Below are positions 1-64,000 of a stretch of DNA of 64,000 nucleotides, in pieces. The stretch comes from Periplaneta americana (taxonomy: Eukaryota; Arthropoda; Insecta; Blattodea; Blattidae). The stretch is from NCBI RefSeq assembly GCF_040183065.1, contig NC_091117.1, positions 113,683,001 to 113,747,000 on the forward strand. Reading direction: 5' to 3'. The notes beneath the pieces are model-generated. The model did no database searches and was not told the DNA's origin. It saw only the letters and a program-made list of their open reading frames with translations. Position 1 is the first letter of the stretch. Each line of letters starts with the position of its first letter. The position numbers and the translations under genes are program-made.

Positions 1-233
1 TAAGGATATTTACCGAGCTGAAGCCTGGCCATGTTTAAATAAAACACCAAAGACGAAAGTGCATAGAACGAGACCGACTATACTGTTGATAATACAGTAA
101 ATCAAAATAGACTTCATAATTTTTAATTCTCATACGACTGTCAATAATTAAAGCGTTATCGAGGAAAATATTGCATTATATATTTTTCACTTAAAATTTT
201 TTGTTTGGCATAAAACACATTTTCAAAATCAAT

Positions 234-255
234 GACTCATGACCTTTTTGCAATG
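234..255 (+). repeat. Dispersed ~23-bp motif (GACTCATGACCTTTTTGCAA)
   Basis: The same word, with one or two changes, recurs at 2342-2361 and 2489-2512 on the plus strand and at 2316-2338 on the minus strand. The copies flank the DUF7869 relic at 1240-1946. It may be a subterminal repeat of that element, by analogy with the two complete DUF7869 elements. Confidence 0.5.
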
Positions 256-378
256 AACGTCCACATTGTACCAATTAATAAAATATATTTTTAGCAAATA
301 ATGTTCTAATTACATAAATTGTTTAATGCACCAATATACAATGAATGAGACACTTATGCATATTATTTTCATATTATA

Positions 379-1062
379 CAGGGTGATTCACAAGGATTTA
401 CCGTCCTTTACGGAGGTTATTTCTGAAGTCATTTTGAACAAAAGAATGTAATATAATCATAGTTCCTATTCTCAATATTTTCAGAGTTACACTAATTTAA
501 AGTTGTTTGCAAAATACGTTTTTTCTTTAGTTTGAAGGTGAAAGAATAATACAAATAGAGAATGAACCATTCAGAAGTAGCAGTTCTTCAATTGGCAAGT
601 TTTATGAAGCCAAAAATGTGCTGTGAAGTCCTTAGTTGCTTCGTACAGACATTTTTTTCTATTTTTAACCAAAAAATTACATTATTCTAACGCACTTATC
701 ACAACAGTTATTACAAATCACACCATTTCCACCGACTTGATTATTTGCAATTCAATTTTGCATCCTAAATTACAGTCTTGGAGAGTTTGCAACACATTAA
801 AAAAAAATGTCGCCGCATGCTTGTAAATGGCACTCGTCATGCTAAGTAACTGCATACAGCTGGCTATCTTTGAGTTCCGTAGCACTGGCACTGGCTGCTG
901 ACTGCACGCTGATCAAGATCATGCCTTCACAGCAATGCGTTCCAATAACGAAACGTAACTCTGTAAATATTGAGAATAGGACCCATATTTATGATATTTT
1001 TGCTTAGAATGTCTCCAGAAATAAGCTCCGTAAAGGACGGTAAATCCTCATGAATCATCCTG
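379..1062. mobile_element. Non-autonomous TIR transposon (MITE), 684 bp
   Basis: Begins CAGGGTGATTCA and ends as the inverted version CAGGATGATTCA. The inverted terminal repeats run about 110 bp (379-490 and 955-1062) with high identity, including the shared GGATTTACCGTCCTTTACGG. It is flanked on both sides by TATA (375-378, 1063-1066), a 2- or 4-bp target duplication. No transposase is inside. A Tc1/mariner-type origin is possible if the duplication is TA, but the superfamily is not settled. Confidence 0.8.
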
Positions 1063-1239
1063 TATAGCTATATTTCATTTAGAACAAGAATGAACTCTAA
1101 TGAAAATCTACACACTTTGGATAGAAGATAGATTGAGAAAGTAGTTTTTTGTTTGTTTGTTTTTAGTCCTCCTGATCATTTTCAACTTCTTTTCCTCCTT
1201 GTCTTCGCCTTTCCTAAAGTTGATCGTAAAACTCTGTAT

Positions 1240-1946
1240 ACTCAGCTGGAATATATGTACGTCTCCACCTTAAGAGTGTTCCCATTTTTTTTCATTGTTA
1301 GGCATCTGTTTTGAAGGATAAGCCAACACTGTAGGAAGTACAGGATTCTTGTTGTAACTGTGAAGGAGATTGAATCTCTCTTTGCCGGCACCAGCGATGA
1401 ACTGTTAAGTTTTCATTTGACCAGGGCAGCTTGAGTTGTATTCAAACGCCATCCACTTAGAAGGAGAAAAAGACATTTTATGTACCTTGGGAATTTTTCC
1501 CATACTTGATTCAGAGAGAAAAGTCTTCAATAAATAGACCAACATCGCTTAAAGTCCAGTAGAGGCACAGCATCAGTGGTTTCTACTGAGAACTTATATG
1601 ACACCTTTTTAATCATAACATATTTCTTAGGTAGATAGATCGTAACATAACTTTTTATCAGTTTCTTTACAGTCCCAGAATCCCTGTCGTTTGGTAGGAA
1701 GCTGTGACCTCTTATTGGGAAGAGTAACGTTATATAATTCGGAATCACTTTGTTGTTATAGCGGATCATTGTGTTGTTTTTATTTTGACCGGCGCACTTC
1801 TCAGACAATAGATGAAGCTCAGTTACATTCTGTGGTGTAATGAAACAGAAATGAACATACGTCATTTTCACCTTTGTGTGCTTCTTCTTCATGATATACA
1901 TAAAAATGTGAGAGATTAGTTTTTTGATTATGTATGCCAAACGCAT
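1240..1946 (-). pseudogene. DUF7869-type transposase-like relic (copy 0)
   Basis: Minus-strand translation gives LLSEKCAGQNKN followed about 24 residues later by RGHSFLPNDRDSGTVKKL. These are the two signature blocks of the DUF7869 family (usual form D-x-C-x-GQNRN ... GHS/T-x-x-x-D-x-D). The first Asp is replaced (SEKC). The open frame ends at 1527; C-terminal similarity continues weakly with stops to about 1240. A short open frame at 2021-2206 just upstream may belong to the same element but shows no clear motif. It is non-functional. Confidence 0.6.
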
Positions 1947-2539
1947 AACTGTCTCAAATAAAAAATGTTCTATACAGGAATATTTGGCAGCGGCAAATTT
2001 CGCATAAAATCAAAGGTCAATCAACAAACATTCCCTTTCAGACTAAGTTCAGAAATTTTATTAATATTGGCATACAATTTTTTGGGCCTTCTACGGTGAA
2101 TCATTGATTCTGCTATTGCAGCTCGCTTGACAGACTGCAAGATGGGAACTGCGTATTTTAGCTGGTAAAACTTGAAGAATCGGACTCTGACATCTTTCCA
2201 CAACAAAATCTTACCTTCAAATATGAGTATTAAAGTTGAAATGAAAAGGATACAGGAAACACTATTAATTCCCGCAAATGAACATTTTGAATATAGACTA
2301 CAGATTTAAAGTCAGTCATTGCAAAAAGATCACGAGTCAAAGACTCATGACCTTTCTGCAAGAAGTGGAAATTTCAAGCTTCGATTTCAGCACTGTCTGA
2401 AAGTATATTCATGATCTTCTTACATAGACTGGTCGGACTACCCCTACATCACAATGTTCAATGCATAACTCATTTTCGTAAAAAAGTTGACTCGTGACCT
2501 TTTTGCAATGACCGATTCAATTTTCTTTTAGATTTAACA

Positions 2540-3420
2540 ATATTTCTTCAGGGAGCGAATTTGCAAAAGTGGTAAATTGTGTATGATCAAACAGACTCAA
2601 AAACTTCAATTTGGAATTTTCAGCAAAGTTTTAATTCTCTCCAGGGATTGCATCCAGCCCTGATCTTTCAGACTGAGGATAATTTTCATCAACAAAATTA
2701 TCCATGCGTTCCCAAAATTCTTCGAAGTAATTTCTCAGTCCTTGCTTGTACTCCTCGAAATTATGAATTTTTGTTTTACAAAAAGCAACATCTGTTCTTT
2801 TTGAAACAGAATATCAGAGTGTGGGAATATTAGAGCGAATAATATTAGCAGAAAATAAAATCAAAGTTCTTCAGTAAACTTAATAATCCTCGTGCACAAA
2901 CGACAGTTTCATGGTCCCATTCACAATCTTCATTATCCATTATTGATTCAAATAAACATTCCAACTTTGATGATTTAGAGAAAAACTCGAAAATCCAGGA
3001 AGATTAGTGAACTTTACTTTTACTTGTTTCATAAAATTGGCAGACTGAGTTAAGACGAGGTTTAATTTGTACACATAGCATATACAAAAATCGCTGACTT
3101 ACAGTGGCTGCAAAATTTTGCATGTAAACCATTATGTTCTCCCGTCATCACAGCCGCTCCATCACCATCACAGCCACTCCATCGTAGGTTTGAGCAATAA
3201 GTTTATCATTGAAATCAAAATCGTTAATAACTTCGAGAGCATGTTCAAGGAGAGCATTTGCAGACTATCCATGCTGACGTCTGTGCATTTTAAAACTCCT
3301 TCAATGTCGCCATCTTCTGTTACATATCGCAGAATTGAAGATAACTGCGATTTCATACTATGTCAGAGCTCTCACTCAGAATTAAAGCTACGAACAGAGC
3401 TTTACAATCCTCTTTCCTAC
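2540..3420 (-). pseudogene. hAT transposase relic (ZMYM/P52rIPK-type)
   Basis: On the minus strand, 3356-3168 reads ILRYVTEDGDIEGVLKC. It is followed by CDGDGAAVMTGEHNGLHAKF and a VYAMCTN block, matching the hAT motif DGAAVMSG-x-x-x-GVQ-x-x-F ... HC. Further on (2890-2780) ARGLLSLLKNFDFIF-like sequence fits the same family. Stops and frameshifts are frequent. No terminal repeats were found, so the limits are approximate. Confidence 0.65.
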
Positions 3421-3691
3421 TTTTATCATCCATGACTTTGCCCACTGAAAATATCAAGTTACTCTGAAATTTCTAAATTGAAGATGAAATGCCATGAAAC
3501 ACAGTAGAGTATTCAATTTTTTAAAAAATTGTGATGTTATTAAGTATCTTGGTGTTACATTTGCAGATGAGATAGTACTTTATTTTTAAATTTATCATTG
3601 TTCCGTATTCTCTTCACAATCATATTGTATTTTTAATTTAACCTCTGCTTTGTATTCTGGATCCTAGTGATCAGCCGTAGATTTCGGCCAG

Positions 3692-4765
3692 ATGTCCCAA
3701 ATTGTGGAATTTGTGCGTTTACAATGTACTCCACTGAGCAAAATTCCTGTTTCTTTTCTTGAAGATGTCGATAAATTAATTCGGTCAGCTGTTCAAGAAA
3801 TGTTACATCTACCACATGATTGTCCGAATAATATGCTTTATGCTCTTCGAAATGTTATGGGATTGAACTTGGTTAAAATGGAATGGGAGGCTAACATTCA
3901 GCACTTTATTAAATTACTCCAAGTTGATGATGAACATCTTCATATTAGTAGAAATTTAGTGTCCGAGATTGAAGAATCTTTACGAAATTTAGCAATCCAA
4001 TATAATAACAATAACTGTTCCACAAACTGGATGTCAAATTAGAAAACATTTACAAAAGGAACCCTATAATGCTCGGGCTAGTCTTCAGCATAAAGGAAAA
4101 GGAGTATCAGTTTCCCAAGATAAACCGAAAGTAAATTCTTGGATGAGTAACAGAAAAGGATTATCGTCATCAGAATGGACCACTGCCATTAAAATGTCAT
4201 GCAATACTGCAGTAGTAAGATCAGTACCAGGGCGAACGACTTCACGACAGTGTAGAACTCCAGGATGTGAGGTGACTGAGTCTCTTGGTCATGTGCTAGG
4301 ATTATGACCTAAAGGAGATTTATTGCACAATGTAGGTACGTCATCATTGCCTCACATTTAAGGAAAAATAAAAATCTTGAAGTACATGAAGAAGTACATT
4401 GTATATGAGAGGATGGCAGTAACAGACAAGTGGATATAGTTGATCTTAATAGTCAAAAGAAGAAGGCAGTAATATTGAACCCAACTGTACGGTTGGAAAA
4501 GAATGTATCTCAAGCATTAGCGGTTGATCAAGAAAAACAAGTCATTTACCGCCCATGTGTTCCTCACATGAGTGAGAGATATAATGCAATTGATTACACA
4601 TGGGAGGTGAGGGGTTTTCTTTTTGGTGCCCGCAGATTGGCGTATAAATATACTACTGACATTTTAAAACAATATGATATAACATCCCAAGATATAAAAA
4701 ATATATGTTTAAATATCTTAAAGAAATCCATAGGCATTTTACATAATCATTTATATAATGTTTAA
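3692..4765 (+). pseudogene. R2-clade non-LTR retrotransposon, 3' fragment
   Basis: 3692-4042 translates to a segment with DVDKLIRSAVQEMLHLPHDC, the R2-type thumb region (usual D-x-x-IR-x-x-V-R-x-x-LHLP). After a frameshift comes CRTPGCEVTESLGHVLG, the CCHC knuckle C-x3-C-x6-H of the R2 C-terminus. 4430-4765 then covers the restriction-like endonuclease region and its tail (VDIVDLNSQKKK ... YKYTTDIL). The reverse transcriptase core is missing (5' truncation) and a stop follows the knuckle. The neighbouring bases are not 28S rDNA, so this is not a canonical R2 insertion. Confidence 0.7.
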
Positions 4766-5608
4766 TTTTTTTAACTTTCTAAATTGCATATTGTACTATG
4801 ATTGCTACCTACTGTATTGATTTCTCTCTCTATTCCATATATGCATTTCTTAGTTGTTTTCCGGACCTATATGGTCACCTGTTATGACAGGCGGATATCA
4901 ACTAAAATAAAATTAGTAAACTTTGGTGCCTTGCAATCTCATTCAAATGTTCTATGAAATTGCCTTTATTCTTTGAGGATTTACTCTCATCATGCCCTCT
5001 AATGCAAGACCTAATTTTCCAAGACCCTTATACAATGGCCAAGAATTGTTCTATTCTGTTGACCAAGTTCGCTATGCTTTTCAATATAAAGCCTATACTG
5101 ATCACTTAAAGCAAATTCAATACTTAGGGTTTTGCCAAAGAAATGCAGTTGTTTTTCCAAACATATTGTGACTTGCAGAGTCTTTGTGTCGTTTCCTGGA
5201 TCTGTAAATATTATTTAAATCCCTATAATCTTTATCATTCCACACAGATTTTTCACGAGAAAGTAATAAACAAAGGCACAAAAGAGTTTACTCATTCCTA
5301 CACATCTATAGTCAATTTGATCATCAACAACACAGAAGTTCTCGGTTCGGCAATTTTACCTGCAGATGCGATTCTAAAATCACATAGGCTATTCTATCAC
5401 TTGAAAGTTGTGGCAAAATTATACATTTAGGACCTACTTACAGTTATACAGGATGCTGTAGGTTAATTTAAAAAGCACTATAAATAAAGCTCAGGTCTCA
5501 CAAATATTTTTGAAAGTATTACTATTAGTACTAACAAAATATGTATGCAGTTATAAAACACATGGAAAAACGTCGTCAAATGCGGAACCTAAATAACATC
5601 CGTTGCAC
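4766..5608. other. No gene recognized
   Basis: AT-rich. The first ~140 bp could be 3' UTR of the R2-like fragment. One open frame at 5143-5430 (95 codons) has no recognizable motif and no conserved look; I treat it as chance. Confidence 0.4.
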
Positions 5609-5790
5609 ATGGTATAAGTGACGTTCTTCCACTCAGCAGTTGCCTGTTTTCATATAGCTCAAGTGATGCAAGGAAGACAATCACATTTTGTCACGCAGGT
5701 GCAGCACGCGGGTTATGCATCCTCTGTACGCTGGTATAAGTAATGTTCTTCCACTCAGCAGTTAACGTTGCCTCGCTCTCACATAGCCCT
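5609..5790. repeat. Imperfect tandem duplication, period ~122 bp
   Basis: GGTATAAGT(G/A)A(C/T)GTTCTTCCACTCAGCAGTT occurs at 5611 and 5733, followed in both by a related TCATATAGC / TCACATAGC segment. Two copies only. The rest up to 6370 shows nothing I can name. Confidence 0.5.
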
Positions 5791-6379
5791 ATCGATACGA
5801 CATACGCAGTGACATTTCTTGGGAGTAAGAACTCGCCGTTTATAAATTGGCTCGGGCATGCGGCTTTATCATGTTGTGTAATGTATTTCCATTGTTGTAG
5901 CAACGACATTAAAATTTGAATGTAATCTTCAAATAATAATAATGTGTGTAACAGGTATAACACAATATACACAAAATAATGTACTGGTAAATAACGATAA
6001 AATATATTTTTTGTTCAGAAAAATTCATAGGGTGCGACACATCACCTGCATCCATTCACGCTATGCCCCTGATAGTAATATTGAAAGCATTAATACATAA
6101 ATATATGGTGTACATTTGATAGAAATGGTTGGGAGCATAATCAAAAGTACTGTCAGCCAAATTAATGATGCATTCATTATTCAAGAGAAAAGTTAGGTTT
6201 ATTTTACAAGTTATTAAGACAATTTTACCGTTGTTGTCCTCATAAGAACTGTCCTCCAATGTGTAAACACCTTCCCTTTAAATGCTACAATGGGTAAGAT
6301 TACAGGACCTAAGATATATATCCATTCACTAATTTTCCTACATTGCATCATCAATACTTCTTTGCCCAACTATCTCTCA

Positions 6380-6997
6380 GTGCGTTTTAAATTCTTGTCC
6401 TCATATCACAGCCTGGGTACTCGTTCTATTCTTTTTCTTTCACAGCATCAGCAATTCGTTTCTGGAACTCCTTACCCAGCTCCCTCAGGAACTGTCGAAC
6501 ATTTTTGCAATTTAAAAGTAAATTAGTCAAACACGTCACCGTACTAAGCCACATATCTCCTAGCTTCAGATTTAATTTTCCCGTTTCTTTATCCTATCAT
6601 GATTGTTGAATGCATTTTTATCATTGAAATTATAAATTTTCATTGTAATCCTACAAATTGTTAGTAATATTTTACTCACTATTTTCTGAAAATGTTTTCT
6701 TTTTTCCTCATTCATGTTTAATTCTCCTTTGTATGTATGTGTGTATATTATGTAATTTTTCTTAGTGTTGTATAGTTATAAACTTCTAAGCCTTACATTA
6801 TTTTGTAATTATAATTTAGTATGTTTGCATTATTTTACTTAACTTGTGCTTGTATGACTATATCAATTTTGTAGTGTTCTCCAAATATTAGTCTTAATTA
6901 TTAACTTGTATTACTGCAAATTGTATCAGCTTCTTTTGTTTCTGGCTAAGTGGAAGAGAGGGCTGATGGCCTTAACTTCGCCAGAATAAATATTATT
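6380..6997 (+). mobile_element. Jockey-like non-LTR retrotransposon, 3' end
   Basis: A short coding remnant (about 6400-6500) resembles the end of an ORF2 protein (HSISNSFLELLTQLPQEL, frameshifted). It is followed by a ~450-bp T-rich 3' UTR ending GGAAGAGAGGGCTGATGGCC ... AATAAATATTATTATTA, the ATT-repeat tail typical of many insect Jockey-like elements. The tail was later interrupted by the RTE copy at 6998-7921 and resumes as the ATT tract at 7922. Confidence 0.5.
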
Positions 6998-7921
6998 ATT
7001 ACTTACTTACTGGCTTTTAAGGAACCCGGAGGTTCATTGCCACCCTCACATAAGCCCGCCATTGGTCCCTATCCTGAGCAAGATTAATCCATTCTCTATC
7101 ATCATATCCCACCTCCCTCAAATCCATTTTAATATTATCTTCCCATCTACGTCTCGGCCTCCCTAAAGGTCTTTTTCCTCCGGCCTCCCAACTAACACTC
7201 TATATGCATTTCTGGATTTACCCATACGTGCTACATGCCCTGTCCATCTCAAACGTCTGGATTTAATATTCCTAATTATGTCAGGTGAAGAATACAATGT
7301 GTGCAGTTCTGTGTTGTGTAACTTTCTCCATTCTCCTGTAACTTCATCCCTCTTAGCCCCAAATATCTTCCTAAGCACCTTATTCTCAAAGGCCCTTAAC
7401 CTATGTTCCTCTCTCAAAGTGAGAGTCCAAGTTTCACAACCATACAGAACAACCAGTAATATAACTGTTTTATAAATTCTAACTTTCAGATTTTTCGACA
7501 GCAGACTGGATGATAAAAGTTTCTCAACCGAATAATAACAGGCATTTCCCATATTTATTCTGTGCTTAATTTCCTCCCGAGTATCATTTATATTTGTTAC
7601 TGTTGCTCCCAGATATTTGAACTTCTCCACCTCTTCAAAAGATAAATTTCCAATTTTTATATTTCCATTTCGTACAATATTCTCGTCATGAGACATGATC
7701 ATATACTTTGTCTTTTCGGGATTTACTTCCAAACCTATCTCTTTACTTGCTTCCAGTAAAATTCCCGTGTTTTCCCTAATCGTTTGTGGATCCATCTGGA
7801 GAAGTCCAAGTATATTTATGTATATCCTTATGGGGGAATGTTGTACTTTTAACAATTAAATTTTTTGATGTGGCAAAGTTGACTAACCTAACTCCATTGT
7901 CAGTACTAGATATGTGTAGGA
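6998..7921 (-). mobile_element. RTE-type retrotransposon, internally deleted copy
   Basis: The minus-strand 3' end has the GTAA tail and GGAACCCGGAGGTTC shared with the copies at 47471-47938 and 53888-55886. 7163-7800 codes the C-terminal part ([40 protein letters not shown]). Directly upstream, at 7790-7920, lies a piece of the endonuclease domain (DNGVRLVNFATSKNLIV ... YTWTSPDGS). Nearly all of the reverse transcriptase is therefore missing, including the YADD block. A frame change at the tip (PEEKDL) and the deletion make it dead. Confidence 0.8.
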
Positions 7922-7922
7922 A

Positions 7923-7994
<72 letters not shown>

Positions 7995-8005
7995 CATTAT
8001 TATTA
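7922..8005. repeat. (ATT)n microsatellite
   Basis: About 28 ATT units with one interruption (ATC). It is best read as the remaining half of the Jockey-like tail split by the RTE insertion. Confidence 0.9.
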
Positions 8006-8170
8006 AACGGATCAATTTCAGGAGAAAAAAAAAATCTTAAAATTATTATTTTCTTTAATTTTGGCTCTAATCAAATTGAAGAGTTTTACATATAAATCAC
8101 CTGTTGCCTTCGTTTTTCAATGCTGTACGATTTTTTTTTATTAGATGTGATAAAATGTTTTCATGGTCAT

Positions 8171-8359
8171 TGTAAAGTCCTGGTAGCTCTTATTGTTCAA
8201 TAAAACACACGTGGACTGTAGAATAATGTGCTTTATTGTCCTTGATGTTCTAGCCGCAACAGCTCACCATCATCATGTTTGTAGACGCCATCCTAATGGA
8301 GGATTACCAACCTTGAGGTACCAAACTTGGCGAAGTGCCAACCTTTGAAGTCCCAAACA
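8171..8359 (-). repeat. 3' LTR of the BEL/Pao element
   Basis: 189 bp, starts TGTAAAG and ends AAACA in plus orientation. It differs from the other LTR at three single bases. Confidence 0.93.
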
Positions 8360-8459
8360 TACCGCCCACCTTAAATGTATAACATTTAACACAAAATAGT
8401 TACACAAATTGTTACTGAAAATCACTGAAAGTCTGACGGCCCTTGAAAACATTGCAAAA

Positions 8460-11261
8460 TTAACATGAATTAACATTTGGCAACAAACATAATTTACTAA
8501 TAGGCCGTTTGAATGTTCCATCTTTAGTTCGAATGACTGCTACCCTAATGAGTCCATCCCTTCCTGGGATCACTTCTTGAAACACTGCTAGCTTCCACTG
8601 CATAGGTGGAAGGTTGTCTTCTTTCAGCAACACTACTGCACCTGGTTGGATGTTGCCTTCCTTCGTACACCACTTGGATCGCTGCTGCAAGCCATTTAGA
8701 TAGTCACATGACCATCTCCTCCAGAAGTCTTGATGCATCCTCTGGATGTGTTCCCAACGAGACAGGTAATTGATTGGTGACGAGGATAAGTCTAATTCAG
8801 GATAGGACATTAAAGGAGTACCTATAAGAAAATGATCTGAACTAAGATAAGAAGGATCATCAGGATCATTTGATATGAACGTGATGGGTCTGGAATTGAG
8901 AACTGCTTCAACTTGACATATTAAAGTGTGCAACTCGTATGTCAAGCAGTTGGCTCCGATGACATGTCTTAGGTGATGTTTCATGGATTTGACTCCGGCC
9001 TCCCAGAGTCCCCCGAAATGTGGAGAGTTGGGTGGAATGAAGTGCCAGTTGACTTCTTCCTTAGCAGCAAATGCTTACAACGCCTTGCTCCCTTCTCTAG
9101 ACTTCAATAATTGATGCAACTCTCGTAGTTCGTTCTTGGCTCCTACGAAGTTGGTACCGTTGTCACTGTATATATTTGCACATTTCCCTCGTCTAGCCTG
9201 TGAATCGTCGTAAGGCGGCGAGAAATGCTTCTGTCGTCAAGTCTCTGATGAGCTCCAAATGTATTGCCTTCGTACTAAGGCATATGAACAATGCGATATA
9301 GCATTTAACCTTGACCTTGCTTCTTGTTGAACCATGTTTTATAAAATAAGGTCCGGCATAATCCACTCCAGAATTTATGAACGGTCGAGAAGCTGTCACC
9401 CTTGGAATAGGTAGCTGTCCCATAAGTTGTTTGGATATGCTGGCTCTTTGAAGCATGGTAGACATTTATGAATAATGGGTCTTACCATACGTCGAATGTT
9501 TACAATCCAATATCTTTGCCTTAAAGATGCTGTTAAAAGCTGTGAACCCGCATGTAGTAGTCTTAAATGTTCTGCTTCTACTATCAGCTTTGTTATATTT
9601 CGCTTCGGTGGAAGAATAACTTGATGCTTCTATTCATAAGACTGAGAATGTTTTCAGAATCCAAGAATGGATTCAGTTCCTTCAGTTTACTCTTCATTGA
9701 CACTGTAGAAAGAGTATTTAAATCCTTGATTTCCGTCGAGTATTCTTGAAGCTGTGCTTGTTTGATACATGACACCAGTGTGTACCGCAATTCTTCCTTT
9801 GTCAATGTATCAGTTCTCTTCTTTGCTTCTCTTCTACAATTGTGAACAAATCTGAGACAATACGCGAGTACCCGTTGTAGTCTGTGTAGTGAAGAGAATC
9901 TGAGTGTAATATCCTCTTGCTCTGTGTTGTCTCTTGCACTGCTTAGTAGAGTTCGTTGTTCTGGCATTGTTGTGAGGGCTGTTTGCAGGTCACTGCAACC
10001 ACTGAGATGATCATCCATGTAGAAATCTCGTTGCAGATCTCTTGAAGCTAATGGGTATCTTCGTGATACTTCTTCAACCGGCATTTGTAAGCATTGTGTA
10101 GCTTGAAATGGTGCTGATGATGTGCCCTCCGTTGTCTTACTTGATGCGTCAACCACTCTAGTTTTTCGCTCTTCTCCCGAGTTCTTGAAAACTGCATGAT
10201 GTGGAAGGTAACAACTTGCCTTGTGTTCTTCCTCTTTCCTTGTATCTATTTCTCTCATGTGTCCTAACTGCTCATAGTCTGTCATGAATTTACAGTATTC
10301 TTCTTGAAGTAGCGGTTGCCCTTGGAAACGTCTCTCCATCTGTTGCAATCTATTATATGCCTCTTGAAAAGATTCTCCTAACTGCTGATGATTTGGACGT
10401 CGAGGAAGTCGAACCACAAATCTTCCAGTTTGATCTCTTGTTGTCGTTGCTACAAAATGTTTTTCACATTCTTCTTCTTCTACTACTGTTCTTGTTCTCT
10501 CTGGAATATCTTCTAATTCCCAGAAACGCTGTAGTTGTTGTTCTAAGTTGTCCCTGTTACAAGTAAGAAGTGATGTTACTGCTATAGTCGAAATAACCTC
10601 TCCTGTCATTGCTTGAATCCTACCAGATAATATCCACCCTTGGTTTGTGTTGTGCATGTATAGTGAGTCGTTTACGTCCACCCATGATTCTGGTCGCAAT
10701 ATTCGGAAGAATAGTTCAGCTCCTATCAGTAGATCAATCTTCCCTGGTTTGTTGAAAGTAGGATCCGCTAGTTTCATTCCAGATGGGATATCTTCTTTCT
10801 TATATTTTACGTAGACTGCAGGCATCTTCCCCGTGATCTTAGAAATCACTGAGAACTTTGTATCAGCTGTGAACTTTCCATCTGTTGATGATAACTGAGT
10901 ATACACGCAATGTGTAGTTTTCAATGGTGTTCCATTTATTCCTTGTATAGGAATTCTTTCCACTGACTTTCTTAATCTCAGTCTCTGTGCTAATTCTTCA
11001 GTCATAAAATTGCATTGTGAACCACTATCAAGAACACATCTACATTGTTGTAAGTCTCCATGCGCGTTCTTCACCATTACGATGGCTGTCGACAACAATA
11101 CATGTGACTTTACTTCATTGTTGGTGCTGTGACATGTCTGTTGTGTAGTCACGGAATCCCTTTGTTGTGTCTCTGCTGTCTGATTTGGATGTAGGAGTGT
11201 ATGGTGCTTCGCCCCACACCATTTACAGGTCCCGGCTCTACAATCTTTCACTAGATGTTGG
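8460..11261 (-). pseudogene. BEL/Pao pol: protease, partial RT, integrase
   Basis: The frame 11251-9593 opens with CKWCGAKHHTLLH (knuckle), then the aspartic protease DSGSQCNFM. The RT start (CYLPHHAVFKNSGEERKTRVVDAS) jumps in frame from TTEGTS to SAPFQATQCL, deleting the fingers/palm. FYMDDHLSG is retained, but the sequence then jumps to the region before integrase, so RNase H is lost. The integrase zinc site (EHLRLLH ... HKCLPC) and core follow over frameshifts: DYAGP (9400), SDNGTNF (about 9170) and LWEAGVKSM (about 8995) supply the D-D-E positions. A TAA lies between the last two. 8984-8460 is the DUF5641 domain. It cannot make an active polymerase. Confidence 0.88.
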
Positions 11262-11263
11262 CT

Positions 11264-12298
11264 TCACAAACAGTTCCAACAGAGTCTGTGCTTGAGAACG
11301 CAGTTCTTCTTCTCCTGCATACTGCTACATGAAAAAGCTTGACAATTGTACAGAGAATGTGACTGGTTACAATAATAACATCTAGGTTGTGTCATTATCA
11401 ATGCTTTACTCGCTTGCTTTCCTCTATCTAACTTTACTCTGTTTTCAGGTATCGAAGTCGTACCCTTTATTGTTTCTAATGCCTGAGATTTATGTTCAAG
11501 AAAATCCAATAACTCCTTGAGTGTTGACATGTTTCGATCTGCGCAGCTTAATTCCCATTCGCGCCTACTCTGAGTGTCTATTTTCTCCAGTATCAATTGT
11601 AACAATAGTACTTCATGTAATGGAACCTCTAAAGATAGTGCTTCTAAGGCATTCATATTGCTCTTTACTTGGCTCACTAATGACTGTAAATCTCCGTGTG
11701 ATTCCTTGCTGATTGTTGGAAGTGACAAGATTGCTGTCGCATATTTCGACGCAATAAGTTTTTCATTGTTGTATCTCTGATAAACCATGTCCCAAGCAAT
11801 TCTAAAATTTGCATCACATATTGTTAGATTTTCTACTAGTTTGTGTGGTTCTCCCTTTAGTGCAGATAATAAATAATGCATTTTTTGAGCTTCTGCTAAA
11901 TCACTATTTTTTACTATTAGACTGCTAAACATATCCCTAAAGTTGAGCCAAGTGCTATAGTCTCCATTGAAACTAGGCAAACTAATAATCGGCAACTTTA
12001 TTTCCCCTTCAACAATGGGTTGATTACTCTCTTGTGCAACATTATTACTGCTGTCCATTATTGTTAAAAATCTTGATTTTACTCTATCAAATTGCTCTTC
12101 AAATTCTATCCTGTCCTCTGAATGATCTTCGTCTGCTATCATTTCTAATTGAACTTGACTTTCTTCATATTTTATTTGTATGCTTTCTAGTCTCTCATAT
12201 TTTACCTTGATCAAACCCGGTTCTGTTACTTCATGAACCCTTTCAAGAAATGTTTCAAGTCTAGCTAAACTAGCCCTAGCTAAACCTCTTTGAATCAC
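11264..12298 (-). pseudogene. BEL/Pao gag (DUF1759-type) with broken zinc knuckle
   Basis: About 344 codons. An N-terminal coiled, charged region (RGLARASLARLETFLERVHE ...) precedes the DUF1759-like capsid region with LPIISLPSFNGDYSTWLNFRDMF and ALKGEP. A zinc knuckle follows (CYYCNQSHSLYNC), then the start of a second one (LCWNCL). The frame has no good ATG: an in-frame TGA lies immediately upstream of a GTG. A TGA inside the second knuckle (about 11261) separates it from the pol frame that continues as the same protein. In intact relatives gag and pol are one frame, so this is a disabled copy. Confidence 0.85.
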
Positions 12299-12695
12299 TC
12301 ATGTTGTCATTTATTTTCCTACCTTGTTGATGACAATAGTTTGAATCTCACTGCCAACCTGATTGTTAGAAGTACTGGCCCCAGTTGTTTCCTTGGTCAA
12401 CGACCTTCTGTTGACCTGGACGTCTTGATGGTACTGGATTGCAAGCCCTTGAAGTTCAGTGCAAAGCCGCTAGGTGGAAATACTGGATTGTAGCTTCGGT
12501 AGCCTGGTGCAAGGAGTTGATTGTCAGGCCGCTAGATGACTCTCACAGAACTGCCTTTTCTTGTACAATTCTCAGCATTCATCCTTAGCCATATTGGATT
12601 TTGATCACAAAATTCACTTTTACGTTTCACTGATTTTTGCACTGTTACCTGTGTTTCCAATGTCACTAATACTTATCCGGTTCGCGAGGACCAAA

Positions 12696-12884
12696 TGTAA
12701 AGTCCTGGTAGCTCTTATTGTTGAATAAAACACACGTGGACTGTAGAATAATGTGCTTTATTGTCCTTGATGTTCTAGCCGCAACAGCTCACCATCATCA
12801 TGTTTGTAGACGCCCTCCTAATGGAGGATTACCAACCCTGAGGTACCAAACTTGGCGAAGTGCCAACCTTTGAAGTCCCAAACA
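12696..12884 (-). repeat. 5' LTR of the BEL/Pao element
   Basis: 189 bp, same ends. On the minus strand it is followed by TTTGGTCCTCGCGAACCGGA (about 12676-12695), whose TGG start and position mark the likely primer-binding site. I cannot name the primer tRNA with certainty. Confidence 0.9.
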
Positions 12885-12889
12885 GTCAT

Positions 12890-13588
12890 GATACCTTGTT
12901 TTATCTATTTCTCGTGGTATGTTTCTCTGTAAACTTTCATGTCCTGTCCTCTGTTATTTTTGTTTATTTCAAAGTCCATGTTACAAAATCTTAACACATT
13001 AAAATACATACTTAATTAGATCTGTAAAAGGGCGTTTGTTTAAAATTCTTTGGACCTATGTTGAAACCACGTTAATTCTCTAACTACTAAACAAAAAAGT
13101 AAATGTGCTCCAAGAATAAACAAAGGCACTATTTGCCTACAAGATAGGCTACAGTAGAGTATTCAGTACAGCATTGCCAAACCATGCATATTGAATTCTG
13201 AACATTCCTATATTAAAAGGCGAAGTGCGATGAAATGAAACCATGTCCTAAGGGTAAACTGGGACGAAATGAACTACAGTGAGAAAAATTTACATTTCAT
13301 GTTTACGCATCAGCACAATAAGCAATAAGTGGTGTGAAAGATAAATTCAAAAGTTTTTTTTTTTTTTTTTGGCAGTACTGTCATGTCGTGATAACACATT
13401 GAATATGTGCATAACTACATTGTTACCAAGAAAGCATATGCTGCATTTTGTCCATGCGAACTCAGCAGCAAATGGATTTCTGTTTGCTTTAATTGTGGAC
13501 GTATTTAGTCCAATGAGAAGTTCTGTTTCATTCAAACTGTAAAATTTGACACATTAAAGTTTTGTTACTGTATACATATTGTAGTATA
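12890..13588. other. No gene recognized
   Basis: AT-rich sequence. A poly-T run at 13356-13371 creates a short minus-strand open frame (13347-13535) without any motif. Confidence 0.4.
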
Positions 13589-13995
13589 CCTATTATTGGA
13601 GAAACATTCGTTCTGGCACCAGTAATCGAACCCAGGACCTCTCAACTTTGTGCAATGAGCGCTCTTTCCATCTGAGCTATGCCGAGACTCGATTCACGGT
13701 GCCAGCTGAACTCCCTTCCTTTGTATCGTCAATGGTGTACTACCTGCTGCATTTTAGACATTTAAGTCATGTACAGAGGAGCGCATATTTAAATGACTTT
13801 ATGGCCATTTTCAGCAACAGTTTTTGAATATGTACTGTTAACATTGATATATATATATATATATATATATGAGGCCTTGCCGTCCTCATTGAATAACTGC
13901 ATAGTGCTGGAACGAATTTTCAACCAATAATAGGTGTTCACATGTTGACTACATATAGTCATGATTATTCAATGAGGACGGCGAGGCCTCATATA
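13589..13995 (-). repeat. tRNA-like foldback repeat, diverged copy
   Basis: Minus-strand 13690-13610 is tRNA-like (GGCATAGCTCAGATGG A-box, GGTTCGATTACTGG B-box). The downstream body (GAGCGCATATTTAAATGAC, TTATGGCCATTTTCAGCAAC) matches the unit of the tandem array at 45511-47046. An ACCTATTATTGG word at 13589 recurs inverted near 13930. The segment TGAGGCCTTGCCGTCCTCAT (13872) is mirrored at 13971-13990. It contains a (TA)n run at 13850-13870. Confidence 0.65.
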
Positions 13996-14592
13996 TGAAT
14001 ATATATGTATTACAGTCAGTCTTTGAAAAAATTTTCAAACCCCTCCAGAACCAAATTCTGGCTGTGTCACTGATTTATTCCAATGGATTAGGAATCTAAT
14101 ACTTGTAAATTGCTTTGAATTCAATGAATTGAAATGCTTATGTGCAATTAAAATAATGTTAAAAGGTGCTTTCAGTTTTACTGATATTGTCAAAAAAAAA
14201 AAACCTGAAAAATAGTTGTCTCTACGTTTTTGATGCAGAAATAGTGTCATTTGGTTATACAGTTTATACAATATCTGTTGAGAAATTTTTATTTTGTTTT
14301 TTCTGTAAGCTGTATAGTTTAGTATACCCAGCATTTTTTAAAATATTAACTGTATATGTGTGATTTGATATGTACTTTAATTTGGATAGTGATTTATAAA
14401 TTTTAAACCAAAACTTTCTTGTGCATGATACATGCTTTCTGTTATATTGAAATTTCCTTATTTTGTCACTGAAATTACATGTTTTAAATAAAATCTGAAA
14501 TTCTGGTTTTATTAAAAAAATGTTCTTATATAGTTCATAATAATTGAATATACTGGTACAGATGGAGATGACATTAACATGACAACAGACCA

Positions 14593-14820
14593 CCAGCGTA
14601 GCTCAGGCAATCGTGAGCTGAACTCATGATCTCAGCTGCGCTCGAGCACAGGTTCGAATTCCACTTGGGTTGATTACCTATTTGGATTTTTGTCCGAGAT
14701 TTTTTCCAACTGTAAGGCGAATTCTCGGACTTACCTGGCCAAAAACTGTTTCGCTATTACGAACTTCATTGGTGCTAGAAACCATACAGTTGGTACAGCG
14801 TCGTTAAATAACTGATTAGA
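14593..14820 (+). mobile_element. tRNA-derived SINE, family C
   Basis: A-box GCGTAGCTCAGGCAATCG (14597), B-box GGTTCGAATTCC (14652), then body TTTTTGTCCGAGATTTTTTC and a 3' end TTGGTACAGCGTCGTTAAATAA shared with the copy at 49622-49868. No clean target duplication was seen. Confidence 0.75.
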
Positions 14821-15300
14821 AGCATGTTTGCAGAGTTACTGAAGTACCAGCAGCCAAAAATATAAAGACAAAATTCTCAACAATCGGGACATGAAACTCT
14901 TTTGCAGTGCTGAAACAAATGTTACGTAAAAGAAATCCAAATATAAAATTGTATTTGAAGTTATTTCATTAAGTGGAAATATTTGAATTTAAATTGCATT
15001 GCTTCTTCGTAACAATTTATTTCTCATCTCTAGATACTTATCTAAATTGGCATGTTAATATTTCATTTCATTCATTAACTGTATGTAGGCCTTAGTGTTC
15101 TTAATTGATCAAAAATATAAATTAAAAATATTAACTTGTATTAATAGAACTTAAAGAGGTAAACTGTTACAATCATTTATGACAGAGATAACAATGTTGT
15201 ATTAAGTTGTTATACAAATGTTGCATCCATCTGCAGATAACTGGAATGTGATATCAAGGCCCTAATATTAATTGCTGATCTCTTGAAGTTACATCCACTG
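14821..15300. other. 3' flank of the ZC2HC1-like gene
   Basis: AT-rich, with no feature recognized. Confidence 0.4.
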
Positions 15301-15306
15301 TTTATT
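15301..15306 (-). promoter_or_regulatory. Polyadenylation signal of the ZC2HC1-like gene
   Basis: AATAAA on the minus strand, about 80 nt after the stop codon. It is the first canonical signal downstream of the stop, implying a 3' UTR of roughly 100 nt. Confidence 0.55.
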
Positions 15307-15386
15307 AAATGACTAATAGTGTCTAAAACAAGTTTGTGGACTATTTTTCTCTTCGCAAGTGTATCACAGAAGACCTGGTTCTCTTA

Positions 15387-15677
15387 TTAGCGTCTCCTGG
15401 GTACAGCACCTTTCGCTTGTCCGCCTTTTGCTGCTCCAACTTTCGGTTTATTGAACTCGAAGGTAGCACATTTAGGAATGTGGCGCTCAGCTGCCTGCTG
15501 GTTGAAGCGTCGATTGCAATGAGGACATTGAACATAATCAGAGTAGTCTGATGGTGGAGGTGGAGGGAGATCAGATAATTTACCGCCTTTTGCCACAAAT
15601 GCCTTCATTTCCTTTGCAGCCCGGATGCTGTTGATGAAATCTTCATGTTTCTGGCGCCAGTTTGTTTTCTTTATAGT
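15387..15677 (-). CDS. ZC2HC1-like gene, last coding exon (second C2HC finger)
   Basis: Residues 187-282 plus TAA. It opens with TIKKTNWRQKHEDFINSI, the family's conserved segment, then the GGKL-P-rich stretch and the second C2HC finger (Cys237, Cys240, His252, Cys256). It ends in a short basic Gly/Lys/Arg tail, AVPRRR. The acceptor is attttgcag|ACT. A second stop-like TAATAA follows directly. The tail is much shorter than in vertebrate ZC2HC1A, so this may be a short isoform or a genuinely shorter arthropod protein. Confidence 0.9.
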   Translation of the reverse strand, partial: TIKKTNWRQKHEDFINSIRAAKEMKAFVAKGGKLSDLPPPPPSDYSDYVQCPHCNRRFNQQAAERHIPKCATFEFNKPKVGAAKGGQAKGAVPRRR

Positions 15678-17568
15678 CTGCAAAATTAACAGAAGTTTTA
15701 TTGTTACAATTTGTCCAATAATAATATTTTTAAGGTTTGAGAAAGGAAAAGACTGGGTACAAAATCAATACATAACCTCCATGAAATTGTTAAGTCATAT
15801 CATATAAAAATATACATAAGTGAAGCAAACATAATGTCATTTCATGACAAGTATCTGATCACATAAAAATTCTTATAAACAGCAAAGCTAAAAAACTATC
15901 ATTGTTAAAATGCTAAACCAATACTGTATGAACACTGTACCAGAGGCCAGCAATAAATGTAATGGCTAGAAACAGATGTAACATGGCACAGTTGATTCAA
16001 ATTATGAAACAGAAGACAGATATTGAATGCCAAAGCTCACAACAAGTTTGTCTCTAGAGAGAGAAGTGTAAAACTGGAAAGGATTCTAAAAGCAATTTGA
16101 AATGTACTAGAGTCGATGACAATTGGGAAGACGGTCATCTGCTAGCATTTGCGTCGAGAGACAGATAGAAAGAGCAAGGCAGCATACAAATTGTCACATC
16201 GTACTTCTTGTACTTCTTGCATACGTGCAATACAAATAGCACTGGAGAGAATTTAAACTCTCAAAAGACAATAATGACCTTAGCTGTTGATTACTGTAAG
16301 CATGACACCAAACCTCTTTCCTTCACTAACAATATTAAAATAATTATACACCTAAAAAATTATTATCCGTGCCTGCCTGTACAGTAGGCTACTTGTCTTT
16401 TTATAGTTTCTCCTTCCATTTATTTATCGCACGCACACACATACACACACACACACTCTGTAATGGAATATGATGTAAATAAATGCTTAAAAAAAATACA
16501 CACACACGTGGAGGCAGGGGAGGGGAGGGGAGAGAGAGAGAGAGAGAGAGTGTGCGTGCGTGCGTGCGCGCGCTTGTGCATGTGTGTGTAAATGTTAGTT
16601 TTACTTATTCACTATATTGAAACCCACATGTAAATAAACGAACTTGGAAAGCACTTGTTACAGACTGATTCCAATTGGATCTACTGTATAAGCTTGTGAC
16701 GTCACATACCAGAAATGCTATGGCACATATAGCAGACGACTGCCTTCCCAAATGTCATCGATTCTATTTATGAAGCGGTAAAGATATATGCTATCTGGTC
16801 ACTCACTCACCATAATTGAAGAACGGGAATATTTTAAGGTTAGCAATACTGTACCAGTATTATAGCATTTCTTTTCTTTCTTATTACCTGCAGTATATAG
16901 AGAAAGTAGTGTGATGCTGTGAAAAGTCGATTTGGAGATTATCATGAAAATATATATTTCTGGCATCCCTAATAGTGATAAAGTGGTTTGTCCTTTTCAC
17001 CTGTCTGTGCACAGTGATTCTATTGTTGGATGGTTTCTTTTTTGTATTGAGTTTCTAAAAATCAATATATCCGAGAATTATTCACATAAAATATCATTTT
17101 TAGTAAAAAAGATGATGCTACTTTACTTGAAAATACAACCACAAATTGGCAATGTACTTAATATCGGGTATAACAGTTATCTAAATTTATTTTTTACATA
17201 AAATGAAGATGAAATAATGAAGACCAGTGGTTCCCAAAATTGTTGACTCGCAGAGCCCTTTTTAGAATCTATTTCTATGGCGGAGATCTTTAGGCCTACC
17301 CTTTGTCTTACAATTTAATGGTGTTTAGGAGTAGTGTTTCTGGGGAGGGGGAGAGGAAGATGGGATAGATAGTAAGGAAATGTACAGTAAAGAGATATCT
17401 AAACAACTGCGCAATGTCCATGCAATGAAATTATATTTGAACTTTATCATATCTCAAATCATTCTCAACTGCCACAAATACATATAATATTGTCAAAACT
17501 TGGTCATGCATAAAAGTTCTTCCAAGTGCAATAAGCCAAACTATTTGCATTACAACATATTTTACATT
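15678..17568 (-). other. Distal part of intron 3, mostly unassigned
   Basis: No coding signal. Contains a cluster of simple repeats at 16430-16600 (CA, GGAG/GA, TG and CG runs). Nothing else recognizable. Confidence 0.5.
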
Positions 17569-18048
17569 ACTGTAGTTTCCCCTAACTATGGTCCACATTT
17601 TTCACATTTTTCTTTGTATATTCATTACTATTCATCCAGATTAAGTGAAATTTTCGCTTTGGACTCTTGTAAGTGTGTATTAAATAAATATTGACATATG
17701 TGTTTGAAATTGTTTAATTACAAGTGTTAAAGAAATAATAAGCATTGGTACATAGTTGTATGCTGAGTTGCCCAACTATGGTCCACTAATATATTCATGC
17801 TTGAAAGCATGAATGGACTATACCTGGAGCTGTAATTATTCCTAAATCAATACACTGAGTTTCTAATTTAAGGGTAGAAACATAATCTAGCACAGAAAAA
17901 TATTAAAAGTAAATGAAAAGAACATGGATTCTTTTTATTAGTACATACTGCATAAACACACATAAACAAGTGAAATTTGAATGTCATTTTCCTGCAATAA
18001 TGAACAACTACACTCACCAGCAAAAAGACTGGACTACCTAAAGCTTCT

Positions 18049-19378
18049 AAACTTTTTTTTTTTTTAAGTAATTGATTAACTAGCGGACTTACTCGTGTTA
18101 ATTATGTAAGTCTGTGCGGCTTACAGCTGTTTCAGTGCTTCATCACACCATCCTCAGAGCCTACTAGATCTCGGCGTCATCTCGAACTTCTCTGCCTGTT
18201 GTGTGGGTGCGTTTGATTGTTGACAAGTGTTGAAAAGTGGAGTGAAATAGTGTGTGTGTACTGAAATTGATCTGTGTGTTGAGAATTTGATTAGGGTGTG
18301 TTTTAGTGTGTTTATATATTTCATATTGTTCTAGTGTGTTGTGTTTTTGGTTCTTGGGTTGTAGGCTATGTGTAGGATTTCCATGTCCGCATTTATGTTA
18401 TTGTATGTATGGTTAGCATTGGTTATGTGATCGGCGTATGTAGATGTATTGTGTCCTCTGGTTATTGCTTTAATGTGTTCTTTGTAGCGTGTTTGGAATG
18501 ATTTGCCTGTCTGTCCAATGTAGAACTTGTCGTAACTATTACATGTGAGTTTGTATACACCTGTATGGTCGTATTTATTTGTTTGTGTTTTTTGTGTTTT
18601 GAGATGTCTTTGTAGTGTGTTTTCTGTTCTGTATGCTATGTTGTATTTCTGCTTTCTGAATGAAGATGCGATCTTATGTGTGCTTTTGTTTTCATATGTT
18701 AATGTGATGTATTTCTTGTGTTCTTGTGTTTGTGTTGTGTTTTGCGTGTTTTTGTGTTTGTTAAGTTTTTGTTTTGTATTTCTTATGATGTTGTCTATTA
18801 TGTTTGGATTGTAACCGTTTTTTTGTGCTATGTATTTGATTGTGTTCACTTCTTCATTGTAGTGTTGTTGGCTCATGGGTATGTTGAGTAATCTGTGTAC
18901 CATTGTCCTGAATGTAGCATGTTTGTGTTGTATGGGGTGGTTAGAAATGTGCTGTGTATGTGTGTGGTGGTGGTGATTGGTTTTCTGTATATTTTGAAGG
19001 TGCGTTTGTTGTCAATTTTTGTTATGGTGATGTCTAGGAAATTTATGGAGTTGTTGTTTTCAAGTTCCAGTGTGTATTGAAGTTTTGGGTGTATTTTGTT
19101 TATGTATTGGTGTAGTTTGTGTATTTGTCTTTTGTTTCCTTTGTATAGTATGAGTATGTCGTCTAGGTATCTGTGCCAGTAATTTATGTTGTCTGCAAAT
19201 GTGTTGTGTTCATTGTTGAGTACCGGTATGTATGTTTGTTCTATGTTGTGTAAAAATATCTCTGCTAGAATGCTAGATATGGGTGATCCCATTGGCAATC
19301 CTTCTGTTTGGATGTAGTGCTTGTTGTTGTGTGTGAAATTGTTTTGCTTTGTTATGATGTGTGTGATTTTTTTTTTAG
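18049..19378 (-). mobile_element. Penelope-like element (RT + GIY-YIG), 5' truncated
   Basis: Minus strand. 19298-18873 reads MGSPISSILAEIFL, then RYLDDILILYKG (the YxDD motif) and the LEFLDI-like INFLDITI block. After one frameshift (about 18950), 18903-18331 continues with MVHRLLNIP and EVNTIKYIAQKNGY, then the GIY-YIG endonuclease as GVYKLTC ... FYIGQTGKSFQTRYKEH. A further frame shift precedes the end (NTLEQYEIYKH). The 3' end carries an A tract at 18053. The N-terminal RT is missing. The coding strand is strikingly A/C-rich compared with its surroundings. It is inserted in the Tc1 3' UTR/TIR. Confidence 0.88.
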
Positions 19379-19786
19379 GTGAGAATCAGAAAACCCATTA
19401 TGATATGAAGAAAACATTGCTTCCCAGAAAACAAACTCATTTTTATTATGACTTGTGTTATTATTTTCAACGCCAAACAATGAATATAATTAAAAGGTGT
19501 AAAAACTTACAAATTGTATCCATTTTCTTCATACTGTTCAACTGGTTTTGTGGCTACCCAAATGAAGGGTACACGGGAATAACGAACAAGGTCCATTCAG
19601 AATAATTTTGAGATAAATGAAATTTAAAGTTTGAGGACTTGAAACGTATAGTTTATTGTTAACTTATTGTTATTTTTTATCACACGAGAATGTAGCATTA
19701 TAAAGCAAATATGTGACAAAATATTGTTTTGATTTTATGAATTACAACAATGCAAAACTGCAAAATGTCTACTTTGCTACGTTTTA

Positions 19787-20392
19787 CGAGGCGCATCCAG
19801 AAAGTAACTTTCCCTATTAAAAAAAACGCACATTTTCAGGAAAACATTTATTGGCAACAGGTACAGCAATGTTTCAGCTATTTTTCAACATAGCCACCAT
19901 CAGAATTGAGACACTTGTCCTATTGTGGGATCAACTTTTGTATCCCTCTGTCGTAGAACTCTGCTGCCTGTGAATGGAACCAGTGTGTGACAGACGTCTT
20001 CGGCTCTTCATCATTGCCAAAACACCCACACCGGAGGACAGGAATTTCTGAGAGAGAGAGGGAGAGGGAGGGAGGGGGAGAGGGAGAGGGAGGGAGAGAG
20101 AGAGAGATGTTCGGCCCATAGACCTGACAGAGCTGCCGATGAATTTCAATTGGCGCAATGCTTTGTTCATTAAAGAACTTTATCACCGACCGAACCTCGC
20201 AGGCGGCGGGAGAAGGAATAAGAGCTTCCATTTCGGACCACTGCTGCCACGCTACTGGCACCAGGCAGGACCTGTCCGGCTGGCATATGATTGATACGTC
20301 ATAGATCTGTTACGCATGCGCAATTGACACGGCTAATTACGTTTACTTTCAAGGGGAAAAAATCGGGAAACTTACTTTCTGGATGCGCCTCG
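19787..20392 (-). mobile_element. Internally deleted mariner (MITE-like), 606 bp
   Basis: Termini CGAGGCGCATCCAGAAAGTAA and its inverse at 20372-20392, with TA on both sides (19785-19786, 20393-20394). The minus-strand frame 20261-19920 fuses the mariner N-terminal helix-turn-helix (EVRSVIKFFNEQSIAPIEIH, CQVYGPN) to the C-terminus (HSQAAEFYDRGIQKLIPQ). The catalytic core is missing. A GAGAGA/GGGAG tract (20050-20106) sits near the break. It inserted into the DUF7869 element. Confidence 0.88.
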
Positions 20393-21159
20393 TATAAACG
20401 GGAAGAACGAACAATGTCACAATTTAATTGAATATTTGTTGGAAATAGAATCAGGCATAATATTTTCAAACATTGTAGCACATGTTTAATTTCGTGTAGG
20501 GCATTCTTTTTAAAGGTTATAAATATTGTTGACCCATTATAAATATTTTTATCTTTGAGTGATCATTGTTCCAAACAATTATTGAAAAACAAATCTACAC
20601 ACTAATCTAATTGCACTGAATTTTCCATTGTGAGTGAATAATATATTGAACTATAAAATCGCCTCATTCACTGTTATGGACTTCTTGTGATTCGTCATTG
20701 GTGGGAGGAAGACTGAAATATTCTCTAGCAGTTGGAGAACAAACATTTTTTCAAAATTTGTAATTCCTTGCACTTTGCCTTGTAGCTGTTTACAGTTTAC
20801 AATGATGACTGGTTTGGTTTCCTCCTAGAATTCGCAATCTCTTGCCTCCAGTCATTGGGTACCTTGCTCTCTGATTAACAAGTCCCATGTTTTTGTCACA
20901 TTCCAGGTACGAGTGGCCTCGAGTGAGAAATGTGATCCACTGAGCATCAAACCTCTTCTTAGTATGTACTACATAGTGACAAAATCTAAATACCGTAAAG
21001 TTCCTATTTTGTCTGGAACAAGAATTGTAGAAGATACGGAATTCATCAACGCAGCTTGGTACAATATTCATACAGTGGTGCTATAACTTAGAGCAAACTC
21101 CATCAGAGCCTTTACTTTAAATATTTGGTCATACATGTCTTTCTGTTGACAGCGTATGT

Positions 21160-23931
21160 CAGGGGCGTATTTTGCGGACTACCGGGGCTACCGGCAGTAG
21201 CCCAAGGAAATTACAAAAGAAAAAGTTTATAATATAACATAATGTAATAATTTTGTATTATTAGTTTTACCATAGTAATTAAAATTAAAGTAATTGTTAG
21301 ATTTATATGCGCTCTCTGCTCTCGAAAAGAAACAAGTTGTCAAGGCAGCATCGCTGGAGAAACCGCTGCTATGAGAGGTAGCCAGTGACCGTTCCGCGCA
21401 CGCTGTCCTGTCGCACAACTGCCCGTCCCCCGCTCCCTTCAGTTTCCATCGTGCAGTGTAGGCCGGGCGAGTTGCCGCTCTTGTGATCGGTTTCTTCGCA
21501 GGCGCAAAGCAACAATACGCTTAGTACGCTATCTCATGAATGTGATTGTGTTCTTGCAGTTCAGTATTTTAAATCTGTGATCTGTTCGAGTGTCTACGAG
21601 TTATATTAATTGTGAATTATTAAGTTTTTAATTTCCCAATTAAGTGATACTGTGAAAAATATGGCACAACAAGTTTCTGGAGAGGTTTGTGTTGAAAATG
21701 ACTGTGTAATAGAAGGTTTATTAAAATTGCCTTTTAACCGTCGTACATAATAACGAGAAAGTTGAAATTGTGAAAATGGAAAGACCAACTCCTGAGTTAA
21801 ATTTGTCCATGGACGTAAAAGAAAAACAGCGTGAGTACACACGCCATTTCACTTCAACATCATATGGTAAGTGGAATTGGTTGTGTGGTACTTCTAAACT
21901 GTCTAAACTATTTTGCTGGCAATGTTTGTTATTTAGCCGCGTGGTCATGTGTGGTCAAAAGAGGGGTTTTCTAATATGAACTCCCTTCGAACGGCAGTCC
22001 TAGAATACGACAAATCAAAAGCTCATATTTGTAGTAACATGAACTTTGCAAACTTTGGGAAGACAAGAATTGATTTACAGCTAGATAAGCAAAAAGCTCT
22101 ACACATCAACCAACACAATGCTCTTGTGAAAAAAAAAATCGGGAGATTTTACTGCGTCTTATTAACGCAGTTTGCTTTCTAGGAAAACAAGAATTGGCTT
22201 TTCGGGGTCATAACGAGAGTGTGGAATCAGACAATATAGGAAATTATATTGAATATTTAAGTTCCTTAAGTGAATTTGACCATTTACTGGCCAATCATCT
22301 TGAGAGTTCAACAGTATTTCGTGGTACTTCTCCCGCAATTCAGAATGACTTAATATTTGCTATAAGTGGGGTTATGATAAAGAACATAAAACCTTTTGTG
22401 GCCATTGTTGTTGATGAAACAAGTTACTGCTCTAATCAGAGTCAATTGTCCACTGTTTTAAGATACGTCGACAGTACTGCCAATGTTCAAGAACGGTTTA
22501 TAGGATTCACAAATGTCAGTTCGGACAAAACTGCTGCTGCTTTGTTTCAGCATGTGGAAGGTGTTACAGCAGAATACAATGTCGGCAATAAGTTAATTGC
22601 ACAGACATACGATGGTGCTTAAGTTATGGCGGGAAATATTAATGGCTTAAAAACAAAAGTTCAAGAAAAGTATCCTCAAGCACTATATGTCCATTGTTAC
22701 AGCCATGTTCTCAATTTAGTTTTGCAACAAACTATTTCATCCATTCCAGAATGCCGAATTTTTTCAAAACACTGTCGGGTTTAGCTGCATTTTTCTCATC
22801 ATCTCCTAAAGATCAGAAAACTGAAGGAATTTATGAACAAGAAACTCCCAAAAGTAGCACCAACTAGATTGAATTTTACATCTCGGCTTGTAAATACAGT
22901 AAAGGAATACAGAGAAAAACGGACTGCTTTCTTTAAAAATATCATTTGTAATGACTCTGAAGAAAATTGGGATGATGCTGTAATTGTGCAGGCTCAAGGA
23001 TATTTGAATTTTTTCACACAGTTTCAGAATATATTTCTTCTTGAAGTCTATGCTAGAGTGTTCGCACATACAGATGTGCTCTACAATATTCTTCAGACAA
23101 AAAGTCTAGACATAGGATACTACTTGCAAGAGGTATCAAAGTTAAAAAAATACTATATCCGAGTTCAGACATAGTGGGTTTCCGTCCATATGGAGTAATA
23201 TGGAAAATGAAAATTCTTCAGCCAATACAATGGAACCACCATTAAAGCGAAGAAAAGGAGATGATGAATTGAAATACATGCAGCTGTACTACAGCATACT
23301 AGATCCAATGCACATGGAAATTACTGACAGATTTTCTGATTATGGAAAGCTTCAGTTCACACATCTTCTAGATTCTCAAAAATTTTCTGCTTATAGAGAA
23401 AACTTCCCGAATGAGGCACTAAACAAATTATTTCAGTCCTATAACAGTCACTTTGATCAAGTATGTTTGAAAAATGAATTAAGTGTAATATATTCAGCAG
23501 AAGTCTTTGATTTTTCGAACAAACCTATCCATGAAATATTATCTGCCATATATGAAAACCAGCTGAACCAAGTTATTCCTGAAGTCCTTAAATTGGCAAC
23601 ATTAATTGTGACAATACCAGCTACGTCAGCATCGGTAGAAAGAACATTTTCTGCGTTGAAGAGAATAAAATCCTACTGTAGATCAACTCATACATAAGAA
23701 CGTTTATCCGGCTTGGCACTAATATCCATTGAAAAGTCATTTCTACAGAAACTTTGCAAGTGGCCCAACTGTAATTTCAATGACGAAGTCATCAACGTAT
23801 TTTCGTCCCAATCAAGACGTCTGGAATTCACATAAATATGTAAGGAATTTTATTATAGGGATTTTAAAATATATTTTGTGTAATAATAGGGTCAGTGGTA
23901 GCCCAAACCCTTTAACCAGTATACGCCACTG
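21160..23931 (+). mobile_element. hAT transposon (ZMYM1-type), nearly complete
   Basis: Starts CAGGGGCGTATTTTGCGGAC and ends with the inverse CAGTGGCGTATACTGG. The 8-bp flanks are GCGTATGT (21152-21159) and GCATATGT (23932-23939), one mismatch, the size expected for hAT. 2772 bp. It cuts the DUF7869 gene in the opposite orientation. Confidence 0.92.
21661..23850 (+). pseudogene. hAT transposase, ZMYM1/P52rIPK-like
   Basis: Blocks in order: TTF-type finger (YTRHFTSTSYGKWNWLC ... FCWQCLLFS, 21838-21945); FRGHNESVESDNIGNY (22198) after a frame change; AIVVDETSYCSNQSQLS with the first catalytic Asp, then LRYVD and RFIGF; QTYDGA stop VMAGNINGL (22610-22650) with the second Asp; HCYSHVLNLVLQQ. After more breaks, 23200-23697 is the C-terminus with PATSASVERTFSALKRIKSY, which supplies the Glu and hAT dimerization region. 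About five frameshifts or stops interrupt a protein otherwise close to full length, so decay is moderate. Confidence 0.88.
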
Positions 23932-25466
23932 GCATATGTATGTTACAAGAATAAAAGGGCAGCTGTCGACGATAATAGCCCTCAATAGTTGGAACTGGTA
24001 ATTCTTTTGGAAATCCATGCAGATAACCTCTTTATACTCTGACTTCCTGGATTTTAGACATGCAGTCCGTTTTACTTCATAAAACTTCTGTCCTTTTCTC
24101 TTGTGCAATTCATTCTACAAAATCAAATTTTGTTTTTCCTTCTCAAAATTATCTAATTTACTTGCATCTTTTTCATTGGAAATTTCTGATTTAATGTGTG
24201 AAATGTCAGCTAATGTTGTATTTAGTGACAAAAATTACTCTGTATTGCTCGTAAGACACAGGGTTCGCAGGAAATTTTTCTAAGTGTAACTTAAGCAGCT
24301 TAGAAATATTCAAGTCCTCTGGAAGATACAACCTTCGGCTATCGTGACGAGATTAGTGGACTTTCTGACATCTAAGTGATTGAATGTGATGACAAATTTT
24401 AGATAAAATCTCTCCTTTCAGTTGGTGAGGCCTGTTTCCATGTTTAACTCTTGTTTCTGTATGGGCTTTTCCAGTAGTAGCCAATGACGTTTTCAAAGTG
24501 ACTAAATGTCTGCCTGTTATTCCATGTAGAGCAATAAAAATTTTTTAGCAAACGGGAACATCAGTATTTTGCCCATCTTTGTTTATTCGCATTTTATATC
24601 TGTAAGAAAAATTATGAAAATCAGCTTCGGCTTGTGTTTTTCTGGATCTTCTTCTTTGCACAGGAAGTACCGAAATTAGTCCTGAAAGGTGAGCATTTTG
24701 AGTGTCATGTGATACTAATTCATTGAAATGTTTAATAAGATCGCTTCTTTCACTTTTGGCTTATTTTCTGAAAACACGGAAAACGAGAACATTTACAGTC
24801 TTCTCCCATAATATGACTCATAGCACGAATTTTTTTTATGCATCTGTAACACGTCCTGTAACTTTTCTCTTCCTTGAATTTACAGAACATGGACTGGGTA
24901 CGGATAATTAATTTTCCCTAATGTCAGACATTATAAAAATAAACTGCACTAACCACAAACATTACAATATGTCATAAAAGTATAATAAAGGAAATAATCA
25001 ATACCCTACAACAGACATCTGAACACTGGAATAGTACAGCTGTTTGTATTATGCTCACAAGTTCTAATAAAAATTAATATAATTTATTGTCACATGGAAC
25101 AACAGCTAAACATCATACAGTCATTTAATAATATTATTATTGTATAATACAGATCGTATTGGCATATGTAAAAATAAACTAACCAGCAATGTGCTATGAC
25201 TCTAAGATCGAGTTTGTAACAGTGTCTGCATTAGTTTCTGTATTTAAAATGGATGTTGTTCGTTCTTTCTTGGGATGGGTGTGACATTGTTCATTCTTCC
25301 AAAGTATGCAGAAACTTTAACGCAGAATACTGAGGACAATTTTCGTTCTTACATAAAACCAATCCAGCCACATGAAAGTACTCCCCTTCTACTATCAGAT
25401 GGCACTATTAACTCAATTTCGATTTTTGATGGACCTTGTTCGTTATTCCCGTGTACCCTTCAAATG

Positions 25467-26510
25467 TTTCTCATAGTGGGTATTGCCTTCCCGTGACTGT
25501 ATGACTGCTACCATTCGTCGATTCAATCCTTCGATCAGATTCTGGATGACAGTCTGGTCGATTCTATACTATTCTTCACTTAGAACATTTTGGAGCTGTT
25601 GTAAGTTGCTGTGAGGAGGTAGACGACTTTTAACTGGCTTCCCTAGCATTGCCCACACATTTTCAATAGGGTTTATATCAGAACTTCTTGCTGGCCATGC
25701 CATTCTATTGAATCCAACGTCGTGAAGGAACTCATCCACGATTCTTGTAGCATGAGAGCGAGCATTATCATGTATTAACAGGAACTCTTCACCAATAAGT
25801 GGGGCATATGGTACCACATGTTCAATTAGAACCTCTTCTATGTAACTTGGAGCAGTCAAAGCACTTCCATTAATGAAAAAAAGTTCAGTGCGAACTTCAT
25901 ACGAAATGCCACCCCATACCATTACTGATCCACCTTGAAAACTGACATGTGAACTGAAGGTACATGGAGAAAAATGTTCTCCTTCTCTTCTTCACACTCT
26001 TTCACGTCCATCTGTAAACTAAATCTCTATTCACCTGTGAAGAGCACTCGTCACCATTCCCCCAGGTTCCAATTAGGCATGATTGTGAGCAAAACGTAAT
26101 CGTTCAACATGATGTTGCTGGAACAATTCTGGGCCTTTAGCTGGTCTTCTGAATTTCAGCCCACATTCATCCAGACGTCTTCTTACAGTTCTCTCACTCG
26201 CGTTAACTTGTCTTATTTCCTGGAGGGCTCTTCTGGTCTCAACAGCTGTGGAATGGCATCTCTTAATGTGTTTAGGACAATAAAATGGTCGTCACGAGCC
26301 GAAGTTACTCGTTTTCTCCCTGAACCGGGTCTCCTGGAATAACCTTCTGTCTCTCTAAAGCGATGGTACACCCTTTGTATGGTCAATCGAGGAATCCCAA
26401 GAACTGCAGTCACATAACGCTGACTATTCCCATCTTCTATCAATGCAGTGAAGTACTCCAATACTGCCTCAAAAGTGCTTACCAGTTTGTAGACTTCTTT
26501 AGTTTAGCTT
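25467..26510 (-). pseudogene. Tc1-like transposase, disrupted
   Basis: 26461-26213 holds the paired-like HTH (VTAVLGIPRLTIQRVYHRFRE) and a basic GRPGSGRKR-type linker region. After frame changes, 25922-25569 carries MVWGGISYEVRTEL, the second catalytic block LLIHDNARSHATRIV and the third SSDINPIENVWAMLGK. The first catalytic block, about 26025, reads FTGE where FTDES is expected, so the first Asp is lost. A C-terminal RRMVAVIQSREGNTHY follows in the next frame. It is inactive. Confidence 0.85.
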
Positions 26511-26869
26511 GAAATGAGTCTGTGAAGTTTAGACACAATATTTCAAGAAGAACTATTCTTCTTTTCAGATCATTGTTGGCTATTACGTATTCAGTATTAC
26601 ATTGTTACGTATCACAAAATAAATGAATGACTAAATGAACCTCAGCACACCTACAATTATTTAAAAAATCTTAATATTTGAAACATTTTAAAGAAAATGT
26701 AGGTGACCCAGTTGTTTTTTTTTGCCGGTGAGTGTGTATTAAAGAATAAAAGTACGGTATCAAAATAAACTAACGCATTCTTATCAAAATAATTATGCAC
26801 ATAAATTCACTGATGATAATGTTTATTTACCATACTGAGAACTACATTCAGTAGGCTATTCTGATCCTT

Positions 26870-27298
26870 TGAATCTCCTCTTCTCTTGTAATTCTGAAAT
26901 TGAAAATAGATCTCTCTTGTTCGAGTCGCATTTGGAGTCTTCAGTTTGTTTTATTATCTTTCCTTTCTATAATAAAATATCTTCCACTTCTCGCGACCTC
27001 AGTAATTGTCGCTTCTTGTCATACATGAAACAACAGCTCCATTGTTCTTCACTTCCAAAACTTTCCTTGGCCACAATTCCTCCTCATAAGTAACTACCAC
27101 ATAACTAAGTGCCTTTAGCATTAATTTAACAGATTTCTTCTTCTTTTTCACATCTGACTCACTGTCTGTAAATATGGAGAGAACACTGAAAACATCAGAA
27201 TATGTATCCAATTCAATTTCATCGCTCTCATAGTCACTTATGAGGATGGTTGTTTTCCTTCTACCCTGGAATTTTCGTTTTACCAGACCATCATTCAT
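26870..27298 (-). pseudogene. C-terminal remnant of a transposon-derived protein
   Basis: An acidic Ser/Asp/Glu-rich stretch is followed by VVVTYEEELWPRKVLEVKNN and VVSCMTRSDNY. This tail (G-D-x-V-x-V-x-YEG-x-x-x-PG-x-V ... M-x-KSGNYWKWP) is often seen at the end of insect transposon-derived proteins. The expected WKWP is lost to a stop and frame change. A further D/E-rich end is readable in another frame down to about 26870. It fits the 3' coding end of the outer element; a host exon is less likely. Confidence 0.45.
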
Positions 27299-27599
27299 GC
27301 TAGTACCATTGATGCTGGAACAGCCTGCTTCTTTATTTACTGGACCATAATGTTAAATGGTGTGTTAGAATATACTGAGATACCGTATTTGCAGAAGTAC
27401 ATAATCACATTGATCACATTTTATTAAAACAAATATCTCAAAATGAAATACAACTATGGTCCACAAACAATTGTGGTACATAGTTGAGGACTGACTTCTA
27501 GCCGAAAGGTTCTTTGCTCGGTTTCCTTATTTCAAATTCAATTGATGATAATTGCAGACAAATGTCTGGTTCTGCATTTAAGCAGCTTCTGTATTTTGT

Positions 27600-28245
27600 T
27601 TTGGTAGGTGTCTAGGTGGAGAATCCTGTTTCACAGAGCTGTGTATTTGAGAAAGGCAGCAATACTAATTTTGCTTTGTTTGACAAGATTTTGAATTCAT
27701 CCTGTAAATGCAGCCAAAACTCTGGTAGACTTTGTTTTTTAAATGCTATTTTTAGTTCGCTGTGAGATGTCAAATCTTTGAGAATCTCGTATTCAGGTGA
27801 GGTTGAGCTTTTTGGCTTTTTGTTTATGCTGAACACATTTAAGTCATCAAGCACCTTCTCTTGAGCTGTCGGAAAATAATACTGAAACAAGTGTATCAAA
27901 GCTTCGAGATGCTCCTGAATATTTTTCTGTATTTTGTCTTAGTGCTTGATGTTATTTTCATTCAAGAAACCTTTTTTTAAGAGGAAAGCAATCGCTATCT
28001 TCCTTTTCCATGCTCTCCAACCAATACATAAGTTTCCTCTTAAAAGAAGACACCTTGCACAAAAAACTCTAGCAGTTTTTCCTTGCAATAATAGATTCAT
28101 TTCGTTCATTTTACTGAAAATATCGATCAAATATGCCAGTTTGCACACCCAGTCTTTATCATTTAAAACTAGCGCCAGTAGAGCATTATGGATCATCAAA
28201 AATGCTGCTAAACTGTGAAGTGACTCCAAATCGACTAGCCAGCTT
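27600..28245 (-). pseudogene. hAT transposase C-terminus (ZBED5/FAM200-like)
   Basis: 28229-27939 includes LNDKDWVCKLAYLIDIFSK and MNEMNLLLQGK, the conserved W-x-x-KLAYLaDIF-x-x-lN-x-LNlxLQGk block. After a frame break, 27899-27612 includes EFWLHLQDEFKIL and FSNTQLCETGFST, the C-terminal dimerization motif. The N-terminal half is absent: a large palindrome begins just upstream. Confidence 0.8.
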
Positions 28246-28862
28246 CTATTTATATGAAGCTAACAAGCAAACATTCCCATGGGGGCAGATAAAAAAGTTA
28301 AATTTTTTTCTTTCACCAAGTAAACAATGTCAAAACAAGTGCTTATACAAATTTTGGCCACTCGATCGCAATTACGAAGCCGTCCAGAAAGTGATTTTCC
28401 CTCGGGCCGTTTACAGAAAAAAACACTATTTCATGGAAAGATTTATTGGAACAGATACAGCAATTGTTGCGCTATTTTTCAACATATTCCCCATCGGAAT
28501 TAAGACATTTGTCATACCGTGGGATCAACAAAGAGATGCATAACACGACACAAGGATACCGGTACAAATATTAATCCCGTGGTATTACAAATGTCTCAAT
28601 TTCAGGATGGGAAATATGTTGAAAAATAGCGCAACAATTGCTGTATCCATGTCAATAAATCTTTCCATGAAATTGTGCTTTTTTCTGTAAATGACCCCAG
28701 GGAAAATCACTTTCTGGACGGCCTCGTAATTGCAGTGGAGTAGCCAAAATTTGTATATGCATTTGTTTTGACATTATTAACATGGTGGAAGGAAAAATTT
28801 TAACTTTTTTATCTGCCCCCATGAGAATGTTTGCTTGTAAGTTTCGAGAAGCTTTGAATGGA
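28245..28862. repeat. Large imperfect palindrome (~620 bp)
   Basis: 28250-28372 (ACAAGCAAACATTCCCATGG ... ACTCGATCGCAAT) is repeated inverted at 28729-28858. The centre is a mariner-type foldback. The whole can form one hairpin with arms near 280 bp. Confidence 0.8.
28375..28726. mobile_element. Mariner-derived foldback element, 352 bp
   Basis: Begins CGAAGCCGTCCAGAAAGTGA and ends as the inverse (CGAGGCCGTCCAGAAAGTGA), TA on both sides (28373-28374, 28727-28728). Each arm carries the mariner 3' region (ATTGTTGCGCTATTTTTCAA; minus-strand sense VEK-stop end), so two 3' ends are joined head to head. There is no transposase core. Confidence 0.8.
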
Positions 28863-29451
28863 TTCCAGGTATTCTCGAAGGGTCGAGAATGAGCGAGAAA
28901 CTTTTCGAATGTGTAGTTCCAAGAAATCACTCACACGGCATGTGACAGGTCAGTGTCCCGCTTAGCCTCTAGTCTGTCTGCCTCGCGGTACAATAGTAAT
29001 GTAAAATATGTTGTAATGCAAATGGTTTGGCTTATTGAATTTTTTTAGATTCTACTTTTTGTTTCTTATTCTTTAATTTCATTCAATTTGTATTTGTTTT
29101 ATTTTCCTGGAGCAACTGCCAAGCTCTCAGTCACTTTAATAGTCAACTGCCATTTTGATAAAGACATCCTTATTTAGGAATAGTATGATAGAGCTCTTTT
29201 TAGAGGAAAAGAGAGGGATAAGGAGGAAGGGGGAGAGGGATAGGACTACTTAATATAAATCTGCGCAAAATTGATTACCTACATCTCATTAAGCCCATCC
29301 AGCCTCCTGACCCCATTGTTTCATCCTCTCTGAAATCATCACTATATTGTCAGAAACTGCTTCTTTTGGGTGTGGTACCTATTTACAAGCAGTCAGCTTT
29401 ATTATTTATGTGAAAAATATAGGTCCCTGTATATTATTTAGTGGCACAATT
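28863..29451. other. No gene recognized
   Basis: Contains a GAGAATGAGCGAGAAAC-type repeated stretch at 28890-28915 and a purine-rich run at 29202-29240. No coding signal. Confidence 0.4.
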
Positions 29452-32211
29452 TAGGGTTGTCAGACATATGGTTTTACCCGGAATAATACGGTTATTTCGT
29501 TTTTGTTTCGCATAGGGTGAAAGTCTTAAACAGTATGCCAAATATTCTGTTTTTATATCCCGCGCCATCATTTGTTAAAGGCATGTTGTGCTGCATTGAT
29601 ACCTACGTCACATCTGTGGTGATGGTGATGCCGTGGAAGTACCAATCAATCTTCTTAATGTATCCAGTTTTTGCTGACATCATAAGGTCCACTATAGTCC
29701 ACTGTAATCTTTTCAGTTCTTGTCTTTCATGAGAAATAATGGATATGATTGTAGCCCATTTGGCTTGCGAATTGAGTAGCCTGAGGCAGCATGCAAGTGC
29801 TTTGTACTAAGCATAGATACTGAACGTCTGTTTACCATGTGCGAAGTTATGAATATTGTGTATGTATTATTGATAAGTTCTTGAACAAGCGAACAAGTAA
29901 CAATAATGAAAGTGAAAATAGAGAACACGTAAAAAAAAGAGGAGGTTACAGCAATATCGGGCTGTCTGGGAAAAAATAATTTCTCGAATTTCTTCCAGTA
30001 ACTGATAATCAATACAAAGCAAAATGTTTAGTTTGTGTGTAGGAGAAGCAGGAGATGGCTTTTCTATGTCTCATGGCACAATTACAGATGTCACACAGCA
30101 CTTCAATAGTACATAGCATAAAGAAAGGCAGAAATCATCACTGGAAGCCACATTAATGAAGAATTTATTCAAGAAAAACTCTCCAGTCAGAAAAGGTAAT
30201 CATAGTATTCATAGTTTATATTCTTTAAATTGAAATAGGTTTGAAGAACGTAATGAGCAGATGTTAATGTGTCAATTTACGTGCATTTCAGATCAGTGCA
30301 TCGAAGCTTACACTGGCCTATCATGCTGTTATGCCAGCACAGACTGCACTGTGAAACTCTTGCCGCAATTGTTTCTGGATTCTTCAATCAAAAATAAAGT
30401 CACTTGTGGAAAGACAAAGTGCAAGGTTTTGGTGAAATATGTATTAGGACCTGAAAGTTTGACACGTATTAAATATAATCTACAAGAAAATATGAATTTC
30501 GGTGTCTATTTTGATGATCAAATAAGGGGAACTAAAAATGTTTTCCTATACCTAGCCGTTAGATATTTTGACGAGACACTAGGTATTTTTAACAGGAGTC
30601 TCGATTTTTATGAAGATCCTGATGAAAGTGCAACTGCAGTGGCTGAACAAATTTTATCCCGTATTACAAATCATGGTTTAAAATTACCCCAGGTTTCAAG
30701 TTATATCGCAGATAACACCAAAGCAAACTATGGGGAAATTAACTCTATATATGTTCATTTGATGAAAAAAAATTCCTAGTTTAGTAAAATCAAACTATTG
30801 TGTACATATTATTCGTAATGCTTGTAAATTTGACATGAACTTAACGTCTTCTGATATTGTAATGATGATAATTATTTTAAAAATTCAGCCAAAAGAGTTT
30901 AACAGTTGAAAGAGTTCTCTGAGTTTGTTGAAACCGAATATACTAACTTGTGCCAAGATGGTTATCTATAAAACCTGCCATTGGAAGATTGTTGAAGAGT
31001 CTTCCAGCTGTAATGCAGTTGAAATTAATGTAACTGTCAAACTGAGTAATCAGTATTAACTAAACGGCTGTGGAATATGATAAGAATGGGATTTAGTCTA
31101 TGCTGGTGGATTGTCCATTGTCCATATTCGACAATTGTGAATATTGATTCCATAATTAGACTAAGAATAAAATGCACAGTATTGCAATGTATGCAATAGA
31201 GGGGGAAAGGAACTGGCAACTTTACCCCATTATTTCGTGGCCTAGTTTCCTCTTAAGTGGTGCCTTGTTGGTATCATTTGTGAGGTTCAGAACTGTCTTC
31301 GGACAGTTGACTAAACAATCAGCTGTAATATCTTACTTTTCAAGTGTAGACGACTGTCCAGTTTTCATTAGGAAACACTTGTTGAGTTCCTCAGAATAAA
31401 AAAAAAAAAACAAAAAATTCTTGCAGAGTTATATCAGCATTTTGCATTACAACTTGCTGAAATTTTCCACAAATCAATTAAAAAAAAATCAGGTGACTGT
31501 GAAGTGTACTATGTAATGCAAAGTGTGAAAGTTTAACTAGAAAAGAGGATGAAGGACCAATGTTTTGGTTATAAAGTGATGCAAACATTAAATAAGTTAA
31601 GAAAGTTATTTCCAGGAGAAGATGAACTCTACATAAATGAATATCAACCTGTCTGTGAAGTTTGTGTCACTTATCTATGTAAATGGTTTGATTTCAGTAG
31701 TGATACTGGTAATATTTTGTCAATGATGTTCTAACATTAGAGAATACTCCCCAGTTTGACAAGTGTTAAGATTAGTAAAATCTCTTAGGTTAGAGGAAAA
31801 ACTAAAAGTTGATAAAATGTATTCGGAAGTAATTGAAATTGGAGATTTGTTTTCTGGGGAGTCAGACATAGCAGGAAGACTAACAGAATGTATTACAAGT
31901 ATGACAGTACCAGAAAGATGGCTTTATTTTGTAGGTTTAATTTGTCAATAAAAATTGAAAAACACTTTAATTTTATTGTAATTAAGTTTTTATTAAGCAT
32001 GTTCTCATCAAATGCATTTACAGAGAGAATATTTTCAATCAAGGGTATTAAATGGAGAAATGAAAGGAATAGGAGTTCTGTAGAATTGGTCAAAAACGAA
32101 CTTTATGTATACAGGTATTTTAATTATGATGGAAACAGTAGTGAATTGCTAAATATAGCATCGTTAAGTGAGAAATACATGGAAAGCAACCCTGGCACAA
32201 GTATTAAATAA
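29452..32211 (+). mobile_element. hAT transposon relic with BED finger
   Basis: The left end may be the TAGGGTTGTCAGACATATGG word (29452), typical of hAT termini; no matching right end was found before the ZC2HC1 exon at 32277. Coding blocks: BED-like finger (YKAKCLVCV ... HFNST-HKER, about 30015-30125); 30261-30779 with DSSIKNKVTCGKTKCKVLVK, FGVYFDDQIRG, LAVRYFDETLGI and SSYIADNTKANYG. Then YFSSVDDCPVFIRKHLLSS (31330); FGYKVMQTLNKLRKLFPGE (31560); KLKVDKMYSEVIEIGDLF (31800); and the C-terminal FSSNAFTERIFSIKGIKWRN with LVKNELYVYRYFNYD (32000-32130). Many frame breaks. A dispersed repeat at 31170-31320 interrupts it. Confidence 0.82.
31170..31320 (+). repeat. Dispersed repeat (copy 1 of 2)
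   Basis: ATGTATGCAATAGAGGGGGA ... CTGTCTTCGGACAGTTGACTAAACAA matches 38076-38215. The end contains a small hairpin, CTGTC-TTCG-GACAG. Likely a SINE-type or other short interspersed element, here inserted in the hAT relic. Confidence 0.7.
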
Positions 32212-32276
32212 ACCAAGTATGTATTAATAGTTCACTCAATATAATGAGATGATGTTAAAAAATGAGCATCACTTAC

Positions 32277-32621
32277 TTTCACTGGTTGTGGCCGACCCTT
32301 CCTCAAGAAAGATTCTGCTTCAGTTCCCTTGACTCGCTGTTTGACAGGATCAAATATCTTCCGCTTCTTTTGACTTGTCTTTGCACAAATGTTCTCGTGG
32401 ACATTGATGCGATCAGCTGCAAAGTTTCTTCCACATATTTTACATTCTGTCATGTTCCCTGATTGTGCTGTTGCTGCTGCTGGAACTCTTGATGATGCAG
32501 CTCGCATAGCTGGACTACGTGTTGATGGAGCACGTGCTGGTGTTTGTGAGGTTTGCCCACGTGGTGCTGCTTGATGGTGTTGTGCACGAGTCTGTGGAAC
32601 AGAAGGGCTACGTGCTGCCCT
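32277..32621 (-). CDS. ZC2HC1-like gene, exon 3 (first C2HC finger)
   Basis: 345 nt, residues 72-186. The first half is rich in Ala, Pro, Ser, Arg and Gln (low complexity). It is followed by the first C2HC finger with Cys131, Cys134, His146 and Cys150, then the conserved basic KKRKIFD stretch and a QRVKGTE segment as in ZC2HC1 proteins. The acceptor is ttccacag|AGG after a long T tract and the donor AAA|gtaagt. A hAT relic ends about 65 bp beyond the donor inside intron 3. Confidence 0.9.
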
Positions 32622-32879
32622 CTGTGGAAAAAAAAAAACATATCATTTCAATAAATCTTTATGCGAAATTTAAAAGAAAAATAAAATAAAATAGAATAAA
32701 ATAAAAAATTTGATCTTGATTCTTCAAGAAGACAGATTAGTAACTGGACATAACTGTTAGGCAGTGCATCTCTTCAGAATGCAATTTATATACCATCAAA
32801 ATGTGTTCTCTGCAGAGAAGAAGATTCAACTATGAACTTGCAATATATACTAAACTAAAGCTATCAACATTTCAGATAC

Positions 32880-33194
32880 GCCGCCACGTGGTCTCGCGGC
32901 TAGAGCTCTGGACTTATAATCCTGTGGATCTTGGTTCGATCCTCAGTGTACCCCCGATTTATAACTTGTGTTGGGCAAGCCTGTGGTCCAGGTACCATAG
33001 GAATTTTCTCCGGGAAGCTCCGGTTCCCATGTGGCCTCTCAACAAATCTCCATAATAATCTCATCATGGGTGTAGTGTAGACCAGCCTCCTATGGCGCAA
33101 ATGGGCAATGACTCTGTTGGTAAATTGGTCTACATAACTGACTTCATATGGGTGAGTAATGTAAGTCAAGTACCCGACATTAGTTGAAAAAAAA
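32880..33194 (+). mobile_element. tRNA-derived SINE, family A, complete
   Basis: A-box-like GTGGTCTCGCGGCTAGAGC (32887) and B-box GGTTCGATCCT (32935), a ~200-bp unrelated body and an A8 tail. The 9-bp duplication TTCAGATAC (32871-32879, 33195-33203) frames it exactly. Confidence 0.9.
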
Positions 33195-33230
33195 TTCAGA
33201 TACATGTGTTAATAACATCACAGGCATTTA

Positions 33231-34316
33231 CTGAGTATTTACGCGCGTAATGGACGCCCCCGCATAATGAACGCATCCCAATTTTTCGCGATAAAATAAA
33301 AAAAAAAAACAAATTCCCGCGTAATAGACGTACAGTGGAATGTGAATCTGTGACAAATGATAGCAGTGATGCTGAATCTGACAGTGAATGAGGTAAGACT
33401 AGTGTTAATTATAACAATAAAATGTCTTGTCTTATTGTCGCTGTATTCATTGTTACAAGTTATCATCTGTTTATACAACTGCTGCTAACTATCGAGCGTC
33501 TTAAGTGCGACACAGTCGATATATAAATTAGTCGGGGTGCATACATCGTTATGTATTCTATCGATTATTTCAGCATTCGAGCTGGTGCACCTTTAATACG
33601 TGTTTTTTTTTTTCACTAAAATTTTTTCCTCGTATAAAGGACGCACCCTAAACAACATTCATACAAGTTGAGAGGAAGCAAAGACGTTTCTTTCCCCATC
33701 TACTTGCCCTAAGTCCGTCAGTAACAGAACGGTAGCTGTTACCTCTTATAGCTGCACCCCCCCAAGTTCTACATACAAGAAAATAAAATATTAGATAAAG
33801 TACATAAGTGAATATAAAATACAGTGACACAGATGTTTAACAATTACATGTTTGAGTATATTTTAATGCCGTTCCTACAATATTTTCAACTAATAATTAA
33901 AATTAGGAATGTTAGTTTGTATTATGAAGTCAGGGGGAAGTGACAGAGTAGATTGTCCCATTGTGTATGCTATAGAGTAGCAACTAGCGGTGAAAAAAAA
34001 ATACATTTATCTTCTGCTCTCAGTAGCTTTTTAATGTGCCAGTTGATATAAACAACAATAAAATGCAATATAAACGCTTTGTATAGACTCTCGAAACATA
34101 GATTACCGGTAAACATTTTCAATAGTGAGAATTTTCATTATGTTCAAAGTCAATTAGTCGAACGTTAGTGAGATGCACAATAGCATCTTCCCCTTCACGG
34201 ATGGTAAAGAGTGTGAATAGAGGGAAAATGCCTATCAACCAAACTGAAATGGGGATTAGTTTTTGTTATAAAAATCGAAAAAAAAAAAGTGCGTCTATTA
34301 CGCGGGTATATACGGT
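33231..34316. mobile_element. Non-autonomous TIR transposon, ~1.1 kb
   Basis: GTATTTACGCGCGTAATGGA (33235) is mirrored at the right end by GTATATACCCGCGTAATAGA, each followed by CGC and adjoined by TA. An additional internal related word CGTATAAAGGACGCACCC is at 33632. The inside is AT-rich without a transposase. The TIR style resembles pogo/Tigger relatives, but this is not certain. Confidence 0.65.
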
Positions 34317-34339
34317 ATATCAGAAAATAAATTATTATT

Positions 34340-34700
34340 TTTTTTTCTTTCTCTTGTACGGAGAAGGGACCGGATGGCTTATACTGCAGCCTGAAGCTTA
34401 TTGTGCTTACCACCCCTATTCTGTGAATGATTGGATAGCGGAACGGCCACGCTCTTGTACAAGTACAACATGCTGCACCATGAACTTAACCCGGGGTATG
34501 GTACGAATGATGATATGTGAATTGATGATGGCAAAATGAGTCTGAGGTCCAACGACGAGAGTTACCCAGCAATTCTGCTTGAATTGGTTGAGGGAAAACC
34601 CCAACCAGGTAACTTGTCCCAACCAGAATTTGAACCCAGACCCGCTCGTTTCACGGTCAGACGTGCTAACCGTTATTCCACAGCGAATGTTTATTATGTG
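34340..34700 (-). mobile_element. tRNA-derived SINE, family B (long form)
   Basis: Minus strand: head AACGGTTAGCACGTCTGACC (34673) and B-box-like GGTTCAAATTCTGGTTGGGA, then AAGTTACCTGGTTGGGG and CAACCAATTCAAGC as in the copies at 50037 and 62974. The distal part (34360-34420, GGCTTATACTGCAGCCTGAA) is shared with 43070-43150. Confidence 0.7.
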
Positions 34701-35194
34701 TACAGTACATATATTTGATGTAATCTGTGCGGTGATTCAGAAGTTATGTTGACACCCGCAGAGATCATTTTGAATATGATTAAGAAGGGTCAAAATGAAA
34801 CAAAATACTCATTAAAATTATATAAAAATGTTTAAAATGATGTTTAAATTACAAGTTGAATGACATTTTTAAGTAAATTTCCATTGCAGTTATGTTTCAG
34901 TTAACATCGTTCGCTGGTATAAATTGAATAAAATTTAAAACTTAATTTCTATATATTCTGAATTAATTTTGCGCTGCTATTTGGTATAGTGATTAGAGAA
35001 TACTTCTTTAATACATTAATAAACAAGTTTTAGAATCCAAAAAAATTTTTATCGTTATTTTAAGGGTAAATATTTTTAATTTGGTAGGGTGCAATCTATG
35101 CAGAGAAAATTGGCATGTCTTAAGGCCTAGTTACCTAATCACTTCCTGAGCTAATTCTCGTGTAATCTAATACTATTTTATAATACTATATAAT

Positions 35195-36830
35195 ACTATT
35201 TGTGTCTCTAGTTCTTGGTGTGCGTGTTTGCCTCCTAGTCTACATTTCCGTCACACAATCTTGCCACTTTGTGTCCGAAGTACTTCACTACACGGCACTA
35301 CACTTTGCAATCTCCCTCCCTAGAGTTTTCCACTGCACTCTGTCCCTGGCGATCCTTGTCCAGTCTGCTCCAACTGCTGTCTGGAAGACATCCGCCCATC
35401 TACATTTGGGATGGCTTCTCCACCTTTTCCCAGTTCGGACGTCCCACAGTGTTGTAGCATAAGCCCATCTATCCTGTTGCAGTCTAGCAGCATGACCTCC
35501 CCATTTCCACTTCAGCTCTTGTGCCTGGTTTCCCACGTATTTCATCTTGGATCTTGTTCTGAGTTCCACATTGGGTATTTTGTCGGTTATTTTGACGTTC
35601 AGAATTCGTCTTTCCATTTTTCGCTGACATATTCTCAGTCTTTCCATCTATCTTTGCGTACAAGCCCAAGTCTGGCATCCATACAATAATACTGGGCTGA
35701 CACAGTTTTCCAATATTTCGAATTTTAGCTTTTGGCCAAAAGATCTATCTTGAAGAATAAAATTTAGACTGTGGAATTTGCTCCATGCTTGTGCAATCAG
35801 TCTAGGTATCTCTTTATCTCCTTTCTTCTTTACTGTTACCAACTGGCCCAGGTATGTGTATTCCTCTACTTGTTCTATTGTTGTGCCGTTTGTTGTCACT
35901 GGTCTCACGTTTTCAGTGGACATTAGTTTTGTTTTATTTTGTTCATTCTTAGACCGACTTCTTTGCTTTCAAGATTTAGATCATTTAGCATAAGTCTCAA
36001 TTCTTCCGCCGTTTTTGCAAATAAGACTATATCATCGGCGAAGCAGAGGTTCGTGAGTCGTCTGCCATTTATATTTATGCCGAACTTCTTCTTTCCCCAA
36101 TCCATTTTTCTGAACACATTTTCCAGAAGACATGTGAATAGTTTCGGTGAAATCGGGTCGCCTTGTTTCACGCCTCTTTCTATCTTAAAGGTTGTCCCCT
36201 CCTTCTCTGTTCCAACCTTTGCGTAACTATTTAGGTATATTTTGCCTAATATTCTCACATATTTGTGTTCCATGCCTAGCCTCGCCAGTGCTTTCAAGAC
36301 CTCCTTATGCTCCACTGAATTGAAGGCTTTATTGTAGTCCACAAAGGCTATATGAAGAGGTAGGATGAATTCCTTTTACCTTCTCCAGTATCTGTGTTAT
36401 GGCTTGTAAATGGTCTATGTCTATTGTATGATGAGACTTCTCATGTGTTGGTGTTGATAGTTGTAACTGTCGTAAAATTAAGTTTACATTTCTCTTATTC
36501 ATAACATCGACAGAAAAAAAAATGTTAAAAATGTATTTATATTATATTATCTCAAGTATATAGAAAACTTTAACCCTAATATACTCATGTAAAATAGGGT
36601 TTTTTATGTGAGGGGGGGGGGGGGAAAGTCTATTGTGCTGAAGTGTGTGCGGAATCCTGCCTGCTCTGCTGGTTGCTTTTCGTCTAATAGTTTGGTGAGC
36701 CTGACTGTCAGCACTTTTGTAAAGACTTTGTATAGGTTGGAGATCAGACTGATTGGCCTATTATTGTGAATTATTAATGGTAAAGGCAGGGTTTGTTTTC
36801 TGATAAGAAATACACTTGTATGCAAAATTT
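35195..36830 (-). pseudogene. Non-LTR retrotransposon RT (RTE/CR1-like), 5' truncated
   Basis: Minus strand. 36825-36640 gives NNRPISLISNLYKVFTKVLT and EQAGFRTHFSTID. After a 200-bp insertion and a frame change comes HIAFVDYNKAFNSVEHKEV, then GVKQGDPISPKLFTCLLE and LCFADDIVLFA (36342-35923). 35923-35648 has YLGQLVTV and VLLYGCQTWACT. 35647-35288 has the C-terminal KYVGNQAQELKWKWGGHAARL and RWADVF ... W-x-x-x-ARDRVQW. FADD is intact, but stops and frameshifts break the protein. No endonuclease region is present. Confidence 0.85.
36428..36627. mobile_element. 200-bp insertion with 9-bp target duplication
   Basis: Interrupts the RT frame between two copies of GTCTATTGT (36419-36427, 36628-36636). 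One end carries a run of about 12 G (36613-36624). No inverted ends and no coding; class unknown. Confidence 0.65.
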
Positions 36831-37321
36831 AATGAATTTATCTAAAAAAATGTGGAAAAACGAGTTTGGAAAACGTAAGTTACGGGAAATGAACGACAAA
36901 CTTATGAAAAGTTTTGTCCGTGTTTAAATGGTCAAATAAATTTAATAGTCTTACATTTTATATCATAACTCGAAAAGTACCGTACCCGGTATTTAGATAT
37001 ATTTAAACATTTTTACCATGCCATTGAGGAAAATCCATTAGAAAAACATTTTTTCCTTAAGGGCACTTTATTGTTAAAACATGGATTGCAAGAATGTATC
37101 TAGGTCAAATATTTGTATAACGTTACCAAACTTGAGACACATTCACAAAGCTTCAAGGAAAATTTAATTAAAATTCTATTGAGATATTTTGTGTAATTTC
37201 ACAGTACTAAAGGAAAACTTTCCATATACCAAAGTTTGAAAATTGTTTATAGAGAAGCCTTTCAAGAAGAAAATAACTTCCATCATAGTATCTTACGAAA
37301 AAAAATCTATTTAAAGCCAAC
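36831..37321. other. No gene recognized
   Basis: AT-rich intron sequence without motifs. Confidence 0.4.
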
Positions 37322-37905
37322 TACAGTGAAACCCCGATAATACAAGCCCGTTTGTTACGCTATTCTGCATTATACGCTCTTTTCGTCTGGTCCCTTGGCA
37401 TCCCTATATAAAACCATGTAAAATCCACCGCTTAATATGCTCATCATCCCGTTTAATACACTATTTCATCTGCTGAAAATTCTAAAATATCGTACTTTAA
37501 AGGTTAATTAATGAGAAAATTTTCCTGGAATTCTACATTTACTGATAGTGCTCGCATATTCAAGGATTTGTAGGAGTCTTTATTTGGTGAATACAATAGA
37601 ATGGAATGCGACCGAGTACCTGCAAGACTACTGTATTCAGAGCCTGTCCTTGCTGGCAGTTTTAAATCGCATTGTCAGTGAAAACTTGACCAGTGCATCG
37701 AGTACAAGTGTGAAGTGATTCGTTAGTGCCAACACAATACGAATAAAGGAGTGATTCAGAAAGCTTTATCGATATCGGAGAAATTATAAATTCTCTGTAA
37801 ACATGATGAAAATACAATTACGAATCGGAAACAGTTGGCGGAATCATTTGAAATCCCTTCTTCAATGCTTAGAACAATAGTGAAAAATCGTGAACCTTTT
37901 ATTCT
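37322..37905 (+). mobile_element. pogo/Tigger-like transposon, 5' fragment
   Basis: Terminal repeat TACAGTGAAACCCCGATAAT at 37322, a leader, then a CENP-B-type N-terminal HTH (37755-37900) reading KALSISEKL, one stop, then NRKQLAESFEIPSSMLRTIV. Only the beginning of the transposase remains; the DDE part and the right end are absent. Confidence 0.7.
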
Positions 37906-38069
37906 GCATTATTACAGTATTTAATTCTTAAATTTCTTCAACAAATGCTTACGCTGATTCATACCTTTGTGTTAAAACTTAAAAAAAAAATGACTAACTC
38001 TCGCTCCTACGTGGTCCGTTTAGAACAATGTGCTTGTATGCATCTGAAGTCTGATTAGTGGAATATGTA

Positions 38070-38215
38070 GCTAATCGGCGATGTATGCATTGGAGGAGGG
38101 AAATGAACTGGTCACTCTACCCCATTATCTCCTGACCTAGTTGCCTCCTGGTGATGCCTTACTTATGAGGTTCAAACCTGTCTTCGGACAGTTGACTAAA
38201 CAACAAACAATCGAT
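38070..38215 (+). repeat. Dispersed repeat (copy 2 of 2)
   Basis: Same sequence as 31170-31320: GATGTATGCATTGGAGGAGG ... CTGTCTTCGGACAGTTGACTAAACAACAAAC. Confidence 0.7.
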
Positions 38216-38409
38216 CAGTTGAGAAGGTTTTCAACACATTTTAATGTTCTGCTCCTCTTAAAAATTAAAACTTCTTTTTGTCTTTCAAATTTATTTGAAA
38301 TACATGTCAATTTGTACTCATTTAGTATTTGTGCTGTTACAGAAAATATAATTTTCTCGATTTGTTAGCATATTTATTTACATAATTTATAATTTTAAGG
38401 TGATAATTA

Positions 38410-41400
38410 ACTCCGCCTCTGGAGGGTATTACCTCTAGTGCCGGTTCCAAGCCCGGATAAAGGAGGAGGGTGAATGGCTGGTTTCTTGGCCCCAGTGGCA
38501 CACTGATGTCGAGTAGGTGTTTCTATAAATGCTGAGAAAAGCCACAGCAGGTGATATAACCAGCGATACCAGCAAATCCTATCCCAGTAATGGGGATGGG
38601 TGCGGGCGAGCTCCTGGCGCCAAAAAACCAGGACATCTTGGCTAGGGTATGATAATCCCAACAGAAGGGTTCCTGGTCCTCCTGGTAGGGGGTTGGGAAT
38701 GGGGCTGACATCCCCACCCCATAAAACTTTAAATTGTTGAGAAACCGAATAAGCCTCGGAATGATAGCTTTCAATGATGACAATGGCTTAAGACAAAGGA
38801 TTTGCAAATCGGAACATGGACTATGAGAACGTTATTCAAGACTGGCAGTTTAAAATCTCTACAACAACAATTACAAAAATACAAGATATCGATAGCTGCA
38901 AATCAAGAAACAAAATGGACAGGGAATGATATATATGATACCAAAACACACACAATCTTCAAAAGTGGGAGAGATAAAGGAAATAGAGAATTTGGAGTTG
39001 CTTTTATAGTAAATAGAGATATGAAGTCAAATATACTTGCCTTTACTCTAATTGATGAAAGAATCTGTGTGCTCCGTATCAAGACTAGCTTTTTTAATCT
39101 GTCCTTAATAAATGTACACTCACCAACGGAGGACAAAGATCCCGAGATGAAAGACCAATTTTATGATAAATTGGAAAAGACATATGAGAACCTACCCTCC
39201 AATGACATTCAATTAAGACTGGGAAATCTAAATGCGAAAATCGGAAAAGAAGTGGCCTTTATAGGCACCATCGGGAAGCATAGTCTGCATGAAGCTTCAA
39301 ATGATAATGGACATAGGCTCGTCGATTTGCAACAAGTAAGAACATGATCATCAGTTCAACATGCTTCCCTCATAAAGATCATCACAAAGCCACATGGAGA
39401 TCTCCTAATGGTCTAACATATAACCAGATCGACCACGTATTAATAGATAAAAGAAGTGCATTAAGTATTATGGATGTACGATCATGTCGAGTAGCAGTAG
39501 GAGATACAGACCACTACCTAGTTAAGACATCGTATAGATGTAAAATTAACACCTGGAAGAATAGACGGAATCTCACAGAACCAAAAATTAATTTAGAAAG
39601 ATTAAAACTCCTTGACACTAGGGAGAAATATCAGAAAACCCTAGAAGACAAACTTAAAAAAGCGAACGTAATGATATAAACACTAATTGGCTAGCAATCA
39701 AACAAGGAATAACTGAAGCAGCTACAGAAATACTAGGACATAAACTTCACAATAGAAGGAATGATTGGTTCGATGATGAATGCCAGCAAGCCCTAGATAG
39801 TAAAAATCAAGCTTATAAAACATGGCTAAGCAGACCCACCCGAAAAAAGAACAGAATATGAAGAGAAAAGGATAATAACAAATAGACTTTTTCAAAAGAA
39901 AAAAGAGAACTGCTCTTAATACCAGATTAAACAAGCTATGTGAAGACTTCCAAGAGCAGAATCTACACATGGCTTTCAGAGAAGTCAAAACAATAAAAGA
40001 GGGATTCAAACCAACTAGGCCCTACACATCTTATCAAAGATAAAGATGGCCTCATCATTGGAAACAACGAAGACATAAGGAATAGATGGAAGGACTTTCC
40101 AAACACTGTAAAATAAACCTAATGAGATAAACCAGGAAGATTATATGGAATGAGAGACAGACAACCAAGCTGTCATAGAGGCCCCTACACTAGAAGAAAT
40201 TAGAGATGCATTTAAAACCTTGAAAAACAACAAAGCTCCAGGAGCAGATGGGCTGGCTGCAGAACTATTCAAATATGGAGGGGAACCATTGTTGAAAGAA
40301 CTACATGAATTGATTGTCTCTATATGGGAGAAGGAGGAGATGCCTGACGATTGGAAGAAAAGTATCATCTTTCCACTCTATAAAAAAAGGAGACAAAGGG
40401 ATAGCACTGCTATGCACGACATATAAAATCTTTACAAACATCATACGTAACAGGCTTAACCCATATATTGAAAACCTACTGGGCGAATACCAGGGAGACT
40501 TCAGAGCTGGCAGATCCACCATAGACCAACTCTCCACGGTCAGAATGATGCTGAGCAAACAACTATGGGAATACGATACCAGTGTCTACCAAATCTATAT
40601 AGACTTCAAACAAGCCTACGACAACATAAATCAGAAGCAAATTTACAGGATTATGCAAAATTTGATATTCCATGTAAACTTATAAAATTAGTACAAACAA
40701 TGATGAAAGGAACAATAGCTTAGGTCAAAATTCAAACTCAATTAACAGACCCCTTTAACATAGAGCAAGGACTCAAACAAGGTGATGGGCTGGCCCCATG
40801 TCTTTTCAACTTAGTACCGGTACCGTACTCTATCAATATGAAAGGTACTCTGGACTACCAGACCACTCAAGTAATCGGCTATGCATATGATATATGCATA
40901 TTAAGTAGAAATATCAAGGCAATAAATGAAACCTACATTGAATTAAAAGAGGCCATTAAGGACATAGGTCTTAATATCAATCTAACCAAAACACAGGCAA
41001 TGATTGAAGCAAGCTCTAAAATTAGAAACAGCCGGCAACTTATGATTGGCGAACCAGAGATAACCGTAGTTGATAGTTTTCACTACTTAGACTCAAGGAT
41101 CCAAAAGCGCATAAGATCGGCCAATAAAGTTTATTATTTCCCACACCAGGTTATGAGTAGTCGGGACGTCCACATGACAACTAAAATAAGACTTTATAAA
41201 ACACTCATAAGAACTGTTCTCTTGTATGGTGCGAAACATGGTGCCTTACCAGAAGGGCTGAGGAAGCTATTGGTAGCTTTGAAAGGAAAATAGCCTACTT
41301 AGGAAAATATTTGGACCTGTAAACATAAATCAGGAATGGAGGATACGAAATAATAAAGAACTATATGAATTATATAGAGAATGCGATATACTCACCTATA

Positions 41401-41656
41401 TAAAAATTTAAAAAACTCACGCACAAAGATTACCTCTGGATCGTCTACCAAAAAAAAAGCCCTTAGAGCTAGTTTTCATGGAACTCGCCGTTCTGGAACG
41501 CCCATGAAGAGATGGGACGATAATATCAGGGAGGATGCGGCTAGCCTACTACATTGCAGAAATTGGAAACTGGCAGTGCAAAATAGAGATTTATTGAGGC
41601 AAAAAATTCGGCAGATAAAGGCTCAAACATGAGTTGTAGAACCATTGGATGGATGG
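38410..41656 (+). mobile_element. RTE-type non-LTR retrotransposon, full length but mutated
   Basis: Framed by the 13-bp duplication AAGGTGATAATTA (38397-38409, 41657-41669). GC-richer 5' UTR (38410-38800), then an APE-type endonuclease: QIGTWTMRTLFKTGS, QETKWTG, FGVAFIVN, GNLNAKIG (normally GDLNAKIG), HSLHEASNDNG, then in the next frame FPHKDHHKATW, NQIDHVLI and TDHYLV. RT blocks: NNKAPGADGLAAELFK, FPLYKK, FRAGRSTIDQL, YIDFKQAYDNI. The YADD box reads GYAYDICIL. C-terminus RRSGTPMKRWDDN and a GGAT-repeat tail. Several frameshifts; both catalytic centres altered. It lies in intron 2, sense strand opposite to the gene. Confidence 0.92.
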
Positions 41657-41764
41657 AAGGTGATAATTATATGCATAGGCCTTAGTAAAATTTTATAACA
41701 AACTTCTGAGCCCACCTAATTGTGCTATCTTTGAGACTTGAATATTTGAATGCATTAGGCCTAC

Positions 41765-41887
41765 CTTCTTCACCAGTGCAGAAGCAGATTCTGCAGTAGG
41801 TGACTGGTGCCCAGAGTCTGGTTTTGTTGTGTTTGTATTTTTTAGTGTTGTTCCCTTTGTTGGAGATGTGTTAGCGGCAACCTTTAC
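41765..41887 (-). CDS. ZC2HC1-like gene, exon 2
   Basis: 123 nt, residues 31-71, a Ser/Thr/Lys-rich linker starting VKVAANTSPT and ending SALVKK. The acceptor reads tttcag|GTAAAG and the donor AAGAAG|gtaggc. Both junctions are phase 0. There is no recognizable domain, so it is identified as coding by its splice signals, open frame and position between exons 1 and 3. A full-length RTE-type retrotransposon inserted in the same intron only about 95 bp past this donor. Confidence 0.75.
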
Positions 41888-42352
41888 CTGAAACATAATA
41901 AATTAAATCAAAATATACTCAGATCTATCTCTTGATATTTAGAAATAACACCGAGTTTCATATTCTCATAATGCATGGGTTGTGATAAAGAATTCGGGAT
42001 TTACAACCGTGTCTATTATTTAATTTCGCCAATGTTTCGGAATTATATTACAAATTCCATCCTCAGTCTTCGAGTGATAAAACATTAGGGTTGGAATCTG
42101 TAAGAGAAAAGCAATCTCAACAGATGATTGTAAAACTCAAACTCTACGTCTTTAAATCAATGAATAGATACCGGTATTTTATAACTCCAAAATGTATTGA
42201 AATAGGGTTCGGTTGATAGACGCCAATAACCTATATCGTTAATTTACTATTTTAATGAATTTTAAAAGATCGTATACTGATGTATCACTTTTCGGACATA
42301 ATGTTTAATTCACAAGATACCATATGATGTCTTTTTGCATGTATAATCTTAC
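41888..42352 (-). other. Intron 1 of the ZC2HC1-like gene
   Basis: 465 bp, gtaaga...tttcag. AT-rich, with no gene or recognizable transposon inside. Confidence 0.65.
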
Positions 42353-42442
42353 CACAGTTTTTATTCTTCCGGGAATTTTTTTGGGTGTTGCATCTTGAGA
42401 TTTTGCAGTTTTCTTAGACACTTCTTCTGTTCCTAGCGTCAT
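42353..42442 (-). CDS. ZC2HC1-like gene, exon 1 (coding part)
   Basis: Codes for residues 1-30, beginning MTLGTEEVSK and ending GRIKTV. It is lysine-rich with no domain. The ATG at 42442 was chosen because an in-frame TGA lies four codons to its left in the transcript sense and no splice acceptor is visible just before it, so this exon should also carry 5' UTR. The donor is GTG|gtaaga at 42353/42352. The reading frame joins exon 2 without a phase change. Whether a further non-coding first exon exists upstream cannot be seen. Confidence 0.75.
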
Positions 42443-42806
42443 TGGATTTCAGTAGTTATTGTCATAATATGAAGTAAAATCAATGAATTAGTTGCAGAAT
42501 TTTGGAATTCCACATTTTGAAGCACAGGCAATAAACTACAATTTTGTCATATTTCAGATGCAAAATAATGCAATTTCCATGGTTACAAACAAACAATCAT
42601 ATTCTGTCCTTACAAGTGATAAACTCGTACAGCACAATATTATTTTATTTAACGTGTTGATTGTAGGCCTACGTTATTTCTATACAAATGTATTTTTAAC
42701 TTTGTAGTAACTGGTATAAAACAATACAATGTATTCAACATTTTTTTTTCACTGCCATGCACAAGTTACAAAATTACGTTAACTTCATTTTTCCTTTCAT
42801 TCTTGC
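42443..42806 (-). promoter_or_regulatory. 5' flank / likely 5' UTR of the ZC2HC1-like gene
   Basis: Immediately upstream of the start codon. AT-rich, no CpG cluster and no clear TATA box or initiator that I would commit to. The transcription start is not identified. Confidence 0.35.
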
Positions 42807-42874
<68 letters not shown>

Positions 42875-42875
42875 T
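42807..42875. repeat. (TTTC)n microsatellite
   Basis: About 17 uninterrupted TTTC units. Confidence 0.95.
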
Positions 42876-43069
42876 TAAAATGTGAGAATGTATTAAGGTT
42901 ATCGTAATGGCAGTAACAGTTTTAATTTGTAATGTTTGCTGCTTAGATTCTTACTTTTTATGAGAGGTGATTGTTGAAATTTGCAAAAGTTAATATGTTT
43001 CTATAGATATTTTAGTAGAAATGTACATTTGTAGCATTATAAAAATTACTTAGGTTTTTTTTTTCCACG

Positions 43070-43240
43070 GAGGAGGGTCCTGAGGGCTTACACCGCAGCC
43101 TAAGGCTTATTGTGTTTACCACTCCTATCGTAGGAATCGTGTAGGGATGGTCGTTTAAATCTATAGGACCATGTTCCTGGAAGTAGCTTATCGTGATTCA
43201 CTATTTGGTGTCATTTATTGATTCAGCGTACACAATCAGT
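43070..43240 (-). repeat. Fragment of SINE family B distal part
   Basis: GGCTTACACCGCAGCCTAAG and TTATTGTGTTTACCACTCCTAT match 34375-34425. No tRNA-like head here. Confidence 0.55.
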
Positions 43241-45496
43241 TCCAAGGAAGTCCATGTTTAACTCCTTTCTGCCCCCTTTTCAACAACAATTTATTTCTTG
43301 AACCAGTAGTAATAACTTGTCCATTAACATGTTCGCTCATAAGCCATTAACATATTGTTTTACGTTGTGCTATTACAAACAACACAGCAGAACACACCGC
43401 CATGACACAACATGATGTCAGTCGTCTGCTAATTCCCGCTTTATAGAAGAACCAATGAGATTCACTGATAGAGGCTGATGGATACTGCCACCACCTCTGG
43501 AAGCTGATGGAACCAGTGTGATACCGGTGGAGCATCAGTGACGTCATCGTTGAAATTCGGAACACCGTGGTGCCATCAGATTACTCAGCAGTGAGATTCG
43601 GAATACACTCTTTACTAGTGGATGATGTAGGCTATGTGTAACAAATTTGTTGAAAATTGTTTCAAGCAAATAGAATTTACCGAAGGAGGAATTACATGCT
43701 TACGAACAAAAAGTTTTTTTTTTTTCAATTTTTTATTTCGAAAGCTAATCAAAATAAGTGATTTCATCGAAATAGATTGAACTGCATAATATTGAAAATA
43801 ATTGATACGTCGTTTATTGATTGGAGAATTTGAACAGAACTCTTTCTACTAAAATACAGAAATTTTATTTCATCAACATCTGAAAAAACCAGAAGTTTTG
43901 CTCAGTTATTGAAAGAAAAAGCACATTCTAGAGTATGTTTTGTTTCTCCGTCGTGATCCAGTGGTAGCTCAGATAATTCGCTGCTTCTCGCGGAAGGGAA
44001 TGCAGTTCATTTTCTCACTAATCTTAGGATGGACTCAGAAGATATGAGGAATGATTTCTTCTATTAAGTTTTTTCCTGTCAAAATCATTCCATTACTTTT
44101 CCTTTTTTGTTATGCTATGATCTCTTCAACTCCAAGTAGCTTCTGTCTTTTGAAAGGGTCATTAAATGAACAATAATTATATTCCGTATGTAATAGCAAT
44201 ATTAAGTACAAATTAACATTATTACTGAGCGATTCCATGAAAATGTCATATCGATGTGATTTTTTTAAAAATTAAAGTGGGAATATTTTTGGTGAATAAA
44301 TATGTTTTTGTATAGTTTAAGTTGACTTATTCCATTAACTAATGTTTCAAATACTCTTTGTTTTAGTCTATAACTTACTGCAGATCTTGTCATATTGCAA
44401 ACACTTAAAAATGACGTCAGGAAATGTATATTTAATATCACAATTTGGACACGTAAAATTTGTTTTATTTCAACCCTTCTTTTTTGTATACCACATTTTG
44501 GTCCTTCCTTGAACTAAATATGAAATAGTTGGAGTATCTTGAGGTTCTAAGTAACTTAAAAACATAATTTTTTGTATTCTAAGCTACAGTCAGTCAGTCA
44601 CAATAAACATACAAAAATTCTTCCACACAGCACAATAACTGACAGATTAAAATTTCGTTTGAGATGCTACGTTATCACTACATCGCTAACAAGAAAGTAT
44701 TAGACATTTTTTTTTAAAGTTATTTCATTTTCCGCTGCAGCACCGTGTCTGACTGACATGTCACACTCTCAGTTATGCTGTTTTCTCTCACCACGTACAC
44801 AGTTGCTTGGGAGGTCTTGGTAAACTTACATATGAAATGTGTTAAGTAGTCCGCGGCAGAAAGTCAATGTGAATATAAACTTCGTCTGAAGAAGCAAGGA
44901 TGTATAAATGGCAAGAAAATATACACGTTGAAAAGAGTTCAGGGAGAAGAACAGGTAGTTATTGTGAACATACATAACAGTCATGGGTATTATGGGAAAT
45001 ATAAACTACGACCAGCGTCACCATATCTTAATAGCTAAGGCGATTATTGGCGGATTGTTAGGAACGCGCCTGGATAATTTAATACTCTCGAAGTTTTTTT
45101 ATTTCACATGACAGATTTATTTTGCAGCATTTTAATCATGCACCTTTTTTATTGTTTCTCCGTCACTGAACTGTTTTAGATTACGGGCGAGTTCAGAAGA
45201 AATTGAACAATAGCTAATAATATTCGATCATGTTGTCTACATTTTTGTTCTCTTGAATATTATTTATTATTGCGTTTCTTAAGGCCATTTAATAGATTTG
45301 CACATTCAGGAAACAAAAATAATCATATTTAGTATTCTGCACAAATTTCATGTTGATAAATTTCCTTCGAAAGTAGTAGACTGAGTACAAACAACATTTT
45401 AATTTATCGTACGTTTTAATTTAGCATGTTCTTTATCACATAAGGAGTAATGTTGTACATTAAATTTATTAGTGTCTAATAGGCATTTTAGATATA
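43241..45496. other. No gene recognized
   Basis: AT-rich. Contains a possible A-box (GTGGTAGCTCAGATAATTCG, 43971) without a matching B-box, and two copies of the TCAGTCAGTCACA word (44587 plus strand, 44745 inverted). Confidence 0.4.
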
Positions 45497-45510
45497 ACAA
45501 AAAAAGTACA

Positions 45511-47046
45511 TTAAGTACAAGAAAAATTCGTACCGGCACCGGGAATCGAACCCAGGACCTCTTAGCTGTGCGCGCTGAGTGCTCTCTAACCAACTGAGCT
45601 ATGCCGGGACCCGATTCACGACGCCGGCCGAACTCCTCTCGTAGTATCGTGTTACGGCCTTACTGCCTGCACTTGAGACGATACACGTCATATATGTACA
45701 GGAGCGCATATTACATGACTTTATGGCCATATTCAACAACAGTTTCTTTAAACTGTTAACATCATATATGTATCAAATATGAATGAGGTCTCGCCCACCT
45801 CATTATACTTTGCTCGACTAGTATGACTAGTCAGTTTGTTTTTATACCATTAAGTACGAGAAAAATTCGTTGGTTAGAGAGCACTCAGCGCGCACAGCTG
45901 AGAGGTCCTGGGTTCGATTCCCGGTGCCGGTACGAATTTTTCTCGTACTTAATGGTATAAAAACAAACTGACTAGTCATACTAGTCGAGCAAAATATAAT
46001 GAGGTGGGCGAGACCTCATTCATATTTGATACATATATGATGTTAACAGTTTAAAGAAACTGTTGTTGAATATGGCCATAAAGTCGTGTAATATGCGCTC
46101 CTGTACATATATGACGTGTATCGTCTCAAGTGCAGGCAGTAAGGCCGTAACACGATACTACGAGAGGAGTTCGGCCGGCGTCGTGAATCGGGTCCCGGCA
46201 TAGCTCAGTTGGTTAGAGAGCACTCAGCGCGCACAGCTGAGAGGTCCTGGGTTCGATTCCCGGTGCCGGTACGAATTTTTCTCGTACTTAATGGTATAAA
46301 AACAAACTGACTAGTCATACTAGTCGAGCAAAATATAATGAGGTGGGCGAGACCTCATTCATATTTGATACATATATGATGTTAACAGTTTAAAGAAACT
46401 GTTGTTGAATATGGCCATAAAGTCGTGTAATATGCGCTCCTGTACATATATGACGTGTATTGTCTCAAGTGCAGGCAGTAAGCCCGTAACACGATACTAC
46501 GAGAGGAGTTCGGCCGGCGTCGTGAATCGGGTCCCGGCATAGCTCAGTTGGTTAGAGAGCACTCAGCGCGCACAGCTGAGAGGTCCTGGGTTCGATTCCC
46601 GGTGCCGGTACGAATTTTTCTCGTACTTAATGGTATAAAAACAAACTGACTAGTCATACTAGTCGAGCAAAATATAATGAGGTGGGCGAGACCTCATTCA
46701 TATTTGATACATATATGATGTTAACAGTTAAAGAAACTGTTGTTGAATATGGCCATAAACTCATGTAATATGCGCTCCTGTACATATATGACGTGTATCG
46801 TTTCAAGTGCATGCAGTAAGGCCGTAACACGATACTACGAGAGGAGTTCGGCCGGCGTCGTGAATCGGGTCCCGGCATAGCTCAGTTGGTTAGAGAGCAC
46901 TCAGCGCGCAAAGCTGAGAGGTCCTGGGTTCGATTCCCGGTGCCGGTACGAATTTTTCTCGTACTTAATGGTATAAAAACAAACTGAGTAGTCATACTAG
47001 TCGAGCAAAATGTAATGAGGTGGGCGAGACCTCATTCATATTTGAT
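45511..47046. repeat. Inverted + tandem array of a ~338-bp tRNA-like unit
   Basis: One unit on the minus strand (45511-45868) is joined at a short inner junction to about 3.5 direct units on the plus strand (45869-47046; period 339, then 338). Each unit carries a tRNA-like head, a palindrome ACTAGTCATACTAGT, hairpins AATGAGGTGGGCGAGACCTCATT-type and AACAGTTTAAAGAAACTGTT, and a GC-rich TTCGGCCGGCGTCGTGAATC segment. The array is flanked by the same 14 bases, ACAAAAAAAGTACA (45497-45510, 47047-47060). Units are nearly identical, so amplification is recent. Confidence 0.88.
46192..46270 (+). other. tRNA-like sequence (array unit), probably not a functional tRNA
   Basis: Starts GTCCCGGCATAGCTCAGTTG and ends GGTTCGATTCCCGGTGCCGG. 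CCGGCA pairs with TGCCGG as acceptor stem, TCAGC/GCTGA as anticodon stem and CTGGG/CCCGG as T stem. A- and B-boxes are perfect. The anticodon loop would be GCGCACA (GCA, Cys) but position 33 is C, not T, which argues against a working tRNA. Repeats at 46531-46609 and 46869-46947, partial at 45870-45931 and inverted at 45532-45610. Confidence 0.7.
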
Positions 47047-47470
47047 ACAAAAAAAGTACAGTATGTTCTCCCCTTCTAAACAGCAAAAGAACTCTTCTTT
47101 CCATTACACATAATATAGTCGTTTTTAACTCGTACACAATGATTTGATAAGCAAAGATTCCACTGATAAAATTAATGACTGTATAATCTGTCCACATCTA
47201 AGAGTTGGTTTGGTAAACAAGGGTCCGGGAGGAAAGGAAAGTAGTAATCATTGATGTCACACAGTGCGATAAGCGCTGTCCAGATCGGTTCGACACCAGT
47301 CCTCAAATGATGTACCATTGTCTACGGCTGATGACAGTATTTAACTACACAGAAATAGCTATGTTATGAAGTATGTAATATCTGCCTTATTTTGTATCAT
47401 TTAAGGTGCATGTTAGGCAAGTTAAGTTTTGTATTTCGGAAAAGATATTAATTTAAGTTTATGTTACCAA

Positions 47471-47938
47471 CAGTTATATTACCGGTTGTTCTTTATGGTT
47501 GTGAAACTTGGACTCTCACTTTGAGAGAGGAACATAGGTTAAGGGTATTTGAGAATAAGGTGCTTAGGAAAATATTTGGGGCTAAGAGGGATGAAGTTAC
47601 AGGAGAATGGAGAAAGTTACACAACACAGAACTGCAGGCATTGTATTCTTCACCTGACATAATTAGGAACATTAAATCCAGACGTTTGAGATGGGCAGGG
47701 CATGTAGCACGTATGGGCGTATCCAGAAATGCATATAGTGTTAGTTGGGAGTCCGGAGGAAAAAAGACCTTTGGGGAGGCCGAGACGTAGATGGAAAGAT
47801 AATATTAAAATGGATTTGAGAGAGTTGGGATATGATGGTACAGACTGGATTAATCTTGCTCGGGATAGGAACCAATGGCGGGCTTATGTGAGAGCGGAAA
47901 TGAACCTCCGGGTTCCTTAAAAGCCAGTAAGTAAATAA
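47471..47938 (+). mobile_element. RTE-type retrotransposon, 5'-truncated copy
   Basis: Same family as 6998-7921 and 53888-55886. Codes VVLYGCETWTLTLREEHRLR, KVLRKIFGAKRDEVTGEWRK and RLRWAGHVARMG, then after a frame break (about 47745) RPLGRPRRRWKDNI to the natural end RVP-stop and the GTAA tail. The 8-bp duplication GTTACCAA (47463-47470, 47939-47946) frames it. Confidence 0.88.
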
Positions 47939-47946
47939 GTTACCAA

Positions 47947-48386
47947 GTCTGACCTTGAAACTAAAGGGCACGGGTTCAAACCTGGATGATAATCGTAGCA
48001 GTTGGTAAAGCATCGTAAAACAACCAATTATAAAAAAATTATGTTACTACTTATCAAGATTCATGCTATTTTAATATCACTTGCGGTTCCATAATATGGA
48101 ATTTAAAATAAAATTCAGATATGTCAGTCAGTCACAGAAAGAGGTCAGTCAGTTACACAGCACTTTTTCGGTCGTAACTCCATTACTAATCGAGGTTCAG
48201 AGATCGTTTTTAATTTAAACAGAAGATTAAAACTTCTTCTCCAAACAGTATTTTGGAAGAACTGTATTAGGAATGACATTTCAGAGAAATTTGAGAAGAA
48301 ACATGTTCACCTGAAGATAGAGTTGACATTTATGTCAGTCAGTCACACACTTTGAAAGTAAGTAAATAGTATACTTTTTCTTTGAA
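47947..48386. repeat. TCAGTCAGTCACA motif cluster
   Basis: ATGTCAGTCAGTCACA occurs at 48121, a variant at 48143, and again at 48332 and 48550 (just outside), in otherwise unremarkable AT-rich sequence. No gene found. Confidence 0.45.
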
Positions 48387-48391
48387 AGTAG

Positions 48392-48447
<56 letters not shown>
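48387..48447. repeat. (TA)n microsatellite
   Basis: About 30 TA units. Confidence 0.95.
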
Positions 48448-48449
<2 letters not shown>

Positions 48450-48566
48450 TAGCTGTACACTTTTGTCTATCAAATCATACGGTGACACATTTTAATTTCA
48501 ACCTATTAAACAATTTAGGGAGACATTTTGCTGTCAAAGTGTACTGTAAATGTCAGTCAGTCACAC

Positions 48567-49621
48567 GTGGAATTGTTGTACTATTTCCTTAAATACTGCC
48601 ATTGAGCCTACTACTATTACTACCCAAAGACGTTGTAGTTATATATCTAGGCACACAATTGGTGCTGATGTGTACAAATTTGAAACTTCTCGCGCAGGTT
48701 CGCGCTATGCTATGTTTGGGGAGCACAAATGATTGTTTCTATAAAGCATTCGGAATTCAGAAAATACCATTGGGTATATAGGCGTTTTCTTAGCGGACAT
48801 CCCCCTTCACTGTAATATAACTAAACTTATTTATGCATTTTCTAACATAGCCTATAATAAGTAAATGTAAATACAGTAACGAAGCATTGTTTTAAATATA
48901 AACGCCTTATATTCTTCATACATAGACTTATTAGTTTATTTATATTTCCTATGACCGAACATATGGAATATTTTTACTTATGTTACTTTATATACGTTAG
49001 AAAATACGTAAATAATTTATCTAAATTTTATTACAAAGAGAGGAATGTCCGCTAAAAAATGGCTATGTACCCAATGGTATTTTCCAAAACATAACGCACT
49101 GTAATAATAATCCCCAGTGTTTTGTGAATCAGAGGCGATATGATTCTTTAGAATTTTCAACTGCAGACATTTATTGCAATTCCGTCATTCATACATCATT
49201 ATCAATGACAGAATATTGTGAAAATGTGATTGTATGCATTGCTGGCTTAGTTGTTAAATCATTAAGAAAATATGGTCTAATAAATTTAAAGACTCAGTTT
49301 ATGGTACGTACGGGTATCAGCACTAAACAAAATTTTTTTTTTTTTTTTTTAATGAAAGAATAATGAGAGTCTTGTCATACCATCATATCAGATTATAGAA
49401 ATATGCCGCTTTGGTGAAAGAGCGATTATACAGATGTTGACAGTTCAATGGCATATTATCACCCACTCTTATATCGTGTGAAAACAATGTGATCTAACAG
49501 TAGAACACTTGTACAATCTTTCTACATCTATAGGAACATATTTTTAGAAAATGGATTCCAAATTCCTCAAGAGAATCATATTTTAAACTTGTTAAACTGA
49601 CCGCAGAAGTACATAAAAAAC
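48567..49621. other. No gene recognized
   Basis: AT-rich. A poly-T run at 49332-49350. TA-rich palindromic words around 48770 and 49070 (ACCATTGGGTATATAGGC versus GCTATGTACCCAATGGTATT) suggest inverted ends of a small element, about 48765-49085. Confidence 0.4.
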
Positions 49622-49868
49622 TACTGGCGTAGCTCAGTGGGCTAAGGCTTGCCGATCTGGAGTCAGGCTCGGGCGCGGGTTCGATTCCCACTTGGGCTGA
49701 ATTCCTGGTTGAGTTTTTCCCTATATCCCCAACCGTAAGGTGAATGTCAGGTAATCTATGGCGAATCGTTAGTCTCGTCTCGCCAAATATCATCTTGCTA
49801 TCATCAATACCATCGATGCTAAATAATCTAGTAGTTGGTACAGCGTCGTTAAATAACCAAATAAAAGA
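49622..49868 (+). mobile_element. tRNA-derived SINE, family C
   Basis: A-box GGCGTAGCTCAGTGGGC, B-box GGGTTCGATTCCC, body TTGAGTTTTTCCC, and 3' end TTGGTACAGCGTCGTTAAATAA followed by AACCAAATAAAAG. Approximate flanking repeat AGTAC(TA)CATAAA. Confidence 0.85.
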
Positions 49869-49966
49869 AAGTACTACATAAAGAGCAGATGTCAGCACAC
49901 AGTTTAAAGTTACCAGTACAACACGACTTCACATAAGAATGTTGTAAGACAACATTTAACGGAGTC

Positions 49967-49967
<1 letters not shown>

Positions 49968-50030
<63 letters not shown>
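49968..50030. repeat. (AAT)n microsatellite
   Basis: About 20 AAT units; resumes at 50282 beyond an inserted SINE. Confidence 0.9.
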
Positions 50031-50036
50031 TTTTAG

Positions 50037-50280
50037 TAGGTTATTTTACGACGCCTTATCAACATCTTAAGTTATTTAGCGTCTGAATGAGATGAAGGTG
50101 ATAATCCGGTGAAATGAGCCGGGGTCCGGGACCGAAAAGTTACCCAGCATATTTTGTTCATATTGGGTTGAGAGAAAACCTCGGAAAAAACCTCAACCAG
50201 GTAACTTGCCCCTACGGGGAATCGAACCCGGGCTACCTGGTTTCGCGGCCAGACGCGCTAACCGTTACTCCACAGGTATG
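50037..50280 (-). mobile_element. tRNA-derived SINE, family B
   Basis: Minus strand: AACGGTTAGCGCGTCTGGCC, GGTTCGATTCCCCGTAGGGG, AAGTTACCTGGTTGAGG, and the 3' end GACGCTAAATAACTTAAGATG with GGCGTCGTAAAATAA. It is inserted in an AAT microsatellite, which lies on both sides (49968-50030, 50282-50325). Confidence 0.88.
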
Positions 50281-50281
50281 G

Positions 50282-50322
<41 letters not shown>

Positions 50323-50339
50323 AATAATAAAAATGAATC

Positions 50340-50913
50340 AATAGGCAAGATGTTCTGTACACTAGGCCTGAGTTCTATTATATGACTAATTCATGCATGT
50401 GACGTTTATTTCATACTACAGCTGTGATAATAAGCTTTGCATGGTAGGCCTACTTATATTTCAAACTAAAACATCAGGTATGTGTTTTTATTTTACAGAT
50501 GTATATTATGTGATATGGAAGCGGATAAATAATAATTGTTCGTTTCTCGTCTACACCAAAGCAAACATTGTTTACAATATAGGCCTCATGTAATGTAATG
50601 TTTTACACAGGCAGTGTTTTGTTAATAATGGTTAATACTATTAATTTTCTTTTCGTCTGAACTATTACTACAACATTATGCATTTGTTTTTATGACGCTC
50701 TATATGTTGTCAAATAACTATGCAACATCTTTGGTTACGGTATAAAATTATTACAATTTTCTTTCGTTTCATGTCAAACTAACGGTAACTAAGCTTGATT
50801 ATGTCCATAACATGGTCGCTTTAAATGTTAATAGGATTTTTTTTCTCATTATTCATTCAGATTGATTTATAAGAGACACCAAACATACATATTTAACATT
50901 CAATATTGCATAG
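50340..50913. other. No gene recognized
   Basis: AT-rich with no motif. Confidence 0.4.
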
Positions 50914-50918
50914 TACAG

Positions 50919-51110
50919 CCGCAGTCTAGTATAGGCCCCTATACAGTCGCGAAGCATGAGTTGTGAGGGTATTAGGAACAATAGACTGTGCCGGTACTAT
51001 TTCGCATTGTCTGTAATGAGGCGATATTAGCGATCCTGGTGGTTAGCAACTATCTATGGATGCACATTTACTACGTATTGAGCTTCGTGACTGTATATAC
51101 TAGACTGTGG
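50919..51110. mobile_element. Short MITE 1 (192 bp)
   Basis: Ends CCGCAGTCTAGTATA ... TATACTAGACTGTGG, with the 5-bp duplication TACAG (50914-50918, 51111-51115). The terminal inverted repeat is about 35 bp and includes ATACAGTC-CGAAGC. Confidence 0.8.
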
Positions 51111-51182
51111 TACAGCCGTCTGCTAGTCGGTGCTTCTCTGCTCAGCCTCGGCTGTAGGAACCAAAGACGTTTTACAGTTTAA

Positions 51183-51367
51183 CCACAGTCTAGAATATAC
51201 AGTCGTGAAGCTCAATACGTAGTAAATATGCAAACATTAGCTAATTACTCACCGCTAGGATCGCTAATATCGCCTCATTACAGGCAATGCAAAATAGTAC
51301 CGTCACAGTCTATTGTTTCTAGCACCCTCAAAACTCAAGCTTCGTGACTGTATATAGTAGACTGTGG
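51183..51367. mobile_element. Short MITE 2 (185 bp), same family, opposite orientation
   Basis: Ends CCACAGTCTAGAATA ... TATAGTAGACTGTGG, with the 5-bp duplication TTTAA (51178-51182, 51368-51372). Its body is the reverse complement of MITE 1 with about 85-90% identity by eye. Only 72 bp separate the two. Confidence 0.85.
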
Positions 51368-51372
51368 TTTAA

Positions 51373-52285
51373 CCGTAGGGACTTCATTACTACCAACGAG
51401 TTATATTGCTATAGAGTGGCTACAACGCCTTCTGGTTGAAGACAATTGAACATTATTCGCCATGTTTTGTTTGATCAAAACAAGAGGCATGGCTCAAATG
51501 TTGTAGGAAATGACAATTATGAAATTAGTATTATTGTATATTGAGTTATGTATTAAGCCTATGTTAATAAGTAAAAAGTAAAACACTCAAAACTTCACAT
51601 TTTATAACAGCTGTACGTTTTATTGGTTTCGCTAAATATAGCCCAGATATTAAATGAGAATTTATACTCAATGTAACCAAACCAAAACATCTAAAGAATA
51701 GCTTCCTAGCAACCTTATGGAGAGCAATATTTACAATTTTGTTCGATTCATATATACAGACAAGAACAGGGACACAACGAAACACAGAATTCTGTCCTAC
51801 AAAAAGTTGGACTTAGAACAGTCTGGTTCTCAGCAATCGATATATTGATCTCAAACGTGTCTCGCAACTAAGCTAAGGCTTTTGTAGAATGAAACTGTTC
51901 TTACATTTGACACAGTAATGACAAATTGTGTGTGATGTAAGTGCAGAGTTTCCTCTTTGTTAACAAAAAGAGCCCTACGCATTAATAAATAGAAAATTCA
52001 AGTAGACCCTATAAACACAATAAATACTAAACTCTTGATCGTACAAACTTATTAAATATATATTTCACTTATGCTCAGTTCGTCTTATCTTATAATCCTC
52101 TGGGGCAATGCAACCTGTATTGTGAGGATTTAACTATCCATAAACGAATATTACGAATGATACATTTTTTTTTTTTTAGAATTTTTAAAGTCTTAAACAT
52201 TACTTCTTTATTTATTTATTTATAAATCAACTCTTTACAAAAGCAATAGCAAAATGTATAAGTTAAATATTAATTTATCCCAAAA

Positions 52286-52289
<4 letters not shown>
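51373..52289. other. No gene recognized
   Basis: AT-rich; the minus-strand open frame 51564-51785 shows no domain. Confidence 0.4.

Positions 52290-52352
<63 letters not shown>
52290..52352. repeat. (AAT)n microsatellite
   Basis: About 21 AAT units. Confidence 0.95.
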
Positions 52353-52915
52353 TGATGCATTGTGAAATACTATTATTAAAACTATATCATACAGGAATAT
52401 GGAATGAAGTATTTATTGAAAACTACGAGACATCTTATTACTGTATTAAAAAATTCACGTTGTTTCCGTTAGCGACATTATAATGAAATCACCACTTGGA
52501 ATAATTTCAATTTTGTAATAAGAAGCTTAAGGTAATGTTAAAGGACTATTTGTTTTCATAATATTTACTCGCATCAAGAATTTCATTGTAATTAAATATA
52601 CTGACATGTTGAACCGTATATTGTATAAGCCTACAAAATGATATACACCAAAAGAAATGTGCTTTACGAAGCTTACGCATTTACTTAACATAAGATATAT
52701 CTTCTATTTTGTTGGTTCTGTGTGTGCAGTTGTATGCTCAACACACAGCCGCCATTGCTCCAGCATAAAAAATATTTTACACCAAACTGACAATGTTAAC
52801 ACGTGTTAAACACAGCACATTCAGCTTCTTTATAACAAAACAAAAATGGTGGACTGTAGTACCGCCAGCCTCCGCAGGGAGCGCTATCAAAGGTATACTG
52901 CCCCTCTATAGTATT

Positions 52916-53869
52916 GTGACAGCCGGGAGTCAATCACCCGTCCCACAGAGGGCGGGGCGCGCGTGGAAGGAACAAGGCGCTCGGAGAGAGAGGAGGCTGC
53001 AGCCACGCAAACTGGAGGGGACGGACGTAAGGGGAACGACGGCACGCTGGGCCGTGGCAGAGTGGGAAAAGTAAAGTAACTGCGACTGAGGGGAGAAATC
53101 CAGAGAAGTTTCGGGAAGCGCCATCCTCTCGGCATCTGCAGATTGTTCGCGAAATCGTAGTTTCTGGAAACTATGGTTTAGTGATAAATAGGAGACGCGA
53201 AGAAGGAGCCAGTCAGTTGTTAGTATTGGATAGCGAGTTCAGCAGCGCCCAGGAGTCTAGGGTTCGACACCCGAGTGAACTTGAGCAGTGTCCAGGCGGA
53301 AGCAACGCAGTTGGAAGACTTGAGTTCGAGTGCATTGGACTGCCTCCAGAAGTCTTGAGTTCGAAGTTCAGTGGACTGACTCTGTAAGTCTTGGGTTTGA
53401 TATACTGTGAACGTGAGTGACTGAGCTAGAAGAACTGGCCAAGGCAAACGAACTGTGAACTGAAAACTGATAGTTTTTTGTTGTAAATAGTGCTTTATGA
53501 ACATTGGTTGAGATTAGGAGTACATTGTTGTTCTCAATAGTCCAAGTGAATTGCCATTGTCGTCTGTGGAGTGCAATAACGAATACTGTGTTGCTGTGTG
53601 GAGTGCAAATCCCATTGTTGACGGGAGTGTTTAAATTCATTTATAGAAAGTGATTATTGTTGTAACAATAAAAGTTACATTATTCTTTTGAATTAAAAGT
53701 CACGGTATTATAACTCGTTGATAACTACCGCTACTGCTCTTCCTTCTCTGCAGTTCCTCCCCTGTTGCTCTTTCTAAGGTAGTTTTCTTAGTGAATGAAA
53801 TGACCTTTCAGAAGAACGAGTAGTTACACGGTGAGTTGCCATTATTGTGAACAAGTTGTGTATTACTGG
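52916..53869 (+). mobile_element. Possible solo LTR (Gypsy-type?), GC-rich
   Basis: Starts TGTGACAGCCGGGAGTCAAT, with a strongly GC-rich first 250 bp unlike its surroundings. Short internal repeats follow (GTCTTGAGTTCGA), then an AATAAA at 53670. This resembles the U3-R-U5 order of an LTR. The right end is not fixed because the RTE copy at 53888 interrupts, and sequence after 55904 may be its continuation. No second LTR, no coding region. Alternative: a CpG-rich promoter/first exon of an unknown gene. Confidence 0.35.
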
Positions 53870-53887
53870 AAGTAAGTCACTGTTATA

Positions 53888-55886
53888 GCATAGGTTATTA
53901 TGAAACTAAGAAAAAGAAACCGTGGTTTGATGAAGATTGTTGCATTGCAGTAGAAAGAAGGAAACAGGCAAAATTGAAATTCTTACAGGATCCAGTTGAG
54001 GAGAAGAGAGATAATTATTTCAATGAAAGACGGGAAGCTAGTCGTACACTTAGGAATAAAAAGAGAGGTTACTTGAAGGAAAAACTGAATGAGGTAGAAA
54101 CAAATAGTAAGAATAAAAACATTAGAGATTTATATAAAGGTATAAAGGAACTTAAGAACGGATATCAGCCAAGGGTAAACGTGATCAAGGATGAGAATGG
54201 TAACTTGCTTGCAGACTCTCCATCAGTCCTAAACTGATGGAAAAACTATTTTGCGCAACTACTAAATGTACATAGGCCAAATAGAAATGATCGGGATGAA
54301 ATTGAAATACAAACTGCTGAGCCATTTATACCCGAACCCACGCTTTCAGAAGTCGAAATTGCGATAGAAAATCTGAAAAAGTACAAGTCTCCAGGTATCG
54401 ATCAAATTCCAGCAGAATTAATACAAGAGGGTGGAAGTGCATTATATAGCGAAATTTATAAACTTGTACTTGCTATTTGGAAAAGGAAATTGTACCAGAA
54501 CAATGGAAGGAGTCCATAATTGTACCTATTTTTAAAAAGGGGGACAAAACCAACTGTGGTAACTTTCGAGGAATATCACTTTTGTTGACGTCGCACAAAA
54601 TTTTGTCCAATATTCTTTTGAGAAGATGAGCTCCGTACGTAGATGAAATTATTGGAGATCATCAGTGCGGTTTTAGGCGTAATAGATCGACTATTGATAA
54701 GATTTTTTGTATTCGACAGATAATGGAGAAAAAATGGGAGTATAAGGTACAGTACATCAGTTATTCATATATTTCAAAAAGGCGTATGACTCGGTTAAGA
54801 GGGAAGTATTATATGATATTCTTATTGAATTTGGTATTCCCAAGAAACTAGTTCGATTAATTAAAATGTGTCTCAGTGAAACATACAGCAGAGTCCGTAT
54901 AGGTCAGTTTCTATCTGATGCTTTTCCAATTCACTGCGGGCTAAAGCAGGGAGATGCACTATCACCTTTACTTTTTAACTTTGCTTTAGAATATGCCATT
55001 AGGAAAGTTCAGGATAACAGGCAGGGTTTGGAATTGAACGGGTTACATCAGCTTCTTGTCTATGCGGATGACGTGAATATGTTAGGAGAAAATCCACAAA
55101 CGATTAGGGAAAACACGGAAATTTTACTTGAAGCAAGTAAAGCGATCGGTTTGGAAGTAAATCCCGAAAAGACAAAGTATATGATTATGTCTCGTGACCA
55201 GAATATTGTACGAAATGAAAATATAAAAATTGGAGATTTATCCTTCGAAGAGGTGGAAAAATTCAAATATCTTGGAGCAACAGTAACAAATATAAATGAC
55301 AGTCGGGAGGAAATTAAACGCAGAATAAATATGGGAAATGCGTGTTATTATTCGGTTGAGAAGCTTTTGTCATCTAGTCTGCTGTAAAAAAATCTGAAAG
55401 TTAGAATTTATAAAACAGTTATATTACCAGTTGTTCTGTATGGTTGTGAAACTTGGACTCTCACTCTGAGAGAGGAACATAAGTTAAGGATGTTTGAGAA
55501 TAAGGTGCTTAGGAAAATATATGGGGCTAAGCGGGATGAAGTTACAGGAGAATGGAGAAAGTTACACAACGCAGAACTGCACGCATTGTATTCTTCACCT
55601 GACATAATTAGGAACATTAAATCCAGACGTTTGAGATGGGCAGGGCATGTAGCACGTATGGGCGAATCCAGAAATGCATATAGAGTGTTAGTTGGGAGAT
55701 CGGAGGGAAAAAGACCTTTGGGGAGGCCGAGACGTAGATGGGAGGATAATATTAAAATGGATTTGAGGGAGGTGGGATATGATGATAGAGACTGGATTAA
55801 TCTTGCACAGGATAGGGACCGATGGCGGTCTTATGTGAGGGCGGCAATGAACCTTCGGGTTCCTTAAAAGCCATTTGTAAGTAAGT
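53888..55886 (+). mobile_element. RTE-type retrotransposon, 5'-truncated long copy
   Basis: The 18-bp duplication AAGTAAGTCACTGTTATA (53870-53887, 55887-55904; partly merged with the GTAA tail). Reads through the linker after the endonuclease (KPWFDEDC region, TLRNKKRGYLKEKLNE, KGIKELKNGYQPRVN), then [67 protein letters not shown] and [11 protein letters not shown] (YADD intact). It ends with [41 protein letters not shown] and RPRRRWEDN to a natural stop. About six stops or frameshifts interrupt. Best-preserved RT of its family here. Confidence 0.92.
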
Positions 55887-56217
55887 AAGTAAGTCACTGT
55901 TATAATGTTGCAGAACTTCAACAACGATTCGTTTTTTTTTCTGGGAGGCTCTGGGGGAGGAATTTACCCCTAAAACCCGCTGCGTCAGTGTATAATATAA
56001 TATAATATAATAGTTGTATTAATAACGATAGCACTATTTAATGTTTTAGTCAGATTTCAATTGTTCCGTCTCCAATAATGAAGAGATAATAATTTGTAAC
56101 ATGTTAGAACAAATCGATCTATTTTATGACCATCATTTGCATCGTTTTCCTGTGATTTTATTTTGTATAATCCATGAGAAAGTTTTCTTGTCTCGATTAT
56201 ATCTATATATATACCAT

Positions 56218-56372
56218 ATATGAAAAACTTTTACAACACAAGTTAAACAATGACATATTGGCTGAAGAACAGAACTGATTTCGACGGGGCAGATCATATG
56301 CAGATGGTTATTTTACAATCAAATTAGGCCTACTCATCGAGAAGAATAGAGATTTCAATATACAGACACATT
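56218..56372 (+). pseudogene. Non-LTR reverse transcriptase fragment
   Basis: Translates YEKLLQHKLNNDILAEEQ, then FRRGRSYADGYFTIK and LLIEKNRDFNIQTH with one frame break, matching the RT block L-x-x-EQ-x-GFR-x-GRS-x-x-D ... EK. It is cut on the right by the hAT terminus at 56373. Confidence 0.65.
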
Positions 56373-58610
56373 CAGGGATGGATTTAGAGAGGGAGCTCTA
56401 TCCCCCCCCCCCCTTAAGCTGACTAAAATTTGTATGTTTCTATCTGTTTTATATGAAAATGGAGCCACCATCGGGGAAAAGACTTTTTAATGTAGGCCTA
56501 ATATATAATAACGGTATATTTTGTTGCTGTTACCCAGGCACCCTCCTATTGTAAAATTCTTAGCAAACTTTCTCGAATAAGGCAACTCTTCAATGTTTAT
56601 AATGGTATTTTTATTGCTGTTACGCAGGATCGACTCCTGTTGTAAATACGTCCTGTAATATTCTTAGCAAAGTTTTTCTGGCAAACCCTGCGTTACCGAA
56701 GGTCAGTTAACTGACCATATATTGTTGTCCATTGAGATCTAAAGGCTTCGACCGCGCGAAGCTGTCTGGCTATTCGTTACGGTATTTTATTACGTTGTTA
56801 AGAAATATTCGTATGCAGGAAAGGATTTAGCAGTAAGTTGGAGTTCTAGTGTGTGTATCGTAGTGAAAAAAGTCGTTAAATGTTTCATGTTTGGTTGTGA
56901 AAAATAATGTGAAAGTATGTTAAATTTAATTCAAATAAGAAGCTTAAATTAAGCAATCAGGCAACTATACATTCGTTATTTGATAGAGCTGCTCAAAAAC
57001 AGAACAGTGACAGTGTTAATCCAAATTATCCTAGTAGCGTAAATAGTGTTACCGGTAATAATCGAAAGAAAGTTGATCAATCTATTTCTGACGTTAATCA
57101 AGCAGAAAAAAAATTTGCCAAATTGTTCAGGGAGTGATAAAAGTGTACAGGCATCACATTTGAACATTTATACGGAACAAGTTCCAATTAATCTTGAACT
57201 AGATAGAGGCTGTTACGTTAAGGATGAATCAAATTCTGATAGTCTGAAATACCGTTTATTGTGAAACCCTTGGACACCAGATTCAAAGTATGAATTTCCT
57301 ATGCAATATAATAACGGGCACAATAGAAAATTTCAATTGAAATGGATGAAGGTTAGCCCGTAACTAGCTTATAGTGCTAAAGATATTGATGCAAACTGTC
57401 CATTCTGTGTATTATTCGACAGAAGGGAGTAGAGGTGACCACAATCTTGGAGTTTTTCACTAAAACCATTCAATCGGTACAAAAATGCAATACAAGAGTT
57501 CAACAACCATTCTGCGCGCCAGTATCAAAAAATGGCTCTTCTCAAAGCTAATAGTTTTAAGGAAATAATGGAAGGAAAGTGTGAAAATGTATCTGTCCAA
57601 GTCGACAGTCATTTGAAGAAACTAATAGAACAAAAGAGACAGCGGTTAGTTCCAATCGTAGAAATTGTTCTTTTGTGCAACCGTCAAAATATTCCTCTCA
57701 GGGGTCACAAGGACGACGGAAAAATCCTACTAGATTCAAGCACGGTATCTGAAAGGGAAGCAAATTTTTGCGCCCTTCTTAGGTAATGAGTCAGTGGTGG
57801 TGATACGATATAGAAAGAACATTTATAAACAGCTCCCAAAAATGCAACCCTTATCAGTAAAACAACTTAAAATATCTAATTGAATGTTTCGGAGAGTTAA
57901 TACTCAGAAAACTGTAGATCGTATAAAAAGTGGTCAGTATTTTACAATATTAGCGGATGAGACAACTGACGAAAGTACCTGCGAGCAATTAACATTGTGC
58001 ATTAGGTATTTAGATATGCAAAGTAATACGTAAGGGAAGATTTGTAGGATTTGTAAATGTCAATGATCTAACAGAAGAAGGACTGACAAATATCATGCTA
58101 ACCATGCGCAGTAATATTGGCTTATCAGTTCAAGGCTTACGAGGGCAAATCTATGATAGAGGGGCCAATATAGCAGCAAAATATCGCGGTGTGCACGCAC
58201 AAATTATCATGTTGCAACTATTAGCAATCTATAGTCGCTGTGCTAATCACTGTCTAAAACTAACTATAGCAAAGGCCTGCAATGTTCAAGAAATAAAAAA
58301 TATTTTCGGGACAATAAAATAAATGTATAAATTCACCCGGGAATCTGCAAAACGAATTACTTTGCTGGAAGCAAAAATTAAAAAACATTTCCCTGAATCT
58401 AAAGTAAAACAACTCAAACCACTATGTGAGACCCACTGGGTGGAGAGACATGATTGCGTGTTGATTTTCCATGATATTGTGGGCTTGCAAGGAAAAGTAT
58501 TAAGTCCAAAAAGATAGTTTGAGATAAATCAACTTGAAAGTTTGAATGTTTATGAAAAATCTGGTTTTGAATTTAAACTCATTTACTCCTTGTTGTTAAA
58601 TAATATATGT
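56373..58610 (+). mobile_element. hAT transposon relic (P52rIPK/ZMYM1-type), right end missing
   Basis: Left terminus CAGGGATGGATTTAGAG (56373) is of the same style as the hAT at 21160. Coding blocks: TTF-type finger (NRKFQLKWM ... CPFCVLFDRRE, 57325-57425); SARQYQKMALLKANSF (57515); VEIVLLCNRQNIPLRGHKDDG (57657) to NFCALL; a block near 57950 with LADETTDESTCEQLTLCIRY, which carries the first Asp; GLRGQIYDRGANIAAKYRG (58132), CANHCLKLTI; LCETHWVERHDCVLIF (58420). The C-terminal dimerization domain is absent. The DUF7869 element starts at 58611. Stops at 57265, 57787 and elsewhere. Confidence 0.85.
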
Positions 58611-61133
58611 CTGTACCTGAGAGCTAGAGTGACGCAAGTCACAAAACAATAATTGTACAGGAGAGCCTAAAAACAAAAAAATTCTCATATTTTTGTTGTT
58701 TTTGCGCTCTTATTCGTTTCTTATGAATCTCATATTTATGTTGTATAGGCTACTACTTATTCTTTACATGATCAACACCTTTTATTTTCCATCGGTTTGT
58801 TACAATGGAATTAAATGGACTTGCGTTATTTTAGCTCTAAATATAAGTAATACTTTCTGGACTTACATTTTATTATTCACATACAAAATAGTCATATTTT
58901 AAATTCTTCTTCATGTATCAAAATACAAATAACAGTAATAGACATTCAAATTCAGTCTTATGGGTTTCACTTAGGTTACACTTATTTTTTATGTCTTACA
59001 CACGTATAGTAGCTGTTACAAGTGACAGAAACCTCATGTTATATTAATAAGGCTATTTTAATTAACAATATACCCAACACTATCTAAACCTTAAAGCTAT
59101 CAAAAACAAAATGTTATTTAAATTATATGTGATGTAATAGCCATTTTAATTGTACATTAATAAAACAGTGAAATTAAAGAAATACAAACTGTATAGGTTT
59201 CAAAGTCCACTTGAACTGTTCTTCAGTACGGGAAGTCTTCTTCTCCTTGAGCATGTGGCAAGTCCCTCAAGTACGCTTTACATTCCTCTGGAATCCACTG
59301 CACAAGAATCATCAAATCTCTGTATTTTATTGTGCCAATTTTCTTTTTGAAAATCCTCAATTGTGGAAGTTCAATTATGGGGGATTCTAATAGTTTCCTT
59401 GTATTTCATCTCAAATGTACTGATTGAAAGTTTCCTCCAAATTCGATTTTGTAGAAAAGGATTCCATCAGAATTTTTCGTAACTGAAGCCACACTGCTGA
59501 GGAAATTAAAAATGCTTTATTCTGAGAGTTTTGTTCCTAGAAATAAGCGGAGTGGAAGTGGAATTCATCAATGAGTGGAAATTATTAAAATTCTTCAACT
59601 GAATTCTCTTCACAATAAAAGGTGACTTGTTATATTTAAATATAAAGTTCGCCCAGTCATTGCATGTGAATATAGACATACCTGAAAGTCTCTTCTTTGA
59701 CCTTCCAAGTATACTGTGGTCTCCATCGACCTCCATGTGAGTATGACCTCCCATGAGAAATTTATGGTTAATTTCTTTCTGACTACTATTCTTGTTAAGG
59801 AGCCACATTTACATCATTACCATAATTAAATTTCTGTTTTGCCCTGGACAATTATCGGTCCAAACAGTTAAGACTTCTGTTTCATTATATTTTATGCTTC
59901 CATTTGCCCAGACTAAGAAACAAGACGCCATTTCATTTCCACCTCGCCCTCCAGTCACTTCATTCCATAGCATACACCAAGACTTTCCTGAAATTGGGCC
60001 ATGTACTGTATAGTTTAGTGTCCATAGTTTTCTGAGGTAAAAACTTTGTGAAATTGTGAGGTATGGAGTGAGCAAGCACTTTTGCAGATCAGCCATTATA
60101 ACTATGTGTTTGTCATTGTTTTTTTTTTGCAGTTTCCTTATCCACCTTTTTCAAGCAGTACCTCATATTTCCCTCTTCCATATGCATATCTTGTTTTTTC
60201 TTTTATGGATTTAATCTCTTCTTCTGTTGAAGCATCATGCAACTGTATACAGTAACGATCGCATGTATCAAATGTATCAACATCTGGTTGGTGGAAATCT
60301 AAATTGAAATCTTCATTAAAGATACGCCTAAATAGCCATTACTTCGCTTCTTTAACTCCGGAAGCTTTACATTCATCAAGTAAAGTGCATACATTTTAGA
60401 TAACTTATGTTAAGATGACTGCCCAAATATTTTTTCTTTGTTCGTTCTCGACTATAATGGCTTTCATAAGAGAGATATATTCTGATGTGGGCTTTTATTT
60501 GCTCAATAATGCAATCAGGGGTTTTACTAAATGAAGAGTGCCTGCCACGTTTATCAGGTTTTACCATTCCAACTTCCGAAGTTTTCACCAATGCTACTCT
60601 CATAAAGGATTCTGAGATGGCTAAAGTATTCAGAAAGAATGTCTTACATACTATTCTTTTGCAGTTTCTATTGTAAAAGAATACACATTACTTTGTGTCC
60701 TCACATTTGCCCTTGTTGAGTTCCTTGGTCTGCTCCGTTGTACTGGTTTATTCGTGACACATGATATAAATTGACGTTTTGAATCCCAGGACCTGTTTTC
60801 ACTCCAATATTCCTTATGAATTTGATTTCGCATAGTTTCAGTTATGCGTTATGTACATTTTAGCCAAAACCTAAGAGCTAAAATAGCTTATGTGGACTTA
60901 CATTTGCTCCCTTTAAAAATTATTAGAGCCAAATAGTAGTAAGTGGACTTACTTCAATTTGGTTCTAAAGTGAGTTGGACTTGCATCATTGTAATCTTGT
61001 TTATTTCGTTTATTACTATTATTAGAGACTTGTTGCATTGTGGCACTCATGCATCGCAATAAGAGCACTTCAAATGTGTAATAATATCATTTTCAAAAAA
61101 GTGGACTTACGCCACTCTGGCTCTCAGGTACAG
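58611..61133 (-). mobile_element. DUF7869-type TIR DNA transposon (copy 3), complete
   Basis: 2523 bp. Left end CTGTACCTGAGAGCTAGAGT and right end CTGTACCTGAGAGCCAGAGT (inverted); about 27 of the first 30 bases match. ATGT flanks both ends (58607-58610, 61134-61137). Subterminal copies of TGGACTTAC/TGGACTTGC, often near a TAGAGC-AAAT word, occur at 58815, 58858, 60892, 60943 and 60975, and within the right TIR at 61101. The only gene inside is the DUF7869-type frame on the minus strand. Confidence 0.85.
59506..60833 (-). pseudogene. DUF7869-type transposase-like gene (copy 3)
   Basis: Minus strand, N to C. SWDSKRQFISCVTNKPVQRS and VYSFTIETAKE (60833-60651); VCKMLFLNTLAISESFMRVAL; GMVKPDKRGRHSSFSKTPDC and YESHYSRERTKKKYLGSHLN (60603-60376). 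After breaks comes a D-x-C-containing stretch near 60250. Then SGKSWCMLWNEVTGGRGGNE with ASCFL, VLTVWTDNCPGQNRNLIMVM (59900-59809) and KFLMGGHTHMEVDGDHSILG (59750-59680). DNCPGQNRN and E-x-DGDHSI-x-G look like acidic catalytic blocks of an RNase-H-like fold, which is inference. About five frame breaks disable it. Confidence 0.82.
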
Positions 61134-61295
61134 ATGTATTAGGCTACATATTAACATATTTTGCAGATTGAATTATGATTTTAACACAGCTAGGGCTGGA
61201 TTGAATGAAACTATATATATTCACAGATTTTAAATTTCATGATATAAAGAGTGCGTTAAATGATCGATCTTTTTAGAGGCTAAATCACAAGCTTC

Positions 61296-62010
61296 CTAAG
61301 AGTCATCTCTCGAATTATCACTTATCATTTTCACTCTCATCCACAGCAGGTACTGGAACCTTGTCAACTGCAGTGTCACATGTTGGCAGAGTGTTGTACC
61401 AGCCAAGTATCCAGAAATGATACTTGCTCGAGAGACGTTTAGAAGATTTATCTTCTTTGCTGTGCTTATTGGCAAAGAATTTGAGTATTCTACTAGCGGT
61501 TGTTTTGGACAAACAAATGGTCGTGTCTCTTCACGAATTTTGATTACTCTATATTCATCAGAACAGCCACACTTATATTGCACAACCCAAGATGTTTCTT
61601 TCGTGTAATTGAAAGACTTTACTTTGAGCCAATTAACAACATCACCATTCTCATCTTTGGATTTATTTTTCACAAACATTGTTGCCACCTGCTGTAGGTT
61701 GAAGTATTTCTTTCAGAGAGAAGTTCATAGTTCACGAACAATTTTCTTCTGAAAACACTGTGTACCAGAAGCAAGGCAATTCTGACGGCTTCGAAACACA
61801 AAGGAGGAGGAATCGTAAAAACAGTATCCTTCGTCAAGATTCTTATGATTCCTCCTACTTCTGGAGTGCTGCTGATGACTCAATGAAGAATAAAGTCTTT
61901 CTGTCTTCCAATAGGTTGAACAAACCTCCTTTCGCCGCTCTTCAGAAATTTTTTCAGTGCACGTAAATCCACACAAGTTACACTTTAGAGGTTTTAGAAA
62001 TTTTAGCATC
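61296..62010 (-). pseudogene. DUF7869-type relic (copy 2), N- and C-terminal pieces only
   Basis: 62009-61725: KPLKCNLCGFTCTEKISEER with RKEVCSTYWKTERLY, the N-terminal Cys-containing KCTEKI-x-EERR block of the family. 61688-61296: ENGDVVNWLKVKSFNYTKET and YSNSLPISTAKKINLL, a C-terminal block (Y-x-x-x-LPIS-x-x-K-x-x-DLL). The middle, with the GQNRN region, is missing. It may be an internally deleted derivative lying next to copy 3. Confidence 0.6.
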
Positions 62011-62965
62011 TTGTGATTTCTTTATTTTATGTCAAGCCATCCCTACATTAATTTTTTTCACATTGGGTTTCCATTAAATTTGTTTGGATTTCCTTTTCTC
62101 CATCTACTACTACTGTTTTGAGTTGGTTCCCAAGGTGCCGCACATTTGTCATTGTCTTCTGAATACTCAGAGTTAGGATGGTAATGAGAATCTAAATCTG
62201 CAAAATCACTTCCGAAACATTACCAATTTCCTCCAACATATCTCGTTCACTTATGACTGATGAGGTTCCTGCTGGTAAATGATCATTTTATTTATTGCAT
62301 CCTGAATAATAAATTTTGTTATAATAAATTACAACATCATGTTTATTCTAGATTATATATATATTATTTAATTTATTTCGCCTATCTGCAGTTCCACTCA
62401 TTCAAGACGAGTAATTCCATACTTTTGGTTACACCCTTCTCACAGTTCTATTGTCAGATCATATAGAATTTAATTTACTATCGAACATTTGTAATAATGA
62501 GATGATGATATTAGTTTTTCATGTTTTATATTTTGATTTTGTTGAATACTACATTATTTCAGTTGTATATTACTTGTAAATTGCAATTCAAGAATCTTTA
62601 CGACACCTGTTTTGTTCGATTTATTTATTAAGTGCCTAACTAGTTTGTTCTTGTATACTTATATTTAAGACACTCCATGTAGTATACAATATATAGATAT
62701 TGATTCTAGTTCACACCTGGTGTTACTTCCGTACAGGCAAAACATGAAAGGAATTGAAAAGCCATGGATTGATGACTTGTTTTGCTCAATTTGAAGATGT
62801 CTCGTCTTGGCAGTATATGTGACGCGCATACGATGAAAAAAATATAGGACGACGTGTATAGATATTATGTATTGAAAAACTTGTGACTATTGGTGGCAGG
62901 AAGTCCACTATTGCATAAACCTGTCAAGAGAGGAATTTTGTTTTCTCTAATGTTAACCTTAAAAT
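62011..62965. other. No gene recognized
   Basis: AT-rich; no feature seen. Confidence 0.4.
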
Positions 62966-62973
62966 CTCTTATT

Positions 62974-63236
62974 GTTCACACTTGTGAAGTAACGGTCAGC
63001 GCGTCTGGCCGCGAAACCAGGTGGCCCGAATTCGAATCCCGGTCGGGGCAAGTTACCTGGTTGAGGTTTTTCCGGGGTTTTCTCTCAACCCAATACGAGC
63101 AAATACTGGGTAACTTTCGGTGCTGGACCTCGGACTCACTTCACTGGCATTATCACCTTCATTTCATTCAGACGCTAAATAACCTAGATGTTGATACGGC
63201 GTCATAAAATAATCCAATAAAATAAAATAAAAAAAC
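62974..63236 (+). mobile_element. tRNA-derived SINE, family B, complete
   Basis: AACGGTCAGCGCGTCTGGCC, B-box-like ATTCGAATCCCGGTCGGG, CAAGTTACCTGGTTGAGG, 3' end GACGCTAAATAACCTAGATG with an AATAAAATAAAATAAA tail. The 8-bp duplication CTCTTATT (62966-62973, 63237-63244). Confidence 0.9.
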
Positions 63237-63244
63237 CTCTTATT

Positions 63245-63634
63245 TGGCAGTGGACGGAGGAAATAATAGAAAATAATTTTGAAACCATCTTAAATTTAAT
63301 GCAGGAAATGATATCGGCTTAGTGAATGAATAGATGGGTGAATTAATAAAAAAAATAAGAAGGAAAGAAGTATAATTTGTAGAAGAGAGTTGGCCTTGTT
63401 TTATAGATTTTCGTTTCTTATACGTTATTTCAACAATTTCCTAACGTTTTTAATCAGAACTAAAGAAAGCGATTGAAAATTATTGCTTCGTGTTACCTCT
63501 AAAGGACGATTTCATCTACAGTAAATTTATATCTTTGTTAAAATTACTTTTAACGCGGTAAATTCAAGGCAGCATTTTCAAATCGTAAAGCACACGACGG
63601 TGATATGTAGGGTAAAGTTTGGTAATAATGTGAT
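63245..63634. other. No gene recognized
   Basis: AT-rich sequence without motifs. Confidence 0.4.
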
Positions 63635-63796
63635 AGTTCTTTTTGAGAATTTATTACAATTTTACTGAGCGAGAGGAAGATCGGTTTTTTGCGTCAACGT
63701 ATTAAGGAAATGTTCATGAACAAGTTTCTGAAAAAAAAAAAAAAACCCGGTCTTTCTCTCGCTCAGTAAAATTGTAATAAATTCTCAAAAAGAACT
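63635..63796. repeat. Short foldback (162 bp)
   Basis: AGTTCTTTTTGAGAATTTAT at the left edge is mirrored exactly at the right edge; arms are about 55 bp with a ~50-bp loop containing an A15 run. Arms are almost identical (CTCGCTCAGTAAAATTGTAA on the right). Confidence 0.85.
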
Positions 63797-64000
63797 ACAG
63801 TGGAATCTTCTGTTATGGAAAGTTCTAATTTGGAACGCTAGCTGGCTCCGCCCAGTACAGGAACACCACTCAATACGTTACTGTTAAAGCGATCGCTTTG
63901 CTCATGCTTGACGCTGACATCAAAAGATACAGTAAAGAAGAAGAAAGAAATTAATTTTCACTTATACATAAAGATACAAACTTAAATAAGAATTATTTTA
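63797..64000 (+). mobile_element. Possible pogo-like transposon start
   Basis: TACAGTGGAATCTTCTGTTA directly after the foldback has the TACAGTG-AA-C style seen at 37322. The window ends before any coding evidence. Confidence 0.3.

Follow-up and report, generated by a model that had tools for sequence, protein, structure and literature searches.

What is the element at positions 58611-61133 of this 64-kb stretch of the Periplaneta americana genome (the window, i.e. the whole stretch of DNA analysed), and what is the role of the DUF7869 domain, whose DNCPGQNRN and GHTHMEVDGDH blocks it encodes on its minus strand? Our reading, to which we assign a probability of about 0.85, is that the element represents a cockroach cut-and-paste transposon family with a DUF7869 transposase, most likely of the Sola superfamily, group Sola2. 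On this reading DUF7869 would no longer be a domain of unknown function but the catalytic domain of a transposase, its residues named and a target duplication and empty sites assigned to it.

Element ends, target duplications and unoccupied sites

A first-pass annotation of the window had described an inverted terminal repeat of about 30 bp with ATGT on either side and subterminal repeats at both ends, all of which are present, as follows.

58607-58610, no strand: left target-site duplication (TSD), ATGT; unoccupied paralogous sites have a single ATGT (4/6) or CTGT (2/6)
58611-58640, plus strand: left terminal inverted repeat (TIR), starting CTGTACCTGAGAGC; genomic copies begin at the same base
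58816-58866, plus strand: left subterminal repeats, TGGACTTGC at 58816-58824 and TGGACTTAC at 58858-58866, from the motif count
60893-61110, plus strand: right subterminal repeats TGGACTTRC at 60893-60901, 60944-60952, 60976-60984 and 61102-61110
61104-61133, minus strand: right TIR; genomic copies stop here
61134-61137, no strand: right TSD, ATGT, pairing with the left ATGT

The two 30-bp ends are identical at 27 of 30 positions, and exact matches to CTGTACCTGAGAGC in the window are confined to them. The motif TGGACTTRC has six sites in the window, every one inside the element, against an expectation of 0.79, a count reached in none of 100 shuffles; it recurs in all 16 of the near-full-length copies in the genome, with 3-6 sites each, on the plus strand only. 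These subterminal repeats are probably transposase-binding sites.

With the 2.5-kb element as DNA query, the 3.23-Gb P. americana genome yielded at least 54 matches (a lower bound, with 40 of 64 candidates scored), the ends of which coincide with the TIRs, so that the element ends are indeed shared by other copies. Pairwise identity among the near-full-length copies (n=16) is 92.1-98.0% (mean 94.4), and one two-ended long copy, of 7.3 kb, also contains an unrelated open frame. Both ends are present at 25 of the 36 places fetched; in this set a single long copy contributes its two ends as L018 and L035, and the re-fetched duplicates L037-L043 are excluded. At 20 of these 25 loci the flanking 4-mers are identical, and at none is there an identical 3-mer or 5-mer; shuffled flank pairings gave a mean of 2.4 and a maximum of 11 identical pairs (20,000 shuffles) versus the 20 observed. 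The five loci with non-identical flanks are L010 and L016, which agree at three of four bases, L020, L024 and L033. The duplicated 4-mers vary by copy (AAAT four times, AATT and ATTT three times each, ATAT and AACT twice each, and six more once each), with 16 of the 20 exact duplications fitting ANNT and 12 fitting AWWT. Taking all end 4-mers, A occupies position 1 and T position 4 in 55 of 61 each. The A..T/AWWT bias is a preference, with no strict rule.

The window copy is inserted in a high-copy repeat, with flanks at about 58450-58610 and 61138-61297. When the joined flanks were used as query, at least 41 matches of 87-93% identity were obtained, all running across the joint (from 115 candidates, 40 of which were scored), and all six unoccupied sites that were fetched are element-free, with a single 4-mer in place of the two. 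Uninterrupted paralogous sites were likewise found for L003 (six sites, ATAT), L008 (one, AACT) and L017 (one, TAAT). For L002, all eight fetched sites are uninterrupted, with AAAC in five and other 4-mers in three, compared with AAAT at L002 itself. Candidate sites for L012 were too diverged (74-79% identity) to be counted. Three of the L003 sites lie within the window, at 6992-7154, 47783-47938 and 55730-55888, and are copies of one repeat, a putative retroelement tail. The duplications and empty sites leave practically no doubt that this is a mobile DNA transposon with a 4-bp TSD, as had been proposed at first pass.

A decayed gene and its relatives in the genome

The gene had been described as a complete one of DUF7869 type. 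Its type stands: besides the two blocks, an open frame in the sister copy L007 matches DUF7869 at 44.9 bits, above the curated cut-off of 26, and the window piece 59506-59808, a 100-aa fragment, matches at 24.8 bits (E 1.9e-5), just short of that same cut-off. Its completeness does not; the gene is a relic that begins inside the coding region and is broken by four frame changes into five segments, with in-frame stops as well, and its segments are 42-66% identical to the relatives P0021 and P0024.

59229-60863, minus strand: remains of the DUF7869 transposase gene, matching P0024 collinearly in five pieces whose frames change
60863-60666, minus strand: relic piece, P0024 residues 180-246
60666-60397, minus strand: relic piece, P0024 residues 247-336
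60380-60189, minus strand: relic piece, P0024 residues 341-404
60135-59536, minus strand: relic piece, P0024 residues 421-620
59465-59229, minus strand: relic piece, P0024 residues 645-721
59811-59809, minus strand: in-frame stop
60866-60868, no strand: approximate internal-deletion joint, where the 2.5-kb subfamily has lost the gene's 5' (N-terminal) portion; alignments with long copies are interrupted at element position 2255/2257

Of P0021 (780 aa, from Homalodisca vitripennis), residues of about 225-770 are represented in the relic and the earlier ones are absent. The missing N-terminal part, which includes a CxxxCxxxC cluster, is retained in the long copies L018/L044/L045 and L021, where the junction lies near element position 2257, or about 60867 in the window. 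The 2.5-kb subfamily is therefore a non-autonomous internal-deletion derivative, presumably moved in trans by relatives of full length, and the copy in the window is one of its decayed members. No open stretch in the 16 near-full-length copies exceeds 293 aa, and among the 58 scored of 8,133 candidates none is an intact copy of this family, the copies that belong to it having stops or partial coverage.

The piece at 59536-60135 (minus strand) is 60% identical to P0021, from a leafhopper, and 66% identical to P0024, a similarity across insect orders that might reflect horizontal transfer. In the right flank, open pieces at 61299-62021 (minus strand) comprise a Cys-rich, N-terminal-like part and a C-terminal-like part; as a second DUF7869 gene this candidate was rejected, no collected relative matching it at 1e-4. 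Three more relics, from other DUF7869 families, lie on the minus strand at 1584-2101, 20779-21047 and 24001-24667 (tblastn E 2e-5 to 3e-22).

Four further loci in the genome (L065-L068) have long open frames. Inverted repeats surround the frame at L065, L066 and L068; no TIR pair flanks the 513-aa frame of L067, which was left out of the TSD counts. The L066 protein matches the 502-aa ANN_21708 of P. americana at 100% identity. Core identity between families is 25-33%, and the terminal sequences differ from family to family. Identical 4-bp flanks occur in three of four pairs in the L065 family (the fourth being ACAT/ACGT), in both pairs in the L066 family and in five of the eight pairs read in the L068 family (the others being ATTG/ATTT, ATAT/ATGT and CAGG/AATT, with one more copy unreadable); L068 itself has TTTT/ATTT. 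In these three families no pair is identical at 3 or 5 bp. The identical 4-mers are of the form A..T and many are palindromic, and the weight therefore falls on those that are not palindromic, namely AAAT (L065 and L066 families) and ATTT (L068 family). These three families thus likewise make 4-bp A..T duplications.

The L066 family's left end (L066 2290-2394) has matches of about 105 bp at about 35 places; these have ends GAAGACTT and are probably a MITE family; the AATT flanks read at seven of them were not counted as TSD evidence, having been picked by best match. Stop-free DUF7869 frames of 590 aa (C15:151625389-151627101, C2:167118760-167120472 and C5:106056654-106058366) and of 697 aa (C5:77531156-77532901) identify their families as candidates for recent activity. 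As stop-free frames reach 697 aa in these other families, activity is directly testable.

The predicted DUF7869 fold and its probable catalytic residues

Pfam PF25273 (DUF7869), the domain weakly matched by the gene relic, is present in most of the relatives listed (18 of 20 in one listing), and five relatives score 33-52.9 bits against it, all over the cut-off. A first look at the P. americana genome gave 2,969 candidates, of which 150 were scored, all 150 above the cut-off; in control genomes the count was 0 of 14. The named relatives come from many insects and one spider, and are labelled in databases as 'uncharacterized' or 'DUF7869 domain-containing' proteins. Pfam does not name a function for the domain; we interpret it as a transposase's catalytic core, of RNase-H type.

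This reading follows the first-pass proposal of an RNase-H-fold transposase, and is consistent with predicted models of two relatives, both of which have an RNase-H-like core (b1-b2-b3-a-b4-a-b5-a) with three acids. Integrases are among the matches in structure comparison of the predicted fold, with Tc1/mariner transposases and retroviral integrases showing 6-18% identity in the alignments. A PDB sequence search with A1 gave a single match, at E 0.29, which is not meaningful, and none of the Pfam hits of five relatives, taken up to E 1, is an integrase-core model. The conserved acids are D374 (213/213 aligned proteins), D452 (211/212) and D495 (212/212), with the third Asp close to the start of helix aC in the two models. 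A DDE triad employing E493 of GHTHMEVD was considered, this residue being invariant in 64 relatives, but once divergent families were added it was Glu in just 101 of 213 and was for that reason replaced by D495. Conservation thus favours a D, D, D triad rather than DDE, with E502 as a possible third acid.

Taken together, the models and the conserved acids make us highly confident that DUF7869 proteins are DDD RNase-H transposases, with DUF7869 itself very probably the DNA-cutting core. If this is so, database entries for 'DUF7869 domain-containing protein' are often transposon relics or transposases, not host genes, a point of consequence for the gene counts of large insect genomes.

With respect to mechanism, the N-terminal Cys-rich and helical region of the transposase would be the DNA-binding part, recognising the TIRs of 30 bp as well as the subterminal TGGACTTRC motifs. 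The RNase-H domain, with its Asp-Asp-Asp triad, would then excise the element, a chemistry suggested by the predicted fold and conservation, and the element would be joined to its target with a 4-bp stagger, mainly at A-N-N-T sites. Gap repair by the host would produce the 4-bp duplication; the duplication and the empty sites are observed.

Superfamily placement

Sola elements are described as having a DDD transposase, a 4-bp TSD, TIRs of 11-1124 bp and sizes of mostly 2-9 kb (PMC10741241), and Sola2 as having 4-bp AWWT TSDs (PMC3627910). The cockroach family has the 4-bp TSD (20 of 25 loci, and 3/4, 2/2 and 5/8 pairs in the other DUF7869 families), AWWT in 12 of 20 exact duplications, a DDD triad as judged by conservation, and TIR and size (30 bp; 2.5 kb, with a long copy of 7.3 kb) within the Sola range. 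Because a DDD triad and AT-rich duplications of AWWT type have been published as features of Sola/Sola2, membership of Sola2 is likely. We thus consider the window element to be probably Sola2-type, a placement made by published features, and DUF7869 likely to be a Sola2-type catalytic domain. Sola2 ends start with GAGGG, a feature given no weight here. The Sola2 examples described in PMC3627910 come from Amoebozoa, carry Fanzor genes and have TIRs of 12-21 bp, whereas the cockroach DUF7869 elements are from an insect and no second gene is seen in the window copy. The piggyBac and Kolobok elements also make 4-bp duplications, but of TTAA (PMC9587614), which occurs in 0 of the 20 exact duplications here, and Tc1/mariner duplicates a 2-bp TA (PMC10741241), compared with 4 bp in the cockroach family. 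The Ginger transposase is Gypsy-integrase-like; on this point the Pfam hits of the five relatives show no integrase core, but the structure comparison does list integrases.

The first-pass annotation had left the choice between a Sola relative and an unnamed group; the Sola link has gained from the triad and the AT-rich TSDs, and the unnamed group is left as the less likely alternative. It would make the DUF7869 elements a separate, unnamed DDD superfamily having its 4-bp A..T target preference merely in common with Sola2. We regard this as unlikely, the DDD triad and AWWT TSDs matching published Sola/Sola2 features and the TIR length and element size falling within the Sola range, although the likeness to Sola is one of described features and the ends differ among DUF7869 families. 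DUF7869 is also absent by name from the CC-licensed literature searched, in which the motif GQNKN occurs in unrelated papers only and nothing was found on P. americana transposable elements together with Sola. Furthermore, A2-derived patterns gave 29 matches in prokaryote genome contigs and 15 in viral contigs, with no relative confirmed in either, whereas Sola is reported from bacteria as well (PMC10741241). It would be most interesting were the DUF7869 group distinct from Sola2; a large DDD superfamily not recognised before, with DUF7869 proteins as its transposases and with Sola1-3 as relatives outside it, is likewise improbable on the present evidence.

Less probable again is a Sola relative belonging to Sola1, Sola3 or a new group inside Sola: a DDD transposase with a 4-bp TSD holds for Sola as a whole (PMC10741241), but AT-rich AWWT duplications are stated for Sola2 (PMC3627910). 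A host gene that contains a DUF7869 domain and lies by chance between repeats, as the database labels might suggest, is refuted by the empty sites and opposed by the dispersed copies with common ends and TSDs.

Two other features of the window deserve mention. The open reading frames at 58095-58517, in the left flank of the element, read like a hAT-type transposase. At 45869-47049 a 339-bp unit is repeated 3.5 times with 98% matches; it contains GGTTCGATTCCCGG, which we take to resemble a tRNA B box, so that the tandem is perhaps tRNA-related.
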